From Promethearchaeota archaeon (GTDB taxonomy: Archaea; Asgardarchaeota; Lokiarchaeia; Sigyniarchaeales; SOKP01), in assembly GCA_016839765.1 (NCBI GenBank), contig JAEOTP010000032.1:1-40502 (forward strand): a DNA stretch of 40,502 nucleotides, written 5' to 3'. Every line of letters begins with the position of its first letter. The stretch's first letter is position 1. The notes beneath the pieces are model-generated. The model was given only the letters and a program-made list of their open reading frames with translations. It searched no databases and was not told the origin of the DNA. Both the position numbers and the translations under genes were made by a program. Below are positions 1 through 40,502 of this stretch, one piece after another.

Positions 1-104
1 TAACAACCAGCCCAATCGGGATTATTAACAAATCCAATGTTATCGAAAAAATGTAAAAAATCTTCCATTAAATCTGAAGTTAAAGGTCTAATTATGATAT
101 CCAT
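1..104 (-). CDS. GNAT-family N-acetyltransferase, N-terminal fragment (runs off the window)
   Basis: The reverse strand from an ATG at 104 reads in frame to the window edge for 34 codons plus two bases, beginning MDIIIRPLTSDLMEDFL and containing FFDN and NPDWAGC. That start, an acidic helix, then FFDN and NPxWxGCY, is what I recall from the first beta-alpha unit of one GNAT acetyltransferase subgroup. The acetyl-CoA-binding motif would lie outside the window. The substrate cannot be told. It is followed (in the upstream direction) by 140 bases of AT-rich sequence before the tail of the next minus-strand gene. Confidence 0.6.
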   Translation of the reverse strand, partial: MDIIIRPLTSDLMEDFLHFFDNIGFVNNPDWAGC

Positions 105-244
105 TATAATCTCACTTACTCTTAACTATTTAATTTTTATCATATTCATTAATAATTCTTATTATGATAAGTTTTAATTTCATGAACTGTAATTCCAAAG
201 AGAATGAAATTAAGATTAAAGAATTAAATAAAATCAGAGATTTA

Positions 245-1810
245 TTACTTTATAGCCCTGGTATTTACAATAGCATTTAGCATTACTTTAAGATTTTCAA
301 ACATCTGTTCTCTAAAGTCAAGACCGATTTTAAGAAATAGAATGGAAACTAACTTTTCCTCTAAATCTTCTTCGATATGGAATTGTTCCATTAGCCGAGA
401 TAAATTAATGTCATCGTTAACTCTTAATCCAACGATTATAACTCTCTTTTTTCTTATTTTTTTAATTATATCAATTAAAATGTCTTTCCATTTAGGATCA
501 ATATCTTTTTTATCCCGTGCATCAAAAATTACAAACGCACCATCTGTATTTGCAAGATTATAATTATCATAAGGAAAATTATTAATAATTAAACCATTTT
601 TATATGCATATAACTGTTCTTGAGCACTGTCTTTAATTTTTGAATATTCACCAAGTTTTTCTAACTCGGTTATAGTATGGAAACCAGGACTCCAATTCAA
701 GTTTTCAGTAATAAAGGATAATTCTAAAATAATAAGCTTTTTCAAGGTGGAAATTATGAGATCTGCTAATTCATCTTTAATCATATCTTTTTCTTTTTGC
801 TTTATTCTTAAAATATAATGATAAGCAATCAATTTAAAAGCATCTGAAACGTTGGTACCATCTAGAGCGCTCGTTTCTGTGTAAGATAATCCCTTTTCTG
901 AAAGAGCATTTGCCAAATCTTCTCCCTGTTGAAATGAAACTACTCTATGATCCTCTAAATCTGTTTTATTACCAGCGATCACCATAGGAATCTCTTCTTC
1001 TTTAATATATTCTGTTATTTCATCATACCAATTTTTAACATTATCATACGATTCGCGATTTGTGATATCATAAACAATAAAAGCTGCCTCAGCTCCAGAA
1101 TAATACAGCTTTCTGAACCTTTTAAAGTATTGCTGAGCTCCTATGTCCCATAATGTTAAATTAATTTCATTTCCTTGAAAAGTAAACGTATGGGCTAAAA
1201 TATTTAAACCGATAGTAGGTCTATAATCAAAAGCGAATTTTCGTTCTACAAATCTACGAATAATAGAGGTCTTACCAACTTCATGATCCCCAACAATAAC
1301 AAATTTAAATGAATATGCTCCTCTTTCTTCAAGATCACTAACTTGAAATATCTGTTGTTTTAGTTTTTCATGTCTGTCCACTTCCTCCTCAAAATTTGGG
1401 ATGGTTAATTGAAGTAAATCATCTTCCTGAGCGTGTAGGATCTGTGCTGACTTTTCGGCGAGGAAATAAGCATAAGGTGATATTTCGTCAATAGAGGCCA
1501 TGCTTGTCAAAACTAGGCTTAAAATTCTTTCTTGATCAATTGAAACAAATAATAATCTATATTCGTCAGTATCAAAACTAGCGGTACCAAATTTCTGAAA
1601 AGCAAATTCATTTCTTATTCTTTCAAGTACAGGATTAATTAAAGTAGTCAAGACGGAAACAATTTCAAGGTCACTGCTAATATCTTTTCTTTTTTCTCCA
1701 GCGATAATTAAACCTTCAACGTCAGATATAATAACTGCTTCCAGTTGCTGGAATCTATCTAAAAAACTACTTAATAACTCACGAAAAAGTTTATTCCTTT
1801 TAATTACCAA
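245..1810 (-). CDS. Roadblock/LC7 - Ras-like GTPase fusion with degenerate C-terminal domain
   Basis: A 521-residue protein, probably a cytosolic or membrane-peripheral signalling GTPase. Residues about 5-130 fit a Roadblock/LC7 dimerisation fold (VIISDVEGLIIAG, FGTASFD, YFLAEKSAQIL). Residues 168-335 are a Rab/Ras-type G domain: P-loop GDHEVGKTS at 174-182, switch I Thr199 in YRPTIG, G3 WDIGAQ at 221-226, G4 NKTD at 281-284, G5 ETSAL at 312-316. The switch II Gly of DxxGQ is Ala225. Residues 345-521 carry no motif I can name, but 424-512 resemble the second half of a G domain without its nucleotide motifs (GAFVIFDARD, RVIIVGLRVND). There is no C-terminal prenylation Cys. The start is TTG at 1810 behind GGGGCG. 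It is a tandem paralogue of the next gene. GTP hydrolysis is inferred, not shown. Confidence 0.88.
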   Translation of the reverse strand: MVIKRNKLFRELLSSFLDRFQQLEAVIISDVEGLIIAGEKRKDISSDLEIVSVLTTLINPVLERIRNEFAFQKFGTASFDTDEYRLLFVSIDQERILSLVLTSMASIDEISPYAYFLAEKSAQILHAQEDDLLQLTIPNFEEEVDRHEKLKQQIFQVSDLEERGAYSFKFVIVGDHEVGKTSIIRRFVERKFAFDYRPTIGLNILAHTFTFQGNEINLTLWDIGAQQYFKRFRKLYYSGAEAAFIVYDITNRESYDNVKNWYDEITEYIKEEEIPMVIAGNKTDLEDHRVVSFQQGEDLANALSEKGLSYTETSALDGTNVSDAFKLIAYHYILRIKQKEKDMIKDELADLIISTLKKLIILELSFITENLNWSPGFHTITELEKLGEYSKIKDSAQEQLYAYKNGLIINNFPYDNYNLANTDGAFVIFDARDKKDIDPKWKDILIDIIKKIRKKRVIIVGLRVNDDINLSRLMEQFHIEEDLEEKLVSILFLKIGLDFREQMFENLKVMLNAIVNTRAIK

Positions 1811-1948
1811 TTAAAGCGCCCCTTTTTTTTGATTTAGATCAATTTTAATCTTAAATTATACTTACAAATAATATAGCAACCCATATTTTTAAAAATGGTT
1901 ATTTATTAATCATTACTATCTACAGAAAAAGAAGGATATAAAATAGTT

Positions 1949-3517
1949 CTAACTTAAATCTTTGATTGTATTTAACATTACTTCCAGCTGATCATAGATT
2001 TCAAGGCGATATTCAATACCAATTTTAAAAAATAACAAAGAAATCATTTTATTCTCTATATATTTATTTATATTAAATTCTTCCAATATTTGAGACCAAT
2101 CACTTGCTTCAGATACTCTAATTCCTATTAGGGCTACTTTATTCTCAGTAATGTTATTTATAATATTTATCACAGTTTCTTTCCATTTTGGTTCAATATG
2201 CTCCTTTTCTCGGGCATCAAAAATTATAAATACTCCATCTGAATCAGAAATATCAATATTATCAAAGAGAAAATTCTTTATAACTAAACCATTTGAATAT
2301 TCATATACTCTCCTATCTTTATCATCTTTTACTTTCTCACAATCACATAGTTTATTAATTTCTGTTAAAATTTGTAATCCTGGACTCCAAAGAGGATTTT
2401 CAGTGATAAAAGAAATTACAAGTTTTTCATTTTTATCTAATATTGAATTTAATATATTCATCAAATCTAGCTTTAAACGTTGTTCCTCTATTTCTATACT
2501 TCTCATAATATAATGGTAAGCTATTAAATTAAAAGCATCTTCTATACTTTCTCCAGTTAACGCACTTGTTTCAATAAATGAAATTCCTCCCTCATATTGA
2601 CCACTTGCTAATTCACTTGTTAATTTTACACCATCTTCATAGCTTATTACTCTCTGGTTAGTTAAATCAATTTTATTTCCAATAATGACAATCGGTAATT
2701 GTTTATTCTCTAAGATTTTTCTTAATTCATAATACCAATCTTTTACATGGATGTAGGATTCTTGGTTTGTTACATCAAACACAATAAATCCTGCTTGGGC
2801 ACCAGAATAATAAGTTTTGCGGAATCTTTTAAAAAATTCTTGGGCACCCAGATCCCAAAAATTAAATGTAACTTGATTACCATAAGATTTAATACTATGA
2901 CTCATTATATTTAATCCTAGAGTAGGACGATAATCAAATGAAAATTTCTTTTCTACAAATTGTCGAATTATCGATGTTTTACCTACTTCATGATCACCGA
3001 TAAATATACATTTAAATTTATACTTACCACCTGAATCTAGTCTCATTTGATATATTTGTTCTTTTATCCTACCAGAATTTTCAGAGAGACTTACCTCAAC
3101 TTCAAAATTCGGTATTGTTAATTGAATGAGGTCTCCCTCTTTTGCATTTAATATTTGGGCAGTCTTCTCCGCTAGAAAATAACCATAGGGACTAACTTTA
3201 TCAATTGAACCTAGAGTATTTAGAACTATACTTAAAGTTGTAGTCTCATCAATGGAGATAAACAGCAATCGATAATTCTCAGTATCAAAGCTTGCAGTTC
3301 CAAATTTCTTAAAGGCGAATTCGTCCCTCATACGTTCTAAAATAGGTTGGATTAATCCAGTTAGAACCGACACTAATTCCAGATCTACACTAACTTTCTT
3401 CTCTCCCGCGATTACAAACCCTTCATGATCAGAAACAATCACTGCTTCGAGATCATCATCAATTTCCAAGAATTTGGTATATAATTCTTTGAAGAGTGGA
3501 TCAATATTTATTGCCAT
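1949..3517 (-). CDS. Roadblock/LC7 - Ras-like GTPase fusion, tandem paralogue
   Basis: A 522-residue protein collinear with its downstream neighbour over its whole length, so the pair arose by tandem duplication. Roadblock/LC7 domain about 5-130 (VIVSDHEGFVIAG, FGTASFD). The G domain has P-loop GDHEVGKTS at 174-182, switch I YRPTLG with Thr199, G3 WDLGAQ at 221-226, G4 NKID at 281-284, and a G5 ETSAL. As in the paralogue, Ala225 replaces the usual switch II glycine. The C-terminal region keeps the WSPG motif, GVFIIFDARE and ALIGIRVSE seen in the partner. The start is ATG at 3517 with a GAGGA Shine-Dalgarno 6 bases upstream. The 139-base gap to the next gene on this strand may hold a separate promoter. 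The divergent RING-finger gene shares the 125-base upstream region. Confidence 0.88.
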   Translation of the reverse strand: MAINIDPLFKELYTKFLEIDDDLEAVIVSDHEGFVIAGEKKVSVDLELVSVLTGLIQPILERMRDEFAFKKFGTASFDTENYRLLFISIDETTTLSIVLNTLGSIDKVSPYGYFLAEKTAQILNAKEGDLIQLTIPNFEVEVSLSENSGRIKEQIYQMRLDSGGKYKFKCIFIGDHEVGKTSIIRQFVEKKFSFDYRPTLGLNIMSHSIKSYGNQVTFNFWDLGAQEFFKRFRKTYYSGAQAGFIVFDVTNQESYIHVKDWYYELRKILENKQLPIVIIGNKIDLTNQRVISYEDGVKLTSELASGQYEGGISFIETSALTGESIEDAFNLIAYHYIMRSIEIEEQRLKLDLMNILNSILDKNEKLVISFITENPLWSPGLQILTEINKLCDCEKVKDDKDRRVYEYSNGLVIKNFLFDNIDISDSDGVFIIFDAREKEHIEPKWKETVINIINNITENKVALIGIRVSEASDWSQILEEFNINKYIENKMISLLFFKIGIEYRLEIYDQLEVMLNTIKDLS

Positions 3518-3642
3518 CGTAAATCCTCAAGAGTAATGAATATTATTATCATATTAGAATGTAATATAAACATGGATAATGTTAAACAACATAAACTTAA
3601 AAATAGTAATTTTATATTTTATTAAAGCGTTTTCGGATTCTA

Positions 3643-4215
3643 ATGGTTAATTGTATTATCTGTCATTTGGGAATGAATGAAGTTGAGAGTTTTCAAGAAT
3701 GCCCAAATGGTCATCCGACTCATAGTGATTGTTTACGAGAATGGTTACTCCACTCTTCAAACTGCCCATTGTGTAATGAGCCATACCCTCAAATTATTAT
3801 CGACAAATTCAAAACTTATATTAACAAGAAGGAATTGGAAGATCAAAAAGCATTTGAAGAGGAACGCAAAAAAGAAACGGTAGAAAAAATAGAAAAGGTT
3901 ACTGATCAAATTGCATTTATGAAATTTACTGAATCTATTGACATTTTGATTGAACAAAAAGAATATGATTATGCATTCTCTAGATTAGAAATGCATAATG
4001 AACAAAATATATCGACCGAGAAAGGCAGGATGATTACTTTTCTTAAAGGTAAATTAAATTATTTAAAAGGCAGATATGATTTAGCAATCAACTTTTTGTT
4101 TAAATTAGTCAAGGAAAAATTTGATTATCCTGAAGGATTTCTTTATCTTGGTAAAGCATATGAGGCGCTTGGATTAGCTGATAAAGCACAATGGGCTTAT
4201 GAAAGAGTTAAATAA
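3643..4215 (+). CDS. RING-H2 finger protein with TPR-like C-terminus (candidate E3 ubiquitin ligase)
   Basis: A 190-residue protein. The first 44 residues form a textbook RING-H2 signature: C4-x2-C7-x12-C20-x3-H24-x2-H27-x2-C30-x10-C41-x2-C44, with the CPLC and REWL residues that in known RINGs contact the E2 enzyme. Residues 55-90 are a charged helix; about 95-190 are TPR-like helices (KEYDYAFSRLE, GRYDLAINFLFKLVKE, FLYLGKAYEALGLADKAQWAYERV), presumably a substrate-binding arm. RING domains joined to a ubiquitin-like system are known from Asgard archaea, but no ubiquitin, E1 or E2 gene lies in this window. It starts 125 bases from the divergent GTPase gene and ends 26 bases before thiD-thiN, with which it may be cotranscribed. 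The zinc-finger call is firm; ligase activity is inference. Confidence 0.8.
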   Translation: MVNCIICHLGMNEVESFQECPNGHPTHSDCLREWLLHSSNCPLCNEPYPQIIIDKFKTYINKKELEDQKAFEEERKKETVEKIEKVTDQIAFMKFTESIDILIEQKEYDYAFSRLEMHNEQNISTEKGRMITFLKGKLNYLKGRYDLAINFLFKLVKEKFDYPEGFLYLGKAYEALGLADKAQWAYERVK

Positions 4216-4241
4216 GCCTCTAATTTTATAATACTTAGACG

Positions 4242-5636
4242 ATGAAAAATTTTTGCTTAACAATTGCAGGTTCAGATCCAACTTCTGGGGCCGGTATTCA
4301 AGCAGATATTAGAACCTTTGACAGATGTGGAGTTCATCCTTTTTCTGTTATAACAGCAATTACGTATCAATCAGCTACAAAATTCCTTGGATATAAATCT
4401 CTTTCAGATACTCTTGATTTTCAATTAGATGCTATCTTAAGCGTTTATCCGATTGAATATGTAAAAGTGGGTATGATTCCAGATGTAAAAGCACTTGACA
4501 TTATTGTTAATTTCATCAAAAGAGATAAACTATTTGTTGTATATGATCCTGTATCAATATCTAGCGTAGGAGAAAGACTTTCGAGTGAAGGATTAGAATT
4601 AGAAATTGAACGAAACCTATTTCCTCATGTGAGAGTTCTTACACCTAATCTCTCAGAGGCAGAATACTATTCTAATATGAATTTAAAAGACGTCAGAGTA
4701 GAAAACATGGATAAACTCAAGGAGTCAGCAAGGATTCTCTTAGAAAAACTATATGCTGATAAAAAAGTTAAGAATGAAGAAAAAGCGGTTGTAATTAAGA
4801 GTGTATTGAGTACTCAAAATGAAATCTATGATGTTATCAGCTTTATTAAAAAAGCAGAATTAGACTTTAACATTTTTAAAAAAAAGAAAATTTCAATTGA
4901 AAGAAATATTCACGGAACTGGATGTGTATTTTCCTCTGCTATAACGGCATTTCTTTCCAAAAATTATTCTATAATAAGAGCTATTGAAATGGCAGAGGTT
5001 TTTTTTGACGAAAAATTCCAATATTTTATTGAATTACCAGATGCAGGTCGATTACTTGATTTAACTTTCTCTGAAGAAAGATTAAAAGTTATAAATCAAA
5101 TCAAGGAAGTTTATAATTATATTTCCAATATTAAAAAATTTACACAATTAATTCCAGAAGTTAGGTTAAATATTTCATGTTCTCTACCACATGCAAAGGA
5201 TAAGTCTGAAGTTGCTGGAATAGAAGGTCGAGTAACAATCATAAACAAATTTCCAAAAGCTTCTGGTGAAATTAAATTTGGAATCTCAGATCATACTGCA
5301 AGATTAATCCTTGCTGCTAAAAAGTTTGATAATTCTATCAATTTTGTAATGAATTTAAAATATAATCCTGATTGGATATCTTTAATTCGAAATAATACGA
5401 CATTGAAATTACGTGAAATAAAAAGGGAAAAACAGCCTAAAGAAATAAAAGAGCAAGAATTTTCTACTATGCAGTGGTTAATTAAAGAGAGTATTAACGA
5501 ATCAGGAAAAATACCGGATATTATTTGGGATAAGGGATCTATAGGAAAAGAAGCTATTATCAGAGTTTTTGCTAAGGATTCAAAGGACATGATAAATAAA
5601 CTTCAAAATATTATAGAATTGATTGAAGATCACTAG
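4242..5636 (+). CDS. thiDN: ThiD-ThiN fusion: HMP/HMP-phosphate kinase and thiamine-phosphate synthase
   Basis: A 464-residue bifunctional thiamine biosynthesis enzyme. Residues 1-265 are the PfkB-like ThiD kinase, which phosphorylates hydroxymethylpyrimidine and its monophosphate: TIAGSDPTSGAGIQAD near the start, then VYDPVSISS, LTPNLSEAE and the anion-hole motif HGTGCVFSSAITAFL. From about 285 on is ThiN, the archaeal thiamine-phosphate synthase that replaces ThiE: AGIEGRV, KASGEIKFGISDHTARLIL, and the terminal IPDIIWDKGSIGKEA. This domain order is the usual archaeal one. It starts 26 bases after the RING gene, leaving no room for a full promoter and leader, so it is probably cotranscribed. 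thiC lies 2.4 kb away. A decayed copy of the last 61 codons lies at 7646-7873. Confidence 0.93.
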   Translation: MKNFCLTIAGSDPTSGAGIQADIRTFDRCGVHPFSVITAITYQSATKFLGYKSLSDTLDFQLDAILSVYPIEYVKVGMIPDVKALDIIVNFIKRDKLFVVYDPVSISSVGERLSSEGLELEIERNLFPHVRVLTPNLSEAEYYSNMNLKDVRVENMDKLKESARILLEKLYADKKVKNEEKAVVIKSVLSTQNEIYDVISFIKKAELDFNIFKKKKISIERNIHGTGCVFSSAITAFLSKNYSIIRAIEMAEVFFDEKFQYFIELPDAGRLLDLTFSEERLKVINQIKEVYNYISNIKKFTQLIPEVRLNISCSLPHAKDKSEVAGIEGRVTIINKFPKASGEIKFGISDHTARLILAAKKFDNSINFVMNLKYNPDWISLIRNNTTLKLREIKREKQPKEIKEQEFSTMQWLIKESINESGKIPDIIWDKGSIGKEAIIRVFAKDSKDMINKLQNIIELIEDH

Positions 5637-5645
5637 GAAAATATT

Positions 5646-5661
5646 AAAAATAAAAAAAAAA
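5646..5661 (-). terminator. U-run terminator of the membrane hydrolase gene
   Basis: On the minus strand, 17 bases after the hydrolase stop codon, there is a run of T residues broken by a single A (seen as AAAAATAAAAAAAAAA on the plus strand). Archaeal termination commonly uses such U-runs without a hairpin. It sits in the narrow gap between two convergent genes. Confidence 0.45.
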
Positions 5662-5677
5662 GATAATTAGTTATAAA

Positions 5678-7576
5678 TTATAATGATGAACCTACAACAG
5701 TTGCAGTTGTTAAGAACCAAACAGTGATGACTGCTGCAAATATTGATCCAAGATATATCTTTCCCGTCTTACGGAAGAAATAAACCATCAAGAAATAGAT
5801 TAAGACAGATAGAGGTATTACTCCCATCAGCTGGAGAGGCATTATAGGATTAAAGTCCCAACCTTCAAATATATAATTTGCACCGAATACAGGTCCTAGA
5901 TATTGAATTAGAAAAACAACCAACAACCCAGTCAACATGGCAAAACAAGCTTTGATCGTCCAAATTATCTGAGTTTTATTAGGTGAGCTGGCCTCTTTTT
6001 GTCGAATTTCTGCAAATAAAAACACTCCACCATTTATGAGGAAAAATGGTAAAAATATTGGTAAATAAAGCAAGAATATCCAGAAACGCTCGATTGTAAA
6101 CATTTTCATAAAAGACCAGAAGATTCTAAATTCAATCATGAACCAAGTTTGGAAGATACTAACTAATAGATACAACCAAAAGAAAAGGATCATAACTATT
6201 AATAAGGTCTTTCCGAATATTCGCCAGTATGGTTTGCTCTTAAGGTTTTTTCCGAAACTATCTTCTCCATAGGTGGCCGCTAAATCATATAGTTTAATTC
6301 TATCTCTACCAGTATAATGGGAGATAAGTGCCCATACGATCACTAATGCTCCAGCGATAACTGCAGAGATGAGATAAAATCCAAGGAAATTATTCATCAT
6401 TCCCATTACAAGTGGGCTTGACGGGGAAGCTTGAAAGCCCCAATCCAAATCTGTGTGAGTGAAAAAGATATATACTACTCCTGCAATCGCTGCATTTACG
6501 GCAGCAACCGTCCACCACATCCATTTTTTCGTTGTAATCATGCTCACACGTGTAGGCATTGGTTGTGCGACTTCACTAAAATATTTTCTTGACATTAACC
6601 ATTGATATAAGAAGATCATTGAAATAAAGCTAAAAAGTAGAGCAATACCGCTGAAAATCTCCCCACCCAAGTAAAATTGACCTAAAGCAGCAACAGTATT
6701 CCAAGCCTCAGATTCATTGTATCCCTTTAAAGCTTGCAACATCCAAGCAACAGATTCTTGTTGGCATCCTAAATCCATAGTTAAACCAGGGTGAGTGGTG
6801 CCTCGAACTAAATGTTCTCGATAAGCATTACCAACTGAGAAGTCACCGTAAGTTGTATCTACTTCACCCGGCACCCCAGGACCTAATCCTGCATTTATTC
6901 CAGTAACGATTAATCCTTGTTCGATAACTTCATCCACCGTCATATCTGCAGTGATATTATTTGGTCCAACTATAGTCAAGTCAACAGTATACCATTCTTC
7001 GTATTCTGCCCATAAATGCAAAACATTTCTATGGACGAAAAAGTTTTGAAGACAAGGTGGGAATGTTTCAAAAATTGAAGCATTAGGAGCATACACATCT
7101 GCAGGAAAACCGTATAGTGGAAAATAAAAAGCAGATACATAGCCCATCGAATGACCATATACACCCATTCCTCCATCAACAAAAGATTGTCTTGCTAGCC
7201 AAACATAAGCCGTGCTGGCGCCTTCAATTTGAGTGGTAGTGGTAAATAACCCTTCAGAATCGCCATGACCTATTTGATCAATTGTCAAAACCACAAATCC
7301 AGCCCGTGCTAGTTCTAGAGCAGTTCCTCGTTGCACGTCCTTATCGTTATTATATCCATGGATACCAAGAATTCCAGGAGCAGGATTAGTATCATTTACG
7401 CCAATTGGTCGATATAGTTTCCCCACGATTTTTGTTCCATCGGTATGTGTTATTGCTACTTCCTGAATGTCAATAGTTCCAAAATTTGTTTGAAATCCAT
7501 AAGCCATAATTCCTGAAAAAAATACAATCACAACTGCAATAAAGAAAAATAGTCTAGTTTTTACTTCTTTTTCCAT
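5678..7576 (-). CDS. Membrane-anchored alpha/beta hydrolase with multi-span C-terminal domain
   Basis: A 632-residue protein. Residues 8-28 form a membrane segment (signal anchor), followed by an alpha/beta hydrolase domain to about 300: GIHGYNNDKD with the oxyanion region, FVVLTIDQIGHGDSEG, and the nucleophile elbow GHSMG with Ser143. The catalytic Asp and His are not assigned with certainty; one His is in the THPGLTMD stretch. From about 305 to the end there are roughly eight hydrophobic helices, so the hydrolase domain probably faces the outside and is tethered to a polytopic membrane domain. The substrate is unknown; esterase or peptidase are both possible. ATG start with GGTG upstream. 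It lies inverted between thiD-thiN and thiC, flanked on its far side by a ThiN remnant, which suggests it was inserted into a thiamine locus. Confidence 0.75.
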   Translation of the reverse strand: MEKEVKTRLFFFIAVVIVFFSGIMAYGFQTNFGTIDIQEVAITHTDGTKIVGKLYRPIGVNDTNPAPGILGIHGYNNDKDVQRGTALELARAGFVVLTIDQIGHGDSEGLFTTTTQIEGASTAYVWLARQSFVDGGMGVYGHSMGYVSAFYFPLYGFPADVYAPNASIFETFPPCLQNFFVHRNVLHLWAEYEEWYTVDLTIVGPNNITADMTVDEVIEQGLIVTGINAGLGPGVPGEVDTTYGDFSVGNAYREHLVRGTTHPGLTMDLGCQQESVAWMLQALKGYNESEAWNTVAALGQFYLGGEIFSGIALLFSFISMIFLYQWLMSRKYFSEVAQPMPTRVSMITTKKWMWWTVAAVNAAIAGVVYIFFTHTDLDWGFQASPSSPLVMGMMNNFLGFYLISAVIAGALVIVWALISHYTGRDRIKLYDLAATYGEDSFGKNLKSKPYWRIFGKTLLIVMILFFWLYLLVSIFQTWFMIEFRIFWSFMKMFTIERFWIFLLYLPIFLPFFLINGGVFLFAEIRQKEASSPNKTQIIWTIKACFAMLTGLLVVFLIQYLGPVFGANYIFEGWDFNPIMPLQLMGVIPLSVLIYFLMVYFFRKTGKIYLGSIFAAVITVWFLTTATVVGSSL

Positions 7577-7645
7577 AATAACACCGGTTAATTTTTTTAA
7601 TTAAATTTCTTCTTTTTCCTTAAAAAAAAAGAAGTCAATTTGTAA

Positions 7646-7873
7646 TTTGAGAATTATATATATAATAGTTTCGTTAATGAAAAAAAAGATATAAAAGAAC
7701 ACGATTTTTCTACTATGGAGTGGTTAATTAAGGAAAGTATTAACAAAATTGGAAAAATTCCTGATATTCTATGGGATAAAGGGTCAGTAGGAAAAGAAGC
7801 AATGATAAGGTTATTTAGTAAAAATTCAAAAGAAATGATTAAGAAACTTAAAAAAATTATTAATTTGATTTAG
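7646..7873 (+). pseudogene. Remnant of a second ThiN C-terminus
   Basis: Starting at GAT 7688, 61 codons to the TAG at 7871 match the last part of the intact ThiD-ThiN protein at 44 of 61 residues by my count. Both contain WLIKESIN, GKIPDI and WDKGS. The open frame extends upstream only to a stop at 7643; it has no plausible start before ATG 7715 and no recognisable ThiD or N-terminal ThiN sequence. Most differences are conservative (I/L, I/V, D/E, Q/E, A/S) and there is no internal stop, so the copy was probably functional long after duplication and was truncated later. A 52-residue peptide from ATG 7715 is possible but would lack most of the ThiN fold. It lies close to thiC. Confidence 0.85.
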
Positions 7874-7971
7874 AGTTTAATTTTCTTAGAATACTAGATT
7901 TAAAAAAAAAAGAGTTTTAGTTATAAAATTATTCACTCTAAGATTTATTACCGAACAGACTTAATGGCATG

Positions 7972-8003
7972 TTTTGGTAAAGATTGATTAATTTTTACCA
8001 AAA
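7972..8003. other. Perfect 10-bp inverted repeat downstream of thiC
   Basis: TTTTGGTAAA at 7972-7981 is exactly complementary to TTTACCAAAA at 7994-8003. The 12-base spacer can add three more pairs (one G-T), leaving a loop of about six bases. It lies 46 bases past the thiC stop on the thiC strand. No U-run follows it on either strand, so it is not a classical terminator; it could stabilise the thiC 3' end or be a protein-binding site. Its role is unknown. Confidence 0.5.
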
Positions 8004-8048
8004 ATTGAATAATCAAGGTAAAATAATCTATATATACTTTTTCAATGG

Positions 8049-9362
8049 TTAAAATTCTTTTTTTAAGGCTTTTTTGTCTAAAGCATCTTTTAGAAGCTTA
8101 ATCGCACAAAATTCTCCGCACATACTACACACATCATCATCAATATTGCCATTTCTATAATGAGTTTCCCTCGAGAGATCGGGATCTATTGATTGCTTTA
8201 TCATTTCTTCCCAATCAAGATTTTTTCGCGCAAGGTCCATCTTATAATCCCAGTTTGAAGCTTTTTTACCATATTTAGCAATATTCACCGCATGAGCGGC
8301 TATTTTAGACGCAATAACACCTCTTTTTACTTCATCCTTATTTGGAAGTGCTAAATGTTCAGAGGGAGTGACGTAACATAAATAATCAGCACCTGCTAAC
8401 CCAGCAAGTACACCACCAATGGCACTAACAAGATGATCATAACCAGGAGCTATATCTGTGACCAATGGTCCCAATACGTAAAATGGCGCCCCATCACATA
8501 CAGATTTCATAATTTTAATATTTCTTTCAATTTCATGTGCAGGAATATGACCAGGCCCTTCAACCATAACTTGGACATTTTTATCTCTAGCTCGTTTAAC
8601 TAATTTCGATATTTCCATTAACTCTTGAACCTGAGCGTAATCTGTTGAATCAAAAATACAGCCAGGACGCATACCATCTCCAAGGGAAAGTGTAAAATCA
8701 TATTCTGTAGCCATTTCAAGTAAATAATCATAATTTTTATTAAAAGGGTTCTCCAAATCATTTTCGAGTATCCAAGCTGCCAAAAAGGTTCCACCACGCG
8801 ACACCACTCCCATGTGTCTTGGATGTTGTCTTAAATAATTAACTATCTCTTTAGTTACTCCTACATGTATGGTAAAGAAATCTACTCCTTCTTTAGCTTG
8901 TTCTTTAACTACATTAAATAAATCATCTTCATCAAAATTAATAATTGCCCCTTTTTTTTCAATAGCTCGTAAGGCAGATTGGTAAATAGGTACAGTGCCT
9001 ATAGGAATTTTTGTTTCGCTCAGTATTAAACTTCGAATTTTTTTAACATCTTCTTCAGTTACTCCAGTACTTAAATCCATAACTGTATCTGCTCCATACT
9101 TGACAGCTATTTTCGCTTTCTCTACTTCTCCTTGAATATCACACACTCTTTTACTTGAACCAATATTTGCATTAATTTTCACTAATAAGCCTTCTCCAAT
9201 TCCTAAAGGATCTGTGTCTCGTTGATTCGATTTAGGAATGATTATCCGACCGTTTGCTATGCCTCGTCTTATGAATTCTGATTCAACTTGTTCATTTTTG
9301 GCAACAATTTCCATTTCTTTAGTAATTCTGCCTTCTTTAGCATTTCTCACTAATGTAGTCAA
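8049..9362 (-). CDS. thiC: Phosphomethylpyrimidine synthase ThiC
   Basis: A 437-residue radical SAM enzyme that rearranges aminoimidazole ribotide into hydroxymethylpyrimidine phosphate, the substrate of the ThiD domain encoded at 4242-5636. The C-terminal cluster motif CSMCGEFC gives Cys412, Cys415 and Cys419, the CX2CX4C that ligates the [4Fe-4S] cluster in this family. Also typical are MDLSTGVTEED, GTVPIYQSA, SLGDGMRPGC, MVEGPGHIPAHEI and the GADYLCYVTPSEHL stretch. The length matches the short archaeal form. The start is TTG at 9362, with GGGGC about 10 bases upstream; residues 1-10 are family-like (LVRNAKEGRIT). No TPP riboswitch elements (such as a CUGAGA box) are visible in the 152 bases upstream. 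Confidence 0.96.
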   Translation of the reverse strand: MTTLVRNAKEGRITKEMEIVAKNEQVESEFIRRGIANGRIIIPKSNQRDTDPLGIGEGLLVKINANIGSSKRVCDIQGEVEKAKIAVKYGADTVMDLSTGVTEEDVKKIRSLILSETKIPIGTVPIYQSALRAIEKKGAIINFDEDDLFNVVKEQAKEGVDFFTIHVGVTKEIVNYLRQHPRHMGVVSRGGTFLAAWILENDLENPFNKNYDYLLEMATEYDFTLSLGDGMRPGCIFDSTDYAQVQELMEISKLVKRARDKNVQVMVEGPGHIPAHEIERNIKIMKSVCDGAPFYVLGPLVTDIAPGYDHLVSAIGGVLAGLAGADYLCYVTPSEHLALPNKDEVKRGVIASKIAAHAVNIAKYGKKASNWDYKMDLARKNLDWEEMIKQSIDPDLSRETHYRNGNIDDDVCSMCGEFCAIKLLKDALDKKALKKEF

Positions 9363-9514
9363 ATCTATAGCCCCACTACAAGTTTATTGATATTACTATC
9401 TCTATGTTAAAGTAATTATTGTAGAATTAAATTGTTTTGTTTATTAAAAATAATCCTCTAAAATACTATCAAAGAATATGGGTTATAAATATGATTTCTA
9501 TCAAGGATCTATAA

Positions 9515-9985
9515 TTATTCAAAACCAATTTTTAACTGTTGTAATAGCTCAATTAAAGAATTAGTTAACTTATAGTTTTTTAACGCATCAAATGGGACAA
9601 ATTTAGCTTCTAATGCATCAGAATCAGGTATTGGTGGTTGATTTGGATCGCCTCCAACTTGTTCTACAAAATAATTGATTAAAACGTAGTGATATTCAAC
9701 TTTCCCCGCTTTATCATACATTACTTTATCAATTATTCCTGCCAATTTTGTAACTTTTACTTTAAATCCTGTCTCTTCAAAACCTTCTCTCTCAGCTGCG
9801 GTAATTACTTTTTCTCCAAGTTCTAAATGTCCACCTGGTATTGACCAATATCCGGCATCTGGATCATATTTTCTTTTTACTAATAATAATGATTTATTAC
9901 GAATTAGAAGAATTCCCACCCCCACGTGGGGTCGAACCGGGTATTTCCTTGTATCAAAAGCGGTTAATTTATCTTTGTTAACCAT
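9515..9985 (-). CDS. Nudix hydrolase
   Basis: A 156-residue protein with a Nudix box at residues 52-74: GHLELGE, seven residues, then REGFEETGF, which matches GX5EX7REUXEEXGU except that Gly takes the first hydrophobic position. Upstream, VGVGILLIRN and LLLVKRKYDPDAGYWSIPGG are the usual first strands of the fold. Family members hydrolyse nucleoside diphosphates linked to another moiety, using Mg2+ bound by the Nudix glutamates. The substrate cannot be predicted here. ATG start; monocistronic on the minus strand, 152 bases upstream of thiC. A tie to thiamine metabolism (some Nudix enzymes act on thiamine pyrophosphates) is speculative. Confidence 0.9.
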   Translation of the reverse strand: MVNKDKLTAFDTRKYPVRPHVGVGILLIRNKSLLLVKRKYDPDAGYWSIPGGHLELGEKVITAAEREGFEETGFKVKVTKLAGIIDKVMYDKAGKVEYHYVLINYFVEQVGGDPNQPPIPDSDALEAKFVPFDALKNYKLTNSLIELLQQLKIGFE

Positions 9986-10161
9986 ATAATCTCATTTTAA
10001 AATTGTTATCAAAATCAAAATCTTCTCTGGATTGAAATAATATTTTATTAATTTTTTATTAATTTTATCATACTTTTTTGACTAAAAATATAAATACTTA
10101 TATTGATATTAACTTGATAATTTCTACAATTATTATAAATAAATCTTAGGCGAAATTACAA

Positions 10162-13100
10162 ATGTATAGATTGAAAAAGAAGTTTAAAAGCATCTTTTTA
10201 CTAATATTCCTTACTTTAATATTATTGCTTTCATTTAATGCTCCTTCTAGCCTTTATAAATCTTCTAAAATGGATTTAAATTCTACTGATCAAGATTTAG
10301 TAAATTATAAGAATTCAGACCATACTTTTATCTATACTCTAAACGGTAATCAATATTTAGCAGAGTATATAACAAAAGATAAAATTGAGGAGATGAAAAA
10401 AGATGGAGTGTTTGAGGAAGCAAGAAGAAATTACAATGATATTATCGATGGTCATGGTACAGGATATTCTAAACCAACGGCAGATGATTTGGATTCTCTT
10501 GTTGGAAAAATATCATTATTAGGATTAGTTTCAGATTACAAACGAGGCTATAAAGCTACAGCAGATATTTCAACAGAAATATATTTTCCGGTAGTTGGAG
10601 ATCAAGGTAGGCAGGGTTCTTGTACCTCATGGGCTAATGTATATTATGCTTTTGGATATTTAGAAGCAAAAGATTATGGATGGGATGCAAGTTCGGGAAA
10701 TCCAAACTACTTATTAAGTCCAGCATGGTCATATAATAAAATAGCTGCTTATGATTATGGCTCAATACCTTCGGAAACTGCTGAACTTATAAAACAGTGG
10801 GGTGTAGCAACTTTAAGCACTATGCCTTATAATGATATGGATGTTAATAATTGGGGAAATGAAGCTGCTTGGCGAGAAGCTCCTTATCATAGGCCTCTTG
10901 ATTATAGTCTAATTACCTATGTAGGTAATTCCACCATTGATGTTATCAAAAGTATACTAGACAGTGGAACTCCAGTTACTATCGGAATTGATGCGAATCA
11001 ATTTTCCAATGGATTGAATGATACAGATTATATACTATCTTCAGATGAATATAATGTAGTTGGATTAAATCACGCACAATGTTTTGTGGGATATGATGAT
11101 TCCATTTCAGAAGGAAGTGATATAGGAGCATTTAGAGTGGTCAATTCATGGGGGGCTGGTTGGATGGACGATGGATATTATTGGTTAACCTACGATGCGT
11201 TTCACGAATTCGGAGCTGTTGGTGATCAGCAAATAGTTTTCCTAACCGATCGAATTGACTATAATCCTGATTTAATTGCTACATGGGAATTTAGTCCAGG
11301 ATCAACTAGAATGGGTGATATTTTAACATTAGGAGTTGGTCCACATGATACCCCATTAGATTATATAACTCCGCATTATGATGCTGATGTTAATAACTTA
11401 TTTCCGGAATTTATGGCATTCGATATTACAGACTTTTACACCTATTATAATATAAATAACGATGTATTTTTTTATCTTGAGATTGGTTCAGCTGATATTA
11501 ATGGAATAATATCATCATTTAAACTTGAAAGATATCTAGGGGGAATTCTCCAACAGATTTCCCAAGAATCACCTGATGTCCCAGAAAATACTCCGGGATA
11601 TGTAAATGCTACATTTATGATTTTTAATCACGAACTAAAACTGTGTTTAAAAGCTCCAACAGATCCTAAAATATACAATCCTTATCAGATTGAAGCGTTA
11701 GTAATCAATAATGGTGCTAGTGGTGAAACCAGCGTAGATTTTGATTTACTGCTCAATAATGTTCCAGTTCATTCAATTACTATTCCTAGTCTTTCAAGTG
11801 GAACAAATACAACTATTATTTATCTATGGACACCCACGGAATATGAGGTTTATAATTTCACCGCATATGTGCCTCCGGTGCCTGGAGAAACGTATAGATC
11901 TAACAATTATGCCTCTGAAATATTATATATACTAGGCCCAATTTTTTATGATGATTTTGAAAGTGGCTTATCTCAGTGGGTATCCATAACAGGGCTTTGG
12001 CATTTAACTGACAATAGTAGTGCATGGTTAAATCCATATAATTCACCGATTCATTCTATGTGGTTTGGTAATGAATCTACTGGTAACTATGAAACAGGTT
12101 TTCAAGAATTTGGAAGTATAACATCAACCTCCATTAACTTAATGACTATTGGTGTAGCTTTCTTAGAGTTTTACCATTGGCGAGAAGGAGAAGGACATGG
12201 GTATGATATTTCTTATGTATATATATCTATTGATGGTTTTATTTGGGATCTCATTTATCAAACTGATGAATATCACATTATGCCATGGGAAAAAGTATCT
12301 ATAGATATCTCTGCTTATACTGGAAATCCTTCAGTGCAAATAATGTTTGAGTTTGATACGATTGATAATATTGCAAATGATTATAGAGGTTGGTTAATAG
12401 ATGACATAGTAATTATGGGTACAGGAGTAGTTATACCACATGATTTAAGAGTTTCGCTAGATGTTCCTGAGTTTCCTACAATTTCTAATACTTACTCTAT
12501 TAATGCTACAATTACTAATACTGGAACGAGTGACGAATCGGATGTAGATCTATTCTTCTATTTAGATGGGATTTTGATAGATTCCATTTATATATCAAAT
12601 TTTCCTTCTGGGACCAGCCAAACCATTAATTATCTATGGACTCCCACTGACTATGGAGATTATAGTTTTAAGGCATATGCTCCACCAGTAATAGGGGAGA
12701 CTTATACAATGGATAATCTTAAATTGAAATTAATACCAATTCACGAGATAATACTTTTTGATGGATTAATACTCAACTACTCATTTACTATATCTGGTCA
12801 AACTTATCTTATGCAATGTGGATATTCATCTCTTTCAGAGAAAGATTTTCATGCTGATTACTCAATATATAATGGAAGTATTCTTCTCCTAAAAGGCTAT
12901 TGGGAGGTAAATAGTCAAACAAGAATTATAACTGATTCTTCTATTACAGGGTTTATTCTTCTGGATGTCGGATTACACACACCTTTATGGATCTTTACAG
13001 ATAGTTCAATCGGTGATGAAATTCCCATATCGGTTGCTGGTTCAGACCATATGTTTAACGTATCAGATGAATTAACTTATAATCTCTCTGATTTTGGATT

Positions 13101-13374
13101 AGTAGAGGTATGGGTGTTGGAAGATTTAAGTTTTCCAGGCGGTTTTGCGTGGTATGAGAAAAATTCAGGCCTACTATTAAATGGCACGTTTCTTTATGAG
13201 CTCGGGATGACAACTGTTAACTACTCACTTACTCTTGTTTATTCTAATTACTTTGAAGTTGAAGAAGAAGGAAAAGGTATCCCGGGCTATAACCTACTAT
13301 TTATTATTGCGTCTCTAGGTGTAATAATACTCCTCTCGGCAAAAGTGAAATTTAAAAAAATCAAGAATTTTTAA
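10162..13374 (+). CDS. Secreted, membrane-anchored papain-like (C1A) cysteine protease with CARDB-type domains
   Basis: A 1070-residue surface protein. Residues 8-25 are a signal-peptide hydrophobic core after a Lys-rich start. The C1A peptidase domain spans about 135-365: Cys154 in DQGRQGSCTSWA, His304 in LNHAQCFVGYDD and Asn328 in RVVNSWGAGW make the Cys-His-Asn triad, and the Gln before the Cys forms the oxyanion hole. Then come two CARDB-like beta domains (about 495-590 and 755-855; both have LWTPT followed by an APP or VPP strand) around a jelly-roll-like domain that opens FYDDFESGL. A transmembrane helix at 1045-1062 with a Lys-rich tail anchors it, so the bulk is extracellular. A polypeptide-scavenging or surface-processing role is inference. 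A TAGGCGA element precedes the ATG by about 8 bases. Confidence 0.88.
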   Translation: MYRLKKKFKSIFLLIFLTLILLLSFNAPSSLYKSSKMDLNSTDQDLVNYKNSDHTFIYTLNGNQYLAEYITKDKIEEMKKDGVFEEARRNYNDIIDGHGTGYSKPTADDLDSLVGKISLLGLVSDYKRGYKATADISTEIYFPVVGDQGRQGSCTSWANVYYAFGYLEAKDYGWDASSGNPNYLLSPAWSYNKIAAYDYGSIPSETAELIKQWGVATLSTMPYNDMDVNNWGNEAAWREAPYHRPLDYSLITYVGNSTIDVIKSILDSGTPVTIGIDANQFSNGLNDTDYILSSDEYNVVGLNHAQCFVGYDDSISEGSDIGAFRVVNSWGAGWMDDGYYWLTYDAFHEFGAVGDQQIVFLTDRIDYNPDLIATWEFSPGSTRMGDILTLGVGPHDTPLDYITPHYDADVNNLFPEFMAFDITDFYTYYNINNDVFFYLEIGSADINGIISSFKLERYLGGILQQISQESPDVPENTPGYVNATFMIFNHELKLCLKAPTDPKIYNPYQIEALVINNGASGETSVDFDLLLNNVPVHSITIPSLSSGTNTTIIYLWTPTEYEVYNFTAYVPPVPGETYRSNNYASEILYILGPIFYDDFESGLSQWVSITGLWHLTDNSSAWLNPYNSPIHSMWFGNESTGNYETGFQEFGSITSTSINLMTIGVAFLEFYHWREGEGHGYDISYVYISIDGFIWDLIYQTDEYHIMPWEKVSIDISAYTGNPSVQIMFEFDTIDNIANDYRGWLIDDIVIMGTGVVIPHDLRVSLDVPEFPTISNTYSINATITNTGTSDESDVDLFFYLDGILIDSIYISNFPSGTSQTINYLWTPTDYGDYSFKAYAPPVIGETYTMDNLKLKLIPIHEIILFDGLILNYSFTISGQTYLMQCGYSSLSEKDFHADYSIYNGSILLLKGYWEVNSQTRIITDSSITGFILLDVGLHTPLWIFTDSSIGDEIPISVAGSDHMFNVSDELTYNLSDFGLVEVWVLEDLSFPGGFAWYEKNSGLLLNGTFLYELGMTTVNYSLTLVYSNYFEVEEEGKGIPGYNLLFIIASLGVIILLSAKVKFKKIKNF

Positions 13375-13397
13375 TTTATTTTTTTTTTATTTTTAAT
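13375..13397 (+). terminator. U-run terminator after the surface protease gene
   Basis: Immediately after the TAA stop the plus strand reads almost unbroken T for about 20 bases (two A interruptions). This fits an archaeal U-run terminator. Confidence 0.5.
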
Positions 13398-13489
13398 TCT
13401 TATGGATCTAAAAGAGTGAAAAAGATATTTGGCTCCTTTTAAAAACTATTTTATAACCCGCAATATCAAATTTCAAATTATTTAGTTAA

Positions 13490-13516
13490 TTAGATAAATT
13501 GCAGTAAATTATCTAA
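13490..13516. promoter_or_regulatory. Inverted repeat upstream of the phosphatase gene
   Basis: TTAGATAA at 13490-13497 is mirrored exactly by TTATCTAA at 13509-13516 across an 11-base spacer, ending 37 bases before the TTG start of the phosphatase gene. It could be an operator or a leader hairpin, but 8-bp arms of this composition can arise by chance in such AT-rich sequence. Confidence 0.3.
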
Positions 13517-13553
13517 AAATCATCTCAATCTAAAAATTAAGGTTAGAACAAAT

Positions 13554-14051
13554 TTGAATAGAATTTGGCCATGGTATTGGCCTAAAAATGGGATGCCTAA
13601 AAAAACTGAGCCATTTACTTGGATAATTAAGGGAAAAATGGCAGCCAGTTGGTGGCCAGACCTTCCTCTATATGGAATCTATAAGAAAGAAGGGATTTCA
13701 GTAATAGTAAATTGTTCTGAATTTGATAATCACAAAGATGTTCCTAAAAAATTTAAATATTACCATATTAATGTCCCTGATTATGGAATTCCAAGTAATA
13801 AGCAAATTGGCAAATTTCTTCAAATTTGTAAAATACATATTCAAAAACAGGAAGCAATAGTAGTTCATTGTGTAGCCGGATGTGGCCGAACCGCCCAATT
13901 TATTATCGTTTGGGCAGCTAGTACTGGATATATTCCAAATAGTATAGATCCTGTAAAATGGATACGAAAATTAAGACCTTGCAGTTTAGAAACTAAAGAA
14001 CAGATGGCTCAAGCTAGAAAATTAGTTAAAGCATATCAAATAAACCATTAG
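13554..14051 (+). CDS. Protein tyrosine / dual-specificity phosphatase
   Basis: A 165-residue cysteine phosphatase. The signature loop is HCVAGCGRTA with nucleophile Cys106 and phosphate-binding Arg112 (CX5R). The general acid is probably Asp76 in VPDYGIPS, at the usual distance before the loop. The N-terminal WPWYWPKNGMP and the WWPDLPLYGIY stretch resemble small archaeal and DSP-like enzymes that use a Trp-rich N-terminus. It would remove phosphate from tyrosine (and perhaps serine/threonine) in the cytosol; targets are unknown. The start is TTG at 13554 with an AAGGTTAG Shine-Dalgarno 7 bases upstream; no in-frame ATG occurs near it. Its own upstream region has an inverted repeat. Confidence 0.85.
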   Translation: MNRIWPWYWPKNGMPKKTEPFTWIIKGKMAASWWPDLPLYGIYKKEGISVIVNCSEFDNHKDVPKKFKYYHINVPDYGIPSNKQIGKFLQICKIHIQKQEAIVVHCVAGCGRTAQFIIVWAASTGYIPNSIDPVKWIRKLRPCSLETKEQMAQARKLVKAYQINH

Positions 14052-14156
14052 TGAAAAGCTTATATTACATTACTTTTATATGTTTATTAAATTCTGAATT
14101 TATTTATTGCTATAAAAATATTATTTCAAAATGGAATTTAGATTTTAGGCTCGCTT

Positions 14157-15311
14157 ATGAATAAAACAGACTACCTTTATATGATTCTTGATAATATTCT
14201 GGTTTTTAATATAAAACTTCCACCAGAATTTCAAGGTAATGGATTAAACGGCCATCTTAATAAATTTGATGAATATGGATTAAAGGTAATAGCTGGATTT
14301 AATAAAAATTTCTTAGACCATTTCTTAAAAATCTCAAGAGGCAAGACTCAAAATGATATTAAAGATGCGTTAAAAAAGATGGAAAAAATTTCCTATATGG
14401 TTGGACCAATAGGAAACTTAAACTATTTAACACCTGAGCAGGTAGATCATATCCTTACAAAAATTCAAACTCTTAAATTTGAAGAAATTAATGAAGAAAA
14501 GATTGGGTTAGTAGCAGATGATTTATTGAGAGAGCAATTTGGTGCTCCTGGTAATTATAGTGCCGCCGATGCGTTGGAAAGTCAGCTTTCAAGCGCAGCA
14601 TTTTATTTAATGAATATGGGGTATTACAGTGAAGAAATTCAAGAAAAATTTAATGAGGTAAGGAGGCATCCTTCAAAACTGGGAGAGCTGTTTACACTTC
14701 CCCAGAAGGAGATCTACAGCATACCTACTGAGATAGAACAATCCTCTACGGTTTCTCCTCCTAGTAGCTCAGAATCAGAGGCAGATAATAATCAGAGTAT
14801 CAATGATGTTATTGCTCGTCATGTCCAATCAATTCACCAAGATATTACAGAAGAGAAAGCGCAAAAGGTGGATGAAATTCTCCAAGAGATAAAAGCTCAT
14901 GTTAAAGATAGTATGTCAGAATTGCAAGAAAAGGTATTTAGACAAATGCATCCTGATAGATTAAATCGTGCATTAAAAATGCTTAGAACTACTAAACGAA
15001 AATCAAAACGAATGCAACTTTTTCTCGAATGGTTTTCAGAAAGTTTTCTTCTTTCGAAAATTGAGTTAAAAGTAGAACACTGGCAAGTATCTTCTTCAGC
15101 AGGACATGGAAGTGCTGGAGTATATACTGCTGGCATTGATTTTTCCCGTTATGACAATATCATTAGAGAATTTCCAGACAATAAATTAACTAAGGTTGTA
15201 AATATAACTCGAAAAATATTGCAAAATCCTACGAAAAAAGCAATTCAGAAGCTAGGACAAGATCTCATAGCCGAAACAGGCTTCGATGAGCATCTCTATT
15301 TTACAGATTAA
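14157..15311 (+). CDS. Unrecognised 384-residue protein
   Basis: I do not recognise this family. No signal peptide or membrane helix is seen. Residues 1-180 are mixed helical (GLNGHLNKFDEYGLKVIAGF, YLTPEQVDHILTKIQ). About 195-225 is a Ser/Pro/Glu-rich linker that is probably disordered. About 230-300 is strongly helical and basic (KMLRTTKRKSKRMQ). The C-terminal domain includes a Gly/Ser/His loop, SSSAGHGSAGVYTAG, and ends EHLYFTD. This reads as two domains joined by a flexible linker. ATG start, with AGGCTCGC just upstream; a TATA-like CTATAAAAATAT lies about 40 bases upstream. It converges on the amidohydrolase gene with only 15 bases between their ends. Confidence 0.7.
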   Translation: MNKTDYLYMILDNILVFNIKLPPEFQGNGLNGHLNKFDEYGLKVIAGFNKNFLDHFLKISRGKTQNDIKDALKKMEKISYMVGPIGNLNYLTPEQVDHILTKIQTLKFEEINEEKIGLVADDLLREQFGAPGNYSAADALESQLSSAAFYLMNMGYYSEEIQEKFNEVRRHPSKLGELFTLPQKEIYSIPTEIEQSSTVSPPSSSESEADNNQSINDVIARHVQSIHQDITEEKAQKVDEILQEIKAHVKDSMSELQEKVFRQMHPDRLNRALKMLRTTKRKSKRMQLFLEWFSESFLLSKIELKVEHWQVSSSAGHGSAGVYTAGIDFSRYDNIIREFPDNKLTKVVNITRKILQNPTKKAIQKLGQDLIAETGFDEHLYFTD

Positions 15312-15326
15312 TCTTCAATTGAAGAA

Positions 15327-16946
15327 TTAAAGATCCTTCTTATAAACTGTTTTTCCCCTTATAATTGTTGCCATAACTTGAATTTCTTTTATTCTTTCTT
15401 TTGACACGTTCATAGGATTTTTATTTAATACCACAAAATCAGCCAATTTTCCTACTTCAATAGATCCTTTTATATTTTCTTCAAAAGCAGCATATGCTGC
15501 ATTTATTGTATAAGTTTTTATTGCTTCTTCTATACTAATACATTGTTCTGGTATAAAATCATTGCGTGTTACCAGAGCATGGATTCCTAATATTGGGCTT
15601 GGATCCTCTATTGGACAATCAGAACCTGAGATTAACATTACTCCGGCATCAATTATAGATTTAAATGGATAAGTATACTTACATCGATCTTTACCCAAAC
15701 GCTTCTCTAACCACATGTATTCTGAATTTATAAATGGTGGTTGGCATGAAGCAATAATTCCATATTTTCGCATATCATTTATAACATCACTGGTTAACAT
15801 AGAAGCATGTTCAATTCTGTGTCTATGATTTTCTCGGGGGAATTCTTCTAGAAGCCTTTTATATAAATTCATCGCAACCCTATTTCCCTTATCTCCAATT
15901 GCATGAACTACAATCTGAAGACCTTTATTATGTGCCTGTTTCATTTTTCCATATATTTCTTCCTCTTCAATGACGCAAAATCCACACATATCTGGGGCAT
16001 CAGAGAAAGGTTCAAACATACAAGCGGTTTTTGCTCCAAAAGACCCATCAAGAAAAAGCTTCAATCCCCCTATTTTAAATTTACTGTCTTCTTTCTCTCC
16101 ATCAAAAAAGGATTTCTTAATTCTAAACAGTTTTCTTACTTTCTCAATATTAACCAAAATATAACAGTTCTGAAGTACTTTATCTTGTAAATGTTTAAAC
16201 AATGGCAATTCTACAGCACCAACGTCACCAAATTCACCACCTCTATCTGCACTGAGTATGACATGTAAGGAGGTGAGCCCTTTTTTAGCAAAGCTCTCAA
16301 AGGCTTTAGTAGCAGCGCTTTCTATTTCTTTTGCTTTTGGAAATTTTACTTTAGACAGAATTAAATTTATTGCTTTTTCAGTTATTATTCCATTAAGTTT
16401 TCCCGTGTGATCTCTACGAAATTCTCCACCATCAGGAATTTTTGTTCTTTCATGTATTTCAGCAAGCTCTAATGCTCTTGAATTCGCAATGCCAATATGA
16501 CTATCATATCTTAAGATAAATACAGGATGTTCAGGACAAGCATCATCCAAGTCCCAACGGGTAGGCAAAACAGGATTTTCAAATTTTTCCTCACTTAAAT
16601 TAAATCCTATTAACAATTCATTTTTGTTTTTTCCTTTAACAGATTCTTTTAAAAGAAAATCTAATTCTTCCAAGCTACTAACATTTGTTAAATCAGGAAA
16701 CAAGAAATATAATGTATACAAAATAGGATGAAGATGACAATCAGTGAACCCTGGTAAAAGTGTATAGCCATTTAAATTAATTAATTCAAAGCCTTCCTTA
16801 AGAATATTTTTTACATCACTTAGAGACCCAACAGCTATTATTTTTTCTCCATTAATACCAACAGCTTCGACTTTGGGTTGTGATTCATTTACTGTTAGAA
16901 TAGGTCCGCCATAAAAGAGTTTCTTCCTTAATTTTTGAGGATCCAT
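15327..16946 (-). CDS. Amidohydrolase, YtcJ-like (amidohydrolase 3 family)
   Basis: A 539-residue metal-dependent hydrolase. His71 and His73 in GFTDCHLHP are the N-terminal metal ligands of the fold. Other YtcJ-like landmarks are KLFLDGSFGAKTA, VVHAIGDKGN, HRIEHASML, ISGSDCPIEDPSP and the C-terminal ADFVVLNKNPMNV, where the small beta-sandwich closes. The Asp in SGSDCP is the likely catalytic residue. Family members hydrolyse N-acyl or amide bonds; the substrate is unknown. The length is normal. ATG start at 16946 without a clear Shine-Dalgarno, so translation may be leaderless. Monocistronic, convergent with the 384-residue gene. Confidence 0.9.
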   Translation of the reverse strand: MDPQKLRKKLFYGGPILTVNESQPKVEAVGINGEKIIAVGSLSDVKNILKEGFELINLNGYTLLPGFTDCHLHPILYTLYFLFPDLTNVSSLEELDFLLKESVKGKNKNELLIGFNLSEEKFENPVLPTRWDLDDACPEHPVFILRYDSHIGIANSRALELAEIHERTKIPDGGEFRRDHTGKLNGIITEKAINLILSKVKFPKAKEIESAATKAFESFAKKGLTSLHVILSADRGGEFGDVGAVELPLFKHLQDKVLQNCYILVNIEKVRKLFRIKKSFFDGEKEDSKFKIGGLKLFLDGSFGAKTACMFEPFSDAPDMCGFCVIEEEEIYGKMKQAHNKGLQIVVHAIGDKGNRVAMNLYKRLLEEFPRENHRHRIEHASMLTSDVINDMRKYGIIASCQPPFINSEYMWLEKRLGKDRCKYTYPFKSIIDAGVMLISGSDCPIEDPSPILGIHALVTRNDFIPEQCISIEEAIKTYTINAAYAAFEENIKGSIEVGKLADFVVLNKNPMNVSKERIKEIQVMATIIRGKTVYKKDL

Positions 16947-17100
16947 AATATTAAAAGATAATTTAGTGTGTTAAACCTAAATTTGACTAAAAATAATTAA
17001 AGATTTTAATTAAATTTTAATTTTTCAAATCTATAATGATATTTCTTAAGAAAGTTTAAAAAATTAAATTTAATTCTAAGGATCAACAATAAATTACTAT

Positions 17101-17115
17101 CAATTCTTAGAATTG
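17101..17115. promoter_or_regulatory. 15-bp odd palindrome before the TPR scaffold gene
   Basis: CAATTCT-T-AGAATTG is a perfect palindrome with one central base, ending 19 bases before the ATG at 17135. The one-base centre fits a protein-binding site better than an RNA hairpin. A chance origin is not excluded. Confidence 0.3.
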
Positions 17116-17134
17116 TTGAATAGGCGAGCTAAAT

Positions 17135-19492
17135 ATGGTAAAAAAATCAGATCTAAAAAAACTAAATTCTATGATGGAACAGGCTGAAAAGCTAAAAACG
17201 GAAAAAAAGTATAATAAAGCAGTAGAGAAATATTTAGAATCTATTAGTTTTGTAGAAGAGAAAATAAGAGAAGATGAAGATAAAAAAGATGAAATTAATA
17301 ATATTAAAACCCTAATAGACCAAATCTATGCTGTTGAAATTATTGATATCCTTGAAAAGGCTAAGATATTAATAGATAAAAAGGATTTTAATGATGCTTT
17401 TACAACTTTTGATGAGGCTATCAGAATTGCAGAAAAAATTGAGGATTTTACTTTAAAAAATAGTGAACTTACTGATATTAATGCATTAATCACTTCTAAT
17501 AAAATAGAAGAATCAATTTACCAAGGAGAAAAATTACTTCAAGAAGAGAAATATGATAATGCGATTAGCTATTTAAGAGATACACTAGATGGAGCGGCGG
17601 AGGTTTATAAGACTAAACCAGGTCATGAAATTATCTCCAGAATAAAGGATATTATTAATCAAACTTATTCTAAAAAAATTAATAACCTTGTTGAACAAGG
17701 TAATCAGTCAAAAGTACTCGGAAATTCAGATTTGGCAATAAAATCGTATGAAGATGCTTTAAAAATTACTGAAGAGTTGTTTGAATCTAACCTTAAAAAT
17801 ACAGAGATTACTAATTTAAGAAATTCAGTAAATCAAATTTATAGTAATGATATTAAACCTTTAGTGGATAAGGGAAAACATTTTATTGAACAAAAATATT
17901 TTGAAGATGCAGTTAAAGAATTTGAAACCGCTTTAGATTTAGCCTATAAAATGTATGACTCTGAACAAAAGCAGAGAGAAATAAATCAAATTAATGAAGT
18001 AGCTGCTGATATTTTAAATCCGATTTATGAGGAAAGAATTAAACCCGTTTTAAATAAAGGAAAAGAATTAACTATCAAGGAGAATTATGCTGAGGATATA
18101 GTAATTGTTACTGAAGCTTTGGGATATTTTGAAAAGGCCTTGGAAATTGCGCGGAGAATGGCTGATTCAACAGAAAGTAGATTAAAACTAAAGGAAATTG
18201 AGGATTTAATGAATAAGACTTGCAAAGCTAGAATAGATTTAATAAGAGATAACGCTTTAAGGAAAACAGCTCAAAGAGACTTTGATGGAGCGGCTAGTGA
18301 ATTATATGGGGCAATTAGTATTGCAAAAAGAATGCCAATACCTGAAGAAGAGAATCAAGAACTTGAAAGTTTAAAGAGTGCTGTAAATAATGCATACTCC
18401 TCTCAAATTGAAGATATCCTTAGAGAAGGAAGAGCATTATTGGAACAAAAAGATTATGATAATGCTTTAGATATTTTTAATAAAGCTCTAGATCTTACTA
18501 ATAAGATGTACCTTGCTGAAGCCATGGAAAAAGAAGTAAATAAAATTAAAAGTCTAATTTATCAAGCCGAGCTAAAACATCTAGTAGGAAGAGGTGATTT
18601 AGTTGAAGAACAAAAGAAATTTGAAAAAGAACTTGAAAAATTAAACAAAAAAATGGAATATGCAAAGACAATTGATGACCCTGAACGAAGATTTGAGGAA
18701 ATGAACAAATTAAAAAAACAAATTGATGAAGTTCATCATTCTGAAATAAAATTACTTATTGAAAAAGCGGAACAATTAGCAGAAGAACGTAATTTCGATG
18801 AATCATTTGAGTTTTTTGAAAAAGCAATCTCTATTAATAATCTAATTGAAGAACCAGAATTCAAGGACAAAATACCAATTAAGACAAAATATAAAAATAC
18901 ACTAATTGATAAAGCAAAATTAGCTATTGGTGAGGATAACTATGATATAGCCATTGATGATTGTAAAAAAGCTCTTGGTTTAGATAGTGCCTTTATAGAA
19001 GCTTATTTCTACATAGGAATCATTAATACAGAAAAACAAGAATATGATATAGCAATTCAAAATTTCAGAAAAGCTCTGGATTTGAATAAAAAACACGCAA
19101 AATCATGGAATCACATGGGATTAGTGTATGAAAAGAAAAAAGAATACGATACTGCTATTGAATCTTATAAAAAAGCTGTTGAAATTGAGCCTTTATATGC
19201 TGAAGCATTTTATAATATGGGAAATTCTTTCAAATATAAAAAAGATTATAGTCGAGCTATAGATAATTACAAAAAAGCAATAGAAATAGAATCTGATTAT
19301 GCCTTGGCATATTTATTTATGGGTGATACATATCTAGATAGAAGAGATTACTATGCTGCAATGGAAAACATCAATAAAGCAGTTGATTTGAATGACTATT
19401 TAAGCTTAGAATTTTCTTCTCTTCTCGAAAGTTTTAAAGGTACTATTGATGAAATCAAAGAAAAATTATCCAATGAATTTGAAAATAAATAA
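17135..19492 (+). CDS. Large TPR scaffold protein with repeated 58-residue modules
   Basis: A 785-residue, highly charged helical protein without signal or membrane segments. Residues 1-590 are about ten successive modules of roughly 55-65 residues. Each opens with an I..L...G or similar helix, continues with K.Y..A...F..A (a TPR helix pair), and ends in a third helix closing on IYS, AYS or similar. Examples begin KKINNLVEQGNQS, NDIKPLVDKGKHF, ERIKPVLNKGKEL and SQIEDILREGRAL. Residues about 595-745 are canonical 34-residue TPRs (AYFYIGIINTEKQEYDIAIQ, WNHMGLVYEKKKEYDTAIE, AFYNMGNSFKYKKDYSRAID, AYLFMGDTYLDRRDYYAAME). Such proteins assemble complexes; the partner is unknown. ATG start preceded by TAGGCGAG. 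Confidence 0.85.
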   Translation: MVKKSDLKKLNSMMEQAEKLKTEKKYNKAVEKYLESISFVEEKIREDEDKKDEINNIKTLIDQIYAVEIIDILEKAKILIDKKDFNDAFTTFDEAIRIAEKIEDFTLKNSELTDINALITSNKIEESIYQGEKLLQEEKYDNAISYLRDTLDGAAEVYKTKPGHEIISRIKDIINQTYSKKINNLVEQGNQSKVLGNSDLAIKSYEDALKITEELFESNLKNTEITNLRNSVNQIYSNDIKPLVDKGKHFIEQKYFEDAVKEFETALDLAYKMYDSEQKQREINQINEVAADILNPIYEERIKPVLNKGKELTIKENYAEDIVIVTEALGYFEKALEIARRMADSTESRLKLKEIEDLMNKTCKARIDLIRDNALRKTAQRDFDGAASELYGAISIAKRMPIPEEENQELESLKSAVNNAYSSQIEDILREGRALLEQKDYDNALDIFNKALDLTNKMYLAEAMEKEVNKIKSLIYQAELKHLVGRGDLVEEQKKFEKELEKLNKKMEYAKTIDDPERRFEEMNKLKKQIDEVHHSEIKLLIEKAEQLAEERNFDESFEFFEKAISINNLIEEPEFKDKIPIKTKYKNTLIDKAKLAIGEDNYDIAIDDCKKALGLDSAFIEAYFYIGIINTEKQEYDIAIQNFRKALDLNKKHAKSWNHMGLVYEKKKEYDTAIESYKKAVEIEPLYAEAFYNMGNSFKYKKDYSRAIDNYKKAIEIESDYALAYLFMGDTYLDRRDYYAAMENINKAVDLNDYLSLEFSSLLESFKGTIDEIKEKLSNEFENK

Positions 19493-19653
19493 GTATTTCT
19501 TAAAAAGTTTTAATTTTTACTACTTTCTTGTATTTGCATAACCCTGTTATTGACTCTTCTATCAAATTTGAACTTATGATAATAATGTTAATTATTCCGT
19601 AATAGATTTGTACAAAAAAGTAGTTATTCACATTTTTTTGGTAAAAATAGGGA

Positions 19654-20919
19654 TTATTTTAACATTGCCTTGAAAAATCGAGGTCCTAATGTTAATTTTG
19701 AAAGTGTGGGAAGTGCACTAAATAACCGTTCCCCTACGTATCTATCTCGATCTGTATCATATTTCGAAAGATCTTGGATAGTATGGGCCTCATAAACATA
19801 TTTTCTAACAGTCTCATTTGTCAGAAGGAGATTTGTATATGTGCTCCAGAGAGACTTTACATAAGCCCCTCCGCCGTAAAACAAATACTCACACGCATCT
19901 CCATTTCTAAAATACCCTTTTAGAAGAATCTGAGAAATTTCTTGTTCATATTTGATTAATTCTGCTTTTGTAAAATTACTATTATTTTCTAATAATGTTT
20001 TAATTAAGTCACTTGCCACATCAGCACAAACTAAACCACATAGGATTCCTTCATAAAAATAAGCGGTTACTATTCCTGCCGCTTCTCCTAAAATAATCAT
20101 TCTATCTTTTGTAAATGATTTTATGGGGTGTTTTGAGATTGAACCGCTCACAAATTCATTTTTATTCCAGGAAAGCCCGTTCATAAATTTCTGGATCTTT
20201 TCATAATTCTGCAGGATACGATCTAATTTATCAGATAATTCGTTGTGAGATTCTTTGTTTCCCAAATATCCAGTAGAAACTCTTCCCTTTCCAACATTAA
20301 AAAAGAAAGGACCGTTTGGACTTATATTAGGATTCAAGTGAAACATATATTGAAAATTAAAATTTCCATCCAATAATTCCTCATCTGCAAAAATATTTGT
20401 ATAGATTCCCATATAGGAATCTGGGATCTCAAACCCCAGAGATCTTTGGAGATCAAATCCACGTGAACCTGTAGCTAATGCTAGCAGTTTACTTTTATAT
20501 GCTTCTCCTTTATCATTAATAATTTCGATGTAATCCTTATGTTTATTTACTTTAATAATTCTTTCATTATAATGTGCAGTACCACCTTGATTGTCAAAAT
20601 TATTCAAAAGTTTTTTAAGGAAAACCTCAGTATGAGAAATTTTTCCTAAAGGCGCACCGAACTCTTCTGAATTTAAAAGTCCATCATATTTATCACTCTT
20701 ATAATTCAGTTGTAGAAATGGTCGTGGAAAAATAGTTTGATCATTCCAAAATTTTTCTTCTATATAGGGTTTGTTATGCTCTGCAAATATGTTGGTTCTA
20801 ACTGGAATTTCTTTGTTATAATCCTGAGCTTCTATAAGTAGTGTTTCTGCAAATCTAGAGATTTTATTAGCAAAGGATGCGCCGGCTACCCCAGCTCCTA
20901 TGATAATTACATCATACAT
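19654..20919 (-). CDS. Geranylgeranyl-reductase-like FAD-dependent oxidoreductase
   Basis: A 421-residue flavoprotein. The N-terminal dinucleotide-binding motif is IIIGAGVAGASFANKI, followed by an acidic strand end (LIEAQ). The second FAD motif is MIILGEAAGIVTAYFYEGI with GLVCADVASDLI, the arrangement of geranylgeranyl reductases and related hydroxylase-fold enzymes. In archaea these saturate the isoprenoid chains of membrane lipids, using reduced FAD. The C-terminal 120 residues (GYFRNGDACEYLFYGGGAYV) are less familiar and may give a different substrate. The length is typical. It starts at ATG 20919, 87 bases after the end of the longin/roadblock gene on the same strand, so the two may be cotranscribed. 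The exact substrate is an inference. Confidence 0.75.
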   Translation of the reverse strand: MYDVIIIGAGVAGASFANKISRFAETLLIEAQDYNKEIPVRTNIFAEHNKPYIEEKFWNDQTIFPRPFLQLNYKSDKYDGLLNSEEFGAPLGKISHTEVFLKKLLNNFDNQGGTAHYNERIIKVNKHKDYIEIINDKGEAYKSKLLALATGSRGFDLQRSLGFEIPDSYMGIYTNIFADEELLDGNFNFQYMFHLNPNISPNGPFFFNVGKGRVSTGYLGNKESHNELSDKLDRILQNYEKIQKFMNGLSWNKNEFVSGSISKHPIKSFTKDRMIILGEAAGIVTAYFYEGILCGLVCADVASDLIKTLLENNSNFTKAELIKYEQEISQILLKGYFRNGDACEYLFYGGGAYVKSLWSTYTNLLLTNETVRKYVYEAHTIQDLSKYDTDRDRYVGERLFSALPTLSKLTLGPRFFKAMLK

Positions 20920-21006
20920 ATTAAGAGTTTTAATCCTTAACCATAAAAAAAGATTATTTTTATATTGAATTTATTAATTAAGAAGAATATTTGTTAAAAA
21001 ATCAAT

Positions 21007-21759
21007 CTAAATAATATTTTCAATTGTCCTTGATATTTTATATAAATTTACTTCTGCCATTCCAAGCGAAACAGAAGATTCAAATAGCACTACTATTAAT
21101 AAAGGATCCAATTTCCAAGGAATTTTTATCATTTTGGAAAAAACCTTTTGCTCATTATCTAAACTATAAAATGTCGTACTAAATTCAGTGGCCACCCTAT
21201 AACGAATTTCTAATTCTTTTAAGGAGGATAATAATATTTCGTGGGGAAGAGAAGAATAGATTGTTGTTCCATTTATGTCAAAAAGAGCAGCTCCAAGAAT
21301 TTCATTTTCAAATACTAAATTTTTTATTAATTCAACTATTTTTCGAAATAGTGCGTGGCTTGCAGTAATCTCTTCTTCTCCAGCTATCATTGAATCTATT
21401 TTGGCATCAAATTCAGCATTATCAATTTGTTCGTATTCTTCAATTTCATTTACATCTAAAAAATCATCAAACACTTTGGCTATACCAGTTAATCGTGAAG
21501 TTATGAACAATAAACTAGAGCTAGAATCTGCTAAAATAGCAAAAATATGTTCTATTCCAAGTTTAAACACAAATCTAAAACCACCCATTTCAAGAACTTC
21601 AGGAGTTTTCTTAGATATAACATTCTCTGAAAAGGAAAATATTGCAGAAAAAAAAGGAGTTATCAAATTAGGTTCAAGATTTTCAAAATCATCCGTAAAA
21701 TTCCTACTATAAATGCAAACTCCGCTCTTAGTTAATATGAATAATGAATGAATTTTCAT
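21007..21759 (-). CDS. Longin-like plus roadblock-like two-domain protein (Asgard eukaryotic-signature type)
   Basis: A 250-residue soluble protein. Residues 1-110 have the strand pattern of a longin domain: MKIHSLFILTKSGVCIYSRNF, then FRFVFKLGIEHIFAILAD and LLFITSRLTGIAKVF. About 110-135 is an acidic linker. Residues 135-250 look roadblock- or longin-like (AALFDINGTTIYSS, then LLIVVLFESSVSLGMAEV and a final helix). Both folds occur in eukaryotic GTPase regulators such as TRAPP, Mon1-Ccz1 and Ragulator, and are abundant in Asgard genomes. A role with small GTPases such as those at 245-3517 is inference. The fold calls rest on pattern only. It is divergent from thioredoxin, with a 305-base shared upstream region, and precedes the reductase gene on the same strand. 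Confidence 0.6.
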   Translation of the reverse strand: MKIHSLFILTKSGVCIYSRNFTDDFENLEPNLITPFFSAIFSFSENVISKKTPEVLEMGGFRFVFKLGIEHIFAILADSSSSLLFITSRLTGIAKVFDDFLDVNEIEEYEQIDNAEFDAKIDSMIAGEEEITASHALFRKIVELIKNLVFENEILGAALFDINGTTIYSSLPHEILLSSLKELEIRYRVATEFSTTFYSLDNEQKVFSKMIKIPWKLDPLLIVVLFESSVSLGMAEVNLYKISRTIENII

Positions 21760-22064
21760 TTAAGTTTATACTCTAGAAGTCTATTAACTATTTCTCTATA
21801 GAAATATAGTTTTTTAAGTATTATTTAAATTTATTTTTCATAATATTTTGATTTCTTACACTTATTAATTATTAGGTTCTCAAAAAGGCTATATTTTTGT
21901 TTATTAATAACTAGTGTATTTAAATTTCATATATTTCGTGATTAAGTCGTGATTTTTACTACACAATAAAGACATTTAAATAGATTCTGTTATTTTTTTC
22001 AATTAAATAAGGATGTGATAAGTAATATCACAACCTCAAACCCATTAGAAAATCGAGAAGAAAA
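21760..22064. other. 305-base divergent intergenic region
   Basis: No gene is visible. It separates the divergent longin-like and thioredoxin genes. It holds a weak 7-bp hairpin (21789-21806), two 8-base direct copies of TCGTGATT with an 11-base period (21936-21943 and 21947-21954), and the thioredoxin promoter with its inverted repeat (21975-22035). Confidence 0.6.
21975..22035 (+). promoter_or_regulatory. Thioredoxin promoter with inverted repeat over the predicted start site
   Basis: A TATA-like TTTAAATA lies at 21975-21982. The expected transcription start, about 25-30 bases on, falls just before or at an inverted repeat: TGTGATA (22014-22020), AGTAA, TATCACA (22026-22032). The arms extend to 10 bases with one mismatch (22011-22035). 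The placement suits a repressor site or a 5' leader hairpin. It ends 29 bases before the ATG. Confidence 0.45.
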
Positions 22065-22475
22065 ATGTCTGATGAAGAAATAGAAAAGATTCGAATGAAA
22101 AAAGCTGAGCTTTTATTAAATGTGCAAACTATGCCAAAACAGATCATAAAGATTCATTCAGCAGAGGAATTTGATAATTTATTAAAAAAATTCCCTAATA
22201 AAGTAATAATAATAGATTTTTGGGCAGTTTGGTGTGGACCATGTGTGATGTTTGCACCAATTTTTGAGAAGTTACAACAAGTTTATGGCGAGGAATTCAT
22301 ATTTGTAAAACTGAATGTGGATGAAAATCCTTCTATTGCGCAGAGATATAGAATTACAGGCATTCCAACAACATTATTTGTTAAAAGTGATAAAGTAGTA
22401 CATAAGGTTGTTGGAGCTGTAAATGCTGAATATATGGAACGTGTTTTAGAGAAATTAAAATCGTTTTCAAAATAG
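22065..22475 (+). CDS. Thioredoxin with N-terminal extension
   Basis: A 136-residue thioredoxin. The redox site is FWAVWCGPC with Cys57 and Cys60; the cis-proline motif is GIPTTLFV; VDENPSIAQRYRI is the usual helix before it. It reduces protein disulfides in the cytosol. The 30-residue N-terminal extension (MSDEEIEKIRMKKAELL) is charged and helical, longer than in standard thioredoxins, and is not a signal peptide. ATG start at 22065 with GAGAAG four bases before it. A U-run follows the stop, so the gene is probably transcribed alone. Confidence 0.95.
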   Translation: MSDEEIEKIRMKKAELLLNVQTMPKQIIKIHSAEEFDNLLKKFPNKVIIIDFWAVWCGPCVMFAPIFEKLQQVYGEEFIFVKLNVDENPSIAQRYRITGIPTTLFVKSDKVVHKVVGAVNAEYMERVLEKLKSFSK

Positions 22476-22498
22476 TTTTATTTTTTAATTTTTTTTTG
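22476..22498 (+). terminator. U-run terminator after thioredoxin
   Basis: Directly after the TAG stop the plus strand is TTTTATTTTTTAATTTTTTT-like over 23 bases, a typical archaeal U-run terminator. It separates thioredoxin from the HTH gene that begins about 25 bases later. Confidence 0.5.
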
Positions 22499-22522
22499 TA
22501 TATCTTTAATTAGTTTAATAGA

Positions 22523-22984
22523 GTGTTAAAAACCATGGAAAGTATTTCTGAACAGTTAAAAACTATTTTAGAGGAAAAGAAGATATTTAAAAGTGGGAAT
22601 TTATTTCGGTGTATTCTCGGTCTTAACGATATTGAATCCAATGTATTTACGTATTTACTTAAAAATGATAATGTAAGTACTATGGAATTAACAGAGATTT
22701 TAAATAAAGATAGAAGTTCAATTCAAAGAGCCTTAAAAGATTTACTTGATTTAAGAGTTATTAAAAGGTATTCTCTTTCGCTAAAAGAATATTGTGAACT
22801 TAAAGGTATAGCGGATAATAATAATAAAAGAGGATACTTATATGTGTATAAAGCAAAAGATTTGAATAAGGTTAAAGTTCAATTTAGAGATTTATTAGAT
22901 AAGTGGTATAGCTCTATGGTCAATTATATTGACAATTTAGATAGTTTATTTGACTGTTATGAAAAAAATGGAGAACTCTGTTAG
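22523..22984 (+). CDS. Winged-helix transcriptional regulator (TrmB/MarR-like)
   Basis: A 153-residue DNA-binding protein. LNDIESNVFTYLLKND, VSTMELTEILNKDRSSIQRALKDLL and VIKRYSL form a winged helix of the TrmB/MarR type (helix-turn-helix, recognition helix rich in Ser/Arg, then the wing). The C-terminal half, with KVKVQFRDLLDKWYSSMVNYI, is a helix typical of dimerisation in small archaeal regulators. No ligand-binding domain follows. It may control the adjacent thioredoxin gene, but nothing here proves that. The start may be GTG 22523 or, equally likely, ATG 22535 (residue 5). It ends 46 bases before the end of the convergent membrane-protein gene. Confidence 0.75.
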   Translation: MLKTMESISEQLKTILEEKKIFKSGNLFRCILGLNDIESNVFTYLLKNDNVSTMELTEILNKDRSSIQRALKDLLDLRVIKRYSLSLKEYCELKGIADNNNKRGYLYVYKAKDLNKVKVQFRDLLDKWYSSMVNYIDNLDSLFDCYEKNGELC

Positions 22985-23030
22985 TTTCTACCAAAAGAAT
23001 ATTTCCTTTTTTAAAAGAAAAAAATGTAGT

Positions 23031-23444
23031 TTAAAATGGTAAAACTACAATAGTTATGTGTAATAATGCTCCAATTATTAAAGCTACGATTATATAGAGT
23101 AAAAATGCAAGGATTGTGACGATAATAGCATAAAGAAACCCAATGTTATGTCTGGCAGCTATAATTATCCATGTTATAATCAGAGCTACAATCCACGCTA
23201 ACCATCCCTCCAAAAAAAGGAAGATAATCGCAAAGAAGATAGTTATTATAAATGAAGTAAGAAAAACACTACCAAATTCCGTGTGACGAGCTTTACTGAA
23301 AAAACTTAAAGCAAGCTTCAGAAAAATTGCCATTATTAACAGAATGATCAAATATATCACTAAGAACCACATTATTTCTTCGAAAGTGTCTAATGATTCA
23401 AGCCAATCCTCATTAAAAATTTGAAATATCATTTCTTTAATCAC
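23031..23444 (-). CDS. Small polytopic membrane protein of unknown function
   Basis: 137 residues with about four hydrophobic helices: around 25-48 (IMWFLVIYLIILLIMAIFLKL), 60-80 (VFLTSFIITIFFAIIFLFLE), 82-97 (AWIVALIITWIIIAAR) and 102-133. One short basic loop (KARHTE) follows the first helix. No catalytic motif or family resemblance is seen. The start is GTG 23444; ATG 23432 is an alternative that loses four residues. It has no operon partner. Confidence 0.6.
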   Translation of the reverse strand: MIKEMIFQIFNEDWLESLDTFEEIMWFLVIYLIILLIMAIFLKLALSFFSKARHTEFGSVFLTSFIITIFFAIIFLFLEGWLAWIVALIITWIIIAARHNIGFLYAIIVTILAFLLYIIVALIIGALLHITIVVLPF

Positions 23445-23598
23445 TACTTAATTTTTAGTTTTTAATTCAATTTTATTAATGACTAATTTAAATTATGAAT
23501 TAATATTTTTGTTTTAAATTTTAATAGGACTATTAACAATTCAGGGGATTGAAAAAAAATGTGAATAAAAAAAGTATTAAAAAAAAATTTATTTTATT

Positions 23599-23949
23599 TT
23601 ATAAATAAATGCTTAATTTATCGATATCATCTTTTAATTTGGAAATACGTTTTATCTGTTTCTCTTCTTCGTCTAACCCTTGCAAATCTTCAGTTGAACT
23701 CATGCGTTCGTCTTCATAAGACTTTTCAACCATCATTCCATATCTAATTGCAAAAGCCACTAATTCGGGTATTATTGAAATCATGGTTTTAAAGCTAAAT
23801 ATTCCACTTAACGTACTCAAGATTGCTATCATCTCTCCAAAAGGGTCTATGTCAATTCCGGGTTGTTTCATCAACACCATTATCTTTTTAAAAAGAACAT
23901 CATAAATTAATTCAAGTTCTTCTTTATTAAGACTGTATTCATCACCCAT
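23599..23949 (-). CDS. Small acidic helical protein of unknown function
   Basis: 116 residues from ATG 23949. I prefer this to TTG 23955 because GAGGA lies 7 bases before the ATG but only one base before the TTG. The protein is mostly helical. It has a mildly hydrophobic middle (FGEMIAILSTLSGIFSFKTMISIIPELVAFAIRYGMM) that could be an amphipathic helix pair, and a charged end (GLDEEEKQIKRISKLKDDID). I do not recognise it. The gene is followed by a long A/T-rich stretch and is divergent from the CPBP protease gene. Confidence 0.6.
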   Translation of the reverse strand: MGDEYSLNKEELELIYDVLFKKIMVLMKQPGIDIDPFGEMIAILSTLSGIFSFKTMISIIPELVAFAIRYGMMVEKSYEDERMSSTEDLQGLDEEEKQIKRISKLKDDIDKLSIYL

Positions 23950-24035
23950 TTTCAATTCCTCTATATTTTTTTATTTTTAAATTTCTAGTCATAAAACAAA
24001 TAAAAAAATGTACCCTTTTCTTTTCTAGAATCTAG

Positions 24036-24866
24036 ATGTTTTTAATGTCGATTAATATGATAAAAACAGAACAGAAGATTGTGAGGACAATACTTTACAA
24101 TTTTATAATTTTTTTGTTCTTTTTCTTCTGGTTTTTTTACTCCACATATGATAATGTTATTGGAGTAATCTTAATATGCTTTTCAATCATCATTTTGTTA
24201 CTTTACTCATCTATTTACAATAGTAAAATAAATAACAAGTTTTCCGTAAAATTTTTTCATTTAATCCTTATTTTAATTTCAATATTTTTTATAATAGAAG
24301 TTCTGTTTTTCTATAAAGCATTTTCACCTACAATTTTCATTTTATATAATAATTTAATTGGAATAGAGCATCAACATGATATTCTGTTATTTATTTTCTA
24401 TTTACTATTAACAATCTTAAAAGTATTACCAATTAGATTTTTTTATAATAAGCTAATTAATTTAATTAAAGAACCTCAACTGGATAATTATATTGGATAT
24501 TTTATTGAGGATTTTAATAAAAAAAAGTTGATTCTTTTAATTCTACTAGTTCCTATGGCTGCTTTTGTCGAAGAATTTATTTTTAGAAGTTTATTATTAA
24601 CTGTTATTGTAAATTATCTAAATTGGAACATCTTTATAGCTATTCTCTTCATATCATCAGTATTTGGAATTCTTCATTACTCCTCTTCAAGAAATTGGGC
24701 TCATTTTCTCTCTACGTTATTATCATCAATTATATACTTCTTTGCTCTAATTCAATTGGGGTTACTATATCCTTGGATATTACATTTGACGACAAATAGT
24801 CTTGCATTATTATTTTTTTATCAAAATCATAGAAAAAATACGAAAAAATACGAAAAATTAAGTTAG
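24036..24866 (+). CDS. CPBP-family intramembrane metalloprotease (CAAX protease-like)
   Basis: A 276-residue membrane protein with about eight hydrophobic helices. The family motifs are present in order: Glu179-Glu180-x3-Arg184 in FVEEFIFRS, Phe210-x3-His214 in SVFGILHYSS, and His250-x3-Asn254 in HLTTNS. These form the catalytic glutamates and metal-binding histidines of the Abi/CPBP (Rce1-like) family, which cut substrates within or near the membrane. The substrate is unknown. Three in-frame ATGs (24036, 24045, 24057) are possible starts; no Shine-Dalgarno decides between them. It converges on the following hydrolase gene with 14 bases between. Confidence 0.85.
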   Translation: MFLMSINMIKTEQKIVRTILYNFIIFLFFFFWFFYSTYDNVIGVILICFSIIILLLYSSIYNSKINNKFSVKFFHLILILISIFFIIEVLFFYKAFSPTIFILYNNLIGIEHQHDILLFIFYLLLTILKVLPIRFFYNKLINLIKEPQLDNYIGYFIEDFNKKKLILLILLVPMAAFVEEFIFRSLLLTVIVNYLNWNIFIAILFISSVFGILHYSSSRNWAHFLSTLLSSIIYFFALIQLGLLYPWILHLTTNSLALLFFYQNHRKNTKKYEKLS

Positions 24867-24880
24867 AAATTAAGAGTGCT

Positions 24881-26653
24881 TTAATGATAGAGATATAAAA
24901 AACGTTCCATGTAGTACAGGAATATTTGTGTATAATATCCGGGATAATAAAAATCGCAACCATGTCCTCCTAAAGGCATCCAAATAATAGCACATTGTTT
25001 ATTATTTTGTGATAAATAGATGTCTCTGATATTAGTTGCTATACCGAAATAATTTAAAATATCATGAGTTCCTTGGAAAATTAAACAAGGAGGACTACTT
25101 TCTTCAATCAAAGTCTCAGGATTTTTAAATTCTTCTCTACCATCAATCCCAAACCAAGATGCCATCCCATTTGCCGGGTAATAAGGTATAATTCCTCTTA
25201 TTATAAGAGTGGAATTGAGAATGTCTGAATAATTACCGTTTGCTATAGCTAAAGCAGTAGCACACGTAAGATGTCCCCCCGAAGAACCTCCAGTAACAAA
25301 CACAGAATCCAAGTTAGCACCATATCTCTGTGCATTTTCAGCAAGATAATTTGTGAAAATGCCTATATGTCGTACCATATCATCAATATTAAAATCTCCT
25401 TTAGTATATCTTGGTGTAACTGGGTCTATTGGCGTTAGAAATGAATCAAATAAACCATATTGGATATCAAATACAATGTACCCTTGAGCTGCTAAATATT
25501 TATTAAATGGAATTCTGTCTGAGCCCCCCTTATCTCCCAATATCCAGCCGCCTCCATGGATGCTTAAAATCGTTGAGTTCTGTCCTGGAAGCCCCACTCC
25601 TTTTTTTAAGGGCATGTAAGCATCAAAATAAAGATTAATCCCCTCCTCATCATAAAATAATGTATGTTCTTCGACCAAGCAATCTTTGGGAGGAATTCCT
25701 AAAAAATATCCTGGGGTTGTAAACGGAGTTTTCAATAAGTAATTATTTACTTTGACAGGGATTCTACTTTGCCAATCATCGCCAAAAGCATTTGAAAAGT
25801 TTTTATTTGCAGCAAAAATTGTGAGATGCGTTAAAAATAAAGGTAAAAGCATTACAAATGAAATAACAAGCCCTATTATCGTTTTTCTTTTAATCTTTTT
25901 AGGCTTCCATTTGTGTTTCTTTAACTTGAAAAGTAAAAGCATATTAGCTAGAAAAATTAAAGAGAAAAACGCTCCAAATTGAGAAGAAAACATGGCAAAA
26001 ATAGTAGTGACTATTTCAAATGAGCCAAATAATGTAACAAAAGCGCATAAACCCCCAATAATGAAGGTAATACTACTGAGGATTGTCAGAATTCTTTTTA
26101 AGACTCTTTTTAAACCCCTATTAGAAACAGTTTTATCAATATTATTTTCTGAATTCCATAATATTCTATTGTTGATATTTTTAATATCAAATAAAGCAAT
26201 TAGAAAACTGAATGCAAATAAGCTGATAAAACAAAAATAAATTAAGAAATATCCCCCAAGGCTATTGATTATTGAATTTGTGTAACTTGCATAAATAATT
26301 AAATTTCCTCCGATAATACCCATTAATGCAAGAATCATGAATACTAAATACACATAGCAAATCAAATTTAACTTCTTACCTAATTTAGTCGCTTTATTCA
26401 CTTTAATAGAGCTAAGATAAACGAGTAAACCATTTACAAATAAAGTAACAATTATCAATATTCCAAATACATCCCAAAAAATTGTATAGATAGGCAGTAT
26501 CAAATATGAAATACCACAAATAATGCAAATTGGATTTAATAGTACAGAAAGATGACTAATCCTTTTAATAGTAAGAAAAGCTACAAGATTTTCGACTAAT
26601 ATTCTTGTACTTTTAAATTTGTAATCTATTTTGATAATTGATGGCTGTTCCAA
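24881..26653 (-). CDS. Membrane-anchored alpha/beta hydrolase (carboxylesterase, HGGG type)
   Basis: A 590-residue protein. The first 285 residues hold about eight hydrophobic helices (for example 38-55, 63-82, 97-122, 133-154, 187-210, 258-281). The rest is an esterase/lipase domain of the BD-FAE/HSL-like type: oxyanion motif HGGGW at 366-370, nucleophile Ser458 in GGSSGG, Asp531 in FQGTHDILN and His564 in PLGGHGCDF. The enzyme domain is probably on the outer face. The arrangement is the reverse of the hydrolase at 5678-7576, where the catalytic domain comes first. The start is TTG 26653 behind AGGGTTA. A polar-lipid or acyl-ester substrate is a guess. Confidence 0.8.
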   Translation of the reverse strand: MEQPSIIKIDYKFKSTRILVENLVAFLTIKRISHLSVLLNPICIICGISYLILPIYTIFWDVFGILIIVTLFVNGLLVYLSSIKVNKATKLGKKLNLICYVYLVFMILALMGIIGGNLIIYASYTNSIINSLGGYFLIYFCFISLFAFSFLIALFDIKNINNRILWNSENNIDKTVSNRGLKRVLKRILTILSSITFIIGGLCAFVTLFGSFEIVTTIFAMFSSQFGAFFSLIFLANMLLLFKLKKHKWKPKKIKRKTIIGLVISFVMLLPLFLTHLTIFAANKNFSNAFGDDWQSRIPVKVNNYLLKTPFTTPGYFLGIPPKDCLVEEHTLFYDEEGINLYFDAYMPLKKGVGLPGQNSTILSIHGGGWILGDKGGSDRIPFNKYLAAQGYIVFDIQYGLFDSFLTPIDPVTPRYTKGDFNIDDMVRHIGIFTNYLAENAQRYGANLDSVFVTGGSSGGHLTCATALAIANGNYSDILNSTLIIRGIIPYYPANGMASWFGIDGREEFKNPETLIEESSPPCLIFQGTHDILNYFGIATNIRDIYLSQNNKQCAIIWMPLGGHGCDFYYPGYYTQIFLYYMERFLYLYH

Positions 26654-27040
26654 TTAAATAACCCTGTTATCCTATTATAGACATTATTTGTAATGTCTAA
26701 AATTAATCATTTAAAGCACTCCTAATTAATCTCAAATTGACTTTTTAGGAGAATTAAATGGTAACTTATTAATGATAATTTTATTATTAAAAAAAGTTCG
26801 GAAATTTAATTTTACGTGATAGCAAAAAAGGACAAAAAAAAATAAATAGATTTTTATATCAATTTAATTACCAAATGAAAGTGTTCTCCCTAAATCAAGT
26901 ACAGGAATTTATAGGATCATTTTTATTGAAAATGAAAATAATGAAGTATAATTAAATAAGATCATAATATTATTAAATTTCCAATTAATGTTTGTTAATG
27001 AAAAAAGTTTTCATATACAAATATAAATTTAGAAAGAAAA
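26654..27040. other. 387-base intergenic region without a recognised gene
   Basis: It lies between the divergent hydrolase and zinc-ribbon genes. Visible are the 13-base near-palindrome ATAACCCTGTTAT (26658-26670, also found at 19538-19550), a perfect inverted repeat (26678-26699), and a TATA-like TTTTTATATC (26851-26860). An ATG at 26875 opens only 26 codons with no homology I can see. Confidence 0.55.
26678..26699. promoter_or_regulatory. Inverted repeat upstream of the membrane hydrolase gene
   Basis: TAGACATT (26678-26685) and AATGTCTA (26692-26699) are exact complements around a six-base spacer, 24 bases before the TTG start on the minus strand. The position suits an operator or a short leader hairpin. 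With 8-bp arms, chance cannot be excluded. Confidence 0.35.
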
Positions 27041-27682
27041 TTGTTCTCTAATAACAAAATTGAAATTGAAAGCACTTTAAAATTTTTAAAGTGTTTTAAA
27101 TGTGAAGATAATAGGAATTTAATTCCTTATCCTATTGATAAGATTCACAAAAGTAAGATTAAGAAATTTAGAAAAAATAAATCAAATATCTATGTACCTA
27201 TTTGTTTAAAATGTAGTCTAGAATTCCAAAGATGGAATAGATTTAATAAAAATTACAAAAGGAAAAATATTGAATCATTTTTTTATATAATTACGACTTT
27301 TTCTTTAATGTGGGTTATAATTGAAAACTTTTGGGTTAATTTCTTTCTACTAATTTTAATTATTGGCATTTTAATAACATATAATTTTCAAAGTCGAAAA
27401 TATCTGAAGAAAATGGAATTTTACCCACAAAAATATATTTATTACTCGAAAAATGGAGTTATTTGCATAAAACCAGAAAATTCACTAGTTTGGATTCCAT
27501 ATCTAGAATGGATAAGAGAGATTATGTATGAGGGATATTATCAGGAAAAATGTGAGAAGGAATTCTACGAAATAAATCAGGATTCAAATATCTTAAAATG
27601 TATTCATTGCGGAGTAAAAATTAAAAGATATTACACTAAATGTCATAAATGTGGAAATTTATTACCTTTAAGACAAATTTAA
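27041..27682 (+). CDS. Membrane protein with C-terminal double zinc ribbon
   Basis: 213 residues. CFKCEDN and a later CLKC near the N-terminus may form a first zinc site. Residues 83-115 contain one or two hydrophobic helices (FFYIITTFSLMWVIIENFWVNFFLLILIIGILITY). The C-terminus has a zinc ribbon with two CxxC knuckles, CIHCG and CHKCGNLLP. The middle part holds an aromatic stretch (YPQKYIYYSKNGVICIKPE) of unknown role. The start is TTG 27041, since no in-frame ATG precedes the conserved-looking CFKC motif. The family is not recognised; a membrane-tethered zinc protein is all that can be said. It is divergent from the hydrolase gene. Confidence 0.6.
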   Translation: MFSNNKIEIESTLKFLKCFKCEDNRNLIPYPIDKIHKSKIKKFRKNKSNIYVPICLKCSLEFQRWNRFNKNYKRKNIESFFYIITTFSLMWVIIENFWVNFFLLILIIGILITYNFQSRKYLKKMEFYPQKYIYYSKNGVICIKPENSLVWIPYLEWIREIMYEGYYQEKCEKEFYEINQDSNILKCIHCGVKIKRYYTKCHKCGNLLPLRQI

Positions 27683-27760
27683 CCATTACTGTTAGATTCG
27701 AAATTTATTATCTTAAGTTTAAATATTTTAATATCTATTCTTTTACTAACAAAGAGAAGA

Positions 27761-27799
27761 TAACAGCAAAATTATTCCGCGAGAATGATTTTGTTATTA
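27761..27799. other. Long stem-loop between the zinc-ribbon and longin-like genes
   Basis: CAAAATTATTC (27767-27777) pairs over 11 positions with GAATGATTTTG (27783-27793), with one G-T pair and a five-base GC-rich loop, CGCGA. After one mismatch the pairing resumes outward to 27761/27799. It is the longest hairpin I found in the intergenic DNA. No U-run follows on either strand and it starts 79 bases after the stop of the previous gene. It could be a small structured RNA, a leader element or a binding site; none is shown. Confidence 0.45.
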
Positions 27800-27892
27800 A
27801 TAACTAATCTAATAACCTAAATAGAAAGAAATATTTATTTTAAATCTAAGAATATAAGAATTTTAAGCAATAATTAAAGTAACTAGTTAATC

Positions 27893-28738
27893 ATGATTAT
27901 TTGGATTCTTGATAGTGATTCAGGAGTAAAATTATTATATAAATCATTTTTGAAAACTGATGCAGATGAAGATATAGTTTCTGGTTTTTTGACCGCCTTT
28001 CACCATTTTTCTGTGGAAGAGTTTCACCAATCGCTAGAATCTATAGAAATGGGGGGACTTAAATGGATATATACATTAGCACAAGATTATAATTTACTTT
28101 TTGTAGCAGCAGGGACAAAACTTATTAAAACAGAGATTTTAATGGGAAGATTAAACGCTATAAAAGAAGCCTTCATCAAAGAATTTGAACTAATTCTATT
28201 AAAGAGGATAAAAATCTGGGACGGAAATATCGGGGTTTTTGCGCCTTTTATTAATGTTATTGAAGATTATTACAATCAATGGGAGGAAGTAGAGACTTTA
28301 GCTCAAGTAGCTGATTTTTTCGATATTCTTGGAATATTTCAGCAAATACTCATTATAATTAGAAATATAATCGAAAATAAAATGTATACAAAATCTAAGA
28401 ATTTAATTCTAAACGGGATTGAAGAAAAATTTAAATCCTTAAAAAATCAAGAAGTGTTTAAAAATCAGGTTGAGATGAAAAATATAACTTTTTCTAAAAA
28501 ATCTTGGTTTAACATTATCGATGAGACACTAATTAAATGTGATATAGTTTTAGTTATTAAATATTTGAAATTATTACTTACTGATATTATTAACATTTTA
28601 AAGGATGTGAAAGGTAATAATTTATGTATGAAATATTTCAGTGAAGAAAATATGTATGCTTACCTCTTTAATAATTTGAAATTATTAAAAGATTTGAAAC
28701 TAGATACTTTTTTACTTGAGTTATTTTTATTATTATAG
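27893..28738 (+). CDS. Longin-domain-like protein (Asgard type)
   Basis: 281 residues, soluble. Residues 1-115 show the longin pattern: MIIWILDSDSGVKLLYKSF, a helix (DIVSGFLTAFHHFSVEEF), then LKWIYTLAQDYNLLFVAAG and a long helix MGRLNAIKEAFIKEFELIL. The rest is helical with no motif I can name. Longin domains bind or scaffold small GTPases in eukaryotes, and similar N-terminal longin proteins are common in Asgard genomes. The target is unknown. ATG start at 27893. The last 18 or so bases of this gene and its downstream sequence were copied together with the next gene (see repeats). Confidence 0.6.
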   Translation: MIIWILDSDSGVKLLYKSFLKTDADEDIVSGFLTAFHHFSVEEFHQSLESIEMGGLKWIYTLAQDYNLLFVAAGTKLIKTEILMGRLNAIKEAFIKEFELILLKRIKIWDGNIGVFAPFINVIEDYYNQWEEVETLAQVADFFDILGIFQQILIIIRNIIENKMYTKSKNLILNGIEEKFKSLKNQEVFKNQVEMKNITFSKKSWFNIIDETLIKCDIVLVIKYLKLLLTDIINILKDVKGNNLCMKYFSEENMYAYLFNNLKLLKDLKLDTFLLELFLLL

Positions 28739-28834
28739 TATCTAAAGTATATGAAAAATCCTTTATATCAATAAAATTATTATTATTAAAGAACGTATTT
28801 ATACAAAAACGTGATTTTTTTAGGAACTAAACTC
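28721..28834 (+). repeat. Duplicated promoter block, copy 1
   Basis: This block, from the last codons of the longin-like gene to the base before the acyltransferase ATG, is repeated 1234 bases downstream with few changes. It includes a TATA-like CTTTATATCA (28761-28770) and TTAGGAACTAAACTC before the start. It shows that the duplicated unit was promoter plus gene. The strong conservation also marks the block as the likely functional promoter and leader. Confidence 0.75.
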
Positions 28835-29929
28835 ATGAAGAAAAGATTTAAGACTATAGACTTGCTACGTGGATTGCATATTTTTTTGATGATTTTTCTG
28901 CATCTAAGTGATTGGTGGTTAATGTATGAAGCTTATTGGCTAAGAGATATAATTTATTATATTTTTCTACCCATTGGTACTACGGGTTTTTTATTTATCT
29001 CAGGCGTTAGTGCTACCTTATCATATAAAAGTAATCAATTAAAGCTCAAAGATTCAAATGAATTAGATTGGAAAAAAATAAGAACTATATACATTTTCAG
29101 GGCGTTATTAATTCTGATATTTGGTTTATTGTATAATATTTTCATGGCTTTTAGATTCGGTGATATTTTAGATTTATGGAGTTGGAATGTATTACAAACT
29201 ATTGCATTCTCTCTCATTTTGGTATGGCCACTTCTGAAAACCTCGAAAATTTTTAGAATTTTTGTTGGGTTTATATTATTACTAATTAATGAATTACTCT
29301 TAGCATTTCTAAGAAATTTTGAAGGAAATTTCAATTTATATGGGATTTTATTTCACTTTTTATACAATCCTTTAACTGAATTTACGATCATTTCATTCTT
29401 TACTTTTTTTTTATTTGGCACTGTTGTCGGAGAGCTTGTTTTTGATATTATTCAGCTTAATAACGAGAAGGAAAGGAGAATTGCGGTTAAGAAGATTTTT
29501 TTAAGAAATACGTTAATTCCTGGGAGTATATTAGTAACACTTGGAGTATTATATCAGTTTCCGTCATTTTTTTTACATAATACATTTTCATCATTTATTT
29601 ATGCAATTGGAATTATTTTGGTTGCGTTTTCTTTGTTTATTTCAATAGAAGAATTCCAAATTATTAGAACGAAAAAGAATTATAATATTATGTTTTTTTA
29701 TTCATATTACTCATTTACCATCTATGTAGGGCATTTTTTATTATATTTTCTATTTTTGGGTCAATTAAATGCAGTAAATTTTTGGATCTTGGTTATTATA
29801 ACAATGAGCATTTTAACAGTTTTACTCAGAACCATGTATATAAAATTAGGCCCAAAAGTTTCTTTAAAAATTGCAATAAGCGCAGCAAGTTTCATTTTAG
29901 CAACTAAATTCAGGAAAAACAAAAATTAA
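28835..29929 (+). CDS. HGSNAT/DUF1624-like membrane acyltransferase, copy 1 of 3
   Basis: 364 residues from ATG 28835 with about nine or ten membrane helices. The N-terminal motif IDLLRGLHIFLMIFLHLSDWW (conserved Arg-Gly, then His and Asp in the first helix) and the TGFLFISGVSA loop match the heparan-alpha-glucosaminide N-acetyltransferase/DUF1624 family, related to acyltransferase 3 proteins. These move acyl groups across or at the membrane; acceptor and donor are unknown here. GTG 28811 in the same frame is a worse start: in the neighbouring copy the matching GTG is out of frame because of a one-base length change, while the ATG and its AGGAAC leader are kept. Confidence 0.7.
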   Translation: MKKRFKTIDLLRGLHIFLMIFLHLSDWWLMYEAYWLRDIIYYIFLPIGTTGFLFISGVSATLSYKSNQLKLKDSNELDWKKIRTIYIFRALLILIFGLLYNIFMAFRFGDILDLWSWNVLQTIAFSLILVWPLLKTSKIFRIFVGFILLLINELLLAFLRNFEGNFNLYGILFHFLYNPLTEFTIISFFTFFLFGTVVGELVFDIIQLNNEKERRIAVKKIFLRNTLIPGSILVTLGVLYQFPSFFLHNTFSSFIYAIGIILVAFSLFISIEEFQIIRTKKNYNIMFFYSYYSFTIYVGHFLLYFLFLGQLNAVNFWILVIITMSILTVLLRTMYIKLGPKVSLKIAISAASFILATKFRKNKN

Positions 29930-29954
29930 GTTAAATTTTGATGTATTTTTTGAA

Positions 29955-30068
29955 TTATTACTATTATTATAGTATCTAAAGGATATGAAAAATCCTTTAT
30001 ATCAATAAATTATTATTATTAAAGAACGTATTTTTAGACAAAAACGTGGTTTTTTAGGAACTAAACTC
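29955..30068 (+). repeat. Duplicated promoter block, copy 2
   Basis: Second copy of the 28721-28834 block, offset by 1234 bases. The TATA-like CTTTATATCA is at 29995-30004. It even retains the sequence corresponding to the end of the longin-like gene (TTATTATAGTATCTAAAG), now non-coding. This pinpoints the left edge of the duplicated unit inside that gene. Confidence 0.75.
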
Positions 30069-31166
30069 ATGAAGAAAAGATTCAAGAGTATAGACTTACT
30101 ACGTGGATTGCATATTTTTTTGATGGTTTTTCTTCATCTATGTGATTGGTGGTTAGTTTTTGAAGCTTATTGGTTTAAAGATTTAATACATATTATTTTT
30201 GAACCCATTGGTGCTACAGGTTTTTTATTTATTTCGGGTGTTAGTGCTGCTTTATCGTATAAAAGCAATCTGTTAAAGCTCAAAGATTCAAGTGAATTAA
30301 ATCGGAAAACTATAAAAAATATTTACTTTTTAAGAGCGGTAATACTTCTAATGATTGCTTTATTGTATAATGTTTTATTGGCTTTTAGATTCGGCGACAT
30401 ATCAGATATCTGGAGTTGGAATGTTTTGCAAACCATTGCAATCTCTCTCATTTTGGTGTGGCCATTTTTAAAAACCTCGAAACTAGTAAGGATTTTTATT
30501 GGAATAATATTATTACTGATTAATGAATTACTCTTAGCATTTTTAAGGAATTTTGAAGGAGTTTTTAATTTATATGGGATTTTATTTCATATTTTATACA
30601 ATCCTCTAAATCAATTTACAATCATTTCATTCTTTACTATGTTTTTATTTGGCACTGTTATTGGAGATTTCGTTTTCGACATCACTCTTCTCGATGATGA
30701 GAAGGAAAGGAAAATTATGGTTAGGAATAATTTTTTAATTGGAATATTAATACTCGGGGGCATATTAGTACCAATTGGAGTATTATTTCAGTTTCCTACT
30801 TTTATTTCACGTAATACATTTCCCTCATTTATTTATTCGATTGGAGTAATTTTGGTTATATTTTCTTTGTTAATTTCAATAGAAGAATTTCAACTTATTA
30901 GAACCAAAAAAAATTATAATATTATGTTATTTTTCTCATACTACTCATTTACCATCTATTTAGGACATAATTTATTATATTTTCTGTTTTTGGATCGATT
31001 AAACACAGTGAGTTTTTGGATTCCCATAATTATAACAATGAGCAGTTTAACAATTTTACTCAGAACCATGTTTATAAAAGTAGGACCCAAACTTTCTTTG
31101 AAAACTGGAATAAATGTATTAAGTTTTATAATTGCAACTAAAATTAATAGAAATAAAAAGTATTAG
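30069..31166 (+). CDS. HGSNAT/DUF1624-like membrane acyltransferase, copy 2 of 3
   Basis: 365 residues, highly similar to copy 1 throughout, with the same N-terminal IDLLRGLHIFLMVFLHLCDWW and TGFLFISGVSAALSYKSN. About nine or ten membrane helices are predicted by eye. The middle (FGDISDIWSWNVLQTIA, LNELLLAFLRNFEG-like) and the C-terminal YSFTIYLGHNLLYF are shared by all three copies. Starts at ATG 30069 with the duplicated leader. Differences are scattered and conservative, so both copies look intact and probably functional. It follows copy 1 by 139 bases and has its own copied promoter. Confidence 0.7.
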   Translation: MKKRFKSIDLLRGLHIFLMVFLHLCDWWLVFEAYWFKDLIHIIFEPIGATGFLFISGVSAALSYKSNLLKLKDSSELNRKTIKNIYFLRAVILLMIALLYNVLLAFRFGDISDIWSWNVLQTIAISLILVWPFLKTSKLVRIFIGIILLLINELLLAFLRNFEGVFNLYGILFHILYNPLNQFTIISFFTMFLFGTVIGDFVFDITLLDDEKERKIMVRNNFLIGILILGGILVPIGVLFQFPTFISRNTFPSFIYSIGVILVIFSLLISIEEFQLIRTKKNYNIMLFFSYYSFTIYLGHNLLYFLFLDRLNTVSFWIPIIITMSSLTILLRTMFIKVGPKLSLKTGINVLSFIIATKINRNKKY

Positions 31167-31199
31167 TTGTTTCAGTTTTGTCAATTTTCATAATATCTT

Positions 31200-31231
31200 T
31201 TACAAAAATGTAGCTTTTTACAAAATTGTAA
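31200..31231. promoter_or_regulatory. Two TTACA..TGTA elements between acyltransferase copies 2 and 3
   Basis: TTACAAAAATGTA (31200-31212) and TTACAAAATTGTAA (31218-31231) are two inverted-repeat elements of the same type spaced 18 bases apart. The second has perfect six-base arms. They lie about 110 bases before the third copy's ATG. This could be a double operator or AT-rich coincidence. Confidence 0.3.
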
Positions 31232-31340
31232 ATTAGAAAAGAGTTTTTCTTAAAACTTTAAAAAGCTGGATACTATTTCTTATTAAAGCTTAATAAAATT
31301 TCAGAATTTCAACTAATAATTCTGATGGTTGATGATTATA

Positions 31341-32435
31341 ATGGAAAGAATTAAGGGTCTTGATACTATTCGGGGATTTTGCATGTGGATTATGATATAT
31401 GGACACATGATTGATTGGTGGCTAATACAAAGCGATGACTGGTTTCGTCAGTGGTTATTTGGTTTTTTAGAATCAGTTGGGGCTACAGGATTTTTATTCA
31501 TTTCAGGAGCAAGTGCTGCTTTAGCTTTTAGAAGCAATGAATTAAAACTTCAAGCTTTAAACGATTTTAATAAGCTCACAGTAAGAGATGTATACTTTTT
31601 AAGAGCCATTATTATATTATTAATCGGATTTATCTATAACTTTTTTGTGGCTGTCTTATGGAGGGGTGATATTACAGATCTTTGGAGTTGGCTTGTTTTA
31701 CAAACAATAGGTTTTTCGCTAATATTAACTTGGCCTTTTATGAGAACTAGTAGGACTTTCAGAATATTTACTGGAATTTTAATCTTTGTATTAAATTATT
31801 TTCTTTTAGGAATTTTATTACCTTATCAAGAGCAACCCAATTTTGGGGGAAGTTTATTTCATTTACTTTATAATCCCTTAACTCAATATCCCATTTTAAT
31901 GTATTTTAGTGTTTTTCTTATAGGAACTGCAGTAGGAGATAAAATTTCTGAGATAAACATTATAGAAGACCAAAATGAAAGGAAAATAATTTTTAAGAAT
32001 AAATTCATAATTCCTACTTCAATTATCGGAACAATAGTATTACTTTTTGGAATTATAAATTTCTTTCCAGATTTTTTGTTTTTTAATACAATTTCAGCAT
32101 TTGCTTATTCTTTAGGAATTATTCTAATTGCCTTATCGTTTTTTACGGCAATTCAGATATTTGAGCTCATTAAAACAAAAAAAAGTTATAGGTATCTATA
32201 CTTTTATTCATATTATTCATTTACAGTATACTTAGGGCATAATATTTTATATATTCTTTTTGTAGATCAATTAAATGTTATTACCATATGGATTCCTATA
32301 ATAGGAGGAAGTATACTATTTGGATTTCTATTTAGAGCAATGTATCTGAAATTGGGTGCAAAAGCTTCTATAAAGACGGGTATTAGCGCAATGAGCTTTA
32401 TTTTGGCAACCAAATTAAGAAAGAATAAAAAGTAA
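31341..32435 (+). CDS. HGSNAT/DUF1624-like membrane acyltransferase, copy 3 of 3 (diverged)
   Basis: 364 residues from ATG 31341, chosen because MERIKGLDTIRG then aligns with the start of copies 1 and 2; TTG 31329 and ATG 31332 are possible earlier starts. The same family landmarks are present: DTIRGFCMWIMIYGHMIDWW, ATGFLFISGASAALAF, ITDLWSWLVLQTIGFSLI and YYSFTVYLGHNILYI. It is clearly older and more diverged than copies 1 and 2 and lacks their duplicated promoter. It ends 23 bases from the end of the convergent radical SAM gene. Confidence 0.7.
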   Translation: MERIKGLDTIRGFCMWIMIYGHMIDWWLIQSDDWFRQWLFGFLESVGATGFLFISGASAALAFRSNELKLQALNDFNKLTVRDVYFLRAIIILLIGFIYNFFVAVLWRGDITDLWSWLVLQTIGFSLILTWPFMRTSRTFRIFTGILIFVLNYFLLGILLPYQEQPNFGGSLFHLLYNPLTQYPILMYFSVFLIGTAVGDKISEINIIEDQNERKIIFKNKFIIPTSIIGTIVLLFGIINFFPDFLFFNTISAFAYSLGIILIALSFFTAIQIFELIKTKKSYRYLYFYSYYSFTVYLGHNILYILFVDQLNVITIWIPIIGGSILFGFLFRAMYLKLGAKASIKTGISAMSFILATKLRKNKK

Positions 32436-32458
32436 ATTAAATTTTGAAATTTTGGTAA

Positions 32459-33922
32459 TTATTCTGGTTTGTCTCCATGAGTCCATGTTTCACCACTTAT
32501 AAAATCATAAATCATTTTGAAGTTTCTGTAATGGGAAATATATTTGAGATTTGACAGTATAATTCTCCATCTATAAATACTTCTTAGTGTTCGCAAATTT
32601 TGGTTAAAAATGTATTTTGGGCGCATTAGAAATTTAAAATAAGCATTCTTTACTTCTTTTTCTACCATTTCAAGAGGCGGGAGTAAGGTTTTAACACCAT
32701 TTTCCCAATATTTCTCAGGATCAATTTTGCCTTCACGAACTAAATTATCCCAGACTTCTGTTCCGGGAATAGCGCCATAAATATGAAATTGTGGAAAATC
32801 AATCTCTAATTTTTGGGCATAGACTAAAGTTTTTTTAATTTCTTCCAAAGTTTCAGTCGGCGCTCCAACAATAAAAGTGCCTAAAATAAAGTCAATATTT
32901 CTTTTTTTAGCCTTTTTAGTTGCTTCAATCGCCATTTTTGGAGTGATTCCTTTGTTAAAGTAATTAAGTATTCTTTGGTTTGCGCTTTCTATGCCAAAAG
33001 AGATTGATCGACATCCTGCTTTTCGCATTTCATAAAGTAATAAATCATTTACAATATCTACTCGTTGATCACAGACCCAAATAAAATCAAACTTATTCTT
33101 TTGAATTTCTCGAAATAACTTGATAGCTCTACGAGGATTATTAGTAAAATTATCATCCACCCAGTAGAGATTTGTGTAGCCTTCACTATCTAACCACTCT
33201 AGCTCGTCTATAACATAAGAAATTGATCTAGCTCTCCACTGCCGTTTAGATAATTTACATTGACAACAAAATGCACAGTTAAATGTACAACCTCGACTTG
33301 ATTGAATAGTGATAAATTTTCCGTAATCTGCGTTGAATCCACCATAATTTTGGAGATAATTAATATCTTTACAAGCATCTCTATCAGGAAATGGTAAATC
33401 ATCAAGATTTTTGATTAAAGGGCGGTCTGAATTAATTATAATCTTTCCATTATCACGATAAGTAATTCCTAAGACATTTTTCAAATCTCTATTCTTTTCT
33501 AAAGCTCTTACCAATTCATAAAATGTTATTTCTCCCTCTCCTCTAACACAAATATCTACAAAAGGATATTTCTTTAATATTCTGTTATGGTTAAAGGTAG
33601 CATGGCAGTTACCAAATGCAATTTTTACATTTGGATTCCATTCCTTTATGATTTTAGCTATAAAAGTAGCCCGCATGCCATGATTTATATCTGTCAATGT
33701 GTTAAATCCTATAATTTCAGGATCGATTTTTTTTACTCTTTCAAGAACTTGAGTAGTAGGAATTTTAGTTGCATGTTGATCGATAAGTGTACAATCATAT
33801 CCTTCTCTCTTAAGATAACCCATAACATAGAGAATTCCTAAGGGTGGATACGCCCCAGTAGTTTCATGTCCTCTTTCAGTTATATATGAACGAGGCGCTG
33901 GATTAATAAAACATATTTTCAT
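32459..33922 (-). CDS. B12-binding-type radical SAM protein
   Basis: A 487-residue enzyme. Residues 1-150 are a cobalamin-binding-like Rossmann domain (PPLGILYVMGYLKREGYDC, IIGFNTLTDI, FVDICVRGEGE). The radical SAM domain follows: Cys212, Cys216 and Cys219 in GCTFNCAFC are the CX3CX2C ligands of the [4Fe-4S] cluster, and Cys220 and Cys222 are close by. Later landmarks are YWVDDNFTNNPRRAI, CRSISFGIESANQRIL and HIYGAIPGTE. Such enzymes carry out methylations and ring or skeleton rearrangements in lipid, cofactor or natural-product pathways. The classical DXHXXG cobalamin motif is not obvious, so B12 may not be bound in the usual way. The substrate is unknown. ATG start at 33922. Confidence 0.88.
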   Translation of the reverse strand: MKICFINPAPRSYITERGHETTGAYPPLGILYVMGYLKREGYDCTLIDQHATKIPTTQVLERVKKIDPEIIGFNTLTDINHGMRATFIAKIIKEWNPNVKIAFGNCHATFNHNRILKKYPFVDICVRGEGEITFYELVRALEKNRDLKNVLGITYRDNGKIIINSDRPLIKNLDDLPFPDRDACKDINYLQNYGGFNADYGKFITIQSSRGCTFNCAFCCQCKLSKRQWRARSISYVIDELEWLDSEGYTNLYWVDDNFTNNPRRAIKLFREIQKNKFDFIWVCDQRVDIVNDLLLYEMRKAGCRSISFGIESANQRILNYFNKGITPKMAIEATKKAKKRNIDFILGTFIVGAPTETLEEIKKTLVYAQKLEIDFPQFHIYGAIPGTEVWDNLVREGKIDPEKYWENGVKTLLPPLEMVEKEVKNAYFKFLMRPKYIFNQNLRTLRSIYRWRIILSNLKYISHYRNFKMIYDFISGETWTHGDKPE

Positions 33923-34139
33923 TTTCTTAATATTTTAAATATTTTTCATAAAATAAAAATGGTTTAAGAATTTCACCAATTCTAATACAATTTTGTCCAT
34001 TTTTTATTTCTATTAATTTATTTATACCTCAAAAAAGAATTCATTAAATTACTTCTAAACTAAAAAAATGGAGTTAAAAATTCAATATTACATCAACTCT
34101 ATGTTTATATATCCTAATTTTCTTTTAATACAAAGAGAG

Positions 34140-34487
34140 ATGAATAAGAATAAAGATTATTATGAACTTTTAGGGATTGAAAAAGACGCGACTGAAAGGG
34201 AGATTAAACTAGCATATAGGAAACTGGCCAAAAAATATCACCCAGATGTTAATAAGAGTGATCCTAATGCAAAGGATAAATTTATTGAAATAAAGGAAGC
34301 ATATGATACGTTAATCGATCCTATCAAACGTAGAATCTATGATCAAGCAGGATATAATCCTCGAAATATAGATTGGAACGATATTTTTAGAACAACTGAT
34401 TTTAGGACAATAAGAGAAATATTACGAGAGATGTATGGATATAGAACACCATACTATAAACCTCCTCCTGAAGGTATGTATATATAA
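34140..34487 (+). CDS. DnaJ-like J-domain protein
   Basis: About 115 residues. A complete J domain begins right at the start ([20 protein letters not shown]), with the HPD motif in [10 protein letters not shown] and the usual [11 protein letters not shown] end. HPD stimulates the ATPase of an Hsp70 partner. There is no Gly/Phe-rich or zinc-finger region; the 40-residue tail ([22 protein letters not shown]) is short, so this is a minimal type III J protein. I place the start at ATG 34140, since J domains normally begin within a few residues of the Met; ATG 34068 would add 24 hydrophobic residues ([18 protein letters not shown]). No dnaK or grpE is nearby. Confidence 0.88.
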
Positions 34488-34666
34488 CCAAATATTCAGC
34501 TTTTAGCCCATATTAAAAGGTAATATATATAGAAAGTATTGATTGAATAATTATCTTGTAGAGATTAAAAAATTTGAATATATTTATTTTAATCAAAAAT
34601 TTAACATAATCATAATTTAAAAGCATATTTTGAGATTTGTAGAACTTTTAGGTAGGAGAAGCCTTA

Positions 34667-35662
34667 TTGAATTCGAATGTTAATAGAAACCATGAAATTA
34701 TAGCATATATCTTATTAATCTTAACAGCTGTTATTTGGGGTGGTACTTGGCCATTAGGCCGCTGGTTAGTATCTGAAGAGGTTGGAGGAGCAACTATACC
34801 CCCACTGATGATAGCAGTGATTCGGTATTTTCTGGCTATAATTTGCTTTTTTCCCATTCTTAAATATAAAGAAGGATTATTGAATTGGAAATTTGCAAAG
34901 GAAAATTGGAGAATTTTAACTTTAATGGGACTATTATCTGTAACAATTTATCAGATAGGTTATCTTTTAGGTGAAATTTTCACTGCTGCAAGTGATGCCA
35001 GTATAATGGTCGCAACTAACGCTATTTGGGTTGTCATTCTTTCTACTAAATTCTTAAAAACAGAATTTTTTACCTGGAAAAAAGTTATTGGAACTCTTTT
35101 AGCATTCATAGCAGTTATTATTGTAGTAGGGTTTTCTCCGAATGTAGATGTCTCGAATCGTATTCTTGGAGATATATTAATATTGGTAGCCGCTTTTTCT
35201 TATGCTATATATACGGTAACTTCACGTTATTTTTTGAATAAAACCCAAGATAAGCCTAATGCTTATCAACCAAGCTCTTTATGGATAATAACATGGGTAT
35301 CTTTTTTCGGATTTTTAATAACCACCCCTATCGGATTACTTATTAGCCCGGAATTTTTTAATCCATTGGAATACCTAAGCATTCCGCCGCGAATATGGAT
35401 TGGGATTGCTTACTTAGCATTTCTCTCTACAGTAGGAGCATACACATTCTATTTAGAAGGTGTTAAACGTTTAAACGCTAGTAGAGCAGCAATTTTCCAA
35501 ACTTTAGTACCTTTATTTGGAGTAATCCTCTCTGCTATATTTTTAAAAGAAAAATTCGATATTTTTATCTATCCTTTTGCCTTATTTTTAGTAATATTGG
35601 GAATTTCACTTGTAAATCGTAAATCCTTGCATAAAAAGGGAGAAAAACCTAAAACAATTTGA
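34667..35662 (+). CDS. EamA/DMT-family transporter
   Basis: 331 residues with ten hydrophobic helices in two similar halves, the drug/metabolite transporter (EamA) layout. Helix 1 holds ILTAVIWGGTWPLGRW; the second repeat begins ILGDILILVAAFSYAIYTVTSR; LEGVKRLNASRAAIFQTLVPLFGVILSAIFLKE is the diagnostic end of the second repeat. It probably exports a small metabolite; the substrate cannot be told. The start is TTG 34667 with GGTAGGAG 8 bases before it. No in-frame ATG fits the first helix. Positively charged residues at the C-terminus (HKKGEKPK) are probably cytosolic. Confidence 0.92.
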   Translation: MNSNVNRNHEIIAYILLILTAVIWGGTWPLGRWLVSEEVGGATIPPLMIAVIRYFLAIICFFPILKYKEGLLNWKFAKENWRILTLMGLLSVTIYQIGYLLGEIFTAASDASIMVATNAIWVVILSTKFLKTEFFTWKKVIGTLLAFIAVIIVVGFSPNVDVSNRILGDILILVAAFSYAIYTVTSRYFLNKTQDKPNAYQPSSLWIITWVSFFGFLITTPIGLLISPEFFNPLEYLSIPPRIWIGIAYLAFLSTVGAYTFYLEGVKRLNASRAAIFQTLVPLFGVILSAIFLKEKFDIFIYPFALFLVILGISLVNRKSLHKKGEKPKTI

Positions 35663-35748
35663 TTGCAGTATACTATAAATTTTTGATTTCATTATTATCT
35701 TTAATATAATATTGTTAAACATAATAAAAATACAATTAAGGCTATATT

Positions 35749-36018
35749 TTGGTTAAATCATCAAAATCAGACTTAATTAAGAAAATTCAGTCTGATTATA
35801 ATAAAAAGCTGAAAGATTTAGAGTCTAAATTAGCAGTGAAGCATAAAGAACTGAGTCAAATTGAAATTAATCTTGCCCATGAATTAAAAAAGATTGAGCG
35901 CTCTAATATTTCTATGTTAAAGTCAAAAAGGGCTAATTTAAATGCCATTATTATACAATTAAAAAAAGAAATAAAAAAAGTTAATAAAGAAAAAATTAAG
36001 AAACTCAGAAAATTATAA
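35749..36018 (+). CDS. Short coiled-coil peptide of unknown function
   Basis: 89 residues, almost wholly Lys/Glu/Leu-rich, reading as one long coiled coil (IKKIQSDYNKKLKDLESKL, HKELSQIEINLAHELKK, IIIQLKKEIKKVNKEKIKK). The start is TTG 35749, preceded by AAGGCTATA. No domain is recognised. It has no RNA-like features and codon use resembles its neighbours. It ends 79 bases from the end of the convergent 322-residue gene. Charge pattern and length allow a structural role or RNA/DNA contact, but nothing shows which. Confidence 0.55.
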   Translation: MVKSSKSDLIKKIQSDYNKKLKDLESKLAVKHKELSQIEINLAHELKKIERSNISMLKSKRANLNAIIIQLKKEIKKVNKEKIKKLRKL

Positions 36019-36096
36019 ATAAAATTATCTAGAAAAATAAGTAAAGCATTCAAATATCAAATTGAAAGAAAAATAATTCAGATTATTCTGGAAAAT

Positions 36097-37065
36097 TTAA
36101 AATAAATAGAAGGTTTGACCTTGGTATTCATTTGACTTTATCCTACCAGCAAATAATAGTTTAGTTAATACTCCATTGAGATTCTCTGCTAAATATTGCT
36201 TCCATTCCCGATTATCTAATTCATTCACAATACGCTTCATCATACTTTCTGGTGTAAATGCCTTGCCGGTGTTTTTTCTTAAGTAGTTTACTATGTAATT
36301 ATCAACTTCTTCAACTAATGCTAGTTTTTGGTCTCTTTCTTCCTTTTTTATTTCACCTTTTAGAGAACTTAATTCTTCAATATGATCCAATTCAGAACGG
36401 AACACATTACTCTTAAGTCCTCTCTCGATCCATTCTAAAGCACTTCCTTTATCACCCATACCTAAGGCAGATTGAGCATTTTTTATACACTCCATTGTGT
36501 AGGCTTCTCTAATATTTAAAATATAGTCGTAAAAATTCGTTAACCGATTATTGAAATTTTCCTCTGTCTCAAATTCGTGAAGAAAGTTAAATTTACTCTC
36601 AAATATAGAGTAAATATACATCTCTCCGTTCTTACGCAATGATATATCATTCCAAAAAATAAAATGAGGACTCGGAGCTTGTTTTTTATATCGGGTTTTT
36701 TTTTCTTTGTACTCAAAAGTTGGCAAATTTAACGCTACACCTTCAGGTGCGAATAATGCATCGGTGTAATAACTTCCGCGAAGATCGCGCAAGATTATTG
36801 AATCAAATAATTTTCCAATCATTACACCAGTAAGACCAGCCAAAAACCCGGCGGCCGAAGACCCCCCAAAACCACGAAAAAGCCAATACATAGCTCTAGG
36901 ATTAGATTTGGGTAATTGGTTAACATTAGTTATTTTGTAGTGAATATACAAGCTACTACTATAAAGTATTTGATTATCATGAGGGATAATATCTCCTAAT
37001 GATTGTCTATCGATTGGAACAAAATAATTAGATGAATAATCCTGATCTTGTTTATCTTGAGACAT
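36097..37065 (-). CDS. Unrecognised protein with C-terminal winged-helix-like domain
   Basis: 322 residues. The N-terminal third is polar and then has a Gly/Ala-rich hydrophobic stretch about 69-88 (GFGGSSAAGFLAGLTGVMIG) that could be one membrane helix or a buried helix pair. About 195-240 is TPR-like (NAQSALGMGDKGSALEWIERGLKSN). The last 60 residues (AFTPESMMKRIVN, YLAENLNGVLTKLLFAGRIKSNEYQGQTFYLF) look like a winged helix. ATG start with GTGAG upstream. Adjacent on the same strand to the Lrp/AsnC gene but 148 bases away. I do not recognise the family. A regulator or a membrane-associated adaptor are both possible. Confidence 0.55.
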   Translation of the reverse strand: MSQDKQDQDYSSNYFVPIDRQSLGDIIPHDNQILYSSSLYIHYKITNVNQLPKSNPRAMYWLFRGFGGSSAAGFLAGLTGVMIGKLFDSIILRDLRGSYYTDALFAPEGVALNLPTFEYKEKKTRYKKQAPSPHFIFWNDISLRKNGEMYIYSIFESKFNFLHEFETEENFNNRLTNFYDYILNIREAYTMECIKNAQSALGMGDKGSALEWIERGLKSNVFRSELDHIEELSSLKGEIKKEERDQKLALVEEVDNYIVNYLRKNTGKAFTPESMMKRIVNELDNREWKQYLAENLNGVLTKLLFAGRIKSNEYQGQTFYLF

Positions 37066-37212
37066 ACTTCTTACTCACTAAGATTGAGAAATTATTTTGA
37101 GATTGATTTCAATTTACTATTTGTTTAAAATATATATAAAGATTTAGGTTTAGAATATACTAATTCCAGTAGAGAAGAAACTCAGAAAAATATCTAAATG
37201 AGAGAAATAAGA

Positions 37213-37689
37213 TCATTCTGGAATAATAATAGAGGGGTCTTCTTTTATTCGATCTAATACAATTTGGGTTTTTACTTCTTCTACCCCAGGAAGATTCCGT
37301 AATTTTTCAATTAAGCTCATGGAATCATTATGATTGAGACATTTTGCCATTATAAAAATTGGATAATCCCCTGTTATCACATAAGCATACTTTACTGTTT
37401 CCATACCTTCTATTTTATCTTTTACTTTATCTAATGGTTCTGAAGAATTTACCCTCAAAGATGCCATTACCATTTCACGATACCCTAATTGACGACAATC
37501 GATTAAAGCTACATATTTCTTAATCAAAACTTTTTCTAATTTCTGAATTCTAGCCCTAACCGCTGTAGGGCTTTTATCAATTTTTTCTGCTATTGATGCT
37601 ATCGTTAATTTTGCATCATTTTGTAAAAGATCTAAAATTTGCTTATCAAACTCATCAATATCAATATTGTTTACTTTACTAATCGTCAT
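37213..37689 (-). CDS. Lrp/AsnC-family transcriptional regulator
   Basis: A 158-residue regulator. The N-terminal helix-turn-helix runs through DEFDKQILDLLQNDAKLTIASIAEKIDKSPTAVRARIQKLEKV; the AsnC/RAM effector-binding domain follows (DKVEGMETVKYAYVITGDYPIFIMAKC-like, then LPGVEEVKTQIVLD). Family members form dimers or octamers and bind palindromic AT-rich sites, often in response to an amino acid. It starts at ATG 37689 with AAGGAAG. Divergent from tusA with a 286-base shared region that contains one inverted repeat near each start, so control of its own gene and of the sulfur-relay genes is likely but unproven. Confidence 0.92.
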   Translation of the reverse strand: MTISKVNNIDIDEFDKQILDLLQNDAKLTIASIAEKIDKSPTAVRARIQKLEKVLIKKYVALIDCRQLGYREMVMASLRVNSSEPLDKVKDKIEGMETVKYAYVITGDYPIFIMAKCLNHNDSMSLIEKLRNLPGVEEVKTQIVLDRIKEDPSIIIPE

Positions 37690-37724
37690 TCTATCTTCCT
37701 TGATTATTATAATTCTATAGAAAT

Positions 37725-37745
37725 TTGAAAATTATAAAAATTTTC
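37725..37745. promoter_or_regulatory. Perfect 8+5+8 palindrome upstream of the Lrp/AsnC gene
   Basis: TGAAAATT, ATAAA, AATTTTCA lies 36-56 bases upstream of the regulator's start. Lrp-type proteins commonly bind such sites in their own promoters. Autoregulation is inference, and AT-only arms could arise by chance here. Confidence 0.4.
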
Positions 37746-37870
37746 ATTTAAAATATCTATTCTAATTAAATTTAAATATTAATCATATATAATTTTTTCC
37801 TCTAAAAAAATGTTTGACTTTAGATTAATTCGCTATATATTAAAGTGGTTTATAAATGAAAAAACTATGA

Positions 37871-37928
37871 TTTAAATATGAATCTATATTTTAACCTACA
37901 ATAGAGATCACAATTAAATTTTTGTGAT
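37871..37928 (+). promoter_or_regulatory. tusA promoter with inverted repeat
   Basis: A TATA-like TTTAAATA (37871-37878, the same box as at thioredoxin) is followed 36 bases after its first base by ATCACAA (37907-37913), an eight-base AT spacer and TTGTGAT (37922-37928). The repeat lies at or just past the expected transcription start and ends 47 bases before the tusA ATG. It may bind the divergent Lrp-type regulator. Confidence 0.4.
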
Positions 37929-37975
37929 TAAAATAACAAAAAAAATAGTGAAAAAAACTAAAAAAGTTGAGAAAA

Positions 37976-38218
37976 ATGTCAGATTTAACATTAGGCGAAG
38001 TGATAAAACTAGACTGTTTAGGTAAAAAATGTCCGATGCCTGTTTTAATGACAAAAAAAGAGCTTAAAAAGATGACATCTGGTCAAACTCTTGAATTAAC
38101 TGTGGATGATATTGGAGCTTTAAAAGATGTTCCTGCTCTTTTAAATAAGACTGGTGATGAATTAGTCGAGACTAAACAAGATAATGGTAAAATTACATTC
38201 ATAATACACAAAGCTTAG
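37976..38218 (+). CDS. tusA: TusA-family sulfurtransferase
   Basis: 80 residues from ATG 37976 (TTG 37967 would add three residues). The signature is DCLGKKCPMPVL: Asp, Gly, then Cys19-Pro-x-Pro, where Cys19 carries a persulfide in TusA proteins. The remainder (LTVDDIGALKDVPALLNKTGDE) is the usual two-layer alpha/beta fold, and the size is normal. TusA accepts sulfane sulfur from a donor and passes it to partners such as DsrE-type proteins. It is the first gene of the sulfur-relay group, 28 bases before the dsrE-like gene and divergent from the Lrp/AsnC gene. Confidence 0.9.
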   Translation: MSDLTLGEVIKLDCLGKKCPMPVLMTKKELKKMTSGQTLELTVDDIGALKDVPALLNKTGDELVETKQDNGKITFIIHKA

Positions 38219-38246
38219 AAACCAAATAATAAAGAGAGGTTATAAT

Positions 38247-38615
38247 TTGGCAACATATACATTCATGGTATCTACTGAACCATATAAATTTGAAGCAATG
38301 GACTCTCTACTTAATTTATGTAAAGCAGTTATAGAAAAAGGACGTTCAATTAAAGGAATTTTCTTCTATGGAAGTGGAGTTTACAATATAAAAAAAGATA
38401 TTGAAACTGGTATAACAGTTCGCAATTTGCCAACACGGTTGGAACAGTTTATTAAAGAACATAATATTCCTGTTGCTGGCTGTACGACATGGATTGGGTT
38501 ATGTGGATTGAAGGAACAGTGCTTTATTGATGGAGCAAAGGAAGAGGGCTTAGGTGAATTGTCAAACTGGACTGCTGAATCAGAAAAGTTAATTATGTTC
38601 GGAACAGGGGGATAG
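38247..38615 (+). CDS. DsrE/TusD-like sulfur carrier
   Basis: 122 residues of the DsrE/F fold (YTFMVSTEPYKFEAMDSLLNLCKA, IKGIFFYGSGVYNIKK). Three cysteines lie where the active cysteine of DsrE is expected: Cys79, Cys86 and Cys92 in VAGCTTWIGLCGLKEQCF. Of these, Cys86 or Cys92 is the best candidate. DsrE/TusD receive sulfur from TusA within a DsrEFH or TusBCD complex. The start is TTG 38247 with AGAGAGG about 9 bases upstream. It is tightly spaced with tusA (28 bases) and the DsrF-like gene (5 bases), which indicates one operon. Confidence 0.78.
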   Translation: MATYTFMVSTEPYKFEAMDSLLNLCKAVIEKGRSIKGIFFYGSGVYNIKKDIETGITVRNLPTRLEQFIKEHNIPVAGCTTWIGLCGLKEQCFIDGAKEEGLGELSNWTAESEKLIMFGTGG

Positions 38616-38620
38616 ACGCG

Positions 38621-38989
38621 ATGATTGAATCAGTTGTAATAGTGAGTGACCAATCTCCGATTGGAAAGAATTCTGCCCGCGAAGCTTTAAGGTTAGGCGC
38701 AGGATTTATGGGATTAGGGGAAGAGATTGACTGCAAAGTGGTACTTATGGGTGATGCGGTTTACTTAATAAGTAAACACGCAGACCCAACAATACTAGGA
38801 ATAGACTCTTTTGATGAACCATTAGAGATGGCAGAACTTTCAGATTTAGAAATCTTAGTACTTGATACAGCACTGGAGGACGCAGGCTTAACTGAACAAG
38901 ATCTCGTAAATTATGAAGGTTTATTGATAATTAATATTGAAGATCTTTCAAAATTATTTGACAATGCAGATACAATCTTTAGATTTTAA
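38621..38989 (+). CDS. DsrF/TusC-like protein without a conserved catalytic cysteine
   Basis: 122 residues with the DsrE/F fold pattern (ESVVIVSDQSPIGKNSAREALRLGAGFM, CKVVLMGDAVYLISKH). It contains a single Cys (Cys38, in the second strand), so it probably supports the complex rather than carrying sulfur, as TusC does in bacteria. It begins 5 bases after the dsrE-like gene and 14 bases before the dsrH-like gene. ATG start. Assignment to DsrF rather than another DsrE-like branch is by gene order and size. Confidence 0.72.
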   Translation: MIESVVIVSDQSPIGKNSAREALRLGAGFMGLGEEIDCKVVLMGDAVYLISKHADPTILGIDSFDEPLEMAELSDLEILVLDTALEDAGLTEQDLVNYEGLLIINIEDLSKLFDNADTIFRF

Positions 38990-39003
38990 GGTGGTGAATT
39001 AAG

Positions 39004-39345
39004 ATGGAACAAAATTTTGATATGATTTACTTATTTGGATTTAGCCCCAGATATGGAAATGAATTAAATCGATTATTACCAATTATTAGAAACCATTTAC
39101 AAAAAGGAAGCTCCATAGGAATGGTTCTAATTCAAGATGGAGTTATTGGCGCTTCTTCAAAAGGAAAAATGATAAACTCAATGAAGCAACTTGGAAACTT
39201 AAATTTTAAACTGTTTGTTATGAAACCAGATTTAAAAGCTAGAGGGATTCCATTAGAGCATACAAATGAAAATATTAAACCGATTGACTATACAGAGCTC
39301 GTTGATCTATTAGATAATTCTGGAAAAGTTATATCCTGGATGTAA
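39004..39345 (+). CDS. DsrH/TusB-like protein (cysteine-free)
   Basis: 113 residues with the third DsrEFH-type fold pattern (FDMIYLFGFSPRYGNELNRL, SSIGMVLIQDGVIGA, LKARGIP, YTELVDLLDNSGKVISWM). The ending is typical of DsrH/TusB. The protein has no cysteine at all, whereas some bacterial DsrH/TusB carry one. An AAGGTGGTGA Shine-Dalgarno stands 6 bases before ATG 39004. It is the last gene of the tight tusA-dsrEFH-like block; a 133-base gap with its own promoter and palindrome follows. Confidence 0.72.
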   Translation: MEQNFDMIYLFGFSPRYGNELNRLLPIIRNHLQKGSSIGMVLIQDGVIGASSKGKMINSMKQLGNLNFKLFVMKPDLKARGIPLEHTNENIKPIDYTELVDLLDNSGKVISWM

Positions 39346-39379
39346 TTTAAGAAACTACAATATGATTTAAAGTTAGTAT

Positions 39380-39431
39380 TATAAAAATTTTTTTAAAAAA
39401 AACCAATAATCATGGTTAACAATTTGTTAAC
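39380..39431 (+). promoter_or_regulatory. DsrE2-hdrC promoter with 17-base palindrome
   Basis: TATAAAA (39380-39386) is followed by GTTAACAA-T-TTGTTAAC (39415-39431), a perfect odd palindrome that starts 35 bases after the box, at or just past the expected transcription start. It ends 47 bases before the TTG start of the next gene. A one-base centre favours a protein site over a hairpin. It implies that dsrE2 and hdrC can be controlled apart from tusA-dsrEFH. Confidence 0.5.
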
Positions 39432-39478
39432 GCAAATTAGATAATAAATACAAAAAAAAGAAAAATAAGGTGAAAATT

Positions 39479-39895
39479 TTGGCTGAAACCGTAAATTTTA
39501 TTGTAAAGGATAAATCATTCGAAAAGTTCGCAATGATGATGATCCTTGGAACAACAGGTGATGCCATGGACACTAAAATGAATTTCTTCTTTACTTTTTG
39601 GGGATTAAATCTTTTAAAAAAGAAATTTAAACCTAAAGTTGCTGGAATGCCTGCTCCTATGAAAGGTATGGCAGCAAATATGTTTAAGAAAAGAATGAAA
39701 AAATTCGGAATAGAGGATCCATGGGGAATGATTAAAGACGCTGTTGATAATGGAAATATGAAGTTATATCCATGTCAAATGACTATGGATTTAATGGGAA
39801 TAAAAAGAGAAGAATTACTTGATTGGGTAGAAGAACCTGTTGGTGCCGCTTCATTTTTAGAAATGAGTGACGGAGGCAGAATAGTTTCATTATAA
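39479..39895 (+). CDS. DsrE2-like (DsrE/F/H family) protein, Met-rich
   Basis: 138 residues from TTG 39479. I prefer this over GTG 39470 because AAGGTGA at 39468-39474 is a near-perfect Shine-Dalgarno for the TTG and overlaps the GTG. The C-terminal LYPCQMTMDLMGIKREELL holds the single cysteine in the DsrE2-type C-x-x-T/S-M-D-L-M-G setting, followed by EEPVGAASFLEM. The middle is unusually Met-rich (VAGMPAPMKGMAANMFKKRM). DsrE2 proteins exchange sulfur with TusA and are linked to Hdr-like complexes in archaea. There is no membrane helix. It precedes hdrC by 50 bases, with a T-run between. Confidence 0.78.
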   Translation: MAETVNFIVKDKSFEKFAMMMILGTTGDAMDTKMNFFFTFWGLNLLKKKFKPKVAGMPAPMKGMAANMFKKRMKKFGIEDPWGMIKDAVDNGNMKLYPCQMTMDLMGIKREELLDWVEEPVGAASFLEMSDGGRIVSL

Positions 39896-39909
39896 TAAAT
39901 AATAAATTA

Positions 39910-39925
39910 TTTTTTTTTATTTTTT
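39910..39925 (+). terminator. Candidate U-run between dsrE2 and hdrC
   Basis: A run of T with one interrupting A follows the dsrE2 stop by about 14 bases and ends 20 bases before the hdrC ATG. It could end part of the dsrE2 transcripts; read-through into hdrC is likely because little room remains for a separate promoter. Confidence 0.35.
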
Positions 39926-39945
39926 AACAAAAAAAGTGATGTTAA

Positions 39946-40502
39946 ATGTCTGATGTGAAAGAAGAACACCGTGAGTTTAAAACGGATGAAGATTTTGATC
40001 AAGATTTTTTTAAAAATATAGAAAGAAAATCAAATATTTGGCAGTGCATCCAATGTGGAACTTGTACAGCGAGTTGCGAAAGTGGGAGATGGACTGCTTT
40101 AAAGACGCGTTCAATTGTGAGAAAAGTAGTTTTAGGAGATTTATCGGTTTTAAAAGATCCAGATATTTGGCTGTGTACTACATGCTATCAGTGTTACGAG
40201 CGATGTCCACGTGATGTAAGACCTACCGATGTAATTATGGAGTTAAGAAATTATGCTACAAAACTAGGAAATATTTCTCCTAATCATAGGGCTGTTGTAG
40301 GTTATCTAAAAAACTTTGGACATGCTGTACCGATAAATGATGAGGTAAAAAAACAGCGCGTCGAATTAGGATTAGAAGAATTACCCCCTACTGCGTTTAA
40401 ATTTAAACAAGAGGGGGATGATAAAGATTTAAAGAATATTGAAGAACATATGTTCGATTTACCTCCAGTTAAGGAGGATAAAAAAGAAGAGGAGGAGGCA
40501 TA
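39946..40502 (+). CDS. hdrC: Heterodisulfide reductase subunit C-like protein (HdrC), runs off the window
   Basis: 185 codons plus two bases (TA) to the edge, so the stop may be the very next base or the protein may go on. Two 4Fe-4S motifs of the CX2CX2CX3C type are clear: CIQCGTCTASC near residue 35 and CTTCYQCYERCP near residue 85, followed by VRPTDVIMELRNYA as in HdrC. The C-terminal 40 residues are acidic and low in structure. HdrC passes electrons between HdrA and HdrB in soluble heterodisulfide reductase and related sHdr complexes. ATG 39946 has an AAGTGATG element before it. hdrB probably follows outside the window; its absence here is only due to the edge. Confidence 0.88.
   Translation, partial: MSDVKEEHREFKTDEDFDQDFFKNIERKSNIWQCIQCGTCTASCESGRWTALKTRSIVRKVVLGDLSVLKDPDIWLCTTCYQCYERCPRDVRPTDVIMELRNYATKLGNISPNHRAVVGYLKNFGHAVPINDEVKKQRVELGLEELPPTAFKFKQEGDDKDLKNIEEHMFDLPPVKEDKKEEEEA

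Follow-up and report, generated by a model that had tools for sequence, protein, structure and literature searches.

A predicted Arf-like pseudoGTPase domain at the C terminus of neighbouring roadblock-GTPase proteins of Lokiarchaea

Two neighbouring minus-strand ORFs of a Lokiarchaeon, here called p1 and p2, code for proteins in which a roadblock domain and a Rab-like GTPase are followed by a C-terminal domain that is almost certainly a pseudo-G domain. Both lie in the window, that is, the whole stretch of 40,502 nucleotides that was analysed, and their ORF positions were checked (Table 1). The two proteins are 53% identical over their full length, and close kin of p2 occur at 18 named Lokiarchaeota loci. 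A layout of roadblock, GTPase and pseudo-GTPase had been put forward in a preliminary description of this DNA, and it is upheld by the roadblock profile, by the G motifs and Rab match of the main G domain and by the Arf fold of a C-terminal domain devoid of the motifs. The layout, the predicted fold, the motif loss and the broad conservation are directly supported by the present analysis.

Table 1. Features of the p1/p2 locus, with positions in the window
Feature	Position	Strand	Basis or remark
p1, paralogue of p2 with identical layout, directly downstream of p2	245..1810	-	521 aa, TTG start
p1 linker helix and pseudo-Arf domain	248..802	-	aligned in A1/A2
p1 main G domain	803..1321	-	Pfam Ras E 2.3e-48; aligned in A3
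p1 roadblock domain, residues 1-140	1391..1810	-	aligned in A7
p2, roadblock - Rab-like GTPase - pseudo-Arf	1949..3517	-	522 aa, ATG start
p2 pseudo-Arf domain, residues 364-520	1958..2428	-	model; Foldseek and VIA Arf matches; profile matches
p2 G5 SA position, residues 498-500 = KIG	2018..2026	-	model and alignment of 70 relatives
p2 NKxD position, residues 465-469 = GIRVS	2111..2125	-	model and alignment of 70 relatives
p2 Asp-Ala-Arg 434-436, end of b4, aligned with Arf-like IDAxD region	2210..2218	-	conservation and hhalign alignment
p2 P-loop position, residues 373-380 = ENPLWSPG, no GxxxxGK[ST]	2378..2401	-	Pro379 in 70/70
p2 long single helix, residues 325-362, from main-G helix 5 to pseudo-G domain	2432..2545	-	full-length model
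p2 main G domain, residues 164-340, Rab-like	2498..3028	-	Pfam Ras E 1.7e-40; G motifs present
p2 roadblock domain, residues 1-140	3098..3517	-	profile A7 and model element order
Divergent neighbour with RING-H2 finger and TPR-like repeats, candidate partner only	3643..4215	+	190 aa; Pfam, PDB matches, adjacency

Residues 341-522 of p2 were modelled with a pLDDT of 89.9 and a pTM of 0.87. The elements of the model run b1-a1-b-b2-b3-b4-a3-b5-a4-b6-a5, which is the whole Ras/Arf order except for switch II and helix 2. It had been claimed that residues about 345-521 of both proteins repeat the second half of a G domain. The strand ending in FDA, the helix with a Trp, the IGIRV strand and the last strand-helix were all recovered, but the region is not a second half alone; because the first half (b1-a1-b2-b3) is present too, the C-terminal domain is a near-complete G domain lacking switch II and helix 2. 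Foldseek returned 154 PDB matches of the model at E<=0.001 with the Arf family on top (best E 1.3e-6, TM 0.58). The best VIA match was the Asgard HodArfR1-GDP (Z 14.2 over 163 residues, 3.3 A), and Arf, Arl or Sar was named in 48 of 50 titles among the matches listed. The N-terminal helix of the Arf fold is predicted as well, the alignment to full-length Arf-GDP chains starting at residue 5-11. Structure prediction and fold search thus gave the Ras/Arf sheet order and no confident match to another fold.

Family models do not recognise this domain. Pfam found 0 families at E<=1 in residues 341-522 of p2, the C-terminal third of both proteins is without any family, and a Pfam and NCBIfam scan of 36 C-terminal domains one by one found no GTPase family; the scattered matches in that scan (best E 4.8e-4, Schlafen helicase, 2/36) were taken as chance. 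When C-terminal profile A2 was run against the PDB at E<=10, eight of the nine sequences matched were Rho-family GTPases (best E 1.7e-4). In hhalign, A2 scored 35.4 against Asgard Arf-like G domains (81 columns), 30.1 against Rab-like domains, 28.8 against the proteins' own G domains and 14.7 against roadblock. A second profile, A5, scored 32.8 against the Arf-like domains. As controls of the Arf-like comparison, the best of 40 column shuffles reached 16.3 (A2) and 18.5 (A5) and the reversed alignment 21.9 and 24.1, respectively; the Arf and Rab scores of A2 were reached by 0/40 shuffles. The level of the reversed alignments indicates that plain a/b patterning contributes part of the score. 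An alignment of four sequences from family f4 (A6), used as a profile, gave no signal to any G domain.

Motifs and residues were counted in 70 distinct full-length relatives. The P-loop GxxxxGK[ST] is present in 70/70 main G domains vs 0/70 C-terminal domains, [NT]KxD occurs anywhere in the latter in 2/70 and an SA-type G5 in 3/70. Since it is without P-loop and NKxD, the domain is not classed as an Arf. A pseudoGTPase has been defined by the absence of at least one of the motifs G1-G5 in the part of PMC5593906 consulted, where p190RhoGAP pG1/pG2, CENP-M and the fungal dynein light intermediate chain are given as class (i). By its predicted fold and motif loss the C-terminal domain suits this class. 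It shares with these examples, as that text presents them, the GTPase fold, degraded G motifs and a partly deleted switch region, although switch I is deleted in p190RhoGAP pG1 and switch II in the Lokiarchaeal model (PMC5593906). The class (i) examples given there are eukaryotic, whereas the Lokiarchaeal domain is archaeal and Arf-like and shares its chain with a roadblock domain and a Rab-like GTPase whose motifs are intact.

Roadblock profile A7 had seven matches in the PDB at E<=1, all of roadblock, MglB or CvnB type (best E 1.1e-4), and the p2 model has the order a-b-b-a-b-b-b-a in this domain; CvnB is named a roadblock protein in a passage of PMC4316618. Pfam places one Ras-type G domain in each protein at residues about 165-333. 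G1 (P-loop) and G4 are present in 70/70 relatives, and VIA matched the full-length p2 model to Rab1a with a Z of 25.4. This model, searched by VIA only, has a mean pLDDT of 72 (76-88 in the blocks of the linker helix), and because the main G domain fills the match list the search is uninformative on the other domains. The main G domain is a Rab-like GTPase with intact-looking motifs and a predicted GTP switch.

A search of the phylum found the layout in 57/65 genomes of the host's family (f1), 1/1 of f2, 4/5 of f4 and 0/8 of f3. Carriers were counted by hand after removal of four weak matches to other proteins, namely a 563-aa frame in G010, by eye of radical-SAM type, and Arf-like GTPases with P-loops in G090, G097 and G098.

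We propose that the C-terminal pseudoGTPase descends from an Arf-like domain and has a fixed docking role beside a live switch, an account that as a whole we regard as probable. Having none of the five guanine-nucleotide motifs and no switch II/helix 2, the domain should neither bind GTP nor switch. Through their roadblock domains p1 and p2 would form a pair with each other, or each with a second copy of itself. The Rab-like domain would act as the GTP switch, and one continuous helix may couple it to the pseudo-Arf domain, which would hold a partner protein that differs between p1 and p2. For the docking role taken singly the chances seem about even. When p1 is compared with p2, divergence is greatest in the pseudo-G domain (44% identity, against 57% for G and 64% for roadblock), and this domain is 92% and 96% identical to its nearest orthologues; judged from these sequences, divergence together with retention fits different partners. 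For one near pair, L044B/L058B, the dN/dS of the pseudo-G domain is 1.07 with a very small dS, a value that counts against the proposed account.

It could also be that the pseudo-Arf domain folds as a pseudo-dimer onto a Rab-like domain, either in its own chain or in the roadblock-paired partner, and sets nucleotide exchange or hydrolysis there. Mutual influence between the two G domains has been proposed for Rag heterodimers, and internal G-domain dimerisation was the idea of the preliminary description. Main G and pseudo-G stand on one chain in 70/70 full-length members, and one long helix in the model is common to both, but such a rigid helix may equally hold them apart. An altered cycle would suit the unusual G3 of the main G domain, DxGAQ in 88/96 ORFs, some of which are partial copies of one protein; the change is not universal, however, as DLGGQ or DVAGQ stands in 5/96 and f4 retains DFGGQ. 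Regulation in cis is a tentative reading and on balance somewhat unlikely.

The docking partner could be the RING-TPR neighbour, in which case the Rab-like switch, by its GTP state, would set where or when a ubiquitin-type ligase acts; this we consider quite unlikely. In the neighbour's family zf-RING_2 was found in 10/10 members and TPR_11 in 9/10 (Pfam, E<=0.1), and the RING finger resembles E3 ligase RINGs in the PDB. The gene is divergent and adjoining in 52 of the 57 layout-carrying genomes of the family (estimated gaps 109-264 bases) and likewise at 18/18 named loci. G029, which has no RING-TPR match, carries a C-terminal TPR array fused to both proteins, though it is also without the thi block. 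Because the thiamine genes (ThiD/ThiN, ThiC) are also conserved in the block, the gene order may simply have been passed on with no functional meaning, and the ligase link is a lead only. RING-TPR is present in 54/57 carriers vs 0/8 non-carriers (Fisher 3e-8), but as proof of partnership this is weakened: the genomes are not independent, and the joint absence in 8/8 is confounded, the block's ThiC being close to a contig end in G077 and G025 and thi genes being absent as well from the majority of the others. Moreover, no protein of the p1/p2 layout was found in the stretches around the RING gene at six loci of f2, f3 and f4, and TPRs are promiscuous. That Lokiarchaea have a GTP-controlled ubiquitin-type ligase module, with a roadblock-paired Rab-like switch and a pseudo-Arf arm docking the RING-TPR ligase, is decidedly doubtful; if true, pseudoGTPase scaffolding like that of kinetochore and dynein, with its coupling to signalling by small GTPases and ubiquitin, would be older than eukaryotes.

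It is very unlikely that the former nucleotide pocket was refitted for another small ligand. W377, P379, D434, R436, R467 and K498 are conserved in 62-70 of 70 relatives (P379 70/70, R436 67/70, D434 65/70, R467 62/70; W445, outside this set, 69/70) and by the element order of the model occupy the sites where G1, the end of b4, G4 and G5 would be, but conservation does not rise significantly over the entire face (mean entropy 1.68 vs 1.89 bits, p 0.12) and these residues could form structural salt bridges. A flavodoxin- or receiver-like a/b domain of no common descent with GTPases, to which SsuE (E 7.4e-5, TM 0.45) and Flv1 (E 2.4e-4) in the Foldseek list and the scores of the reversed alignments would point, is highly improbable, as Arf ranks first by E and TM (up to 0.62 vs 0.50) and fills the matches listed by VIA, an antiparallel b2-b3 hairpin, as is typical of Ras/Arf, is part of the model, and sequence profiles found small GTPases independently.

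An extra strand before b2 is a feature of Arf-GDP. It and the N-terminal helix are common to the pseudo-Arf domain and its best structural matches, Asgard ArfR1 (8oul, 8oun) and eukaryotic Arf-GDP; unlike these, the domain lacks P-loop, NKxD, SA motif and switch II/helix 2. In Rag proteins the G domain precedes the roadblock. p1 and p2 resemble Rag/Gtr in that a single chain carries both a roadblock and a G domain and in bringing two G domains together, but here the roadblock is N-terminal and the pseudo-G C-terminal, and where Rag has two nucleotide-binding subunits p1 and p2 each have their second G-like domain in cis, and it is predicted dead. With a roadblock and an intact-motif Ras-superfamily G domain in one chain, they belong with the Asgard roadblock-GTPase fusions described from Lokiarchaeota (Tran et al. 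2024, PMC10933270; PMC4917890). The architectures named in the sections consulted are GTPases with longin and/or roadblock, an extra degenerate G domain not being among them (PMC10933270, PMC4917890).

The p1/p2 family offers one protein in which to test how a live G domain and a dead one act on each other. To our knowledge pseudoGTPases are a small set of scaffolds, so far mainly eukaryotic. The domain is also a warning that degenerate G domains which no Pfam model detects are overlooked when the small GTPases of Asgard archaea are counted. A conserved Arf-type pseudoGTPase in Asgard archaea would put GTPase-fold scaffolding before eukaryotes.

The two tandem genes of the window, p2 and p1, encode proteins sharing 53% identity, and the closest named relatives of the window are Lokiarchaeota MAGs. 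The sole Pfam match in either protein is a Ras-type G domain in mid-protein; residues 1-140 of p2 are not recognized by Pfam. However, a roadblock profile of 11 N-terminal regions, which takes in other roadblock-GTPase proteins of the window's genome, matched seven PDB sequences at E<=1, all of roadblock/MglB/CvnB type (best E 1.1e-4), and in the predicted full-length structure the N-terminal element order is that of a roadblock domain. The main G domain matches Rab1a (Z 25.4, 31% identity). Its G3 motif reads DxGAQ, not DxGGQ or DxAGQ, in 88 of 96 ORFs of relatives. The Ala occupies the position of Ras Gly60, and the change would be expected to disturb the GTP switch.

The preliminary description had proposed a second, degenerate G domain at the C-terminus, and structure prediction and fold searches bear this out. 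Residues 341-522 of p2 were modelled alone from 36 rows (the window and loci L041-L058 of relatives), giving pLDDT 89.9 and pTM 0.87. The modelled element order is that of Ras/Arf without helix 2, with b3 and b4 joined by about 10 residues. The top PDB match in Foldseek was the Arf GTPase 3lrp (E 1.3e-6). Rank 1 in VIA was the Asgard HodArfR1-GDP (Z 14.2, 163 residues, 3.3 A, 11% identity), and Arf, Arl or Sar is mentioned in 48 titles of the best 50 listed; the remaining entries (3aq4_A, 9qpq_R) are complexes, and the matched chain is left unnamed in the title of either. On the predicted structure, then, the C-terminal domain of p1 and p2 is a degenerate G domain. Since the main domain is Rab-like and the C-terminal domain Arf-like, recent duplication of the former does not by itself explain the latter.

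Coordinates of the genes, other proteins and modelled elements
Feature	Location	Strand	Remarks
p2	window 1949-3517	-	522 aa
p1	window 245-1810	-	521 aa; downstream of p2
RING-H2 + TPR-like gene	window 3643-4215	+	divergent start, adjoins p2
ThiD-ThiN fusion	window 4242-5636		Pfam
ThiC-like gene	window 8049-9362		by eye
TPR-extended proteins of p1/p2 layout	L064 (G029:C3:252000-264500), 1687-4155 and 9526-12216		822 and 896 aa
Two-G-domain protein, window's genome	L117 (G000:C54:4300-8200), ORF 529-1980	+	484-aa frame
Tandem Arf protein	L129 (G079:C116), ORF 319-2241	+	641-aa frame; P-loop in each of its two Arf-type G domains
p2 341-522 model, first part	helix 2-22; b1 26-32; a1 39-47; strands 53-58, 62-67, 71-77		domain numbering, from residue 341
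p2 341-522 model, rest	b4 88-94; a3 103-115; b5 120-127; a4 134-141; b6 152-159; a5 163-181		domain numbering, from residue 341

Independently of the model, sequence profiles also point to GTPases. A 36-member C-terminal profile gave nine matches at E<=10 against all PDB sequences, eight of them Rho-family GTPases aligned in register over b4-a3-b5, the best being Rho6/Rnd1 (E 1.7e-4). A more diverse 29-member profile gave 13 matches; eight were Rho-family GTPases (top three E 3.2e-4 to 3.8e-4) and five were unrelated chains (E >=0.44). In profile-profile comparison, the C-terminal alignment scored 35.4 with 28 Asgard Arf-like domains (81 columns, b4 to b6), 30.1 with 10 Rab-like domains and 14.7 with roadblock; the comparison with the protein's own G domains, proposed earlier as a check, gave 28.8. 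None of 40 column shuffles equalled the Arf or Rab score (maxima 16.3 and 25.8), and the reversed alignment scored 21.9 with the Arf set. Used on 227 genomes of the phylum, this C-terminal profile also matched an Arf-like GTPase having a P-loop in each of three genomes (G090, E 2.4e-4; G098, 0.0027; G097, 0.0039), each match being weak singly because E-values are per genome.

Motif counts covered loci L001-L078, which supplied 70 distinct full-length proteins, and the earlier remark that the C-terminal domain lacks a P-loop and NKxD holds for nearly all. GxxxxGK[ST] is present in 70/70 main G domains and 0/70 C-terminal domains, [NT]KxD in 70/70 and 2/70, and the G5 pattern in 69/70 and 3/70. 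The P-loop place in p2 holds ENPLWSPG, with Pro379 kept in all 70 proteins and Trp377 in 65; D434, R436, W445, R467 and K498 are kept in 62-69. A refitted nucleotide pocket is only possible, because conservation of the former nucleotide face is not significantly higher than that of the opposite loops.

A groove-bound N-terminal helix and an additional strand ahead of b2 are known features of Arf-GDP. The model has a counterpart helix (341-362) and strand (393-398). The GDP form was the better fit for the two Asgard Arfs listed in both states: in VIA, GerdArfR1 scored Z 12.7 as GDP and 11.3 as GTP form, and the GTP form of HodArfR1 (8ouk) was absent among the best 50 listed; Foldseek TM for HodArfR1 was 0.56-0.62 (three GDP chains) against 0.51 (GTP). 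We read the pseudo-Arf domain, as modelled without ligand, as probably fixed in the inactive Arf shape.

Within the host's order the domain is carried by 57/65 genomes of the host's own family (f1), 1/1 of f2, 4/5 of f4 and 0/8 of f3. It was found in no other genome among the 227 searched, four weak matches being set aside. The f4 forms (L109-L112) share 21-24% identity with p2 and retain a b3-b4 segment of greater length, in which the helix-like HKEFFAKQLQILKEL occupies the place of switch II/helix 2; judged by the alignment, this looks like a less eroded state. The pseudo-G domains of the window genes and those of their nearest orthologues are 92% and 96% identical, at dN/dS 0.17 and 0.24. 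Between p1 and p2 this is the most diverged domain (44% identity against 57% for the G domain and 64% for the roadblock domain). The G domain of p2 (2498-3028) shares 76% identity with its nearest orthologue (L041:6490-7020; dS 0.74), against 96% for the flanking roadblock and 92% for the pseudo-G domain (dS about 0.2 in both), which looks like local recombination or replacement inside the G domain.

By the criterion used, the tandem pair occurs in 34 of 57 f1 genomes, some others being broken by contig ends. A RING-TPR gene, whose RING matches E3 ligases in PDB, adjoins p2 divergently, an arrangement present in 52/57 f1 genomes and 18/18 named loci. In genome G029, where this gene was not found, a TPR array is fused to both proteins of the p1/p2 layout. 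Between these two is encoded a protein of 1652 aa that is repetitive and, judged by eye, of surface type, its repeats being LamG-like. From genus to genus within Lokiarchaeia, the thiamine genes ThiD/ThiN and ThiC are kept together with the RING-TPR gene as one block, and in genomes that have neither the tandem-type nor the RING-TPR gene the thi genes are often missing or the contig is broken there. Both points oppose a strong claim of partnership.

Roadblock-GTPase fusions of Lokiarchaea are already known, according to the available text of the sources (PMC10933270, PMC4917890). No report of the present layout was found in the literature surveyed, itself available in part and with subscription journals mostly outside it. 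In the L117 protein, also of the window's genome, both G domains have a P-loop, but the customary Asp is missing from G3 and NRLN stands for NKxD in the second domain; it is possibly a half-degenerate tandem GTPase.

The roadblock family is known to pair chains, and in the likeliest reading here the roadblock domains would pair two chains, the Rab-like domain would act as the switch, and the pseudo-Arf domain would hold a partner without switching. In the full-length model one continuous helix (325-362) would link the pseudo-Arf to the Rab-like domain. The main rival explanation is that the pseudo-Arf domain regulates the Rab-like domain in cis. The proposed holding of a partner fits class (i) pseudoGTPases such as CENP-M and dynein LIC, which act as scaffolds according to the available text of the sources (PMC5593906, PMC10211241).
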